The translations under genes were made by a program, and so were the position numbers. DNA of 52,351 bases from Kushneria aurantia DSM 21353 (GTDB lineage: Bacteria > Pseudomonadota > Gammaproteobacteria > Pseudomonadales > Halomonadaceae). The DNA lies in assembly GCF_000382245.1 (NCBI RefSeq), contig NZ_KB907887.1:1-52351 (forward strand), in the 5' to 3' direction. Below the pieces are notes generated by a model. That model saw nothing but the letters and a program-made list of their open reading frames with translations, did not search any database and was not told where the DNA came from. The first letter of the stretch is position 1; each line of letters begins with the position of its first letter. Below are positions 1 to 52,351 of the stretch, piece by piece.

Positions 1-1
1 C

Positions 2-64
2 ATCGTGCGCGAACTCTACCCTTTAATCATCAAGGATTTACAGGCCGCCAGCGCCGTGCCTTGA
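2..64 (+). CDS. C-terminal tail of an unidentified protein (partial)
   Basis: A reading frame is open from the window edge and ends with TGA at 62-64. It gives about 20 residues ending in DLQAASAVP. I do not recognise the family and too little is visible to assign one. Its stop lies directly against the IS3-type remnant that follows, so the true C-terminus may be altered by the junction. The frame has no internal stop, but over 60 bases that is weak evidence. Confidence 0.3.
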   Translation: MVRELYPLIIKDLQAASAVP

Positions 65-283
65 CATAGGAGCGTCAACGCCCCGACAGAGCGCTTTTTC
101 AGAAGCTTGAAAACGGAATGGATACCGGAGATCGGTTATTCGTGCTTTGTCTCGGCGAAGCGGTCAATCACGGATTATCTGATCGGCTATTACAGTGCTC
201 TCCGGCCCCACAAGCATAATGATGGGCTGCCGCCCAATGTGGCTGAGCAGCTCTATTGGAAGACTCAAAAGACAGTGGCCTAA
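65..283 (+). pseudogene. IS3-family transposase (OrfB) C-terminal remnant
   Basis: In frame 2 this stretch reads through NAPTERFFRSLKTEW, then a YYSALRPHKHNDGLPP-like segment, and stops at TAA 281-283. This is the end of the DDE integrase domain of IS3-family OrfB: the catalytic Glu lies in the TERFFRSLK motif and the RPH..N.GLPP motif is near the C-terminus. The first roughly 200 residues are missing; TGA at 62-64 separates it from the upstream frame. The remnant lacks the D-D part of the catalytic triad and cannot be active. It marks an old insertion in the island-like sequence left of the tRNA-Ser gene. Confidence 0.8.
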
Positions 284-603
284 ATCACTTGACCACTACA
301 GATCTCGATCTAGTCCTATGCCCTGCATGCATACAGTTGTTCAGGCTCTGCTGGGGATAGAAGGCGAAATTGATCTCTGGGCCAAGGGTCGGCTACAGCC
401 GAGGAGTGACAGGGCACCAATGACGTTGCCGAGGGAAAGGCTGGCATCTGACCCGGGCCCGCTGTCACAGATGGCGAAGGATGGCTCAAGGGGGCTGAAT
501 GACATGGTACCCCATTACAAAAAAGACTGGGGGACTGAGTGGGGGACTGGAGATGGTCAGAAAAAGAAAAAACCCCTGAAATCAGCGGCTTATCTATATT
601 CGG
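284..603. other. Gene-free stretch next to a tRNA-Ser locus
   Basis: Open frames exist on both strands, but none has a ribosome binding site or recognisable protein. The stretch holds two direct copies of TGGGGGACTG close to position 540 and an A-rich run at 561-572. The base pattern looks like decayed island DNA between the IS3 remnant and the tRNA 3'-end repeat at 604. I see no complete gene. Confidence 0.5.
561..588 (-). terminator. Terminator-like hairpin beyond the tRNA-Ser 3'-end repeat
   Basis: On the minus strand a short imperfect hairpin (CCGCTG / CAGGGG, one mismatch) is followed by a T-rich run, six T, one C, then five T. It lies just past the 18-nt repeat of the tRNA-Ser 3' end at 604-621, as the intact tRNA gene is followed by its own terminator. 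It may be the original terminator of the tRNA gene, displaced by an insertion. Confidence 0.35.
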
Positions 604-621
604 TGGCGGAGGGGGAGGGAT
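604..621 (-). repeat. 18-bp direct repeat of the tRNA-Ser 3' end
   Basis: TGGCGGAGGGGGAGGGAT is identical to 763-780, the last 18 nt of the tRNA-Ser gene including the CCA complement, and lies 159 bp further along the minus strand. Identity stops at both ends (G against C at the CCA side; the T-arm is not continued). Two readings fit: an attachment-site duplication left by an integrated element, or a tyrT-like tRNA 3'-end repeat similar to those in the tRNA-Gly operon at 5532-6045. Confidence 0.75.
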
Positions 622-725
622 GGGCCTCGCTGCGCTCCGCCGCTCGGCGCCCATACCCCCGGGCCCCTTCGGCTCGAACCGGAGGGTTCTCATCACCTCC
701 CCCTGCCTATGCCCTGTTCCAGCCA

Positions 726-751
726 TAAAAAACCGGCCATTGAAGCCGGTT
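726..751 (-). terminator. Rho-independent terminator of tRNA-Ser
   Basis: On the minus strand AACCGGC pairs with GCCGGTT across a short loop and is followed by a run of T (726-732 are A on the plus strand). It begins 12 bases after the CCA of the tRNA gene. Confidence 0.8.
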
Positions 752-762
752 CTTGAAATACC

Positions 763-850
763 TGGCGGAGGGGGAGGGATTCGAACCCTCGAAGCCTTTC
801 AGCTTACGCACTTTCCAGGCGCGCTCCTTCGACCACTCGGACACCCCTCC
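763..850 (-). tRNA. tRNA-Ser (anticodon GGA)
   Basis: The 88-nt minus-strand sequence folds as a class II tRNA. The acceptor stem is GGAGGGG/CCCCTCC with discriminator G and an encoded CCA. The anticodon loop contains GGA, there is a long variable arm, and the T-loop is TTCGAAT. It reads UCC/UCU serine codons. A terminator follows at 726-751. The 18 nt at its 3' end are repeated at 604-621, and island-like debris lies beyond, which fits use of the tRNA 3' end as an integration site. Confidence 0.95.
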
Positions 851-926
851 GTTTTTGCTGATCTCAAAAGGCAATGCCCCGCGAGACCGGCGCACATCCT
901 GACACGCCAGGGCATCGATTGCAAGT

Positions 927-1484
927 TCAGTCGCTTACGCGCGTCACGTATGCCTGCGGGTCAAGGGGTTTAATACGGCGCGCTCCTTTGGCCTGCCCGA
1001 TATAGATGAAGCCAACCACTTCGTCGTCGGCCGCCAGCCCCATTTCCCCACGCACAACCTCGTGATAGGTGAAATCGCCGGTGCGCCACATGGCGCCCAG
1101 CCCCTGAGCACTGGCGGCGTAGAGGATGGCGTGGGCGGCGCAGCCGGCGGAGAGCAGTTGTTCGCTACGCGGTATCTTTTTCGAAGCCCTGGGGCTGGCG
1201 ATAACGGCGATTACCATGGGCGCGCGCAGCGGTTTGCCACGCGCTTTTTCTAGTGCCTTGTCACTGGCCTCGGGGTCATCAGCCTGCACGGCACGGGCAA
1301 AGGCGTCCCCCAGCCGGTCAAGACCGGCGCCGCTGTATTCGATAAAACGCCAGGGGCGCAGTTCACCGTGGTCCGGCGCGCGCAGGGCGGCGCGGTAAAG
1401 GATGTCGAGCTGTTGCGAGGTCGGCGGCGGTCCTTCCAGCCGCCCTTCCGAGCGGCGCTCCAGCAGCAGGGTAATGGCGTCCAT
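927..1484 (-). CDS. Nitroreductase family protein, YdjA-like
   Basis: A 185-residue FMN-dependent nitroreductase-fold protein. The start LLLERRSEGRL.GPP has the Arg pair used for FMN phosphate binding, followed by ALRAPDHGELRPWRF, the N-terminal signature of the small YdjA subgroup. The middle SAGCAAHAILYAASAQGLGAMWRTG and the late VGFIYIGQ strand also fit. Length matches E. coli YdjA (about 183). Members are homodimeric flavoproteins using NAD(P)H; the physiological substrate is not established. It is the last gene of a minus-strand operon, 10 nt after queF, and its stop is about 75 nt upstream of tRNA-Ser. Confidence 0.88.
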   Translation of the reverse strand: MDAITLLLERRSEGRLEGPPPTSQQLDILYRAALRAPDHGELRPWRFIEYSGAGLDRLGDAFARAVQADDPEASDKALEKARGKPLRAPMVIAVIASPRASKKIPRSEQLLSAGCAAHAILYAASAQGLGAMWRTGDFTYHEVVRGEMGLAADDEVVGFIYIGQAKGARRIKPLDPQAYVTRVSD

Positions 1485-1494
1485 GGGGAGTTCT

Positions 1495-2319
1495 CTATTG
1501 GCGCATCAGGCGCACGGTTTTCAGCGGCGGCTCGCCCGGCAGGCAGCGCCAGGGGCTGATATCCAGCCCACCACGGCGCACGTAGCGCGCCATCACCAGC
1601 AGCCGGTCGGGCTCGGCCTCACGCAGCAAATCCATGAAGATGCGCTCGACGCAGTGCTCATGAAAATCCTGATGCTCACGGAAGGAGACGATGTAGGCCA
1701 GCAACGCATGATGATCCAGCGCCGGGCCGCTGTAGCGGATCAGCAGGCTGCCCCAGTCGGGTTGACCAGTCACCGGGCAGTTGGACTTGAGCAGATGGGA
1801 GTGCAGCGTCTCCTCGACGATATGCGACTCGGTGATGATCAGTTCCGGGTCGGGCGTCCAGGTGTCGATCTCGACGTCCAGATCATCGAGGCAGATGCCC
1901 GGTAGCCGTGCCGGCGACAAGGCCATGTCGTCGACACCGAACAGGGTCACTTCGACTTCGGCGCCGGCCGTGCGGGAAAGATCGCTGACCAGGGTGCGGC
2001 GCACCTCCACCGAGGAGGCGAAGCGGGTCTGATTGAAGCTGTTGAGATAGAGCTTCCACGACTTCGATTCGATCAGAAAGGGGGAGTCCGCCGGTACCCG
2101 AAAGCGCGCCACGGCCACCACCGGCTTGCCGGTGGGGGTCAACCAGGAGAGTTCGAATGCCTGCCACTCGTCCTCACCCTCAAAGGGCAGATCGTCATCA
2201 TCGAGATCCAGCGCCGCGCGGCTGGCGCTGCGCGCGATGGGATACAGCAGCGACGGCTCGTACTCGGTGATATAGGCGCTGGTTCTGCCCAGCGGCGCCT
2301 CTTTCAGATCATCGTTCAT
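1495..2319 (-). CDS. queF: NADPH-dependent preQ0 reductase QueF (long form)
   Basis: This enzyme reduces 7-cyano-7-deazaguanine to 7-aminomethyl-7-deazaguanine in queuosine tRNA modification, in the cytoplasm. The 274-residue length is that of the two-domain, YqcD-type QueF of gammaproteobacteria. Visible are ESKSWKLYLNSFNQTRF (about residues 84-100), the QueF motif that binds NADPH and substrate, and SNCPVTGQPDWGS with the thioimide-forming Cys near 181 and Asp near 188. FHEHCVE around 219-225 carries the substrate-binding Glu. The start lies 2 nt after the yadH stop, so it is translated from the ABC transporter operon. Confidence 0.97.
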   Translation of the reverse strand: MNDDLKEAPLGRTSAYITEYEPSLLYPIARSASRAALDLDDDDLPFEGEDEWQAFELSWLTPTGKPVVAVARFRVPADSPFLIESKSWKLYLNSFNQTRFASSVEVRRTLVSDLSRTAGAEVEVTLFGVDDMALSPARLPGICLDDLDVEIDTWTPDPELIITESHIVEETLHSHLLKSNCPVTGQPDWGSLLIRYSGPALDHHALLAYIVSFREHQDFHEHCVERIFMDLLREAEPDRLLVMARYVRRGGLDISPWRCLPGEPPLKTVRLMRQ

Positions 2320-2321
2320 GA

Positions 2322-3095
2322 TCAGCTACGCAGCCCCTTGCCACGGCGCAGCAGCCACATGGCACAGGCGAAAAAGATCACAATGAAGATCGCTATCGCC
2401 CCGACGGCCGCGCCCACGTTGATATCCGAGACACCCAGAATACCGTACCGGAAGGTGTTGACCATATACAGAATGGGATTGATCAGCGACACATGCTGCC
2501 AGAACGCGGGCAGCGTATGGATCGAGTAGAACACCCCGCCCAGATAGGTCAGCGGCGTCAGCACGAAAATCGGCACAATCGAGATGTCGTCGAACTTCTT
2601 GCCCAGCAGCGCGTTGATGAAACCACCGATGGAGAAAAGAATCGCCGTCATGACCACCACCAGCAGGGTCAGTATCGGATGCTGCATATCAAGATCGGTG
2701 AAAAACAGCGAGACGGCGGTAACGATCAGCCCCACGGCCAGACCGCGCGCCGCACCGCCGATCACAAAGCCCGACAGCACCAGGGCGTTAGGCATCGGCG
2801 AGATGATCATCTCCTCGACGCTGCGCTGAAACTTGCTGCCGAAAAACGACGAGGCGACGTTGGAGTAGCTGTTGGTGATCACCGACATCATGATCAGGCC
2901 GGGCACGATGTACTCCATATAGTTGACGCCATCCATCTGCCCGATACGTGAGCCGATCAGATTGCCGAAGATAATGAAATACATCGTCATGGTGATCGAC
3001 GGCGGCAGCAGGGTCTGCGGCCAGATCCGCATGAAGCGGCGAATTTCGCTGCGCACAATGGTCCACAGGGCGATCAGAAGCTGGGTCGTGTTCAT
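2322..3095 (-). CDS. yadH: ABC-2 type exporter permease, YadH-like
   Basis: A 257-residue inner-membrane permease with about six hydrophobic segments. It carries the ABC-2 signature: an N-terminal amphipathic start, MYFIIFGNLIGSRIG after the first membrane helix, and the late PLTYLGGVFYSIHTLPAFW..ISLINP-like segment common to YadH, NodJ and DrrB proteins. Its start overlaps the stop of the ATPase gene (TGATG), so the pair is translationally coupled and should form one exporter. The substrate of YadGH exporters is unknown. Confidence 0.92.
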   Translation of the reverse strand: MNTTQLLIALWTIVRSEIRRFMRIWPQTLLPPSITMTMYFIIFGNLIGSRIGQMDGVNYMEYIVPGLIMMSVITNSYSNVASSFFGSKFQRSVEEMIISPMPNALVLSGFVIGGAARGLAVGLIVTAVSLFFTDLDMQHPILTLLVVVMTAILFSIGGFINALLGKKFDDISIVPIFVLTPLTYLGGVFYSIHTLPAFWQHVSLINPILYMVNTFRYGILGVSDINVGAAVGAIAIFIVIFFACAMWLLRRGKGLRS

Positions 3096-4042
3096 CAGCG
3101 AATCTCTCCCTTTGTCGTCTCGTCGCTGCTCTCCTCCACCAGCCGCACGAACAGCTCCTCGAGGCGGTTGGCGCGGTTACGCATCGACACGACCTCGATA
3201 TGCTGCTCACTGAGCCGTGCGAAGGCATCGTTGATGCGCTGCCCCTTGTCGACCGACAGCATTAGTTGGCCGCCATCGACCAGCTCGACATCAAAGCCCT
3301 CGACCGCGGGACACTGCGTGATCGGTTCGGCCAGATCGAGCACGAAGGTCTCCTGCGACAGCTGAGACAGCAGCTCACGCATGCTGGTGTTCTGCACGAT
3401 CTCGCCATGATTGATAATGGCGATATTGCGACACAGGCTCTCCGCCTCCTCCAGGTAGTGGGTCGTCAGAATGATGGTCACCCCCTCCTGTTCGTTGATG
3501 CGCTTCATGTACTGCCACATGCTGCGGCGCAGTTCGATATCGACGCCGGCGGTAGGCTCGTCGAGGATCAGCAGGCGCGGACCGTGAACCAGTGCACGAG
3601 CGATCATCAGACGCCGCTTCATGCCGCCGGAGAGCTGACGCGCAGCGTCATGACGCTTGTCCCACAGCCCCAGATCCTCGAGCAGCTGGTGGGTACGCTT
3701 CACGGCTTTCTGTCGTGGAATGCCGTAGTAGCCCGCCTGGGTGAGGATGATGTCCTCGACCTTCTCGAACTGATTGAAGTTGAACTCCTGGGGCACCACG
3801 CCGAGGTAGTAGCGGGCGCGGGCAAATTCGCGGTCGACATCGATACCGTAGATCGATACCTTGCCGGCGGTCTTGCGTACCAGCGAACTGACCACGCCCA
3901 GAGTGGTCGACTTGCCGGCACCGTTGGGGCCCAGCAGGGCAAAGAAATCGCCTTCAGGTACTTCCAGATCGATGCCCTTGAGGGCGTGAAAACTGTTGTC
4001 GTAAACCTTGGTCAGGCCTCTTATGGAGAGGGCGGATTGCAC
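3095..4042 (-). CDS. yadG: ABC transporter ATPase, YadG-like
   Basis: This is the nucleotide-binding subunit of the exporter with the overlapping permease. Walker A is GPNGAGKST near residue 39, the signature LSGGMKRR near 135, and Walker B LLILDEPTAGVD near 160, followed by an H-loop (TTHYLEEAE). The C-terminal extension ending near 315 residues is typical of YadG. I chose GTG at 4040-4042 (VQSALSIRGLTKVY) because GGAG lies about 10 nt upstream; a longer frame reaches 4132, but its extra N-terminus is not family-like. It is the first gene of the yadG-yadH-queF-nitroreductase operon. Confidence 0.93.
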   Translation of the reverse strand: MQSALSIRGLTKVYDNSFHALKGIDLEVPEGDFFALLGPNGAGKSTTLGVVSSLVRKTAGKVSIYGIDVDREFARARYYLGVVPQEFNFNQFEKVEDIILTQAGYYGIPRQKAVKRTHQLLEDLGLWDKRHDAARQLSGGMKRRLMIARALVHGPRLLILDEPTAGVDIELRRSMWQYMKRINEQEGVTIILTTHYLEEAESLCRNIAIINHGEIVQNTSMRELLSQLSQETFVLDLAEPITQCPAVEGFDVELVDGGQLMLSVDKGQRINDAFARLSEQHIEVVSMRNRANRLEELFVRLVEESSDETTKGEIR

Positions 4043-4378
4043 GGTCGGAAAACTCCATGGTCGATCGAAAACGGCGCCTCCCGGGGATGCGCAGACATCA
4101 GCGACAGACGCTCTGCCCTGACATTCGCACACGACAGCGAGGCAGCTCCGGCTCGCCGGGGAGAGCGCATGCTGGTCGCGCGTCGGGGCGCGGGCTGACG
4201 TAATCGTTGGGGCGCTAATGATAGCCGATCATGCCGCCGCTATCACTTTCAGGTGCAAATCAGGTGTAGAAAAGCCCTGATAAAGCAAGGCATTCACCGC
4301 CCCGGGCGGGCGCATCATGGCGGGCCAGGCTATGCTGGCGCTGCGTTCGGTCAAAGGATTCAAAAGGAGAAGCACAGC
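4043..4378. other. Divergent intergenic region between yadG and yrbG
   Basis: About 336 bases lie between the two divergent starts. They must hold both promoters, but I do not see a convincing -35/-10 pair. AAAAGGAG at 4362-4369 is the ribosome binding site of the downstream gene. No small gene is supported. Confidence 0.4.
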
Positions 4379-5341
4379 GTGTTGATGGCAATTGCGGCCG
4401 TAATAGCCGGCCTTGTGGTACTCACCTGGAGCGCCGACCGTTTCGTTGAGGGGGCAGCCGCCACGGCACGCCACCTCGGCATGCCGCCGCTTTCGGTGGG
4501 TATTGTGATCATCGGCTTCGGCACCTCGGCGCCGGAGCTGACGGTCTCGGTGCTGTCTGCCGCCGAGGGTAATCCGGGGCTGGCGCTGGGTAACGCCTAC
4601 GGTTCCAACATCGCCAATATCGCGCTGGTAACCGGCCTGGTGGCACTGATCGGCCCGCTGGCGGTACACCGCCGTGTGATACGTCGCGAGCTGCCGCTGC
4701 TGGGCGTGGCCACGCTGGCGTCGCTGTGGTGCCTGTGGGACGGTACCGTCTCGCGCCTGGATGGCGCCCTGCTGCTCCTGTTGCTGGTGCTGTCACTGGG
4801 TTACAGCCTGCTGCGCTCCGGCAGCCAGAGCAGCGAAGAGGCGGTCCAGGCCGAGGAAGCAGCCGGTCAGATGTCACTCCAGCGTGGCCTCGTCTGGACC
4901 CTGATCGGTCTGGCTCTGTTGGTCGCCAGTTCACGTCTGCTGGTGTGGGGGGCCGTCTATATCGCCAGCGCGCTGGGCGTCAGCGATCTGGTGATCGGTC
5001 TGACGGTCGTGGCGATCGGCACCTCCCTGCCGGAGCTGGCCTCCTCCATCTCGGCGGTACGCAAAAACCAGCACGACATGGTGTTGGGCAACATGGTGGG
5101 CTCCAACTTCTTCAACACCCTGGCGGTGGTGGGGCTGGCCGGCGTGGTGCACCCCATCAGCGTCGGCTCGGAGGTACTGATTCGCGATTGGCCGATCATG
5201 GCAGCGCTGACGCTGCTGCTGTTCGTATTCTGCCTGAGCGGCCGGCGCATCAACCGCCCGGAGGGTGGCGTACTGCTGACAATTTTTATCGCCTACACCG
5301 GCTGGCTGGTGTATAGCGTGATCGGAGCTGCCAGCGCCTGA
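4379..5341 (+). CDS. yrbG: K+-dependent Na+/Ca2+ exchanger-like protein YrbG
   Basis: A 320-residue integral membrane protein of the Ca2+/cation antiporter superfamily. Two inverted alpha repeats are clear: GFGTSAPELTVSV followed by LGNAYGSNIANI, and AIGTSLPELASS followed by LGNMVGSNFFNT, each with the conserved PE and GN..GSN ion-coordinating motifs. About ten membrane segments flank a short hydrophilic loop (SGSQSSEEAVQAEEA) between the halves. GTG 4379, TTG 4382 and ATG 4385 are in frame; AAAGGAG ends at 4369, so GTG has the best spacing. E. coli YrbG is of similar length and its physiological ion is uncertain. Confidence 0.92.
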   Translation: MLMAIAAVIAGLVVLTWSADRFVEGAAATARHLGMPPLSVGIVIIGFGTSAPELTVSVLSAAEGNPGLALGNAYGSNIANIALVTGLVALIGPLAVHRRVIRRELPLLGVATLASLWCLWDGTVSRLDGALLLLLLVLSLGYSLLRSGSQSSEEAVQAEEAAGQMSLQRGLVWTLIGLALLVASSRLLVWGAVYIASALGVSDLVIGLTVVAIGTSLPELASSISAVRKNQHDMVLGNMVGSNFFNTLAVVGLAGVVHPISVGSEVLIRDWPIMAALTLLLFVFCLSGRRINRPEGGVLLTIFIAYTGWLVYSVIGAASA

Positions 5342-5495
5342 CGCGCACCCCGGTGTTTAAAGCACAAAAACCGAGGCGCCTGAAACCGTAACTCACGACG
5401 GGCGGCCTCGAGGCTCAAAAGTCCCGGCTAGCGTACATATCCGACAGTCAACCGATGTGGAGCAACGGGTGTCGATAGGCAGACACGCTGAAACA

Positions 5496-5513
5496 ATGGC
5501 AGAAAATTGCCAT
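5496..5513 (-). terminator. Hairpin downstream of the tRNA-Glu/Gly operon
   Basis: ATGGCA and TGCCAT form a perfect 6-bp stem with a 6-base loop. On the minus strand it lies past the last 77-bp repeat. It has only a weak T tract, so it may be a processing or termination hairpin. Confidence 0.35.
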
Positions 5514-5531
5514 CAGAAGAGGGAGAAAAAC

Positions 5532-5608
5532 TGGAGCGGGAAAGGAGATCGACCGGGCTGGCGCCCCAGCTCACGACCCTTGGCAATCCTGGCGTGCCAC
5601 TAAAGATA
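5532..5608 (-). repeat. 77-bp tRNA-Gly 3'-end repeat, unit 1
   Basis: The unit begins with TGGAGCGGGAAAGGAGAT, identical to the last 18 nt (CCA included) of the adjacent tRNA-Gly gene, and then continues with a spacer shared with the units at 5817 and 5894. The period is exactly 77 bp up to the tRNA-Gly gene at 5609. In sense orientation it lies directly downstream of tRNA-Gly. The spacer contains a GCTGG/CCAGC hairpin and a CTCACGACCC stretch resembling the tRNA variable and T-arm region. It lacks the 5' acceptor strand and cannot be a functional tRNA. Confidence 0.85.
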
Positions 5609-5683
5609 TGGAGCGGGAAAGGAGATTCGAACTCCCGACCCTCGCCTTGGCAAGGCGATGCTCTACCGCTGAGCTATTCCCGC
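5609..5683 (-). tRNA. tRNA-Gly (anticodon GCC), copy 1
   Basis: A 75-nt minus-strand cloverleaf: acceptor GCGGGAA/TTCCCGC, anticodon loop with GCC, T-loop TTCGAAT and an encoded CCA. It reads GGC/GGU. It differs from the second copy by one D-loop base (sense CGG against TGG). It follows tRNA-Glu by 25 nt and is followed directly by a 77-bp repeat unit. Confidence 0.96.
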
Positions 5684-5708
5684 AAACGACTGATCGATAA
5701 AACTGAGG

Positions 5709-5784
5709 TGGCGTCCCGTAGGGGGTTCGAACCCCTGTTACCGCCGTGAAAGGGCGGTGTCCTGGACCACTAGACGAACGGGAC
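5709..5784 (-). tRNA. tRNA-Glu (anticodon TTC), copy 1
   Basis: A 76-nt minus-strand tRNA: acceptor GTCCCGT/ACGGGAC, stem ACCGCC/GGCGGT around loop CTTTCAC with anticodon TTC, T-loop TTCGAAC, and an encoded CCA. It is identical to the copy at 6070-6145. It belongs to the second Glu-Gly block of the operon. Confidence 0.96.
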
Positions 5785-5816
5785 GCAACTATCGGTATTG
5801 CTATGCTTTTAAAACA

Positions 5817-5893
5817 TGGCGCGGGAAAGGAGATGGATTGGACCGGCACACCGGCTCACGACCCTCGACAACCCTGCCATTCCACTAAAAGTA
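5817..5893 (-). repeat. 77-bp tRNA-Gly 3'-end repeat, unit 2
   Basis: The unit starts TGGCGCGGGAAAGGAGAT, which differs from the tRNA-Gly 3' end by one base (C for A at the discriminator). Its spacer is the most diverged of the three. The hairpin is kept: CCGG pairs with CCGG where the other units have CTGG with CCAG, a T-A to C-G compensatory change. Confidence 0.85.
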
Positions 5894-5970
5894 TGGCGCG
5901 GGAAAGGAGATCGACCGGGCTGGCGCTCCAGCTCACGACCCTCGACAATCCTGCCATATCACTAAAAGCA
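5894..5970 (-). repeat. 77-bp tRNA-Gly 3'-end repeat, unit 3
   Basis: The unit starts TGGCGCGGGAAAGGAGAT and ends exactly where the second tRNA-Gly gene begins (5971). Its spacer is close to unit 1. Units 2 and 3 are in perfect tandem with the tRNA 3' end, giving starts at 5817, 5894 and 5971. Confidence 0.85.
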
Positions 5971-6045
5971 TGGAGCGGGAAAGGAGATTCGAACTCCCGA
6001 CCCTCGCCTTGGCAAGGCGATGCTCTACCACTGAGCTATTCCCGC
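5971..6045 (-). tRNA. tRNA-Gly (anticodon GCC), copy 2
   Basis: A 75-nt tRNA-Gly(GCC) on the minus strand with encoded CCA and the same fold as copy 1, apart from one D-loop base. It lies 24 nt after tRNA-Glu and directly before two 77-bp repeats carrying its 3' end. Confidence 0.96.
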
Positions 6046-6069
6046 AACCGATTGATCGATAAAACGAAG

Positions 6070-6145
6070 TGGCGTCCCGTAGGGGGTTCGAACCCCTGTT
6101 ACCGCCGTGAAAGGGCGGTGTCCTGGACCACTAGACGAACGGGAC
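6070..6145 (-). tRNA. tRNA-Glu (anticodon TTC), copy 2
   Basis: First gene of the tRNA operon, 76 nt, identical to the copy at 5709-5784. The promoter lies directly upstream at 6176-6204. The whole Glu-Gly-repeat block has been duplicated, with two repeats in this block and one in the next. Confidence 0.96.
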
Positions 6146-6175
6146 GTTTCGGCCTCGTCTCACCGAGTGGCGCGC

Positions 6176-6204
6176 ATATTACCCGCCCCTCCCGGGGGTG
6201 TCAA
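6176..6204 (-). promoter_or_regulatory. Sigma-70 promoter of the tRNA-Glu/Gly operon
   Basis: On the minus strand TTGACA (6204-6199) and TAATAT (6181-6176) are separated by exactly 17 bp, a near-consensus promoter about 30 nt upstream of the first tRNA-Glu. The bases after the -10 (GCGCGCC) form a GC-rich discriminator, a feature linked to stringent (ppGpp/DksA) control of stable RNA promoters. Confidence 0.88.
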
Positions 6205-6298
6205 GGCACCCCTTTTGATCGACAGGCGGCGACCCCATATCAGCAACTGTTAACCTATTCCGGGACCGGACCGACTCGCTGCAAAGAGGAGTTTTTAC

Positions 6299-6697
6299 AT
6301 GGACAAGGTACACAAAAGCGATCAGGAGTGGCGCGAGCAGCTTACCGATGAGCAGTACCGCGTCACCCGTCAGGCGGGCACCGAGCGCCCCTATACCGGC
6401 GACTATCAGGTGGAGCCGGTGCAGGGTATTTACCACTGCGTCTGCTGCGGCGCACCGCTTTTTGAAAACGAGCACAAATTCGAGTCGCACTGCGGCTGGC
6501 CCAGCTTCGATCGCCCACTGGCCGATGCATCGCTGGAGGAACATCAGGACGACAGCCATGGCATGCGCCGCATCGAGGTGACCTGCCGGCGCTGTGATGC
6601 CCATCTGGGCCATGTCTTCCCCGACGGCCCGCGCGACACCACCGGCCAGCGCTACTGCATCAACTCGGTGGCGATCACCTTCCATCAGGGCGAGTAA
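6299..6697 (+). CDS. msrB: Peptide-methionine (R)-S-oxide reductase MsrB
   Basis: This enzyme reduces the R epimer of methionine sulfoxide in proteins using thioredoxin. The 132-residue protein has the full SelR domain: zinc-binding CxxC pairs at Cys47/Cys50 and Cys96/Cys99, the SHCGWPSF motif around residue 65, and the catalytic Cys120 in RYCINSVA. AAAGAGGA sits about 10 nt upstream of the ATG. There is no signal peptide, so it is cytoplasmic. It is divergent from the tRNA operon. Confidence 0.97.
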   Translation: MDKVHKSDQEWREQLTDEQYRVTRQAGTERPYTGDYQVEPVQGIYHCVCCGAPLFENEHKFESHCGWPSFDRPLADASLEEHQDDSHGMRRIEVTCRRCDAHLGHVFPDGPRDTTGQRYCINSVAITFHQGE

Positions 6698-6804
6698 GCG
6701 CCGCCTCTTCGACGCCCGGACTCGGCGGGTTACACTCTCTTTTCACGCGCCCCACCCGGGGCGCTTTTGCGCCTATCAAATGAGGCAGTAACGGGAGAAA
6801 CGCC

Positions 6805-7740
6805 ATGCTTGGCTGGTATCCGGGGCACATGCACAAGGCGCGGCGCCAGATCAACGAAGCGCTGCCGGAGATCGACGTGGTGATCGAGGTGCTGGACGCC
6901 CGCCTGCCCTACTCCAGCGCCAACCCCATGCTGGCCCAACTGATCCGTCACAAACCGTCGCTCAAGGTGCTCTCGCGCGCCGATCTGGCCGATCCCGAAC
7001 TGACGACACGCTGGATTGCGCACTTCGATGCCCAGGAGGAGACGCGTGCCATGGCGGTCACCACCACCGAGCCGCGCCAGCTCAAGCCGCTCTACAAGCT
7101 CTGCCATGAACTGGCCGGCCGGGTGCGTGAGGATCGCGATGTACGGGTCATGGTGATGGGCATTCCCAACGTGGGCAAATCAACCCTGATCAATACGCTT
7201 GCCGGTAAAAAGGTCGCCAAAACCGGCAACGAGCCAGCGGTCACCAAGCGCCAGCAGAAAATCCGTATCGGCCAGCGCATCGCCCTGACCGATACCCCTG
7301 GCGTGTTGTGGCCACGCATCGAGGATCAGAACAGTGCCTATCGGCTGGCCGCCAGCGGCGCGATTCGCGATACCGCCCTTGAGTACGAAGACGTGGCGGC
7401 GGTGACGGCGCTGGCGCTCGCCGAGCGCTACCCGCAGGCGCTGCACGATCGCTACCGGCTCGAAAGCCTTGAAGGCAGCGGCGTAACGCTGGTGGAGGCC
7501 ATTGCCGCCAAACGCGGCGGCCTGCGCGCCGGCGGCGAGGTCGACCGGCACCGCGGCGCCGAGGTACTGCTGATGGACCTGCGCGGTGGCAAACTGGGGC
7601 GCATTACGCTGGAAACGCCGCAGGACATTCCCGACGAGGCGCAGATGGAAGCGATGCGCGAAGAGCGCAGCCGCTTCAACCGCGGCGAGGAGTTTCCAGC
7701 AGATGAACCAGTATCCGACGACGCCTCTTACCGGGGGTAA
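6805..7740 (+). CDS. Ribosome biogenesis GTPase, RbgA/YlqF family
   Basis: A 311-residue circularly permuted GTPase. The start WYPGHMHKARRQI..LPEIDVVIEVLDARLPYSS is diagnostic of RbgA/YlqF, which acts in late 50S assembly in Bacillus. G1 is GIPNVGKST (about 119-127), G3 is DTPG, and a C-terminal helical domain follows. The G4 motif expected before G1 is NKAD; here it reads SRAD at residues 57-60, so the Asn and Lys that contact guanine are both replaced while the Asp stays. GGGAG is correctly placed upstream. The role in 50S assembly is inferred from the family. Confidence 0.92.
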   Translation: MLGWYPGHMHKARRQINEALPEIDVVIEVLDARLPYSSANPMLAQLIRHKPSLKVLSRADLADPELTTRWIAHFDAQEETRAMAVTTTEPRQLKPLYKLCHELAGRVREDRDVRVMVMGIPNVGKSTLINTLAGKKVAKTGNEPAVTKRQQKIRIGQRIALTDTPGVLWPRIEDQNSAYRLAASGAIRDTALEYEDVAAVTALALAERYPQALHDRYRLESLEGSGVTLVEAIAAKRGGLRAGGEVDRHRGAEVLLMDLRGGKLGRITLETPQDIPDEAQMEAMREERSRFNRGEEFPADEPVSDDASYRG

Positions 7741-7895
7741 GCCACACCATAAATCGTCCCCTGATTCCGCCCATGGCACCGGTCACGCACGACGCGGTAT
7801 GCTGGCTCGCAGCACACGCCACTCGTGTCACCTTCATTCCGGCGGCCGGCGCCCTCCTCCACGGCGCCACCCCCAAAAGCGGACAGACCAGCAGC

Positions 7896-9110
7896 ATGAC
7901 CACGCCGATCAGGAAATCGCACAAGCTCGATCACGTCTCCTATGACATTCGCGGCCCGGTGCTCGAGCACGCCCGGCGTCTCGAGGACGAGGGGCACCGC
8001 ATTCTCAAGCTCAACATCGGTAACCCCGCGCCCTTCGGCTTCGAGGCGCCGGAGGAGATTCTGCAGGATGTGATGCGCAACCTGCCTACTGCCCAGGGCT
8101 ACTGCGACTCCAAAGGGCTTTATTCGGCGCGCAAGGCGATCATGCAGGAGTGTCAGCGCCATCGCGTCGAGGGCGTGGGGATCGAGGATATCTACATTGG
8201 CAACGGCGTCTCCGAGCTGATCGTAATGGCGATGCAGGCGCTGCTCGATGACAGCGACGAGGTGCTGATACCGGCGCCGGACTATCCGCTGTGGACCGCT
8301 GCAGCCAATCTCTCCGGCGGCCATGCGGTGCACTATCTGTGCGACGAGGAGCAGGGCTGGGAGCCGGATATCGACGACATCCGGGCGAAGGTCACCGCGC
8401 GCACAAAGGCGCTGGTACTGATCAACCCCAACAACCCCACCGGGGCGGTCTACTCGAAAGAGGTCATCGAGCGCGTACTGCAGGTGGCGCGCGAACATGA
8501 GCTGATCGTGTTCGCCGACGAGATCTACGACAAGATTCTCTACGACGGCGCGACCCACACGCCGACCGCCTCGCTGGCGGAAGATCTGTTGATCATCACC
8601 ATGAACGGCCTCTCCAAGAGCTACCGCTGCGCCGGCTTTCGCTCCGGCTGGATGGTGGTCTCCGGCGAGAAACGCCACGCCCGCGACTTTATTCAGGGCC
8701 TGGACATGCTGGCCTCGATGCGGCTGTGCGCCAACGTGCCTTCGCAGCACGCCATTCAGGCGGCACTGGGCGGCTATCAGTCGATCAACGATTTGGTGCT
8801 GCCCGGCGGGCGGCTGCTGGCGCAGCGCGATATGGCGTGGGAAAAGCTCAACACCATTCCCGGCGTCAGCTGCGTCAAGCCACAGGGCGCGCTTTATATG
8901 TTTCCGCGTCTTGACCCCGAGGTCTACGCTATCAAGGATGATCAGCAGCTGGTGCTGGACCTGCTGCTGGAGGAGAAGATGCTGCTGGTGCAGGGGACTG
9001 CCTTCAACTGGCCGACCCCGGATCATCTGCGCATCGTCACTCTACCCTGGGCGGAACAGCTCGAGGACGCTATCGACCGACTGGGTCGTTTTCTGGCGCG
9101 GCGGCGCTGA
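7896..9110 (+). CDS. alaA: Glutamate-pyruvate (alanine) aminotransferase AlaA
   Basis: A PLP-dependent class I aminotransferase making alanine from pyruvate and glutamate. The 404-residue sequence is closely similar to E. coli AlaA (YfbQ) throughout: KLNIGNPAPFGFEAPEEIL, NLPTAQGYCDSKGLYSARKAI, IYIGNGVSELIV and NPNNPTGAVYSKE. The PLP lysine is in NGLSKSYRCAGFRSGW (about residue 240). I chose ATG 7896 because MTTPIRKSHKLD aligns with the E. coli N-terminus; the frame extends upstream to 7773 without family similarity. The ribosome binding site is weak. Confidence 0.95.
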   Translation: MTTPIRKSHKLDHVSYDIRGPVLEHARRLEDEGHRILKLNIGNPAPFGFEAPEEILQDVMRNLPTAQGYCDSKGLYSARKAIMQECQRHRVEGVGIEDIYIGNGVSELIVMAMQALLDDSDEVLIPAPDYPLWTAAANLSGGHAVHYLCDEEQGWEPDIDDIRAKVTARTKALVLINPNNPTGAVYSKEVIERVLQVAREHELIVFADEIYDKILYDGATHTPTASLAEDLLIITMNGLSKSYRCAGFRSGWMVVSGEKRHARDFIQGLDMLASMRLCANVPSQHAIQAALGGYQSINDLVLPGGRLLAQRDMAWEKLNTIPGVSCVKPQGALYMFPRLDPEVYAIKDDQQLVLDLLLEEKMLLVQGTAFNWPTPDHLRIVTLPWAEQLEDAIDRLGRFLARRR

Positions 9111-9138
9111 AAACGCCGGTCAACGGCGGATTGACCCA

Positions 9139-9286
9139 AGGAAGCGCTGAATAAATCGACGAGCGAGATGAAGCGCGAGGCGCATGGAACGCAGAAAACG
9201 AGACATAACATGAGGTTAGGCGATTTTTCGAGTACCACGTAACGAAGCGATTCGCTCGCGCAGGCATTTATGCAGCGTTTCCCTAA
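9139..9286. mobile_element. MITE-like repeat, copy A (148 bp)
   Basis: The 148-bp element is also present at 24823-24970 in the same orientation. Its ends are imperfect inverted repeats: GGAAGCGCTGAATAAAT on the left and GGAAACGCTGCATAAAT as the complement of the right end. Identity to the other copy stops at both ends. It encodes no transposase. It lies in the alaA-htpX interval, which otherwise holds only the htpX leader. Confidence 0.85.
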
Positions 9287-9404
9287 ACGCTGCTTAACCG
9301 GAAGTTGAAACCAAAACCCGCTGCAATTATCTAAAGGTCTATACTGCCCGCTGCCGGCATAACGCCGGTCGGGTTCATCCTACATATCGGGGAGCATCGC
9401 GATC

Positions 9405-10304
9405 ATGATGAGGATCGTCCTCTTTCTTGCCACCAACCTGGCCGTGGTGCTGGTGGCGAGCATTACCCTGCGCCTTTTGGGGGTAGAAAGCTATCTCACC
9501 GGCACCGGGCTCAACCTGACGTCGCTTTTGATCTTCTGTTTCGTGTTCGGCATGGCCGGCTCGCTGGTCTCGCTGCTGCTGTCGAAAAAGATGGCGAAAT
9601 GGAGCACCAAAGCGCAGATCATCGAGCGGCCGAGCAATGCCAACGAGCAGTGGCTGCATGACACCGTCGCCGAACTGGCCCGCGATGCCAATATCAAAAT
9701 GCCCGAGGTGGGCGTTTTCCCGGCGCAGCAGCCCAACGCCTTCGCCACCGGCTGGAACAAGAACGACTCGCTGGTATGCGTCTCCGCCGGACTGTTGAAC
9801 CAGATGCGCCCTGAAGAAGTGCGCGCGGTACTGGCCCATGAGATCGCCCACGTCGCCAATGGCGATATGGTCACGCTGGCGCTGATTCAGGGCGTGCTCA
9901 ACACCTTCGTGATGTTCTTTGCGCGCATTGCCGCTCAGTTGATCGACAGCTTCCTGCGCCGCGACGACGGCGGCGGTCTGGGGTTCATGGGCTACTTCGG
10001 GGTCGTGATTGCGCTGGAGATCGTCTTCGGCCTGATCGCCTCGATTATCGTCGCGGCCTTCTCGCGCTGGCGCGAATATCGTGCCGATGCGGGCGGCGCC
10101 CGGCTGGCCGGCAGCGGCGCGATGATCAATGCGCTGGCGCGGCTCAAGGCGAGCCAGGAGATGCCCAACCAGATGCCGGATTCACTGACCGCCTTCGGCA
10201 TCGCCGGTGGCAAGAGCCGCAAGATCATGGAGCAGCTGTTCGCCAGCCATCCGCCGCTGGATGACCGCATCAGCGCACTGAAAAAGGCGGCCTACCAGCA
10301 GTAA
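9405..10304 (+). CDS. htpX: Membrane zinc metalloprotease HtpX
   Basis: An M48-family protease of inner-membrane quality control. In the 299-residue protein, membrane helices lie near residues 4-24 and 38-58, the zinc motif HEIAH is at 145-149, and two more helices lie near 158-176 and 193-215. The third ligand Glu sits in [12 protein letters not shown] after the last helix. GGGGAG is nine bases upstream of the first ATG of a MMRIV start. A strong terminator follows. In E. coli the gene belongs to the Cpx envelope-stress response; I see no CpxR box here. Confidence 0.97.
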
Positions 10305-10327
10305 AAGGCTAAAGACCGGACAACGGC

Positions 10328-10357
10328 AAGGCCCGCCGTCTTCTGCGGGCCTTTTTT
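10328..10357 (+). terminator. Rho-independent terminator after htpX
   Basis: AAGGCCCGC pairs with GCGGGCCTT, followed by a run of six T. It lies between the convergent htpX and pdxB genes, 24 nt after the htpX stop. Confidence 0.88.
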
Positions 10358-10430
10358 ATGGGTAAAGGCATGTCGACGCCGGACGCCGCGTGAAAAAGCG
10401 CCTTCGCCAGCGCCGACGGGGTGAGCCGGA

Positions 10431-11585
10431 TTACTTGCGCCGCTTGTCACGAATCGAGAAGCCGGCGTGCTCGAGCATCTCACGCACCGCGCCGGCACTG
10501 CGCTTGAGCTCTACCCGCAGGCTGGAGTACTCGCGCCGCAGAGGGTACTCCTTGCGCATCAGATCGAACCCTTCGGCCATGCCGTAGTGACGCCGGTAGC
10601 GCTCCATCAGCAGGGCATCGCGGCGTACGTCGTAGCAGCTGCGGGCACACAGCCTCAACGCCTCCATCGGCGGCGCGCGGCCCGACAGCGCGATGCGCTT
10701 GAGCCAGTTTTCCGGCATCATCTGGCCGAGGCTGCGCCGCGCCGGCAGGCCGTAAAAACGGCTGACCGCCTGATAGAGCATCTCGCTGCCCAGCATCTTG
10801 CCCTCCAGGCTGTACCCCGCCACGTGCGGCGTGGCGATGGTGGCCAGGCGGTAGAGCGCCTCGTCGATAGCGGGCTCGTTCTCCCACACGTCGATCACCG
10901 TGCGCAGCCCCGGGTCGCGCTGCAGGCGCGCCTTGAGCGCTTCGCTATCGACACAGTCACCGCGCCCGGCACTGATCAGTACCTGATCGCTGCGCAGCGC
11001 TTCAATACGCTGCTCATTCAGCAGATGAAAAGTGGCATGCCGCCCCTCGCTGACCAGCGGGGTATGCAGCGACACCACATCGGCGCGCTCGAGCAGCTCG
11101 TCGAGTTCAACGAAGCCCTCTTCGCCTTCCGCTTCGGCGCGCGGCGGGTCGCATACCAGACACGTCACGCCCAGCGCACGCAGCCGACTGAGCAGCCGTC
11201 CACCAACGTTGCCGGCACCCACCACGCCCACCACGCGCTCGGTAAATACCCGGCCATCCTGCTCATCAAGCAGCAGCAGTGACGACAGCACCCAGTCGAC
11301 CACCGACTCGGCATTGCTGCCCGGCGCACTGGCAAAACCAATGCCGTGCTGGTCGAGATAGTCGCGATCGATATGATCGAAACCGATGGTGGCCGTCCCT
11401 ACAAAGCGCACCCGGCTACCCTCGAGCAGTTCAGCGTTGACCGGCGTGACCGAGCGCACCAGCAGAATATCGGCATCGCGCAGCTGGTCGGCGCACATCT
11501 CGCGCCCCGACAGGCGTGTTATCTCACCGTACTCGCCAAAAAACTCCTCGACGAGCGGCATGTTCTCATCGGCAACTATTCGCAT
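10431..11585 (-). CDS. pdxB: Erythronate-4-phosphate dehydrogenase PdxB
   Basis: The second step of DXP-dependent pyridoxal phosphate synthesis, oxidising 4-phosphoerythronate. The 384-residue protein has the D-isomer 2-hydroxyacid dehydrogenase fold: MRIVADENMPLVEEFF start, GVVGAGNVGGRL nucleotide motif, and catalytic Arg (SAGRGDCVD, about 207), Glu (DVWENEP, about 235) and His (TPHVAGYS, about 252). A C-terminal PdxB dimerisation domain follows. The frame extends to 11708, but MRIVADENMP is the family N-terminus, so the start is 11585. It is divergent from the WGR-like gene. Confidence 0.96.
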   Translation of the reverse strand: MRIVADENMPLVEEFFGEYGEITRLSGREMCADQLRDADILLVRSVTPVNAELLEGSRVRFVGTATIGFDHIDRDYLDQHGIGFASAPGSNAESVVDWVLSSLLLLDEQDGRVFTERVVGVVGAGNVGGRLLSRLRALGVTCLVCDPPRAEAEGEEGFVELDELLERADVVSLHTPLVSEGRHATFHLLNEQRIEALRSDQVLISAGRGDCVDSEALKARLQRDPGLRTVIDVWENEPAIDEALYRLATIATPHVAGYSLEGKMLGSEMLYQAVSRFYGLPARRSLGQMMPENWLKRIALSGRAPPMEALRLCARSCYDVRRDALLMERYRRHYGMAEGFDLMRKEYPLRREYSSLRVELKRSAGAVREMLEHAGFSIRDKRRK

Positions 11586-11700
11586 CACGAACTCGACAGA
11601 CTGAAGTTTGGGGTCGATCCCGAACGCTTTGTGACCACCGCTGCGACCGTTACAATCGGCAGCTTCGCGCCGAGATGCCGTCATCACACAGGAGCCACCC

Positions 11701-11982
11701 TTGATCATTCGCTGGGAGAGCGACCACGACTACGTGCTGATACACGTCCACCAGGACATGTTCGGTGACTGGATCTTCGTGCGCGCCTGGGGCCAGATCG
11801 GCACCGGCTACGGCGGTGTCGTGCACTCGCTGGCAGAAGATTACGCCCGCGCCATGGCGTGGGTCGAGGATATCGATCATATCCAGCGCCTGCGCGGCTA
11901 TCAAAAGGTGCTCGAGATCAGCGACGACAGTGCCCCCGAGGCCCGCGATGCCATGCACCAGCTGTCGCTCTTGAGCAGCTAA
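11701..11982 (+). CDS. Small WGR-domain-like protein
   Basis: A 93-residue protein whose core, DMFGDWIFVRAWGQIGTGYGG and then RLRGYQKV, matches the WGR pattern (W..L.R.WGRIG ... K...GY). In larger proteins this domain occurs with PARP and MolR-type modules and binds nucleic acid ends. Here it stands alone with only a short acidic C-terminal tail. TTG at 11701 is the likely start: AGGAG ends six bases before it. It is divergent from pdxB, with about 115 bp between starts, and ends 7 nt before the convergent rlmKL stop. The biochemical role is unknown. Confidence 0.7.
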   Translation: MIIRWESDHDYVLIHVHQDMFGDWIFVRAWGQIGTGYGGVVHSLAEDYARAMAWVEDIDHIQRLRGYQKVLEISDDSAPEARDAMHQLSLLSS

Positions 11983-11989
11983 GAGGGTG

Positions 11990-14215
11990 TTATTGGCCTT
12001 CGCGACTCACGATATGAAAGACGTGATGAATATCCGGGCGGCGCTCGAAATCCGGGTCCAGCATTTTGCGTGACAGATCGGTGACAGCATAGCGCGCGCG
12101 CAGCGCCTCATCGAGACGAAAACGACGCAGATTGTTGGAAAAGAGAAGCTCGCCGCCCGGCGCCAGATGTCTCATCGCCGCCTCGATCATGGTCGTGTGG
12201 TCGCGCTGCACATCCAGCACGCTGTCCATCTTCTTCGAGTTGGAGAAGCTCGGCGGATCGAGGAAAATCAGATCGAACTGCGCCCCGTCCTGCTCCAGCC
12301 ACTTCATGCAGTCTTCGCGCAGCAGCCGGTGGCGGCGCAGATCGAGACGATTGAGGCGAAAGTTGTCCTCCGCCCACTTCAGATAGGTGTTCGACATGTC
12401 GAGGCTCAGACTCTCCCGCGCGCCGCCCAGCGCCGCCTGCACGGTGGCACTGGCGGTATAGCAGAAGAGGTTGAGCACGCTTTTGCCGCCCGCGTGCTCG
12501 CCCAGCCAGCGCCGCACCGGGCGGTGATCGAGAAAGAGTCCGGTATCCAGATAGTCGCGCAGATTGACCAGCAATCGGGCGTCGCCTTCGCGCACCTCGA
12601 AGCGCTCGCCGGTGCGGTCGCGGCGCTCGTACTGGGCACTGCCCGACTGGCGCTGCCGGCGCTTGAGATAAATCGCCTCGGGGGTAACGCCCAGCACCTC
12701 GGGCAGCACACCGAGTGCCTCCATCAGCCGGCGCTCGGCCTGGTCGGCGGCGATCGACGCCGGCGCGGCATACTCCTGCACCTGCACCCGGTCAGCATAG
12801 AGATCGATGGCCAGCGCGTACTCCGGCATATCGGCATCGTAGAGACGGTAGCAGCTCACGCCGCTGCGTCGCAGCCACTTCGACAACCGCTTGCGGTTCT
12901 TCGCCAGCCGATTGGCAAACATGCGCGCGCCTTCGGAGTGCGAGGCCGCCGCTGTGGCGGCTGCGGTAACGGCCGGCCCGTCCGACGCCGGCGCGCTCCG
13001 AGGGTGAACCTCGATCAGCAGCAGGCGGCAGTCGAGGCTGCCATTTTTGAAGGCGTAGTGGCGATGGGCACGCATTCCCAGCCGGTGACCCAGCCTGGCA
13101 TCACCGGTCAGCAGCGCCAGCGACCAGCCACCCAGATGCTCGCGCAGCGTCGCTCCCAGCCCCTGGTAGAGCGCGATCAGCGCCGGCAGTTCACCCAGCC
13201 GCTCCCCATAGGGCGGATTGGTCATTACCAGCCCGCGCGGCATCTCCACAGGCGGCGCGGCCGTAGCATCGCCCTGCTCGAAACGCACCAACGCCTCGAC
13301 CGGCGAACGGGCGGCGTTGGCGCGGGCGGCGTTGGCGCGGGCGGCGTTGGCGCGGGCGGCGGCAATGGCGCGCGAGTCACGGTCACGGCCAACCAGGGTG
13401 AGTGAGCAGTCACGCTGCCCCACACGGGCGCGATGCGCCGCCTCACCGTGAATATCGCGCCACAGCGACTCATCGTGTCGCGCCCAGGCGTGAAAGCCAA
13501 AGCGCCGGCGCGATAGATTGGGGGCGATGTCACAGGCGATCAGCGCCGCCTCGATCACCAGCGTGCCCGAGCCGCACAGCGGATCATAGAGGCTTTCACC
13601 GCCAGCGGCGCGCTCCGGCCAGCCGGCACGTATCAGCAGCGCCGCCGCCAGATTCTCCTTGAGTGGCGCGCTGGCCCCCTCCAGCCGGTAGCCGCGCAGG
13701 TGCAGACTGTCGCCGGATAGATCGACGCCCAGCGTCAGACGACCACGATGCAGGTGGGCGTAAAGGCGCAGGTCGGCATCTCCGGGGTCGACCGTTGGCC
13801 GTGCCCGGCCCTGCTCGCCGAGCCGTTGCACCACGCCATCCTTGACGCACTGAGCGCCAAAGCGGGTGTGGCGAATCTCGTCGCCGCGACCGTGAAAATC
13901 GACCCGAATGGTGGCGCCCTCGCCGAGCTCATCCTCCCAGCCGACAGTGGCTGCAGCGGCGCTCAGCTGCCTGGCACTGTCGATCTCGTCGAAGCGGCCC
14001 AGTACCCGCACGATACGGTTGGCCAGCCGCGACCAAAGACAGAGCCGGTAGAGGGTAGCCATGGTGGCGCTGCCGTGAACGCTGGCAACGCTCTCGCGTG
14101 CCACCTCGGCGCCCAGCGCGGTCAGCTCCTCGGCCAGCAGGCCCTCCAGCCCGCGCGGACAGGTCGCCAGAAAGGGGAAAAATGCACAAGCTGCGCTGTC
14201 AGACGGTGCGTTCAT
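11990..14215 (-). CDS. rlmKL: Bifunctional 23S rRNA methyltransferase RlmKL
   Basis: A fusion of the RlmL activity (m2G2445) and the RlmK activity (m7G2069) on 23S rRNA. The 741-residue protein has an N-terminal THUMP region (about 60-170), an RlmL methyltransferase with YDPLCGSGTLVIEAAL and the TNPPYGERL catalytic motif near residue 333, and an RlmK domain with LFCYTASATVQAA and LDPPSFSNSKK near 652. E. coli RlmKL is about 702 residues. The extra length includes a tandem RANAA insertion around 285-305 and an Ala-rich linker. rmf lies divergently upstream, as part of a neighbourhood shared with E. coli and Pseudomonas. Confidence 0.96.
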   Translation of the reverse strand: MNAPSDSAACAFFPFLATCPRGLEGLLAEELTALGAEVARESVASVHGSATMATLYRLCLWSRLANRIVRVLGRFDEIDSARQLSAAAATVGWEDELGEGATIRVDFHGRGDEIRHTRFGAQCVKDGVVQRLGEQGRARPTVDPGDADLRLYAHLHRGRLTLGVDLSGDSLHLRGYRLEGASAPLKENLAAALLIRAGWPERAAGGESLYDPLCGSGTLVIEAALIACDIAPNLSRRRFGFHAWARHDESLWRDIHGEAAHRARVGQRDCSLTLVGRDRDSRAIAAARANAARANAARANAARSPVEALVRFEQGDATAAPPVEMPRGLVMTNPPYGERLGELPALIALYQGLGATLREHLGGWSLALLTGDARLGHRLGMRAHRHYAFKNGSLDCRLLLIEVHPRSAPASDGPAVTAAATAAASHSEGARMFANRLAKNRKRLSKWLRRSGVSCYRLYDADMPEYALAIDLYADRVQVQEYAAPASIAADQAERRLMEALGVLPEVLGVTPEAIYLKRRQRQSGSAQYERRDRTGERFEVREGDARLLVNLRDYLDTGLFLDHRPVRRWLGEHAGGKSVLNLFCYTASATVQAALGGARESLSLDMSNTYLKWAEDNFRLNRLDLRRHRLLREDCMKWLEQDGAQFDLIFLDPPSFSNSKKMDSVLDVQRDHTTMIEAAMRHLAPGGELLFSNNLRRFRLDEALRARYAVTDLSRKMLDPDFERRPDIHHVFHIVSREGQ
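13311..13355 (-). repeat. 15-bp coding minisatellite in rlmKL
   Basis: Three perfect copies of GCGGCGTTGGCGCGG sit head to tail, with a degenerate fourth at 13356-13370. The unit is a multiple of three and encodes RANAA repeats, so copy changes would keep the frame. It lies in the RlmL methyltransferase domain after the RDRDSRAI motif, in a likely surface helix. Confidence 0.9.
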
Positions 14216-14424
14216 GGGCTGTCATATTCCTGCAATGTATAAAAAAATGAGTTTTTAATTGAAAACAATTTTCGACAGCATCAGCCCACTCCTGTAAAGG
14301 TATTAGCGTAGCTACGCAGTACCGCACGACAGCTGTCAGCCTGCACGCCACCCCGAGCTCATCGATCAATGCGCTCATTGTCATCAGGGTGGTCAACACA
14401 TGAGAGTGTGAAGCGAGGTTCGCC

Positions 14425-14634
14425 ATGAAGCGACAGAAACGTGATCCCTATCAGAAAGCCTATGTAAGCGGTTACAAGGCAGGCGTAAGCGGAAGATCCC
14501 GCGATGAATGCCCTGGCAGTAATATCAACGCGCGTGAGTTCTGGATGAGTGGCTGGCGCGAGGGTCGCGAGGATCAGTGGTCCGGCATGACGGGGATTTC
14601 GGGTCTGCACAAGAACCCCATGGCCGCGAGCTGA
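14425..14634 (+). CDS. rmf: Ribosome modulation factor RMF
   Basis: RMF drives 70S dimerisation into inactive 100S ribosomes in stationary phase and stress. The 69-residue protein starts MKRQKRDPYQKAY like E. coli RMF (MKRQKRD), followed by GYKAGVSGRSRDECP and a WMSGWREGR motif. It is rich in Arg and Lys. The C-terminus is longer than in E. coli (55 residues) and closer to Pseudomonas forms. GAGG lies upstream of the ATG. It is divergent from rlmKL and convergent with pyrD. Confidence 0.96.
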   Translation: MKRQKRDPYQKAYVSGYKAGVSGRSRDECPGSNINAREFWMSGWREGREDQWSGMTGISGLHKNPMAAS

Positions 14635-14657
14635 TCGGCTCGAGACTATCTTCACAG

Positions 14658-14683
14658 CGCCGGGTCCCGTCAGGGGCCCGGCG
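14658..14683. terminator. Strong hairpin between convergent rmf and pyrD
   Basis: An 11-bp GC-rich stem (CGCCGGGTCCC / GGGGCCCGGCG, one G-T pair) has a GTCA loop. Neither side has a long T tract. It may stop transcription from both directions or protect the rmf mRNA 3' end. Confidence 0.6.
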
Positions 14684-14743
14684 AATCTCGCCTGCCGGTC
14701 CATACGGCCTGTATTGCTGGCTTTATTTATTGACGACCGCGCA

Positions 14744-15754
14744 TCACTCCACCAGTGCCCGCGCGCACTCCCCTGTCAGGGCCGGCCCACGATAGATCAA
14801 CCCGCTGTAGAGCTGCACCAGATCGGCACCGGCACGGCGTTTCTCCAGCGCGGCCTCGCCGCTGTCCACGCCACCCGCACCGATAATCGCTATCTCCGGC
14901 AGCCGCTGGCGCAGTCGTGCGATCACGCCGTTCGAAGCCTCGCGCAGCGGCCGGCCCGACAGCCCGCCGCTCTCCTCGGCGTGCGCTGCACCGGCCACCG
15001 CCTCGCGGGACAGGGTGGTATTGGTGGCAATTACCGCATCGATGGCGCAGTCGCGCAGGCAGTCGGCGATCAGATCGATCTCCGGCTCGCTCATGTCGGG
15101 AGCGATCTTGACCGCCAGCGGCACCGCTTTCTCCTTCTCGCCGTCAAGGCGGCGGCTCTCCTCGCGCAGCGCCGACAGCAGGGCGTTGAGCTGCTCACCG
15201 AACTGCAGGCTGCGCAGCCCGGGCGTGTTGGGCGAGGAGATATTGACGGTGATGTAGTGCGCACTGGCATGTACCGCGCGCAGGCAGATCAGATAGTCAT
15301 CCAGCGCACGCTCCACCGGCGTGGTGAGGTTCTTGCCGATATTGATGCCCAGCACGCCGGCATAGCGGCTGCGCGCCACGTTGGCGACAAGCGCCTCGAC
15401 GCCGTGGTTGTTGAACCCCATACGATTGATCAGCGCACCGTGCTCGGGCAGGCGAAAAAGGCGCGGACGCGGATTGCCGGACTGCGCCCTGGGCGTCACC
15501 GTACCCACTTCGACGAAGCCGAAGCCCAGCGCACCGAGACCGTCGAGATGTTCGGCGTTCTTGTCCAGCCCGGCGGCCAGGCCAACCCGATTTTCGAACG
15601 CAAGCCCCATCAACGTCACCGGGTCGCTGACCGGCGCACCGGCAAGGCGCTGCGCCAATCCCAACCGCCCGACCGCATCCAGCCCGCCAAGCGCCACGGC
15701 GTGGGCGCGCTCGGGGTCGAGGCGAAAAAGCAGGGCACGGGCGGTTGCGTACAT
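14744..15754 (-). CDS. pyrD: Dihydroorotate dehydrogenase (quinone) PyrD
   Basis: A class 2, membrane-associated flavoenzyme of pyrimidine synthesis that oxidises dihydroorotate and passes electrons to ubiquinone. The 336-residue protein has the N-terminal amphipathic helix typical of class 2 ([18 protein letters not shown]), [21 protein letters not shown], and the catalytic Ser in [12 protein letters not shown] (about residues 172-183). FMN-binding [10 protein letters not shown] and [11 protein letters not shown] complete the barrel. Its neighbours ycbX, rlmKL and rmf are also close to pyrD in E. coli. Confidence 0.97.
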
Positions 15755-15835
15755 GGCAGCGAGTCTTGTCGGGTATATGAATCAGCAGGCGTGGTTTCGG
15801 CAGGCGGCGGCATGGCCGCCGCGGCATGACAGGCG

Positions 15836-16891
15836 TTATTCGCCGTCCTGGGAGACGCGCAGCGTCCAGGTATCCCCGGCAATATCGGCGCCGGAACTGG
15901 CCTCGACGCGCACGGTATAGATGCCGGGCTGCAGGCGCTCACGGATCTCGAATTTACCGACGAAACCACGGGTGCGATCGCGCCCCACCACGTTACCCTC
16001 GGCGTCTACCACCTCGGCGGCAAGGTTGTAACTGCCGGCGTCAGCGGTGGTAAAGCTCTCCACCGTTACCACTCCGGGCGTCACCACCTCAAAGCGCAGC
16101 ACCTCACCCTCGGCGCGGAAGGAGACGCTCTGCTGAATCAACTCGCGAGCCGGCGCGACCTCCTCGTCCCGCGTCGGCGCAGCACCTGCGCCGCCGGAGG
16201 CCGCAGCGTTTTCCAGTGCCCGACCGGAGGGGCCCGGCTGCGGCGCGGGGGCATCCGGGGCCGCGGTCTGGCTGGCGCTACGCTGCGCGCTGCCGGTGCC
16301 CGCCAGCGTCGCGTCCTGCTCGACGGTGCCCTGTGGGGCGACCCGGGCGGGGCGCTCGACACTACCGGCGGGCGCCAGCCGAGTGACCCGGTTGGCCTCG
16401 GCAAGACCTGCGGTGCGGCTTTCGCCATCGGCATTGCGGACCGTGGCAGTCACCGTCGTGACCCGCTCCCGCGCCGGCCCCTCGCTCTGGCCGGTGACCA
16501 CTACCTCGTAGTGACCGGGCGAGAGCTGGCGACGAATCGTGGCGCCGTTGCTGCGCGCATCGCCCTTGGCACGGGCCAGTACCTTGCCATCGGCATTTTG
16601 CAATACGGCGTTGACCTCGTAGGCGCCGCTGCGGCCCATCGGGGCCCGTACTTCGATGACGTAATCGCCGGCACTTTCGACCTCGAATTCGTGGCTTAAC
16701 GGCCGCTGACCGAGATAGAGCGAGCGACTCATGGAGTCGGTATCGTTGCTGATATAGCGGGTGAGATCGACCTGGCTGGCGGCCTGTTCGGTGCGCTGCA
16801 GCGCCGGGCTGTCGGCCAGCGCAGTATTCGCGCCGAGACCGGCACAAAGGCCGAGAGCGAGGTAGAAACCGCTTTTTTTGACAATCGCCAT
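15836..16891 (-). CDS. Secreted protein with two PPC-like beta-sandwich domains, function unknown
   Basis: A 351-residue protein with a clear Sec signal peptide (MAIVKKSGFYLALGLCAGLGANTALA, cleavage after ALA). Two similar domains follow, at about 40-140 and 255-350. Both have the pattern of bacterial pre-peptidase C-terminal (PPC) domains: an F.VE or F.V strand, then G.Y.....  strands and L.PG.Y.V.V near the end (LSPGHYEVVVTG, LQPGIYTVRVEA). A low-complexity Ala/Pro/Ser linker joins them. No catalytic domain is present. I chose ATG 16891 (GAGAGA upstream) over an in-frame GTG at 16903. It occupies the position of zapC between pyrD and ycbX in E. coli. Periplasmic or surface location is inferred. 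Confidence 0.75.
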   Translation of the reverse strand: MAIVKKSGFYLALGLCAGLGANTALADSPALQRTEQAASQVDLTRYISNDTDSMSRSLYLGQRPLSHEFEVESAGDYVIEVRAPMGRSGAYEVNAVLQNADGKVLARAKGDARSNGATIRRQLSPGHYEVVVTGQSEGPARERVTTVTATVRNADGESRTAGLAEANRVTRLAPAGSVERPARVAPQGTVEQDATLAGTGSAQRSASQTAAPDAPAPQPGPSGRALENAAASGGAGAAPTRDEEVAPARELIQQSVSFRAEGEVLRFEVVTPGVVTVESFTTADAGSYNLAAEVVDAEGNVVGRDRTRGFVGKFEIRERLQPGIYTVRVEASSGADIAGDTWTLRVSQDGE

Positions 16892-16960
16892 GATCTCTCT
16901 CACTGATGGGGTAAACGATCAACCGGCAGGGTTATGGCCGGGAAGAACGCGCACAGCATA

Positions 16961-17815
16961 TCAGAGCGCGGTGCCCTCGTGCTCGGGGGAAAGCACCACG
17001 CGCATTGCGCGCGCAAGCGTCACCCCCTCGCCCGACAGTACAACGGCGTTCTCGCCGAAGAAAGCGCCCTTTTGCTCGACATGCGACATGCGGCTCAGAG
17101 TGCCCAGCGGCTCGCCCGGATGCAGGATCTCGCCGCTGCACTGATCGACGGTGACCACCCGACAGCGCTCACAGGGCTTGCACAACCATAGTGAAAAACC
17201 CTCGCCGCCAAGCCGCGTCGCCGCGTGCTCGGCAAAGGCCGGGGTGTGGTCGATCACCAGATTGGGCCGAAAGCGGCTCATCGGCACCGGCGGCAGCTCG
17301 CGCTCGGCCAGCCGCGCATTGAGTGCCGCCAGCGAAGCGCTGGCGGTAACCAGCAGCGGATAGCCGTCAGCAAAACCGGTGAGAGCGACAAGCTCGCCAA
17401 GCCGTTGGGGACTGACCCGACGCCGGTTATCGCGCGGCACCCGCTTGAGACGCACGCTACGACCCAGCGCCGCGCTCAGCCAGGCGGCCGCCTCGTCGCC
17501 CTCGTCCTGCCCCTGACACTCGGTTTTGAAGATACGTACCCGATCGGCAGGGGTGGCAGGTTCAGCGAGCGGCACGAACAGATGGCGCCGGCTCGGCGCC
17601 GTAATGATCAGATGTTCACTGTCAATCGCGGTGCCGAGGGTCGCCATGGCGGGGCAGTCACGCTGGGTGACGAAGTTGCCCCGCTCGTCGGTGATCACCC
17701 AGCGGCGATCGAAGGCCAGCCCCTCACCGGTCAGCATCACGGCGGGCATATCGATACCGGCCAGTGACTTGACCGGATAGATGTAAAGCGCGCTGATGGA
17801 GGCCGAGGAAGTCAT
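16961..17815 (-). CDS. ycbX: MOSC domain protein YcbX (short form)
   Basis: A 284-residue protein with an MOSC N-terminal beta barrel (ISALYIYPVKSLAGIDM, then GLAFDRRWVITDERGNFVTQR) followed by the MOSC domain, with FRPNLVID and the Cys-rich LCKPCERCRVVTVDQ segment. E. coli YcbX carries molybdenum cofactor and detoxifies N-hydroxylated bases. The E. coli protein also has a C-terminal 2Fe-2S ferredoxin domain (about 369 residues in all); this one ends after MOSC, so electrons must come from a separate protein. It starts 15 nt after the NAD-GDH stop and is probably cotranscribed. Confidence 0.9.
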   Translation of the reverse strand: MTSSASISALYIYPVKSLAGIDMPAVMLTGEGLAFDRRWVITDERGNFVTQRDCPAMATLGTAIDSEHLIITAPSRRHLFVPLAEPATPADRVRIFKTECQGQDEGDEAAAWLSAALGRSVRLKRVPRDNRRRVSPQRLGELVALTGFADGYPLLVTASASLAALNARLAERELPPVPMSRFRPNLVIDHTPAFAEHAATRLGGEGFSLWLCKPCERCRVVTVDQCSGEILHPGEPLGTLSRMSHVEQKGAFFGENAVVLSGEGVTLARAMRVVLSPEHEGTAL

Positions 17816-17830
17816 GGCGACACAACCGGC

Positions 17831-20800
17831 TCAGATGGCGGACTGGCGATCGGCCAGCTCGCCCAGCGCGCGTACCGCCACTGTGAAAAGCGCATAGCCC
17901 AGCTCCTGACTCGAATGCACCTCGTCGAGCAGCGCACACCAGCGATCCACCGCACTGCGATGCTCCGCCATCCAGTGTTCGACACTGTCGTCGACCGACT
18001 CGCTCTCCTCACGGCGCAGCACGCTGGCGGTAAGCGCCAGCTGCTGGCGATCAAGGTCGTCGCGCAGCGACTCGCGGGCGATCGCCTGCCAGTTGTCGGC
18101 CACCTCCAGACGGTTGACCTGCTCGAGCATCCACGGCAGCGACAACCGCTCACCGATCAGGTAGTAGCTGTCGGCCACCCGCTCCAGAGAAATCCCGGTC
18201 ATGCGCGCGGTCTCGATGATGCCCAGACCGGCGTAGAGACTCTCGGTGGCGGCAACGATATCGGCCAGCGTCTGTGGCACTCCCGCCGCCACGAAACGGT
18301 CGCGCTGCTCGGCCCATTGACGATGCGCCTCGCCGCGCAGGCGCTCGCCGATGCTCTCCTGCAGGCGCGCCAGATCGGGCTGATACTGCTCGATGATATC
18401 GCCGGCCAGGGCGTTGGGGTAGTAGCGCAGAAAAAAGCGCGTGGCGCGGCGCAGCAGACGCACCAGCGACAGCATCATGTCGTACTGCAGTTCGGCGTCG
18501 ACCTGCGTATCGAGTGACTCGATCTGCGCCCACAGCGCCTCCAGTTCAAAGCTGTCGCGCGCCATCACATAGGCACGCACCACCTGGGCGGCGCTGCTGC
18601 CGGTAATGTCCATCAGCCGGCGCACGAAAGGGATGCCCATGTGGTTAATGACATCACCGGCGACCTGGGTGGCGACAATCTGCTGACGCAGACGGTGCGC
18701 CATCGCTTCATCGCGGTAGCGCTCGATCAGGGTCGCGGGGAAGGCGCGCTCGACGTGGCGGGCCAGCCAGGGCTCGTCGAGAATCTCGCTCTCCTCGGCC
18801 AGCATGCCCTTGAGATCGATCTTGGCGTGCGAGATCAGCGATGCCAGCTCCGGATGCGTCAATCCCTCGCCCTGCCGTGAGCGCTCGGCAAGGCTGTCGT
18901 CGTCGGGCAGCGCCTCCAGCTCGCGATCCAGCAGGCCGGCGCCCTCCAGATCGTTGATGAAGCGGCGATAAGGGCCAGGGTTCTCTTTTGACAGCAGCCG
19001 CGACAGCGACAGCGCCTGGGTCTGCTGGTAGTTGTCGTCGACCACCAGATCGGCCACTTCGTCGGTCATGCTCGACAGCAGGTCGTTGCGCTGCTTGCCG
19101 GTCAGGTCACCGCGGGTGACCACCTCGTCGAGCAGAATCTTGATGTTGACCTCGTGGTCGGAGCAGTTGACCCCGCCGGCGTTGTCGATGAAGTCGGTAT
19201 TGACCCTGACGCCGTGATCGGCCGCCTCGCGGCGCCCCAGTTGGGTAACACCGAGGTTACCGCCCTCGCCGATCACCCGGCAGCCCAGCTCGCAGCCGTC
19301 GACCCGCAGGCTGTCGTTGGCCTTGTCGCCGACGTCGGCATGGCTCTCCTCGCTCGACTTGACGTAGGTGCCAATACCGCCATTCCAGAGCAGATCGACC
19401 TGTGCCCTGAGCAGCGCGTGGATCAGATCGTTGGGCGCCATGCGCTGCTCGCTGATGCCAAAGCGCTCACGCATCGCATCGCTGATCTCGATCGACTTGG
19501 CCTCGCGGGAGAAAACCCCGCCGCCCTCGCTGATCAGCGACTTGTCGTAATCCGCCCAGCTGGAGGTAGCCAGCTCGAACATGCGCTTGCGCTCCTTGAA
19601 AGAGGCCTCGCAGTCCGGCTCGGGGTCGATGAAGATGTGGCGATGGTTGAAGGCCGCCACCAGGCGGATCTTTTCCGACAACAGCATGCCGTTACCGAAG
19701 ACGTCACCGGCCATGTCGCCCACGCCGATCACCGTAAAGGGGTCGGACTGGGTATTGATGCCCAGCTCGCGGAAATGGCGCTTGACCGCCTCCCAGGCAC
19801 CGCGCGCGGTGATCGCCATGCCCTTGTGGTCGTAGCCGTGCTTGCCGCCCGAGGCGAAAGCGTCACCCAGCCAGAAGTTATACTCATGGGCCAGCGCGTT
19901 GGCGATATCGGAGAAGGTCGCGGTGCCCTTGTCGGCGGCGACCACCAGGTAGGTGTCGTCGCCGTCATGGCGCACCACCCGCTCGGGCGCCACTACCTGC
20001 TTGTCGACCAGGTTGTCGGTGACATCCAGCATGCCGCGGATCAGCGTCTGGTAGCAGGCGATGCCCTCTTTCTGGATCGCCTCGCGACCGCCACCCTCGG
20101 GCAGCTGCCTGCAGATGAAGCCGCCCTTGGCACCGCTGGGTACGATCACCGAGTTCTTGACCTGCTGCGCCTTGACCAGACCCAGAATCTCGGTGCGAAA
20201 ATCCTCGAAGCGATCCGACCAGCGCATGCCACCACGCGCGATATTGCTGGTGCGCAGGTGCACCCCTTCCATGCGCGGCGAATAGACGAAGATTTCATAC
20301 AGCGGGCGTGGGCGGGGAATATCGGCCACCCGGCGCGGCGCCAGCTTGAAGGCAATGTAGGATTTGGGGCCGCCATCCGCCCCCGGCTGGAAGTAATTGG
20401 TGCGCAGGGTGGCATCGATCAGCGCCATGTAGCGGCGTACCAGTTGGTCGTCGTTGAGGCTGGTGACCTCCTCCAGATGGTGCTCGATACGGCCGCGTAT
20501 CTCCTCGGCATGCGCCTCGTCACGCTCGGCATCAGGATCGAAACGCGCCCGGAACAGCGCGACCAGCTCACGAGTAATGTCGGCGTGGAGGGTCAAGGCG
20601 GTGGCGATATAGTCCTGCGACAGGCCGAAACGCACCTGCTTGAGGTAGTGGGCATAGGCGCGCAGCATCGCCACCTCGCGCCAGTCGAGGCCGGCGGCGA
20701 TGATCAGACGGTTGAAGCTGTCGCTTTCCGCCGAGCCGGCCCAGATGCGCCGAAAGGCGTCGATGAAAGTGTCGCGCATGCCGTGCAGATCGACGCGATC

Positions 20801-22678
20801 ACGGCCGGCGGATTCGAGATTGAAGTCGTGAATCCACATCTCGCCGTCGCTGCGCTCGATCTCGTAGGGCCGCTCGCTGATCACTCTGAGCCCCATGTGT
20901 TCGAGCATCGGCAGCACATCGGAGAGCGGCACCGGGCGGCTGCGATGAAACAGCTTGAGATTGACATCCTCGGTGTTTTCCACCTGACGATAGAGACTCA
21001 GGCCGATGTCATCGTTCGCCTCGACCTCTTCCATGTGACCGATATCGTGAATCGCGGTGCGCGGCGAGAAGTCATCGCAATAACTTCCCGGGAAGGCGTC
21101 ACGATAGCGCTCCATCAGGCGATTGGCGGGCTCCTCGCCGTAGCCCTCGACCAGCGCGGCGTGCAGGTCGTCGCGCCAGCTGCGGGCAATATCCACCACC
21201 TTCTGCTCGAGGCGGCGGGCATCCCACTCGGCAGGCCGCTCGCCGTTGAAGCGCAGCACCAGTTGAATGCGCGCCAGTACCGACTCGGAGAGATAGGTGT
21301 TGAAATCACCGAAGGTGGCGTCAAGCTCCTCGCACAGCATGTTCTGAATGCGCAGGCGCAGGTCGGTGGAGAAAACATCGCGGGGCACATAGACCAGGCA
21401 GGAGTAGAAGCGCCCCGAACGGTCCTCGCGAATAAACAGCCTGACCCGCCGCCGCTCGCGAATGGAGAGGATGCCCAGCGCCGTGCGGCACAGCTCGTCG
21501 GTGCCCATCTGGAACAGTTCGTCGCGCGGATAGACCTCCAGAATCTGCTGTAGCTGCTTGCCGTTATGGCCTGCCGGATCGACCCCGGAGGCATTGACTA
21601 CAGCGTCGATCTTGCGCCGCAGAACCGGAATATTGACCGGCCGCTCGTTGTAGACCGACAGGGTGTAAAGGCCGAGGAAACGGCGTTCGCCGATCACCTC
21701 GCCGCGCTCGTTATAGCGCTCGACAATGATGTAGTCCGGGTAGGCGGGACGATGAATGCGCGACGGCCAGGCGCTCTTGGCGAAGGAGATCAGCTCCGGT
21801 ACCAGCACGTATTCGCCGCTGTCGTCGGCTTCGTTACGCGCCGGCTGTTCCTGATAGCGCGGCTTGTCGAGACGCAGCACGCCCAGTTCGCTGCCTTCAA
21901 CACGGCGCGGTTCGGGACGAGCACGATCGCCATCGAATTCGTACTCCTCGTAGCCGAGAAAGGTGAAGTGGTCATCGAGCAGCCAGCCGAGAAAGTCGTG
22001 CGCCTCGCCAACATCGCGCTCCTCGACATCTTCAGGCAGCCGGCCGGAGAGCGCACTCATTTCGTCCATGGCGCTCTCGGCGCGGCTGCGCATGTCGTCG
22101 AAGTCGCCTACCGCGGCACGCACATCGCCGAGCACTTCCTCGAGCCCCTCGCGCAGCGTTTCCAGCATCCGGCGGTCGGAGTGTCGGTCGATCTCGATAT
22201 AGATGATCGACTCGCGTCGCTCGGGGGCGTTGTCGGCGCGCAGCGGCGTGAAACGCACCAGCCGGTGGGCGTCATCCCGCTCGACGGCAACCACTGCGTT
22301 GTGGATGGCGTGTACCGTAACGCCCTGATGGTTGAGCTCGATGCGTACCGAGTCGACCAGAAATGACATATCGCGGCTGAGCACCTCGACTATAGTATGC
22401 GTCGATTGCCAGCCGTGCTCCTCGTAATCGGGATTGAAAACCCGCACCCGGGGGCGGTCGATGTGCTCGCGCTGCTGCAGAAAAAACCAGGTGGAGAGCG
22501 TGGAGCCGTAGATGTCCTCGAGGCGGCGTTCCTGTAGATCCTCATGGCTGGTGGCAGCATAGTAATGGCGGGCAAAGGCGCTGACCGCCTCCGCCTGTTC
22601 GGCCGACAGCCGCTCCCTGAAGCGCTCCTCGAGCGCTGTAAAAAAGGCTTCCTTGCTGTCAAACGCCGTGCTCTGCAT
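17831..22678 (-). CDS. gdhB: NAD-specific glutamate dehydrogenase, 180-kDa class
   Basis: A very large (1615-residue) NAD-GDH converting glutamate to 2-oxoglutarate and ammonia, mainly catabolic. Length and architecture match Pseudomonas GdhB: a long N-terminal region with ACT-like regulatory domains, a central catalytic core, and a long helical C-terminal domain. The core shows RGGMRWSDRFEDFRTEILGL, VPSGAKGGF with the catalytic Lys (about residue 851), GVGDMAGDVFGNGML and VIGEGGNLG. ATG 22678 has GAGGAGA upstream, so I prefer it to an in-frame codon at 22768. ycbX follows closely. Confidence 0.96.
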   Translation of the reverse strand: MQSTAFDSKEAFFTALEERFRERLSAEQAEAVSAFARHYYAATSHEDLQERRLEDIYGSTLSTWFFLQQREHIDRPRVRVFNPDYEEHGWQSTHTIVEVLSRDMSFLVDSVRIELNHQGVTVHAIHNAVVAVERDDAHRLVRFTPLRADNAPERRESIIYIEIDRHSDRRMLETLREGLEEVLGDVRAAVGDFDDMRSRAESAMDEMSALSGRLPEDVEERDVGEAHDFLGWLLDDHFTFLGYEEYEFDGDRARPEPRRVEGSELGVLRLDKPRYQEQPARNEADDSGEYVLVPELISFAKSAWPSRIHRPAYPDYIIVERYNERGEVIGERRFLGLYTLSVYNERPVNIPVLRRKIDAVVNASGVDPAGHNGKQLQQILEVYPRDELFQMGTDELCRTALGILSIRERRRVRLFIREDRSGRFYSCLVYVPRDVFSTDLRLRIQNMLCEELDATFGDFNTYLSESVLARIQLVLRFNGERPAEWDARRLEQKVVDIARSWRDDLHAALVEGYGEEPANRLMERYRDAFPGSYCDDFSPRTAIHDIGHMEEVEANDDIGLSLYRQVENTEDVNLKLFHRSRPVPLSDVLPMLEHMGLRVISERPYEIERSDGEMWIHDFNLESAGRDRVDLHGMRDTFIDAFRRIWAGSAESDSFNRLIIAAGLDWREVAMLRAYAHYLKQVRFGLSQDYIATALTLHADITRELVALFRARFDPDAERDEAHAEEIRGRIEHHLEEVTSLNDDQLVRRYMALIDATLRTNYFQPGADGGPKSYIAFKLAPRRVADIPRPRPLYEIFVYSPRMEGVHLRTSNIARGGMRWSDRFEDFRTEILGLVKAQQVKNSVIVPSGAKGGFICRQLPEGGGREAIQKEGIACYQTLIRGMLDVTDNLVDKQVVAPERVVRHDGDDTYLVVAADKGTATFSDIANALAHEYNFWLGDAFASGGKHGYDHKGMAITARGAWEAVKRHFRELGINTQSDPFTVIGVGDMAGDVFGNGMLLSEKIRLVAAFNHRHIFIDPEPDCEASFKERKRMFELATSSWADYDKSLISEGGGVFSREAKSIEISDAMRERFGISEQRMAPNDLIHALLRAQVDLLWNGGIGTYVKSSEESHADVGDKANDSLRVDGCELGCRVIGEGGNLGVTQLGRREAADHGVRVNTDFIDNAGGVNCSDHEVNIKILLDEVVTRGDLTGKQRNDLLSSMTDEVADLVVDDNYQQTQALSLSRLLSKENPGPYRRFINDLEGAGLLDRELEALPDDDSLAERSRQGEGLTHPELASLISHAKIDLKGMLAEESEILDEPWLARHVERAFPATLIERYRDEAMAHRLRQQIVATQVAGDVINHMGIPFVRRLMDITGSSAAQVVRAYVMARDSFELEALWAQIESLDTQVDAELQYDMMLSLVRLLRRATRFFLRYYPNALAGDIIEQYQPDLARLQESIGERLRGEAHRQWAEQRDRFVAAGVPQTLADIVAATESLYAGLGIIETARMTGISLERVADSYYLIGERLSLPWMLEQVNRLEVADNWQAIARESLRDDLDRQQLALTASVLRREESESVDDSVEHWMAEHRSAVDRWCALLDEVHSSQELGYALFTVAVRALGELADRQSAI

Positions 22679-22897
22679 CGGTTCTCCTCGCCTCACCGGG
22701 AAGTCGTCATGACACACCGCCGCTGCCCGAATGGACAGAGCGGCTCCCGCCCAATGGCGGGATACCATGAAGGAAAAGCTAACACAGATTGGCAGTGACG
22801 CAGAGCGGGTGTCGTGGCGGCGCTGAAGTTCCGCTTATGCTCATGGTATGCGGCATCGAGAGCTGAGCGCCTCTCGCAGCGGTGCAGATGTCGGGAC

Positions 22898-23809
22898 TCA
22901 TGTCATGGTGGATGCAACATCAGGCCGGTATTGCTGCTCGCAGCATGTGCTATCCGACATTACGAAAGAGCGCACGATCCTTGCCAGTTCGCTGCCATCA
23001 TCGGCCAGCCGGATATGCGTCATGGGCAGGGGCGGCAGCCCACAGGCAGCCGGTACTTCAACCAGCGCCCGGCCGGTCAGTGACAGCGGTAGCGCCGCTA
23101 CGGCGAGATCGGCACGCAGCGCGGCCAGCTGCCCCATCGAAGTATCACTCGAGTAGGCGATGCGATAGCGTCTTTGCGCTCTCTGCAGCGCATCGAGAGC
23201 GACGTCGCGCCATGCACAGCCGACTTCTGCGGCAGCCAGTGGCAGTGGACTCTGCCCGACCGCTCGCCCCTCCCGACACATCAACCACGTCAGTGGTTCC
23301 GAAAAAAGCTCGCGGGACGCCAGAGTGGAGCGCCCCACGTCATTGAACAGCGCCAACTGGACATCACCAGCGGTGAAGCTTTCCCGGATGCGCTCGCTGG
23401 CCATCAGCCGCACATCGACGTACAGGTCAGGATAGCGGTCGGCCAGCCTGCGCAGCAGCGTCGGCACCAGCGAGATACCCAGATCATGAGGCGCGGCAAG
23501 GCAAATTCGACCCGACAGCGGCGCCTGATGAAAAAGACCCAGGGTCTCTTCGCTCAGGTTCAAAAGACGCCGCGCCTGCTCCAGCAGTAGCTCGCCCGCC
23601 TCTGTCAATACGACACGACGCGCATTGCGGTCGAGTATTCTCACCCCCAGCCGCTGTTCCAGCTTGCCGATCTGCAAGCTGACTGCCGAGGGAGATTTGT
23701 GCACGCGCACAGCGGCAAGCCGAAAGGTGCCTGTCTCACAGATGGCGACAAAGCAACTCAGTGCCTCCAGGTCGAGCGTTCTGCTGGCAGCAAGCGGGCG
23801 ATGTGACAC
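22898..23809 (-). CDS. LysR-family transcriptional regulator
   Basis: A 303-residue LysR regulator. The winged helix-turn-helix spans about 13-72 (LEALSCFVAICETGTFRLAA..VHKSPSAVSLQIGKLEQRLGV.ILDR) and a substrate-binding-type effector domain follows from about 95 (GRICLAAPHDLGISLVP). The start codon is GTG at 23809 with a poor ribosome binding site; no better start is visible. It is divergent from an EamA transporter, with about 100 bp between starts, the usual layout of a LysR protein and its target. The effector is unknown. Confidence 0.9.
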   Translation of the reverse strand: MSHRPLAASRTLDLEALSCFVAICETGTFRLAAVRVHKSPSAVSLQIGKLEQRLGVRILDRNARRVVLTEAGELLLEQARRLLNLSEETLGLFHQAPLSGRICLAAPHDLGISLVPTLLRRLADRYPDLYVDVRLMASERIRESFTAGDVQLALFNDVGRSTLASRELFSEPLTWLMCREGRAVGQSPLPLAAAEVGCAWRDVALDALQRAQRRYRIAYSSDTSMGQLAALRADLAVAALPLSLTGRALVEVPAACGLPPLPMTHIRLADDGSELARIVRSFVMSDSTCCEQQYRPDVASTMT

Positions 23810-23911
23810 GACAATGATTGAGCTTTTCTAAACGATTGGATTGGATCATATCGCTTTGCTGATCGCTGTTCCAGCGCCACTCTTCTCTTCATTGCAGAGG
23901 AGACAGCACAA

Positions 23912-24838
23912 ATGATACGAGCAGAGCGACTCATCGGCGCCAGTTGGGCACTGATTGCCATTCTGATCTGGTCGGGCTCGCTGGTACTGCTGCGGCTCGG
24001 GGTCACCACCACACTGAACGCCTACGACCTGGCGATGCTGCGTTTCACCACGGCGGCACTGGTGCTGGCGCCGATCGCGCTGCGCCACCGTGGCAGCTCC
24101 GCCAGACGTCCGGGCTGGGCCGATATCGCCCTGATGGCCGCCCTGTTCGGCGCCCCCTATATTCTGCTGATGGCCTATGCCCTGCAGAGCGCGCCGGCCT
24201 CGGCAGCGGGAATCCTCAATCCTGGAGTAATGGCGATCACGGCCGTGGTAATGGGGCGGCTGCGGTTTGGTGACCGCATTGGCAGCGCACGGCTGTGGGG
24301 GATGGCAGTGGCCATCAGCGGCCTGCTGGCGTTTCTTTTCAGCACGCGCAATACGAGCGTGACTGCGGGTCATGGCCTGCTGGTGGTGACCGGTGCCATG
24401 TGGGCGGGCTATGTGCTGACCGTTCGCCACAGCGGCGTTTCCGCGCTGGGCGCTGCGATGATCGTCGCCATCGGTTCAGCGCTGTGCTATGCGCCGCTCT
24501 ATCTGCTCTGGCTGCCAAAGCAGATCACGGCCGCACCCTGGACGGATATTGCACTGCAGATCGGTTTTCAGGGCGTTGCCGTCAGCGTCGTCGCCCTCTA
24601 CGCCTTCAATCGTTCTTTCGAACTGCTGGGACCGGTTGCCGGTGCCACCCTCCCCGCCCTGATCCCGGTGGCCACCCTCGTGCTCGGAAGATTGATCCTC
24701 GCTGAGCCGATCGGTATTGGCGAAGCGGTGGCGGCACTGCTGGTCACTGTCGGCGTGGCGCTGGTACTGCTGGGTCCAGCCCTGCTGGCGCGACTGCGGA
24801 AATGGGGGACAAACGCCCTCCAGGGAGGCGCTGAATAA
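23912..24838 (+). CDS. EamA/DMT-family transporter
   Basis: A 308-residue membrane protein with about ten hydrophobic segments arranged as two EamA repeats. The first starts WALIAILIWSGSLVLLRLG, the second GLLVVTGAMWAGYVLTVRH. Such proteins mostly export amino acids or other metabolites; the substrate is not predictable. GCAGAGGAG sits upstream of the ATG. The last four codons and the TAA stop lie inside the MITE-like element at 24823, so the C-terminus was set by the insertion. The divergent LysR gene is the likely regulator. Confidence 0.9.
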   Translation: MIRAERLIGASWALIAILIWSGSLVLLRLGVTTTLNAYDLAMLRFTTAALVLAPIALRHRGSSARRPGWADIALMAALFGAPYILLMAYALQSAPASAAGILNPGVMAITAVVMGRLRFGDRIGSARLWGMAVAISGLLAFLFSTRNTSVTAGHGLLVVTGAMWAGYVLTVRHSGVSALGAAMIVAIGSALCYAPLYLLWLPKQITAAPWTDIALQIGFQGVAVSVVALYAFNRSFELLGPVAGATLPALIPVATLVLGRLILAEPIGIGEAVAALLVTVGVALVLLGPALLARLRKWGTNALQGGAE

Positions 24839-24970
24839 ATCGCCGAACGAGATGAAGGGCAAGGCGCACGGAACGCAGAAGGCGAGACATAACATGTGGT
24901 TAGGCGAGTTTTCGAGTACCGCGCAACGTAGTCATTCGCTCGTGCAGGCATTTATGCAGCGGTTCCCTAA
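24823..24970. mobile_element. MITE-like repeat, copy B (148 bp)
   Basis: The second copy of the element at 9139-9286, equal in length and clearly alignable throughout with scattered substitutions. The ends are GGGAGGCGCTGAATAAAT and, as the complement of the right end, GGGAACCGCTGCATAAAT. It fills the whole space between two convergent genes and overlaps both coding ends: TAA 24836-24838 ends the EamA gene and TAG (24969-24967, minus) ends trmA. Confidence 0.88.
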
Positions 24971-26082
24971 CACCGCGCCAGCAGCACCCCGCACTCGCAG
25001 TGGTGCGTCCAGGGAAACTGGTCGAACAGCGCCATGCGCACGATACGGTGCGTTTTGCCCAGTATGGCAAGGTTGGCGTGCAGGCTATCCGGGTTGCAGG
25101 AGATGTAGACAATGCGCTCGAAGCGGGCGATCTGCGCGCAGCTTGCGTCATCCAGCCCGGCACGCGGCGGGTCGACCAGCACGGTGGAGAAGTCGTGCTC
25201 ATCAAGGCGCATCTCGCTCACCCGTTGGCCGCGATTGCTGCCCTCCAGCGCGGCAGCGAACGCTTCGCTGGACATGCGCGCGACGTGAACGTTGTCGATG
25301 CCGTTGAGCTCAAGGTTGAACTTCGCCGAGGCGACCGAGGTGCGCGAGATTTCGGTAGCCAGCACACGGCGAAAGTTGTCTGCCAGCGCGATGGTGAAGT
25401 GGCCGTTACCGCAGTAGAGCTCGACCAGGTCAGTCTCGTGCCGTCCGCCGCCGACCGGCCGGGTCACTTCACGCGCCCACTCGAGCATCTGCGCGGCAAT
25501 CACCGCATTGGGCTGGGTAAAGCTGTTCTCCACCTGCTGCCAGGCGAAGGTGCGCCCCGCCACCTCGAGGCGCTCGATAACGTCGTCGCGCGCCAGCACC
25601 CACCGCTGCTTGCGGGCGCGACCAATAATGGCAACGCCCAGCCGCGTCTGCAGCGCACGCGCCTCGCGCTCCCAGTTATCGTCGAGGCGGCGGTGATAGA
25701 TCAGGGTGATCAACGCCTGGCCGTCGAGGGTGGTGAGGTACTCCACCTGAAAAAGGCGGTGGCGCAGATCGGGGTTGTCACGCAGCGCCTCGATCAACTG
25801 CGGCATCAGCGCGTTGATGCGCCGCGAGGCGACCGGATACTGATCCATGCGCACTACCCGTTTGCCGTCGGGACGCTCGGGGTCGGGCTCGAACATGGCG
25901 TGGAAGAGATCGTCGCCGTCATGCCACAGGCGAAATTCGCAGCGCATGCGATAGTAGACGGGCGGCGAGGCGAACACCTCGAGCGGCGGCGGCGAAAGAT
26001 CGTCAAACTGCGCCTCGAGGCGCCGGCGCTTGTCCGCCAGCTGTTGATGATAACGGGGAGGGTCGACGACGGGTACGCTCAC
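24967..26082 (-). CDS. trmA: tRNA (uracil-5-)-methyltransferase TrmA
   Basis: SAM-dependent formation of m5U54 in the T-loop of tRNA. The 371-residue protein lacks a TRAM domain and the Fe-S cysteines of RlmD, which fits TrmA. Visible are the QVENSFTQPN motif, the SAM motif VELYCGNGHFTIALA (about 218-232), VDPPRAGLD, and the catalytic Cys in YISCNPDSL (about 328). The C-terminus FPWTHHCECGVLLARC keeps the catalytic Glu region. Its final codons and TAG stop fall in the end of the MITE-like element. Confidence 0.96.
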   Translation of the reverse strand: MSVPVVDPPRYHQQLADKRRRLEAQFDDLSPPPLEVFASPPVYYRMRCEFRLWHDGDDLFHAMFEPDPERPDGKRVVRMDQYPVASRRINALMPQLIEALRDNPDLRHRLFQVEYLTTLDGQALITLIYHRRLDDNWEREARALQTRLGVAIIGRARKQRWVLARDDVIERLEVAGRTFAWQQVENSFTQPNAVIAAQMLEWAREVTRPVGGGRHETDLVELYCGNGHFTIALADNFRRVLATEISRTSVASAKFNLELNGIDNVHVARMSSEAFAAALEGSNRGQRVSEMRLDEHDFSTVLVDPPRAGLDDASCAQIARFERIVYISCNPDSLHANLAILGKTHRIVRMALFDQFPWTHHCECGVLLARC

Positions 26083-26170
26083 ACGGGGGCCCTGACTGCG
26101 GCATTAACGGCCCGCCAGTGTAGCGGCTACACCGCTCAGCTCAAGTCCGTTGGCACTCCGCCCGCCCCGC

Positions 26171-26734
26171 TCACCCCATCGCGCGAGCGCCCGTCAGTTC
26201 AAGATTGCGAAATTCGGCATAGAGCTCAGGGTAGTCCTGCTGCAGACGGGCGAAGCGGGTGCGCGCCTGAATCGGCAGGGCATCGCGCAGCTCGGCGTAC
26301 TCCTGCTCATCGAGACCCGCGTCGAGCAGTGGAAAGAGATGGTCGCGCTCCTGGCGCAGGTAGTGGCGGTGGGCGTCGAGATAGCCGGCCAGCCGCTCGG
26401 TGAACAGCGCCATGGGAATAACCGCATCCATCAGAATGCTCTCCAGATCGCCTTCGAGTTCGACCAGCCGCTGGCGCAGCGCCCGCGACTCACCGGCCAT
26501 TTCGCAGATGCGCTGTCCCGAATCGGCACCGCGCTCGGCAAGGCGGTTGCCGCACAGCATCTCAAGCGGCATGAGATAGTCATCGAGATAGGCACCGATG
26601 TAATCGCAGGCTTCGCGCATCAGTCTGAAATCGGGGCGATTACCGGTCACCAGGCGGCGATGCTGCAACGACAGCACGTGCAGCAGGCGTACCATCCGAG
26701 CGTGATCCTGACGCAACTGGTTCAGCTTGAACAT
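26171..26734 (-). CDS. Hemerythrin-like HHE-domain protein
   Basis: A 187-residue all-helical protein. It starts MFKLNQLRQDHARMVRLLHVL, the first HHE helix with its His, followed by helices carrying the later ligand-type residues (LMPLEMLCGN, YLDAHRHYLRQERDHLFPLLD). The HxxxE/RDH pattern fits a di-iron hemerythrin cation-binding domain. Possible roles are oxygen or NO sensing or iron storage; none is established here. ATG 26734 is preferred over 26791 because GGAG precedes it and the domain starts there. Confidence 0.78.
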   Translation of the reverse strand: MFKLNQLRQDHARMVRLLHVLSLQHRRLVTGNRPDFRLMREACDYIGAYLDDYLMPLEMLCGNRLAERGADSGQRICEMAGESRALRQRLVELEGDLESILMDAVIPMALFTERLAGYLDAHRHYLRQERDHLFPLLDAGLDEQEYAELRDALPIQARTRFARLQQDYPELYAEFRNLELTGARAMG

Positions 26735-26775
26735 GGCGGCTTCTCCGGCAGTGGGTAGCGAGGAGTCAGTAGCTA

Positions 26776-26936
26776 GTGTGGTGTCCCACAAATATCATCC
26801 CATCATATCGGCCCATGGCGCCGCCATGCGGCGTTGCTCGTCGTTGCCATAGACCCCACTATGACGCCTCCTCGCGCCTTGCCTGACAACGCCATGCCGC
26901 CGATATGTCTTTGCGTTACTTGTGGGACACCACACC
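26776..26936. mobile_element. Inverted-repeat element with GTGTGGTGTCCCACAA ends
   Basis: The ends are perfect 16-bp inverted repeats, GTGTGGTGTCCCACAA and its complement, about 161 bp apart. A second inner match (CATATCGGC near 26804 and its complement near 26904) continues the dyad. Each end can also fold alone (TGTGG/CCACA). No target duplication is evident and no gene lies inside. It looks like a non-autonomous element unrelated to the 148-bp MITE. The rest of the interval up to 27060 shows nothing recognisable. Confidence 0.7.
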
Positions 26937-27060
26937 AGGAAAGCCTCAGTTTTCCCCTTTTCCACCCGGGATGCCAACGCCATTGGTCTTATATGGCCGC
27001 GCTCGAAATACGCTCTTTTCGGCGCCATAACGCGCCATGGCAAGGCCGCGACCGGGATAC

Positions 27061-28416
27061 TCAGGACGCCTTCCCGCCGCCGCTGCGACCATCGGTCGCG
27101 GCGACATCGAGCCCGGCCAGCCAGTCGAGCTTGTCGGCGATGCGTTTCTCCAGGCCGCGATCCACCGGGTGGTAGTAGCGCGTGCCCGCAAGTTTATCGG
27201 GGAAATAGACTTCGCCGGCGGCATAGGCGTGGGGTTCGTCGTGGGCGTAGCGGTACTCGCGGCCGTGGCCCAGCGACTTCATCAGGCCGGTAGGGGCGTT
27301 GCGCAGATGGACCGGCACTTCGAGCCCACCGGTGGCGGCAACATGCTCACGCGCCTTGTTATAAGCCACATAGGCGGCATTGCTCTTGGGCGCACTGGCG
27401 ATATAGAGAATCGCCTGGGCCACCGCCAGTTCGCCCTCGGGGCTGCCGAGGCGCTCCTGCACCTGCCAGCCATCGAGCGCCACGCGCAGCGCCCGCGGGT
27501 CGGCGTTGCCGATCTCCTCGCTGGCCATGCGTACAACCCGCCGGGCAATGTAAAGCGGGTCGGCACCGCCGTCGAGCATGCGGCAGAACCAGTAAAGCGC
27601 CGCGTCCGGGGCACTGCCGCGCACCGATTTGTGCAGCGCCGAGATCTGGTCGTAGAAGATGTCGCCACCGCGATCGAGGCGCCGGGTGCTCTCCCCCAGC
27701 ACCTCCTCAATGACGGCCTCGGAGAGCTGCAGTGGGCCGCCGCCGCTTTCCGCATCGGCCATGTCGGCGGCGATCTCGAGCAGATTGAGGGCACGCCGGG
27801 CGTCGCCGTCGGCGGCGTGGGCCAGCAGGTCGCGCACCGCCTCCGGTGCCTCGATGCCCATCTCGCCGAGTCCCGCCGGCTCGCTCAGGGCGCGGTCGAC
27901 CACCCGGCGCAGTTCCTCATGGGTGAGCGGCTTGAGCACGTGTACCCGCGCCCGCGACAGCAGGGCGTTGTTGAGCTCGAAGGAAGGATTTTCGGTGGTG
28001 GCGCCGATGAAGGTGAAAACGCCCTCCTCGACCCAGGGCAGAAAGGCATCCTGCTGCGCCTTGTTGAAGCGGTGTACCTCATCGACAAACAGCAGCGTGC
28101 GCTGGCCGCTTTGGCCGCGCTGCTGCGCCTCGAAGGCAGCGGCGCGAATCTCCTTCACGCCGGCCGAGACCGCCGACAGGGTGGCGAAGTGCGAGCGGGT
28201 AGTGCCGGCGATCAATCGCGCCAGGGTGGTCTTGCCGACTCCGGGCGGCCCCCACAGGATCATCGAGTAGAGCTGATCGCGCTGCAGTGCGCGAGTCAGC
28301 GGCCTGTCGGGCCCCAGCAGATGCGACTGACCGACGTAATCCTCCAGCCGGGCCGGACGCAGCCGCGCCGCCAGGGGCTGACCGGGCGGCGCGTCAGGGT
28401 CGAAAAGATCGCTCAT
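27061..28416 (-). CDS. rarA: Replication-associated recombination protein RarA (MgsA)
   Basis: An AAA+ ATPase related to clamp-loader subunits that acts at stalled forks with SSB. The 451-residue protein has Walker A GPPGVGKTT (56-64), Walker B LLFVDEVHRFNK (108-119), the sensor ATTENPSF and the tetramerisation region LDRGGDIFYDQISALHKSVRGS..DAALYW. It follows lolA by 9 nt in the conserved ftsK-lolA-rarA order of E. coli. Confidence 0.97.
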   Translation of the reverse strand: MSDLFDPDAPPGQPLAARLRPARLEDYVGQSHLLGPDRPLTRALQRDQLYSMILWGPPGVGKTTLARLIAGTTRSHFATLSAVSAGVKEIRAAAFEAQQRGQSGQRTLLFVDEVHRFNKAQQDAFLPWVEEGVFTFIGATTENPSFELNNALLSRARVHVLKPLTHEELRRVVDRALSEPAGLGEMGIEAPEAVRDLLAHAADGDARRALNLLEIAADMADAESGGGPLQLSEAVIEEVLGESTRRLDRGGDIFYDQISALHKSVRGSAPDAALYWFCRMLDGGADPLYIARRVVRMASEEIGNADPRALRVALDGWQVQERLGSPEGELAVAQAILYIASAPKSNAAYVAYNKAREHVAATGGLEVPVHLRNAPTGLMKSLGHGREYRYAHDEPHAYAAGEVYFPDKLAGTRYYHPVDRGLEKRIADKLDWLAGLDVAATDGRSGGGKAS

Positions 28417-28425
28417 GGCGGGCGC

Positions 28426-29100
28426 TCAGCCGGCGCCTTCGCGGATCACATCGACACCGGCGGGAATGTCAAAGCTGAAACGATCGGCGCTGATGCTCGG
28501 GTTGATCTCGATATTGTCAAACGAGATTTCGGTGCGCTGGCCGGTGCTGTCGGTCAGGTTGATACCCGCCAGCTGCTCGCTGTGAAAAATCAGCTCCAGC
28601 GCCTCGAACAGGCTGTCTTTGGCCTTCGGCGACAGCGAGAAGATCTCGGTGGTGCCCTGCTGACGGCGCGACACCCGATAGTTGTCGGTCAACTCGTCGG
28701 CACGACCGGAGAGCAGCAGCGCCGGGGTATGGGTGACGCGCTGATCCAGCGGGCGAATGCTGACCTGCTCGAGGTCAGGATCGTAGAGATAGACCTGCTG
28801 ACCGTCGGACACCACCGTCTGACGCCAGGGGTCGTCGACCTGCCAGTTAAAGCGGCCGGGGCGCGACAACCACATATGGCCGCTGGCGTTTTGCAGGTTA
28901 CCGCCACCGCCGTCGACGACCTGCTGGGTAAAGTCCGCCGAATAGGTACGCAGCGGCTCCAGCAGCGCGGTCAGGCGTGCGGCATCGGGGTTTTGCTGGC
29001 CGGCGGCCGCCGGCAGCGCGGTAACGGCGACGAAGAGCGCCAGCGCGGTCAACAGCAGGCGGCGCATCGCAGCGGGCAGAGTGCGGGACATGGCGATCAT
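28426..29100 (-). CDS. lolA: Outer-membrane lipoprotein carrier protein LolA
   Basis: A periplasmic chaperone that carries lipoproteins from LolCDE to LolB. The 224-residue precursor has a signal peptide ending ALPAAAG, then a LolA domain: LEPLRTYSADFTQQVVD, ASGHMWLSRPGRFNWQVDDPW, VVSDGQQVYLYDPDLEQV. I chose ATG 29100 (MIAMSRTL, AGGA upstream); ATG 29091 is an alternative. It lies between ftsK and rarA as in E. coli, 123 nt after ftsK. Confidence 0.95.
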   Translation of the reverse strand: MIAMSRTLPAAMRRLLLTALALFVAVTALPAAAGQQNPDAARLTALLEPLRTYSADFTQQVVDGGGGNLQNASGHMWLSRPGRFNWQVDDPWRQTVVSDGQQVYLYDPDLEQVSIRPLDQRVTHTPALLLSGRADELTDNYRVSRRQQGTTEIFSLSPKAKDSLFEALELIFHSEQLAGINLTDSTGQRTEISFDNIEINPSISADRFSFDIPAGVDVIREGAG

Positions 29101-29223
29101 GAAACGTCCTGTGGTAATGAAATCCGGTAACCCTCTGAGGGCTCGTACTGTTTGGACTGCACCGACGCGCGCGGGTTCGCACGTCGGCATGGTTGAAGTT
29201 TAACAGTTCGGCGAAGGATGGAT

Positions 29224-32200
29224 TCAGGCCGGCGGCGAAGCCAGCACCTCGCGCGCGCCGTTACTGCCCATCGGCGATACCACGCCGGCCATCTCCATCG
29301 CCTCGACCAGCCGCGCGGCGCGGTTGTAGCCGATCTTGAAGCGGCGCTGCACGGACGAGATGGAGGCGCGGCGCGACTCGGTCACATAAGCCACCGCCTC
29401 GTCATAGAGCGCGTCCTGCTCGGGGTCGTCACCCCCTTCGCCCTCGGCCTCGAGGCCGGTCAGGGCATCGGCGGAGACGCCGCCGGAGAGAATTTCGTCG
29501 ATATACTCCGGTTCGCCGCGGCGCTTCCAGTCATCGACCACCCGATGCACTTCGTCATCATCAACGAAGGCGCCGTGCACGCGGATGGGCTGTCCGGCGC
29601 CGGCGGGCAGATAGAGCATGTCGCCGTGACCCAGCAGCTGCTCGGCACCGCCCTGATCGAGGATGGTGCGCGAGTCGGTGCGCGAAGAGACCTGAAACGC
29701 CATGCGGGTGGGAATGTTGGCCTTGATCAGACCGGTCACCACATCCACCGAGGGGCGCTGCGTGGCCAGAATCAGGTGAATACCGGCGGCGCGCGCCTTC
29801 TGGGCGATACGTGCGATCAGCTCCTCGACCTTCTTGCCGACGATCATGAACATATCGGCGAACTCGTCGATCACCACCACGATGTAGGGCAGCTTCTCCA
29901 GCACCGGCGGCTGCTCGTGCATCTCCCACGGCTGCGGCTCCCACAGCGGGTCGGCGATCTGCGCACCGGCTTCGGTGGCCTCGTCGATGCGAGCGTTGAA
30001 GCCGGCAAGGTTGCGCACGCCCATCGCCGCCATCAGCTTGTAACGCCGCTCCATCTCGGCCACGCACCAGCGCAGGGCGTTGGCTGCCTCCTTCATGTCG
30101 GTGACCACAGGGGCCAGCAGATGGGGAATACCGTCGTAGACCGACAGCTCCAGCATCTTGGGGTCGACCATGATCATGCGCACTTCGTCGGGTGTCGCCT
30201 TCAAAAGCATGGAGATCAACATGGCGTTGACCCCCACCGACTTGCCCGAGCCGGTGGTGCCCGCCACCAGCAGGTGCGGCATTTTGGAGAGATTCGCCAC
30301 CACCGGATTGCCGCCGATGTCCTGACCCAGCGCCATCGAGACAGGCGAGCGCGCATTCTGAAAGACATCGGAGTCGAATACCTCGCGCAGACGGATCATC
30401 GCCCGGTTGGGGTTGGGAATCTCGATGCCCACCGTGGGACGGCCGGGAATGATCTCCACCACGCGCACACTCTTGACCATCATCGAGCGTGCCAGGTCCT
30501 TGGCGAGATTGCTGATCTTGGAGACCTTCACCCCGGCCGCCGGCTTGATCTCGAAGCGGGTAATCACCGGACCCGGCCAGGTATCGACCACCTCGGCCTT
30601 GACGCCGTACTCCCGTAGACGCACTTCGAGCAGTTCGGCCATCTCGCGCAGCTGTTCGTCGCTGTAGTTGGGATCGTGGCTGTCCGGCGGTGTCATCAGC
30701 GACAGCGGTGGCAGCCTCCCCTCCGGCGGCGCACCGGCGTCGCCGATGGGACGCTGCTGGGTCTGCATCTGCTGCACGGTCCAGAGCGTCGGCGTGCCCT
30801 GGGCCTCCGGCGTTGCGCCACTATCTTCATGGCTCTGCGTTTCATCGCTGTGCGGCTCGGGAACAGGCTCCGGGCGACGCGGCGTCTCGTCATGCACCGG
30901 GTGCTCGGGCGGTGGGGCCGCCGGCTCATATGACGTACCTACGGGCTCGAAACGCTCGTCCGAGTCGGCCACGGGGCGGGCATCAGTGCTGCCGAGCGTC
31001 GCCTCTTCAGGCGCCGGCTCAACCGATGAAGGCTCGTGCCGGGAGCTGTCGTCATGGCGATCATCCTGGGTGCTCAGCGGCGATGCCGGCTCGGGCTCGG
31101 CGTCGTCCCAGCGCAGCACTGCCGGCGCGTCACGCCACACGTCGTCATCATCGGCCCCGAACGTCGGCGCGGCGCTATCCTCAGGCGATGGCGTATGCGA
31201 CTCGTTCTCCGCTACGAAGGACGTGGGGCGAGTAACGAAGGCGTCAGGGTGCGGCTCGTCGTCATCGTCGTCGTGCGTGCGGGGCTCGGGAATGACCTCG
31301 GGAATGCGTCGACGGGTCACGTCGACGCGCTCGCTCGGCTCGGCGTCACTCTGCTGGGTGACAGACGATGCCGCGCCGAGGCGCTCATCTTCCTGTACGG
31401 CCTCGTCATCGAAGGCGCTGTCGTGATGTGAGGCGTCATCTGCTGCAGTCTGCTCGGAAGCGCGGGCTGCCGCCGCCTCGCCGCTGGGCTCATCAGCCTC
31501 TCCGCTAGCCGGAGCGGCGCCAGCGGCCACATCGGCGCGCGGCGAGCTGTCACTGCGCTCGGCGCGCATCGAGGCGCTCTCGTAAGGCTGCTGCCAGGGG
31601 ATATCGTCGCCGGTGTTCAGCGCTGCGGCCGGCTCCACGGGCTCACCGCTGTCATCCTGGGGCGGTGCCGCGGCGCTGTCCTCTTCGATATTCGGTGACA
31701 CCTCACGACGGCGCCGGCGGCGTTCGGCGAAACGCGCCATCAAACCAGGGCGTCGAACCCTGCCCGACTGCTCGGTATTGTCGGCCTCGTCTTCGTCATC
31801 GTCGTGGCCGAAGTCGATCTCGTCGGCGGCCTGCTCCGCCTGCCAGCTCTCGCGCCGTTCACGGGCGCGCTCGCGACGACGCTCGCCGAGGCGCGCGCCC
31901 CGATCACGCAGCTTTGCCGCGCACCAACGGCCGACACCCAGAACACTGTTCCCCAGTTCATCGACAATCGTCAGCCAGGAGAGGCCGGTCAGCAGCGGTA
32001 TACCGCACAGAAAGGCAGCCAGCGCCAGCAGAGTAGTGCCGTGCACACCCACCAGCAGCACCAGCGCCGCCGACACGCCTTCACCCACAATACCACCGGA
32101 GCCATAGGGCAAATCATTGCTGGCGTTGTAGAAATGCAGCGCTCCCAGAGTGCAGGTCGCCACCAGCACCAGCAGCAGACCACCGCCCCGCACTGCCAGG

Positions 32201-32649
32201 GCCACCGGGTCCCACACCATGTGGGCTTCACTGATGCGCATCAACCGCCAGGCGCCCACGCCCAGAATGCCGGGCCCCCACAGGGCACTGGCCCCGAACA
32301 GGGAATAAAGCACGTCGGCGAGCCAGGCACCGGCCGGCCCCATCCAGTTGGCCACCTCGGTTTCCGGACCGCTGTGCGACCAGCCGGGGTCCCCCTGCAC
32401 ATAGCTGAACAGGGTGAGCAGCAAAAAGGCGCAAAGCGCCAGCATGACAATCGCCACGCCCTCCTTGGCCGCACCCTGCAGTCGGGCACTGAAGCGTTTG
32501 GCGTTGTCGCGCGCGCGCGTGACGCGGCTATTGGTGGCGCTTTTTTTTCGGCTGCCTCGCTGAGCTCGCGGGCTCGCCCCCTTTCTGCTGCTTTGACTAC
32601 GACGCGCCGATGTCGACGACTGCCTGGTCTTGCTGGCGCTCAAGGCCAT
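29224..32649 (-). CDS. ftsK: DNA translocase FtsK
   Basis: A septal DNA pump that aligns dif sites for XerCD and clears the chromosome. The 1141-residue protein starts with a basic cytoplasmic tail, then four membrane helices (first near 64-84), a long acidic Pro/Ser/Glu/Asp linker (about 290-660), and the motor with Walker [15 protein letters not shown] (about 797-810) and the RPSVDVVTG segment. The gamma winged-helix domain forms the C-terminus ([21 protein letters not shown]). The start is uncertain: AGGGAGG directly abuts ATG 32649, while TTG at 32643 has normal spacing. A chemoreceptor gene lies upstream, not lrp as in E. coli. Confidence 0.95.
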
Positions 32650-32823
32650 CCTCCCTGCACTCACGGTTGCGTCGGCAGCCCCGGACGCGCGCCGAGCGGC
32701 GCTGGAAACGCCGCGTTTGGTAACGCCGTCAGGCTGCCGCGCAGAACAAGTTGGCGGCGCACCGCATCCACGGCGCGCAGCCAGTGTGGTTATCATACCT
32801 GGAGTTGAGGACAGGGCACAGGC

Positions 32824-32842
32824 CCCCGGCCAACCGCCGGGG
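32824..32842 (-). terminator. GC hairpin after the chemoreceptor gene
   Basis: CCCCGGC and GCCGGGG form a 7-bp stem with a 5-base loop, 9 nt downstream of the chemoreceptor stop and upstream of ftsK. It has no T tract, so termination is only possible. Confidence 0.4.
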
Positions 32843-32850
32843 ACAAAAGG

Positions 32851-34821
32851 TCAGCCGGGATGGGGCAGCGCCCCCGCTTCGGGCAGCCTGAACACGCGCA
32901 CGGCGGCGGCAAGCTGTCCGGCCTGATCGTTCAACTGACCGGAAGCGGCGGTCGACTGCTCGACCAGCGCCGCGTTGTGCTGAGTGGTCTGATCCAGGGA
33001 GTTCAGCGCGGTGTTGATCTGCTCGATGCCGGCAAGCTGCTCTTCGCTCGCCGCGCTGATCTCCTGCATCATCTCGCCCAGCTTCTCGATACGCGCGGTA
33101 ATATCGTCGATCCGAGCACTGCTTTCGTGAATGCTGTGACTGCCGCTGGAAACCTCCGCCACCATGTGGCGTATCAGCGAACCGATATCGCCCGAGGCCT
33201 CCTGACAGCGATTGGACAACCGCCGCACCTCTTCGGCAACCACCGTGAAGCCGCGACCGTGGACACCGGCCCGGGCGGCTTCCACCGAGGCGTTGAGCGC
33301 CAGCAGATTGGTCTGGAAGGCGATACCATCGATGGTATCGATGATCGCCGACATCTGCGCGGCGGTCTTTTCCAGACCCTGCATGGTCGTCGTCGCTTCC
33401 TGCAGCTGCTGCTGCCCTTCGACAGCGCCTGCCTGCACGTCCTGCGTCATCTGCCGGCTCTGATCGGTACGCTCGTTGTTCTGACGCACGGTCGCCGTCA
33501 GCTCCTCGATGCTGGCTGCCGTCTGCTCCAGACTGGCCGCCTGCCCTTCGGTACGACGCGACAGATCAAGGTTGCCATTGGCGATCTCGCTGGAGGCGTT
33601 ACCGATGCTGTCGACCGACTCACGAACTTCACCGACGATGCGCCGAAAACCATCGCCAATGCCGTTGATCGAGTTGATCAGATCTCCTATCTCGTCACGA
33701 CGACGGGTCTCGATGCGCTGACCGAGATCACCCTCGGCCAGCTGCCCCGCGAGCCGCTGCACATCGGCCAGCGGGCGACTCAGCGCGCGACGCATCAGCC
33801 AATAGATACCGCCACCGACCAGCAGTGCCAGCGCGAGTGCCAGCAGCAGAAAACGATCGCGCGTGGCGTCGGTAACGCTTTCGATATCGCGATCCACGGT
33901 CGTGGCGGCAACCACCCAGTTCCATGCTGGATAGAGGCTGAACCAGGTGGTCAGGCTACCGCGCTCACCGTTGGCAGGCGCATACTCGATCAGCCCTTCG
34001 GGCTGCGTCAAAAGCGGTGCCAGCACGGCCTGTCCGCTGTCGTCGCGCAGCTCTCCGATCGGGCCTTCACCAGGCGGAGTGCCGGCCACCACCTCGCCGC
34101 TGCGCGCGTCAACAATGGTAAAAAAGCCGCTTTCACCCACCCGTATCTCCGCTACACGTTCGGCAAAGGCCTGCAGATCAGCGGTAATATCGATACCGAT
34201 AAAGCTTATTCCCACGACCTCGCCGGCGCTGTTGGTCAGCGGCTCGTAGCGGGTGATGTAGGGCGTGCCGAAAAGCCGTGCAATGCCGGAGTAGCTCTGC
34301 CCCTGCGAAATTGCCTGCCAGGCACGCGACTGCCGATCAAGCAGGGTCCCCATGGCGCGCTCACCGTTCTCGTTTTTCAACGAGGTGGCCACGCGCACAA
34401 AGTCGTCGCCGCGACGGGCAAAAATCGTCACCGGCATGCCGGTACTCCGGGTGAACTCATCGATGCGGCGAATACCCATCAGATTGAGCCCGCCACGCTG
34501 GTCGGAGAGCATGGGGGCCATCTCGCCGCCGACCGGCCGGCTGCGCTCGCTGTCCAGTTCAAAGGGAGGCTCGAGCTGCTCGGCCTCGAAAAGGGACAAA
34601 AAACGCTCGGCCTGCTGCTGCAGGCTTTCGTCGAAAAGGCCCACCGTGTGTTTGAACTGCCCCACCTCCTCCTGCATGGCATTGACCATCTGATCGTGCT
34701 GCGCACGCTCGGAGGACAGTGATGCCCCCCAACTCAGCCCCATCAACGCCACCAGCATCACGACACTGATCAGCAGCGCCAGACGTGAGCCAAGACTCAT
34801 TCGCCGCAAAACATCCAGCAT
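32851..34821 (-). CDS. Methyl-accepting chemotaxis protein with periplasmic Cache sensor
   Basis: A 656-residue transmembrane chemoreceptor. TM1 lies near 8-28, a large periplasmic Cache3-Cache2-like sensor at about 30-315 ([59 protein letters not shown]), TM2 near 320-341, a HAMP domain, and a signalling coiled coil. The tip reads [30 protein letters not shown], diverged from the usual [18 protein letters not shown]. There is no C-terminal NWETF-type CheR tether. ATG 34821 has AGAGGTGAT upstream. A sigma-28-like promoter lies at 34882-34909. The ligand is unknown. Confidence 0.93.
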
Positions 34822-34881
34822 GCGCCTATCACCTCTTTGATTTATTGGAATCCGGCAAAATTCTTGTCGGTTTTTCATATA

Positions 34882-34909
34882 TATACGGCCATAAGTACGA
34901 AAAACTTGA
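34882..34909 (-). promoter_or_regulatory. Sigma-28 (FliA)-like promoter of the chemoreceptor
   Basis: On the minus strand TCAAGTTT (34909-34902) and GCCGTATA (34889-34882) are 12 bases apart. The FliA consensus is TAAAGTTT, 11 bases, GCCGATAA. The match fits a flagellar-regulon chemoreceptor gene starting about 60 nt downstream. Confidence 0.65.
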
Positions 34910-34976
34910 GCGCTCCTGCTTCAAGCCCGCGGCGCTAACGGCGTATGATGATCTGTAAACTCCACAGCGAGCTGTC

Positions 34977-35645
34977 ATGATCGACTGGCTGGATCCCGCA
35001 AACATCGGTTTTCCCGATCTCGAATGCGCCCTCGAGGAGCCGGACGGGCTGCTGGCAGTGGGCGGCGATCTCTCTCCTGAATGGCTGATCTGCGCCTATC
35101 GGCGTGGCATATTCCCCTGGTTCAGCGCAGACCAGCCGATTCTGTGGTGGAGCCCCGACCCGCGCATGGTGCTGTTCCCCGACGAGCTGAGGGTGCGCCG
35201 CAGCCTTGCCAAACGGCTGCGCAACGCGGGCTTTACGATCAGCTTCGATCGCGCCTTCGATGCAGTCATTGATCAATGTGCCGCGCTGCGCGCCAGTGCC
35301 GAGGGGACCTGGATCTCGCCGCGTATCAAACGTGCCTACAGCCGGCTGCACGCACTGGGGCACGCCCACAGCGTCGAGGTATGGGAAAGCGACGCGCTGG
35401 TGGGCGGACTCTACGGCGTACGTATGGGGCGCGTTTTCTTTGGCGAGTCGATGTTCTCGCGACGCCCCGATGCCTCCAAGATTGCGCTGGTGGAGCTGGT
35501 GCGCTGCTTTCGTGAACGTTTCGAGCTCGCCATGATCGACTGTCAGGTGCACACCGATCATTTGCAGCGCATGGGCGCGCGGGAGATCGCGCGGCGGGAC
35601 TTCACCAGCCTGCTCGAGCGCTATATCGATGCCGAGGCCATCTGA
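34977..35645 (+). CDS. aat: Leucyl/phenylalanyl-tRNA-protein transferase Aat
   Basis: Transfers Leu or Phe from aminoacyl-tRNA to N-terminal Arg or Lys, creating an N-degron. The 222-residue protein shows the family core: YRRGIFPWFSADQPILWWSPDPR (about 41-63), EGTWISPRIKRAY, SVEVWESDALVGGLYGV, and GRVFFGESMFS with the catalytic-site Glu. It is followed after 26 nt by bpt; both feed substrates to the ClpS-ClpA pair encoded 2 kb away. Confidence 0.97.
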   Translation: MIDWLDPANIGFPDLECALEEPDGLLAVGGDLSPEWLICAYRRGIFPWFSADQPILWWSPDPRMVLFPDELRVRRSLAKRLRNAGFTISFDRAFDAVIDQCAALRASAEGTWISPRIKRAYSRLHALGHAHSVEVWESDALVGGLYGVRMGRVFFGESMFSRRPDASKIALVELVRCFRERFELAMIDCQVHTDHLQRMGAREIARRDFTSLLERYIDAEAI

Positions 35646-35674
35646 CGCCAGCTCCGCCGTGAGGAGACATTGTG

Positions 35675-36430
35675 ATGACCAACTCCGAACACATTCCGCT
35701 GCAGCAGCTGCGTTTTTTCCTGACCCGACCGCACGACTGCAGCTATCTCGCCGAGCATGAGGCGACCACGCTGTTTCTCGATCCCGAGGTAGCGATCGAC
35801 GATTCGCTCTACGCCAGCCTGACGCTGCTGGGCTTTCGCCGCAGTGGCGCTCATCTCTACCGCCCCCACTGCCGTGCCTGCAGCGCCTGCCAGTCGGTAC
35901 GCATACCGGTCGACGCCTTTCGAGCCGATCGTACCCAGCGGCGGATCGAGCTTCGCAACCGGGACCTGAGCGTCACCGAACGGCCGGCGCACTTTGAAGC
36001 GGAGCACTACGCGCTTTTCGAGCGCTACATTCGCGAGCGCCATGCCGACGGCGATATGTACCCCGCCTCCGAAGCGCAGTATCGCGCCTTCCTTATCAAT
36101 GACAGCGGTTTTTCGCAGCTGGTCGAGTTTCGCCATGAGGGACAGCTGCTGGCCGTTGCCGCCGTCGACCGGTTGCCACACGGACTGTCCGCCATCTATA
36201 CCTTTTTCGACCCGGACAGCCGCTACAAGGGGCGCTCGCTGGGCAGCTACGCCATTTTGTGGCAGATCGCACGCGCCAGGGAGCTGGGCCTGCCGCATCT
36301 CTATCTCGGCTACTGGATTCGCGACAGTCGCAAGATGGCCTACAAAACGCGTTTTCAGCCGCTGGAACACCTTGACCAGCACCGCTGGCAACGCCTCGAT
36401 CGCGAAGCCCCGAGCGCACAGACGCCGTAG
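35675..36430 (+). CDS. bpt: Aspartate/glutamate leucyltransferase Bpt
   Basis: Transfers Leu from Leu-tRNA to N-terminal Asp or Glu, another N-degron step. The protein of about 251 residues is homologous to eukaryotic ATE1. The N-terminal part has the conserved Cys set (HDCSYL, then YRPHCRACSACQSVRIPV) and the C-terminal GNAT-like part has SAIYTFFDPD and LGYWIRDSRKMAYKTRFQPLE. GTG 35672 and ATG 35675 are adjacent; GAGGAGA favours ATG. E. coli lacks this gene; it is typical of Pseudomonas, Vibrio and Halomonas. Confidence 0.96.
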   Translation: MTNSEHIPLQQLRFFLTRPHDCSYLAEHEATTLFLDPEVAIDDSLYASLTLLGFRRSGAHLYRPHCRACSACQSVRIPVDAFRADRTQRRIELRNRDLSVTERPAHFEAEHYALFERYIRERHADGDMYPASEAQYRAFLINDSGFSQLVEFRHEGQLLAVAAVDRLPHGLSAIYTFFDPDSRYKGRSLGSYAILWQIARARELGLPHLYLGYWIRDSRKMAYKTRFQPLEHLDQHRWQRLDREAPSAQTP

Positions 36431-36569
36431 TTTGCCTCGCGCCCCTTTGCGCTCGGCAGCCGCATCAGGCAAAATAACCGCCTCCTGAACACCCGCCGAC
36501 TGTCTGCGCAAACGCCCTGCAGGCACCGCTTCGTGTGGGTGTATCGCTTACCATCAAGGAAGGCATTGC

Positions 36570-36788
36570 ATGGCAAGAGAAGACCATATTGAAATGGAAG
36601 GGGTGATTATCGATACCCTGCCCAATACCATGTTTCGCGTCGAGCTGGAAAACGGTCACGTCGTGACTGCGCATATTTCCGGCAAGATGCGCAAAAACTA
36701 TATCCGCATCCTGACCGGCGACAAGGTCAAGGTCGAGCTGACCCCCTATGATCTCTCCAAGGGTCGCATCGTCTACCGCTCGCGCTAA
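36570..36788 (+). CDS. infA: Translation initiation factor IF-1
   Basis: A 72-residue OB-fold protein that binds the 30S A site during initiation. [28 protein letters not shown] and [29 protein letters not shown] match IF-1 over its full length. An AAGGA site precedes the ATG. It ends a plus-strand run with aat and bpt and is convergent with clpA, an order shared with Pseudomonas and, for aat-infA-clpA, with E. coli. Confidence 0.98.
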
Positions 36789-36943
36789 TAACGGCTGCCG
36801 GCCAGCTCCCCTCCGAACCTTACCCTTTCGCCCGACCTGCCGGCCATGGCGAACGCTCGGCCGCCAGCTGCGGCTTGCCAGCCAGTTTCATCACTCTGTT
36901 GCATGTGATCCGGTCAGCGGCGATAGCCCGAACCGGAAATGAA

Positions 36944-36970
36944 AACGCCCTGTCACATGGACAGGGCGTT
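36944..36970 (-). terminator. Terminator between infA and clpA
   Basis: AACGCCCTGTC pairs with GACAGGGCGTT across a 5-base loop (11-bp stem). On the minus strand it is followed by TTTTC, which fits termination of clpA; the near-perfect symmetry could also serve infA. Confidence 0.8.
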
Positions 36971-36999
36971 GATAGTGGCGAAGAAGGCAGGCCACAGGG

Positions 37000-39273
<2,274 letters not shown>

Positions 39274-39304
39274 GGCAGTCCCCTTTCTGGCCGTTGCGGA
39301 CGGC

Positions 39305-39694
39305 TCAGTCCGCGCGGTCGATATCGCACAGCAGTGGATGCTGGCTTTCTCGAGCGTATTGATTGACCTGCTGGCTCTTGGTCTCCGCTACATCACGGGT
39401 GAAGATGCCGCAGGCCGCCTTACCCTGGGTGTGAACGGCCAGCATGATCTGTACCGCCTTTTCGTGATCCATGGCAAAAAAGGTCTGAAGCACCTCCACC
39501 ACGAACTCCATCGGCGTGTAGTCGTCGTTGTGAAGGAAGACCCTGTAAAGCGGCGGCTCCTCGAGTTCGGGGTCACTCGCCTGCTCGGCAACATCACCCT
39601 GCTCACCTTCCTGCGGCTGATCAGGGGGCGTCTCGTCGCCCGCCATCAGCGTCATGAAGCGCCGGGGAGATGCTTCGCTGTCTGTCTTGAACAT
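39305..39694 (-). CDS. clpS: ClpA adaptor ClpS
   Basis: Binds N-degrons (Leu, Phe, Tyr, Trp) and hands them to ClpA. The core [25 protein letters not shown] carries the NDD substrate-pocket residues, and [23 protein letters not shown] is the usual second half. A disordered acidic N-terminus precedes the fold. Several in-frame starts exist (39694 MFKTDSEA; a later MTLMAGDE; an upstream one at 39808) and none has a strong ribosome binding site. I place it at 39694. Confidence 0.93.
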
Positions 39695-39849
39695 ATGTGT
39701 CCGGGTCGATGAAAACAAGCGTGAAGATGATTGAATGCGCTCATCGGGCCAAAAGTTTGAGCGCAGGTTACCGACATCGTTCCCTGAAAGATGGGGCTCT
39801 ATCGGCAACGATGCAAGGAATCATCGTCGAAAACCTCCCCGGTAAGCAC

Positions 39850-41109
39850 TCACTCCAGACGCCGCACCACCGCCTCGGCGAATTCGGTAGTGCCCAGCAG
39901 AGTGGCGTTGTCCATCACCTGATGGAAATCGCCGGTCACCTCGCCGCCGGCGATAGTCGCCTCCATAGCGTCGGTCAGCAGGGTTGCCGCCTCGCCCCAG
40001 CCCATGTACTCGAGCATCATCGTCGCCGACAGAATCAGCGAGCCCGGATTGGCACTGTTGGTGCCGGCAATCTTCGGCGCGGTACCGTGGGTCGCCTCGA
40101 ACATGGCGATCGAATCGCCGCGATTGGCCCCCGGCGCGATGCCGATACCGCCCACCTGAGCGGCCAGCGCATCGGAGAGATAGTCACCGTTGAGGTTGAG
40201 AGTCGCCACCACATCGAAGTCGCGCGGATGCAGCAGCGCCTCCTGCATCATGGCGTCGGCGATCATGTCCTTGATGACGATCGGCTCGCCGCCGTCGGGG
40301 TGGGCCAGCGACAGCCAGGGGCCGCCATCCAGCGGCTCGGCGCCGAATTCCTCACGCGCCACCTCATAGCCCCACTGCTTGAAGGCCCCTTCGGTGAACT
40401 TCATGATGTTGCCCTTGTGCACCAGCGTCACCGAGCGGCGGTTGTGGTCGAGGGCGTAGCGGATCGCCTTGCGCACCAGCCGCTTGCTGCCCGCTTCGGA
40501 AACCGGCTTGATGCCGATACCGCACTGCTCGGGGAAGCGGATGTTGCCGACCCCCATCTCCTCGCGCAGATAGCGAATCAGGCGATCGGCGTCGGCGCTG
40601 CCGGCCTGCCACTCGATGCCGGCATAGATATCCTCGGCGTTTTCGCGAAAGATCACCATATCAACGTGCTCGGGATGACGCACCGGGCTGGGCACGCCAT
40701 TGAACCAGCGCACCGGACGCTCGCAGACGTAGAGGTCCAGCGTCTGACGCAGCGCCACGTTGAGCGAGCGCATACCGCCACCCACCGGCGTGGTCAGCGG
40801 CCCCTTGATCGACACCACATGATCGCGCACCGCGGCAAGCGTTTCGTCGGGCAGCCAGACGTCGTCGCCGTAGACACGGGTCGCCTTCTCGCCGGCATAA
40901 ACTTCCATCCAGGCGATCTGGCGCTTGCCGCCCCAGGCTTTTTTCACCGCGGCATCGACAACACGACGCATGGCGGGAGTCACATCGGCGCCGATGCCAT
41001 CGCCTTCGATAAAGGGGATGATGGGGTGGTCGGGCACCGACAGTTGATGATTGTCATCAACGCTGATCATCTCGCCGGTGGCCGGTGTTTCGATCTTACG
41101 GTAGCTCAT
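39850..41109 (-). CDS. icd: Isocitrate dehydrogenase, E. coli Icd type, atypical cofactor site
   Basis: TCA-cycle oxidation of isocitrate to 2-oxoglutarate. The 419-residue protein aligns with E. coli Icd almost without gaps (offset +2). Substrate residues in [13 protein letters not shown], including the AceK-regulated Ser (E. coli 113), are kept. The cofactor site differs. [17 protein letters not shown] has Ile for Tyr345 and Ala for Val351 (E. coli numbers), and VTGDFHQVM has Gly for Tyr391 and Gln for Arg395. Lys344 is kept. Cofactor preference is therefore uncertain. AAGGAG precedes ATG 41109. It is divergent from rluE, as in E. coli. Confidence 0.95.
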
Positions 41110-41336
41110 GGGGTGGCGCTCCTTTTGCGGGTGGCGGAGAGCACAACGCCAAATGCGACCGAGCCGCACTGGCATACGCTTTACCGCTTCGCCATGCCGA
41201 TTGGGTTGAACATCAGGATGGTGGCACGATAAGCCCCTCAATCGGGGTCGTATCAGCTGATATCCTGCACGCTTGCTGTGACTTTCCAATGTAGCATTGT
41301 AGCGACAGGTCTGCGTAGAGGTTGTCGACAATCGCC

Positions 41337-41930
41337 ATGAGCGAACTGATCCTTTTTCACAAGCCCTTTCGGGTACTGTCCCAGTTCAGCGATGAGCGCG
41401 GCCGGGTTACTCTCGGCCAGTGGCTGACGATTCCCGACGTCTATCCCGCCGGGCGGCTCGACTACGACAGTGAAGGGCTCCTGCTGTTGACCGCCGATGG
41501 GGCCCTGGCGCACCGCATCACCCATCCCGCGCGCAAGCAGCCCAAGACCTACCTGGTACAGGTCGAGGGCTGCCCGGACGACGACGCCGTGGCGGCACTG
41601 CGCACCGGCGTGACCCTCAACGACGGCCCCACGCGCCCGGCGAAGGTGCGCCGCATCGCGCCACCCGAACTGGCACCGCGCCAGCCACCGGTGCGCTACC
41701 GTGCCAACATTGTCGACAGCTGGCTGGAGATCACCCTCACCGAAGGACGCAACCGTCAGGTGCGACGCATGACCGCCCACGTCGGTTATCCCACCCTGCG
41801 GCTGATTCGCACAGCGATCGGCAGCTGGCGGCTGGACGGCCTGGCCGCCGGCGAGTGGCGACGCGATGTCATCCACCTGCCGCGTCACAACAGCGGCAGG
41901 CAGCGCCGCAAACCGGGGAGAAAACAGTGA
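41337..41930 (+). CDS. rluE: 23S rRNA pseudouridine(2457) synthase RluE
   Basis: An RsuA-family pseudouridine synthase. [23 protein letters not shown] is the N-terminal signature, [17 protein letters not shown] holds the catalytic Asp, and [23 protein letters not shown] closes the site. It lacks an S4 domain, as does RluE. ATG 41337 is preferred; TTG 41322 is in frame. It overlaps nudJ by four bases (GTGA). The E. coli order icd / rluE-nudJ-mnmA-hflD-purB supports the name. Confidence 0.94.
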
Positions 41931-42403
41931 GCGACTTCAGCCCGCACGCGACCGTCGCCGTAGTTGTTGAACGCAATGGCCGCTTTCTGCTGGTCGAAGA
42001 GTGGCCTCGTCGCGACGCTACAACCATCACCGTTTTCAATCAGCCCGCCGGCCATCTCGAAGCCGACGAATCGCTGACCGCCGCGGCACGCCGTGAATGT
42101 CTCGAGGAGAGCGGCTGGCGGGTCGGCATCGACAGCTATTTGGGGCTTTACATCAATACTGCGCCGAGCGGCGTGGTCTATCACAGCCATACCTTTATCG
42201 CCCGGCCACTGACGCAGGCCAGCCACAGGCTGGACGACGGCGTGGTGGCGGCGCACTGGCTGACCGCCGCAGAGATTGTCGCGCTGGACGGCGAGAGGCG
42301 CCTGCGCAGCCCCCTGGTAGCGCGCAGAGTGAAGGATGCACTGAGCGGCAAGCGCTATCCGCTGGCATTGATCCACAACCTCGACCACGCCGAGACGCCC
42401 TGA
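41927..42403 (+). CDS. nudJ: Nudix phosphatase NudJ-like
   Basis: A 158-residue Nudix hydrolase. The Nudix box [23 protein letters not shown] fits GX5EX7REUXEEXGU. E. coli NudJ removes phosphates from nucleotides and from HMP-pyrophosphate. GTG 41927 has GGGGAG seven bases upstream and overlaps the rluE stop. Its TGA abuts the stop of the convergent chemoreceptor gene (TGATCA). Confidence 0.93.
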
Positions 42404-44038
42404 TCAGGCCAGTGCCGTGTCCTGCACGGCCGGCTTCAGATGGAGCTGCTGCAGGGCGTCGCTATCAGCTCCCGGGCGCTCCCTGTCGGCGGCCTCGCGG
42501 TCGATCCGAAAGCGGGCCATCAGGTCGGCCAGCCGCTGCGCCTGGCCTTCGAGATCATCGGCTGCCGTACTGGTCTGCTCGACCAGCGCGCTGTTGTCGT
42601 GAGTAATGGCACTCACCTCGTCGAGCCCGGCGTTGATCTGTTCGATGTCGTGGCTCTGCTCCCGGGCGGCAGCGGCGATCTCCTCCGCCAGCGACGACAG
42701 CCGACGAATCGAATCGACCGTTTCTGCCATGATGTCGCCGCTGCGCTCGGCCTGCTCGACGCCGCGGCCAACCCGCTCGGTGGTGTTCTCGATCAGTTGA
42801 CGAATCTGTCGCGCCGAGTCGGCACTGCGCCCTGCCAGGGCACGCACTTCGCCGGCCACCACGGCGAAACCGCGCCCCTGCTCGCCGGCGCGCGCCGCCT
42901 CCACCGAGGCATTGAGGGCAAGCAGATTGGTTTGAAAGGCGATCGAGTCCATGATGGTAACAATCTCTCGAATCTGATCGGCGCAGCCGGCGATGTCGCG
43001 CATCGAGGCAAGCGTCTGCTCGACTTCGCTGCCACCGTGTTGCGCCGCCCGGGAGGCATCGGCCGATAGTGAATCGGCCTCGCGCGCCGCCTCGCTGTTA
43101 CGCCCTACCCGTTCGGTCAGCTGCGCCATGCGGCCGCTGATCTGGATCAGGGCATCGCGCTGACTACCGGTGCGCCGCGCCAGATCGTGGCTGGCCCCGG
43201 AGGTGTTGCCGGCGCCGGCAAAGACGCTCTGGCTGCTGTCGCGCAGCGCCGCTACCAGCTCCCGTAGCTGGCCCTGCATGGTATCCAGTGCGGTAAACAG
43301 CTGGCCGATCTCGTTACGCCCGCGGTCGCTTATCGACAGGTTCAGATTTCCCCGGGCGATGTGCTCGAAGCAGCCTACCGCCTCGCGCAGCGGCTTTACC
43401 ACATCGCGAATCAATAGCCAGCGAATCAGCAGTGCCGTCAAAAGCGCCACCGCCAGCAGCGCGGAGACGACGATCTTCATGTGCTGATTGAAGGACTGCG
43501 CAGCGACGATCGCCTCGCGACTGCGCGACTCGGTGTAGTCCACCAGCCCGGCGGCGGCGTTGCTCAACGCCGGGGCCAGCTCATCGAGTGCCGGCTGGCG
43601 GCGCTGCACCTGAAACGGCGCCGCCTCCACCAGCGGCGCCAGGCCCTCGCTGACATAGTCGGCGTAGGCCTGCTCGATCGCCGCCAGCAGCGGCGCCCTG
43701 GTGTCCTCGGCGCCCAGCACGACGCCGGACAGCTCGTCCATGCGACTGTCGGCCCGCCCCAGTGCGTCGATGGCGCGCTGCAGATACTGGCGCGCCGCCT
43801 CGGGGTTGCCCTGGGTGCTGAAGCTGGCGTAGCGGTCCAGGTAGAGCCGCGTTTCGAGCACGTTGAACTGGACACGCCCCGCCAGCCGGTTGAGCTCGGC
43901 GTTGGTACCGGCCAGTTCCTGCAGCGTATGCTCGCTGCGCAGACCGGACCAGGCGTTGAGCGCACTGAGCGCCCCGATCATGCCTGCCATGCATAAAAGC
44001 GCAGCGGTAATACTCCACTTGATCGACACGTTTTTCAT
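42404..44038 (-). CDS. Methyl-accepting chemotaxis protein with 4-helix-bundle-like sensor
   Basis: A 544-residue chemoreceptor. TM1 lies near 8-28 and TM2 near 188-210. The 160-residue periplasmic domain is helical ([29 protein letters not shown]), suggesting a 4HB or HBM sensor. HAMP and signalling domains follow with the canonical tip [22 protein letters not shown]. There is no NWETF-type tail. The gene is on the opposite strand inside an otherwise E. coli-like rluE-nudJ-mnmA-hflD-purB run, which suggests insertion. No sigma-28 promoter is clear upstream. Confidence 0.92.
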
Positions 44039-44165
44039 CGCGGCCCTGCCCCTGTGCTGGCTAATAAAGTGGTTGCCACATCAGCTTTAACGGCGCCTTG
44101 CGAAGGCCGATGAATACGCCATTGGTCGTGGGCTCAAGCGATATGCCCGGCGCCAATGGCGATAG

Positions 44166-46036
<1,871 letters not shown>

Positions 46037-46067
46037 TTCGGCCTGCCCTTTTGCGCTGCCAGGGTGA

Positions 46068-48709
<2,642 letters not shown>

Positions 48710-48715
48710 GCGGCG

Positions 48716-49144
48716 ATGAGCGACAACATCGCAGTCACCAGCGGCGACTGGCAGACACTGGGCGCGGCCTGTCGCGATATTCGCGAGCGGGTCTTCATCC
48801 ATGAACAGGGCGTCAGCGAGGCCGAGGAGATCGACGGTCTCGACCCGCACTGCATACACTTTCTGATGACCTGCCGTGGCCAGCCGTGCGGCACTGCACG
48901 GCTGCTGACCGATGGTCATATCGGCCGAGTGGCGCTGCTCGCCTCTTTTCGCGGCCGGGGACTGGGGCGAGAGATGGTGCGCGCGATCATTGACGTCGCA
49001 CGCCAGCGCGGCCATGACAGCTGCCTGCTCGCTGCCCAGACACAGGCGCTCGGCTTCTATGAAAGTCTCGGTTTCAGGGCGCAGGGCGATGTGTTCATGG
49101 AAGCCGGCATTGCCCACCGCGAAATGAAGCTTGCCCTGAACTGA
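48716..49144 (+). CDS. GNAT-family N-acetyltransferase
   Basis: A 142-residue GNAT protein. IRERVFIHEQGVSEAEEIDGLDPHCIHFLM is typical of the ElaA/YjcF branch. The acetyl-CoA loop is VALLASFRGRGLGREMV, and ALGFYESLGFRAQGDVFMEAGIAHREM ends the fold. CAGGAG is nine bases before the ATG. The substrate is unknown. It is the last gene of the purB-roxA run. Confidence 0.9.
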   Translation: MSDNIAVTSGDWQTLGAACRDIRERVFIHEQGVSEAEEIDGLDPHCIHFLMTCRGQPCGTARLLTDGHIGRVALLASFRGRGLGREMVRAIIDVARQRGHDSCLLAAQTQALGFYESLGFRAQGDVFMEAGIAHREMKLALN

Positions 49145-49326
49145 GCCCGCCTGCCACTGGCGCTCCATTCGCCCCGGCGCTAAAGTGGAGGTGATTTCAA
49201 TTCTCTGGAACGCATGCCGCCGAGCGTCGCGAAAAGTGTTGAACGTGATGGTAAACTCGTTGTCAAACAGCGTTCTGGAACAAGAAAAGCCGTAGTCATC
49301 GGTGGGCCGATAAAAGGAGTAACACC

Positions 49327-49794
49327 ATGAAGCGTTATCTTGCAGTCGCTGCGCTGGGCGTATTGACCCTGGGGGGCTGTGCCAACAGCGATCTTTATTC
49401 CGGTAATACCTACACCGGCAGTCAGGCCAAAACGGCCCGTAACGTCACCTACGCCACCGTGACCAGCGTTCGTCCGGTGACCATTCAGGCCGGCAATGAA
49501 AACGACACCGGCCTCGGTGGCATCGGCGGTGCGGTGCTGGGTGGCCTGCTGGGTAACCAGCTGGGCGGCGGCTCGGGCCGCGTGCTGACCACCGCAGTGG
49601 GCGGTATCGGCGGTGCGGTGGCCGGCAGCGCCGTCGAAAACCGCGCCAATCAGGTCGGGGCCTATGAAATCCAGGTGCGTACCGACAGCGGCCAGGACAT
49701 CGTCGTGGTGCAAAAGGCCGACACCAATTACCAGCCCGGCCAGCGAGTGCGCCTGATCGGCTCCGGCAACAGCATGAGCGTGGCGCCCATGTGA
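49327..49794 (+). CDS. slyB: SlyB-like glycine-zipper outer-membrane lipoprotein
   Basis: A 155-residue lipoprotein. The signal peptide ends in the lipobox LGGC (Cys18). The mature protein has a glycine-zipper 2TM domain (LGGIGGAVLGGLLGNQLGGGSGR, then AVGGIGGAVAGSAVENR) and the C-terminal QVRTDSGQDIVVVQ..D..YQPGQRVRL typical of SlyB/PcpY. In enterics it is PhoP-regulated and stabilises the outer membrane under stress. Strong AAAAGGAG precedes the ATG. It is monocistronic, with a terminator after it. Confidence 0.9.
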   Translation: MKRYLAVAALGVLTLGGCANSDLYSGNTYTGSQAKTARNVTYATVTSVRPVTIQAGNENDTGLGGIGGAVLGGLLGNQLGGGSGRVLTTAVGGIGGAVAGSAVENRANQVGAYEIQVRTDSGQDIVVVQKADTNYQPGQRVRLIGSGNSMSVAPM

Positions 49795-49824
49795 AACGCC
49801 ACGACGATCCCGGCGAACCATTCG

Positions 49825-49848
49825 ACCGCCCCTCGCAGGGCGGTTTTA
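49825..49848 (+). terminator. Terminator after slyB
   Basis: ACCGCCC pairs with a GGGCGGT arm and is followed by TTTTA, 30 nt after the slyB stop. Confidence 0.82.
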
Positions 49849-49937
49849 CATTTCTGCCCTCCACCGGGGCATGCCGTCTTCGAATGGGCTACAGTAAGCC
49901 TGTTAATTAAAAATGAGTAATACAAGGTAACCCCGCT

Positions 49938-50915
49938 ATGCACTCCCGTGCCCTCCTGCTCGGCGCCTGTCTACTCTGTCCTGTGACGGCCATGGCGGAC
50001 GGCGTGGCATCCTTCAAGCTCTCCAACGATTTTTTCAGCGCCCGTGACAGCGATGGTCACTACACCAACGGTGCCGAATTCAGCTGGGCCTTCACGCCTG
50101 GCGATAACCACTGGACGCGCCGCCTGGCGGACGGCCTGCCCGGCTGGTCGCCACAGTCGGTAGACGCGGTGGCGTACCGCTTCGGCCAGCAGATCTATAC
50201 CCCCGAGGATATCGAAGAGTCGGCACTGATCGAGGACGACCGCCCCTGGGCGGGCTACCTTTATGCCGGCCTGTCGCTCTACGGCAATGATCTCTCACCC
50301 GAATGGCGCATCAATGATGCCCTCTCCCTCGACGTGGGCATGGTCGGACCCGCCTCCGGCGGCGAACTGGTGCAGGAGAACTTTCATCATCTGATCGGCA
50401 GCAGGGAACCCGAGGGCTGGCATAATCAGCTCAACAATGAGCCCACAGCGACACTTGCCTGGCAGCGCAGCTGGTGGTATCGCGACCGGCTCGGTGGCCT
50501 TGCACTGGAATACGGCCCCAATACCGGACTGGCGCTGGGCAACCTGCACGACCATGTTTCGTTGGGCGCTGCAGTGCGGCTGGGACCGCGCCTGGATAAT
50601 CAGTTCGCTACCCCCGGTATAGCGCCCAACACCAGCGGCAATCCGCTGTTTTCCCGTGACGGTGGCTTCAACTGGTCGCTGCTGGCGCAGTTTCAGGGGC
50701 GGTTCGTGGCGCGCAACCTGTTCCTTGATGGCAACACTTTCGAGTCCAGTCATAGCGTCGACCGGCGCCAGTGGGTGGGTGATCTACAGCTCGGTGGCAA
50801 CATCAACCGGGATCGCTTCAGTCTGCGCCTGGTGACCGTCACGCGCACCCGCCAGTTCGAGCAGCAGGACGGCAATGATTACTTCGGCACGCTGATCTTC
50901 TCCAGCTGGTTATGA
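49938..50915 (+). CDS. LpxR-family lipid A deacylase (outer membrane)
   Basis: A 325-residue beta-barrel precursor with a signal peptide ending TAMA. It matches LpxR (DUF2219): LSNDFF (Asn30, Asp31), YTNG (Thr43, Asn44), QQIYTPEDI, DRPWAGYLYAGLS, then ENFHHLIGSREPEGWHNQL, which carries the catalytic His and nearby Glu. The C-terminus ends in a beta strand with terminal aromatic (SSWL). LpxR removes the 3'-acyloxyacyl chain of lipid A in a Ca2+-dependent way. Activity here is inferred from motif conservation. Confidence 0.88.
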   Translation: MHSRALLLGACLLCPVTAMADGVASFKLSNDFFSARDSDGHYTNGAEFSWAFTPGDNHWTRRLADGLPGWSPQSVDAVAYRFGQQIYTPEDIEESALIEDDRPWAGYLYAGLSLYGNDLSPEWRINDALSLDVGMVGPASGGELVQENFHHLIGSREPEGWHNQLNNEPTATLAWQRSWWYRDRLGGLALEYGPNTGLALGNLHDHVSLGAAVRLGPRLDNQFATPGIAPNTSGNPLFSRDGGFNWSLLAQFQGRFVARNLFLDGNTFESSHSVDRRQWVGDLQLGGNINRDRFSLRLVTVTRTRQFEQQDGNDYFGTLIFSSWL

Positions 50916-51012
50916 CATGCGGTTCGCTCCCATTCCAGCAGGCGGCGCTAATCAAGGCATCCTTCATAACTACTGACTATCACTCCCATTTCAAATATTA
51001 ACGCTTTTTTAC

Positions 51013-51041
51013 GTGACAAGCAGAACACTGTTTCCTATATT
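51013..51041 (+). promoter_or_regulatory. Sigma-70-like promoter of ompW
   Basis: GTGACA (51013-51018) and TATATT (51036-51041) are separated by 17 bp, about 90 nt upstream of the ATG. The long leader holds a second palindrome at 51057-51071. Confidence 0.6.
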
Positions 51042-51071
51042 GTTCGCCAAGGGTTAGGAAACACCGTTTCC
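51024..51071. promoter_or_regulatory. Two operator-like palindromes, GAAAC-N3-GTTTC type
   Basis: GGAAACACCGTTTCC at 51057-51071 is a perfect 6-bp dyad around ACC. A related site, GAACACTGTTTC, lies in the promoter spacer at 51023-51034. The 12-bp core AACAC(T/C)GTTTCC is thus repeated 36 bp apart. The form matches the PsrA box of Pseudomonas (G/C AAAC, 2-4 bases, GTTT G/C). Regulator identity is inference. Confidence 0.55.
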
Positions 51072-51128
51072 CTACATGGATCATAACGAGGCCTCACCCT
51101 TTAAAGGTCTCGATAAAGGAGCAGGATC

Positions 51129-51698
51129 ATGAAACTGAATCGTCTTTTTGCGACTTCCATTCTTCTTGGCAGCAGTGTCCTGGTCGCTCAGTCGGCAATG
51201 GCATACGGTCAGGGTGACGTCTTTTTTCGTGCAGACGCTGTCAAGACCGACATGACGGCCAACGACAAATATGACGGCGAGAACACCTGGAGCGGTGCGA
51301 TTGGTGTCATGCCCTTCGATCAACTGGGCGTCGAGCTCAGCGGCACTGACAAGGACACCTACACCACCAATACTGGCGATAGCTTCGAAATGGCCCAGTA
51401 CAGCCTGATGGCTCAGTACTATCCGCTGGGTGGCACTGACGCCCGCGTACAGCCATACGCCGGTCTGGGTGCTACCTATTTCGACTTCGGCGATTCCAGT
51501 CTGCTTAACGGCACTCGCTCCTTCGAAAGCAAGCAGTGGGCACCCACGGCCCAGGCCGGTGTTGACCTGATGATCACCGATAACTGGGCAGTCAACGGCT
51601 ACGCTCAGTATTCTGATCTGGATGTCGATTACAACCAGGGCAATGAGCGCAAGCTGAACCCCGTCACGGTAGGCGGTGGCGTCTCCTTTCGCTTCTAA
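51129..51698 (+). CDS. ompW: OmpW-family outer-membrane protein
   Basis: A 189-residue eight-stranded barrel precursor. The signal peptide ends QSAMA. The mature protein starts YGQGDVFFRADAV, and has DQLGVELSG, YSLMAQYYPLGGTDARVQPYAGLGATYFDF, and a final strand VGGGVSFRF with C-terminal Phe. OmpW proteins allow uptake of small hydrophobic molecules. AAAGGAG precedes the ATG. It has its own promoter with operator-like dyads and its own terminator. Confidence 0.92.
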   Translation: MKLNRLFATSILLGSSVLVAQSAMAYGQGDVFFRADAVKTDMTANDKYDGENTWSGAIGVMPFDQLGVELSGTDKDTYTTNTGDSFEMAQYSLMAQYYPLGGTDARVQPYAGLGATYFDFGDSSLLNGTRSFESKQWAPTAQAGVDLMITDNWAVNGYAQYSDLDVDYNQGNERKLNPVTVGGGVSFRF

Positions 51699-51727
51699 TC
51701 GATCTTCAGATCACACTGTTACCCATC

Positions 51728-51753
51728 GGGCCACCCTTCGGGGTGGCCCTTTT
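51728..51753 (+). terminator. Terminator after ompW
   Basis: GGGCCACCC and GGGTGGCCC form a perfect 9-bp stem closed by a TTCG tetraloop and followed by TTTT, 29 nt past the ompW stop. Confidence 0.93.
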
Positions 51754-51788
51754 ATATTCTGAAACATGCACTCCGCAGTCGGTCCGGC

Positions 51789-52148
51789 TCAACGCTGCGT
51801 GCCGGCATAAATCCCCAGCATCGTCAGGCTTCGGCGATCCAGTTCATCAACGCAGGGCTGCGCGCAGAGCCTGCGGTAGTAGTCATCGCTCAGATAGTCG
51901 CGCCCGGCCAGCAGATGGTCGAGATACTCCCGCGCCGGCAGGCAGTTATCATCAGTATTCTCGACGGGCGCGATGTAGACCCAGCCGCTCAGAGCGCCCT
52001 CCTCGGTAGCTATGGTGCAAACTTCCCGGCGATAGGCCTCGGGGTGCCCCTCGAAAGGGTCCATGTCCAGAATCTGCGCCGGTGCCGTAAGTTGATACAG
52101 CACCCCTTCGACCACTGCGCCCTGCTGCTGGCGCACGTTGGCGTGCGC
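51789..52148 (-). pseudogene. Gamma-glutamylcyclotransferase-like gene, 5' end lost to an IS
   Basis: The minus-strand frame from about 52148 to the stop at 51789 gives about 120 residues of the GGCT fold: AHANVRQQQGAVVEGVLYQL, ILDMDPFEGHPEAYRRE, and SGWVYIAP. The family N-terminus with the YGSN substrate loop is absent. The frame continues upstream (VLSHARRGKSDRLL), but that part lies in sequence belonging to the IS1182-type element. I infer disruption by insertion; the missing 5' part should lie beyond the element outside the window. Confidence 0.7.
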
Positions 52149-52351
52149 TAGCAGCCTGTCGGACTTTCCACGCCGGGCATGAGATAATACCGACATCCAT
52201 CTGATCCCGGATCCGCCATGAGCCACTTCCGCCCTGTCGATCGCCACACGCCCTATCTGCTTCCGCCATCCGTTGATGAGTGGTTGCCTCAGGATCATCT
52301 GGCGCGCTTCATCGTCGAGGTCGTCGACGGCCTCGATCTGCGCGCGATGGT
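52149..52351 (+). mobile_element. IS1182-family insertion sequence, left part
   Basis: The left boundary is set near CTAGCAGCCTGTCGGACTTT at about 52148, where the cyclotransferase homology stops. The boundary is approximate by several bases because the right terminal repeat is not in the window. The transposase start follows after a short leader with a GATAAT -10-like box at 52183. Confidence 0.6.
52218..52351 (+). CDS. IS1182-family transposase (N-terminal part)
   Basis: Forty-four residues are visible before the window ends. They begin MSHFRPVDRHTPYLLPPSVD and continue with EWLPQDHLARFIVEVVDGLDL, the highly characteristic N-terminal region of IS1182-family transposases, which precedes the DDE domain. 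Integrity of the rest cannot be judged. Confidence 0.9.
   Translation, partial: MSHFRPVDRHTPYLLPPSVDEWLPQDHLARFIVEVVDGLDLRAM

Follow-up and report, generated by a model that had tools for sequence, protein, structure and literature searches.

Short rtT-like repeats with a tRNA-Gly tail and a compact hairpin module in tRNA arrays of the Halomonadaceae

Introduction

The closest described relatives of the repeats considered here are the RtT units (Rfam RF00391, rttR) of the Escherichia coli tyrT/tyrV loci, which stand in tandem directly behind the tRNA, measure 178 bp and each close with the 3' end of the host tRNA, copied exactly and including CCA. They read AAGGTTCGA (in one variant AAGGTTCGG), then an insert of about 80 nt, then ATCCTTCCCCCACCACCA, and are thus made of the T stem and tail of tRNA-Tyr, with the T-stem/T-loop relic broken by a hairpin-rich insert; four copies score as RtT and the locus scores 133 to 138 bits. 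One report presents RtT in E. coli as a released RNA and places rtT-like elements near Asn and Lys tRNAs in Actinobacillus (PMC4986893), and another has such elements among BIME repeats (PMC2965389). In the literature searched we met no described case other than E. coli rtT.

The type case of the small dispersed repeats of 20 bp is cyanobacterial. Some bacterial repeats of this length might be mobile, according to PMC2884548, and we liken them to our module by description alone. The GC clusters of yeast mitochondria, as described in PMC4478555, are very short GC-rich hairpin cassettes, sometimes merged, and present or absent at homologous sites.

We analysed a window of 52,351 nt of Kushneria aurantia DSM 21353 (contig NZ_KB907887.1, positions 1 to 52,351), in which a first-pass annotation had pointed to three 77-bp units carrying a tRNA-Gly 3' end and a conserved hairpin. 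These units form a shorter cousin of E. coli rtT, itself little understood, newly seen in the Halomonadaceae. In the literature searched, a search outside which most subscription papers lay, we found no description of the unit.

Results and Discussion

The Kushneria tRNA array

The array is read on the minus strand in the order Glu, Gly, unit 2, unit 3, Glu, Gly, unit 1. Its first gene is tRNA-Glu(TTC) (6070..6145), followed by tRNA-Gly(GCC) (5971..6045), which hosts unit 2 (5894..5970) directly at its 3' side and, in tandem behind it, unit 3 (5817..5893). The latter lies 32 bp ahead of the second copy of tRNA-Glu(TTC) (5709..5784), and a second tRNA-Gly(GCC) (5609..5683) is directly followed by unit 1 (5532..5608) at the array end. 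Each unit is exactly 77 bp long, as had been proposed from the unit starts at 5532, 5817 and 5894, and the reading of the tails as the last 18 nt of tRNA-Gly with CCA was equally correct: the tail is identical in unit 1 (5532..5549) and one base off in unit 2 (5894..5911) and unit 3 (5817..5834), where GCTCCA has become GCGCCA. A fourth unit of the same genome lies behind another tRNA-Gly and ahead of tRNA-Cys.

A scan of positions 5330-6300 found a single promoter-like site, TTGACA-17-TAATAT (6176..6204, minus strand), just ahead of the first tRNA-Glu, and no terminator-like site, so that units 2 and 3 are probably part of the tRNA precursor.

Every unit has the same layout, namely a spacer, the tRNA variable loop and 5' strand of the T stem, a 17-nt module that replaces T54 of the T loop, the letters TCGAT (units 1 and 2) or TCCAT (unit 3), and the tRNA 3' end with CCA. 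In the alignment, GGGTCGTGAG of the unit faces GGGTCGGGAG of tRNA-Gly; since the match covers the variable loop and the 5' strand of the T stem as well, the hairpin occupies the position of the T loop. The modules, all on the minus strand, are CTGGGGCGCCAGCCCGG in unit 1 (5553..5569), CTGGAGCGCCAGCCCGG in unit 2 (5915..5931) and CCGGTGTGCCGGTCCAA in unit 3 (5838..5854). The hairpin change noticed in the first-pass annotation, from GCTGG/CCAGC in two units to CCGG/CCGG in the third, is real, and in unit 3 three pairs (9-18, 14-23 and 20-24 in the numbering given below) are altered together. Neither ARAGORN nor Rfam calls a tRNA on the units; the T loop is interrupted, and the acceptor stem and intact T loop of a functional tRNA are not found together.

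Comparison with RtT

The likeness to the E. coli tyrT repeats, which had been suggested from the Kushneria sequence, is a close one: the rtT units, too, consist of tRNA 3' parts, their T loop holds a structured insert, and their tail copies that of the host exactly. The two inserts are nevertheless unrelated, that of RtT having about 80 nt and several hairpins, against 17 nt for the Halomonadaceae module, and the units differ in length (178 bp versus about 77) and in hosts (Tyr, Gln and Ser for RtT; Gly(GCC), Gly(CCC) and Asp for the module units). Moreover, RtT has an upstream strand complementary to its tail, visible by eye and in the Rfam structure line, whereas the Halomonadaceae unit has none beyond chance. 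The RtT covariance model gave no match up to E 5 in positions 5330-6250 of the window, none up to E 1 in five related loci (L014, L082, L177, L141, L125) and none in the genome to which the window belongs, and a blastn search of E. coli genomes gave no match.

RtT itself matched 50 of the 274 class genomes sampled, 18 of them above the cut-off. Among 30 fetched RtT loci (L184-L213), 26 have a tRNA, and in 22 of these a unit ends in the 17-nt end of that very tRNA within three changes (Tyr 4, Gln 6, Ser 12). Across the Gammaproteobacteria, the upstream strand and tail of the RtT units resemble, by eye, a minihelix of the host tRNA.

Tails and tRNA origin

The tails of the Halomonadaceae-type units also follow their hosts. 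Units behind tRNA-Gly(GCC) end in TTTCCCGCTCCA or close to it, those behind tRNA-Gly(CCC) (Chromohalobacter) in GTTGCCCGCTCCA, and some of those behind tRNA-Asp (Saccharospirillum) in GTCCGTTCCGCCA, others being changed. The T stems of the Gly(GCC) hosts are GCGAG/CTCG, GGGAG/CTCC or GAGAG/CTCT, and at the variable pair the T-stem base of the unit and its tail base are C-G in 94, G-C in 40, A-T in 9, T-C in 70 and of other kinds in 20 of 233 units. Selection on the T stem was considered and dropped in view of the 70 T-C mismatches and the 20 others, and we therefore limit the claim to units following the host tRNA.

Six units from five loci (L118, L087 twice, L169, L381, L014), 88 to 104 nt long, are near-whole copies of tRNA-Gly with the module at T54. 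Over the 53 to 54 alignment columns that precede the module on its 5' side, a stretch that takes in the anticodon arm, 38 to 41 of their letters are identical to tRNA-Gly. Most units, those of the window among them, keep only the 3' side of the tRNA: the likeness of the 5' part exceeds a z of 3 in 33 of 256 units and reaches 1.3 to 1.8 in the window. This analysis and that of the second modules below used 267 modules from 288 units, 21 units having no anchored module. The description of the unit as tRNA-sized thus fits the six near-whole copies, but not a fixed length, as units vary across the fetched loci, mostly between 74 and 89 nt.

Such copies, together with the decayed 5' parts of the others, are what plain pseudogenes under no constraint would leave behind, and plain decay may indeed explain the 5' part of the units. 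It is unlikely for the module, which is kept and compensated while the rest decays, and which was present in all 126 places recovered by a search blind to it (see below). As an account of the whole unit we hold unconstrained decay to be very improbable.

A partner for the tail in the spacer was another candidate. The string TGG.AGCGG, facing CCGCTCCA, was seen by eye in many spacers; it did no better than shuffled spacers and was rejected (183 units with a recognisable hairpin and distinct spacers; mean z 0.02, p at most 0.05 in 3.8% of them). The same null result weighs on the idea of a decoy or insulator for the processing or folding of tRNAs, in which the extra CCA-ended tail would compete for 3' nucleases or block mispairing of neighbouring tRNAs. 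The tail does keep its CCA and tracks the host tRNA, and for 186 of 288 units the tRNA that follows within the fetched stretch is Glu or Cys. With no tail partner in the spacer beyond chance, and with a mere 3-4 nt spacer in place of the unit in some relatives, we judge this role improbable.

Distribution among relatives

A check of the family genomes for similar units, which had been proposed with the original observation, was run without reference to the module. Two exact 12-nt tRNA-Gly ends lie 58-88 bp apart at 126 places in 74 of 161 family genomes, and the module is present, by eye in strings of up to 80 letters, in 126 of 126, two genomes (G810, G406) having a hairpin loop of three bases. 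The reversed pattern had no match among the genomes listed, which excludes chance for the tail repeats. The search misses longer units, such as one of 91 nt in another genome of the same genus (G009). At least one exact module followed by TCGA occurs in 150 of 250 family genomes and in 14 of 24 genera, MITE-like copies (see below) being counted in.

In the order, a core pattern matched 33 of 390 genomes, some by chance, and a reversed control pattern also gives a few matches. Relatives linked to a tRNA occur in 4 of the 47 families sampled (f1, f6, f38, f43), behind tRNA-Gly(GCC), tRNA-Gly(CCC) and tRNA-Asp. A scan of genome contigs with the core pattern gave at least 119 stretches, and among the 80 listed matches, from which genera were named, those adjacent to a tRNA belong to Chromohalobacter, Halomonas, Vreelandella, Salinicola, Kushneria, Modicisalibacter and Litchfieldella, and further to Billgrantia, Halovibrio, Alcanivorax, Alloalcanivorax, Thalassolituus and Saccharospirillum. 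The module also stands on a contig of Kushneria indalinina. Nine loci among the matches listed are chance matches with no tRNA and were set aside, save that one (Kribbella) stays within the 117 cores. In a class sample, 3 of 369 genomes held the module plus TCGA: that of the window, one family member and one with a place devoid of tRNA.

The fetched loci were partly chosen by the module pattern, and the share of their tRNAs with units is therefore no frequency. Among their 288 units, 27 carry two modules and 12 have none detected, at least four of these 12 holding a variant. Two loci (L011, L262) contain 44-nt deletion derivatives of the unit, in which the module is gone and the tail decayed. 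In Thalassolituus (L077), two more copies of GTCCCGCTCCA, with a longer unrelated repeat ahead and no module, lie between tRNA-Gly and the module-bearing unit.

The presence of the unit differs within a genus, and its boundary can be clean: the Gly-Glu spacer is ATGC in two genomes (G004, G008) and a unit plus ATGC in a third (G006). Such a precise boundary, together with a tail whose length (about 18 nt) and position are those of a tRNA attachment site, would suit footprints of integrative elements that target the 3' end of tRNA-Gly. The units, however, stand in tandem with no cargo, the exact core pattern had 0 matches in the viral contigs (viral_contigs), phage matches were weak (best E 0.2), and the sole strong plasmid match was a 1.8-Mb Halomonas record. 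On these searches we consider attachment-site footprints very improbable here.

Structure and covariation of the module

The module, numbered from C8 to R24, has the consensus C Y G G N N Y G C C R G Y C C R R. It can fold into a 4-bp hairpin, CYGG-NNYG-CCRG, followed by a tail, YCCRR, whose bases can pair with those of the loop. Loop and tail would be joined by pairs 14-23 and 15-22, which cross the hairpin, and pair 20-24 lies outside the hairpin and crosses 14-23. In 183 unique units anchored on the hairpin alone, pair 9-18 is TA in 142 and CG in 41; pair 14-23 is CG in 161, TA in 15, GC in 2, a wobble in 2 and other in 3; pair 15-22 is GC in 180 and other or wobble in 3; and pair 20-24 is CG in 112, TA in 61, AT in 2, a wobble in 1 and other in 7. 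The A20-T24 type may reflect a one-base deletion and was given no weight. Among all column pairs at least four apart, the strongest in corrected mutual information are 9-18, 20-24, 11-16 and 14-23 (125 unique cores, effective number 21), of which 9-18 and 11-16 belong to the anchor.

For the whole structure in 51 distinct modules, 97.2% of cells are standard pairs, versus 86.4% after shuffling, the cells changed on both sides number 56 versus 18, and the covariation score is 0.425 versus 0.199; none of 500 shuffles reached any of the three values. Slid versions of the structure have at most 44% standard cells. Weaker measures on the same modules separate less, the number of pairs with a change on both sides being reached by 88 of 500 shuffles and that of further pair types by 41. 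For the pairs 14-23, 15-22 and 20-24 alone, 94.1% of cells are standard versus 78.3% in shuffles (0 of 500 as high), and the same two weaker counts were reached by 396 and 10 of 500 shuffles, respectively. Hence the compensatory hairpin change first noticed in the window is well supported across relatives, and two module pairs besides the hairpin covary. These counts are of cells and not of independent events.

Sister units give a view of single changes. In 71 disjoint sister pairs, changes on both sides of 20-24 number 15, of which 14 lead from one standard pair to another, and changes on a single side number 4; the corresponding counts are 5 and 3 for 14-23 and 6 and 0 for 9-18. For mismatched control columns they range from 2 to 6 on both sides and from 7 to 18 on a single side. 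Even where their spacers are identical or nearly so, sister units can differ by the entire module (L005, L107, L016/L037; those of L005 are in tandem, with identical spacers). Modules thus seem to be exchanged as blocks, and the compensatory events are fewer than the counts of cells. Where a unit carries two modules, the second could be parsed in 18 of 24 cases; these have C-G in 9, G-C in 6 and no pair in 3 at 14-23, and C-G in 10, T-A in 2 and others in 6 at 20-24.

This covariation is among the points in favour of a functional processed small RNA like rtT, in which the unit would be cut from the tRNA precursor with the module as its structured core and act in trans, in the stringent response or as a sponge. 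Units 2 and 3 do lie between tRNAs of one array with a single promoter-like site, and E. coli RtT is reported to be a released RNA (PMC4986893). Furthermore, of 37 loci between tRNA-Gly and tRNA-Cys, nine, selected because their spacers begin alike, retain the whole unit, spacer included, and this may hint at a function that goes beyond being tolerated. Against such an RNA, the three variable pairs include fewer G-U pairs than mismatches (3 versus 10 of 549 cells), which is unusual for a freely drifting RNA helix, the presence of the unit varies within a genus, and the same module sits within MITE-like repeats. A T-run hairpin, seen by eye between tRNA and core in four loci (L177, L143, L096, L153), counts weakly against it as well; a terminator scan of two of them, L177 and L096, did not report these hairpins on that strand and leaves our estimate where it was. 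A released regulatory RNA from the units is possible on this sequence evidence, and the trans-acting RNA as a full account seems to us rather unlikely.

The module outside tRNA operons

The genome of the window holds 17 exact places with the module plus TCGA. Three are tRNA units. Each of the other 14 was read and proved to belong to a MITE-like repeat, about 160 bp long, whose inverted ends are GGGAAACGCTGCATAAAT and ATTTATTCAGCGTTTCC (L241:1450-1609; also L214, L223, L232, L238, L243, L247, L251, L252, L255 and L465-L468). This repeat matched 63 of 121 family genomes and 0 of 9 other genomes of the same genus; the query itself held the module, which biases the matches toward filled copies. 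When 30 fetched loci were aligned, 19 were filled and 11 lacked exactly 16 nt between GGTAC and TCGAA, that is, the empty copies read GGTAC-TCGAA and the filled ones GGTAC-TGGTGCGCCAGCCCGG-TCGAA (a regular expression finds 10 of the 11 empty copies and misses L303). The module of the filled copies is followed by TCG, or by TCA in L315. Most of our module searches required TCG behind the module; this alignment did not. No filled and empty allele was seen at one and the same MITE site, and the insertion into the MITE may be one old event that spread with MITE subfamilies.

In 69 regions picked by hand from the lists of module-plus-TCGA places, 90 module places divide into 44 tRNA units, 25 copies of the first MITE and 21 others. 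By eye, most of these others are tRNA units that have diverged or are cut off at an edge, variant forms of the first MITE, or copies of a second and a third repeat. The second dispersed repeat reads GGCGGTR-module-TCGA (L404, L406, L422, L428, L458, L461, L462); in the third (L411, L433) the module likewise stands before TCGA. Over 69 distinct GGYR-module-TCR contexts, 9-18 is TA in 64 and CG in 5, 20-24 CG in 66 and TA in 3, and 14-23 CG in 67 and TG in 2. That the module also occurs away from tRNA operons, in dispersed repeats, speaks at least as strongly for a DNA-borne repeat as for a released RNA or a decoy. Y1 transposase, the enzyme expected of a REP/RAYT-type system, had a match in 42 of 121 family genomes (36 over the cut-off) and is absent from the genome of the window, despite its 17 module places; no mobilising enzyme for the module was found.

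We tentatively propose, as a possibility well short of a probable one, that the module of 16-17 nt is a portable DNA cassette among the smallest known. It would enter new sites immediately 5' of TCG(A), by insertion or copying of the whole block, in T-loop-like positions both of tRNA-derived repeats and of at least two MITE-like families. It would also stack in tandem, and its hairpin and loop-tail pairing would be kept since copying or recognition acts on the single-stranded fold. In this view rtT would fill the same niche as a larger analogue. The yeast GC clusters differ in being mitochondrial, mostly longer (GC42, with an 18-nt form reported) and flanked by AG or ACT repeats (PMC4478555), whereas the module is bacterial, has 16-17 nt, stands before TCG and shows covariation of loop and tail.

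Origin and maintenance of the units

The reading that we favour, and hold to be somewhat more likely than not, treats the units as tail repeats of the rtT type, built on a decayed tRNA-Gly and bearing a portable hairpin cassette, whose gain and loss would come about through recombination between tails. A copy of tRNA-Gly would mostly decay on its 5' side, leaving the variable loop, the 5' strand of the T stem and the CCA 3' end, with a 17-nt cassette able to fold alone in place of T54. Slippage or gene conversion between tails about 77 bp apart would let the units expand, contract and stay host-like, and the cassette would move as a block. Units co-transcribed with the tRNAs of an operon may be tolerated, or kept for a mild benefit, because the independent fold of the cassette would prevent a second working T arm. 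Most likely, then, any part that this repeat plays in the folding or processing of tRNA precursors is no more than secondary, and the unit is not a dedicated regulatory RNA.

Conclusion

Our results suggest that tRNA-tail repeats with a structured T-loop insert are a recurrent kind in the Gammaproteobacteria and that their tails keep to the sequence of the host tRNA. Two inserts, unrelated to each other, were seen, one behind Gly(GCC), Gly(CCC) and Asp tRNAs and the other behind Tyr, Gln and Ser tRNAs. Comparison can thereby put the origin, spread and function of these repeats to the test. Should block-wise movement of the 16-nt module prove real, one would have to ask how so small a sequence can be mobile, and filled copies, empty copies and compensatory changes would be available in a single system.
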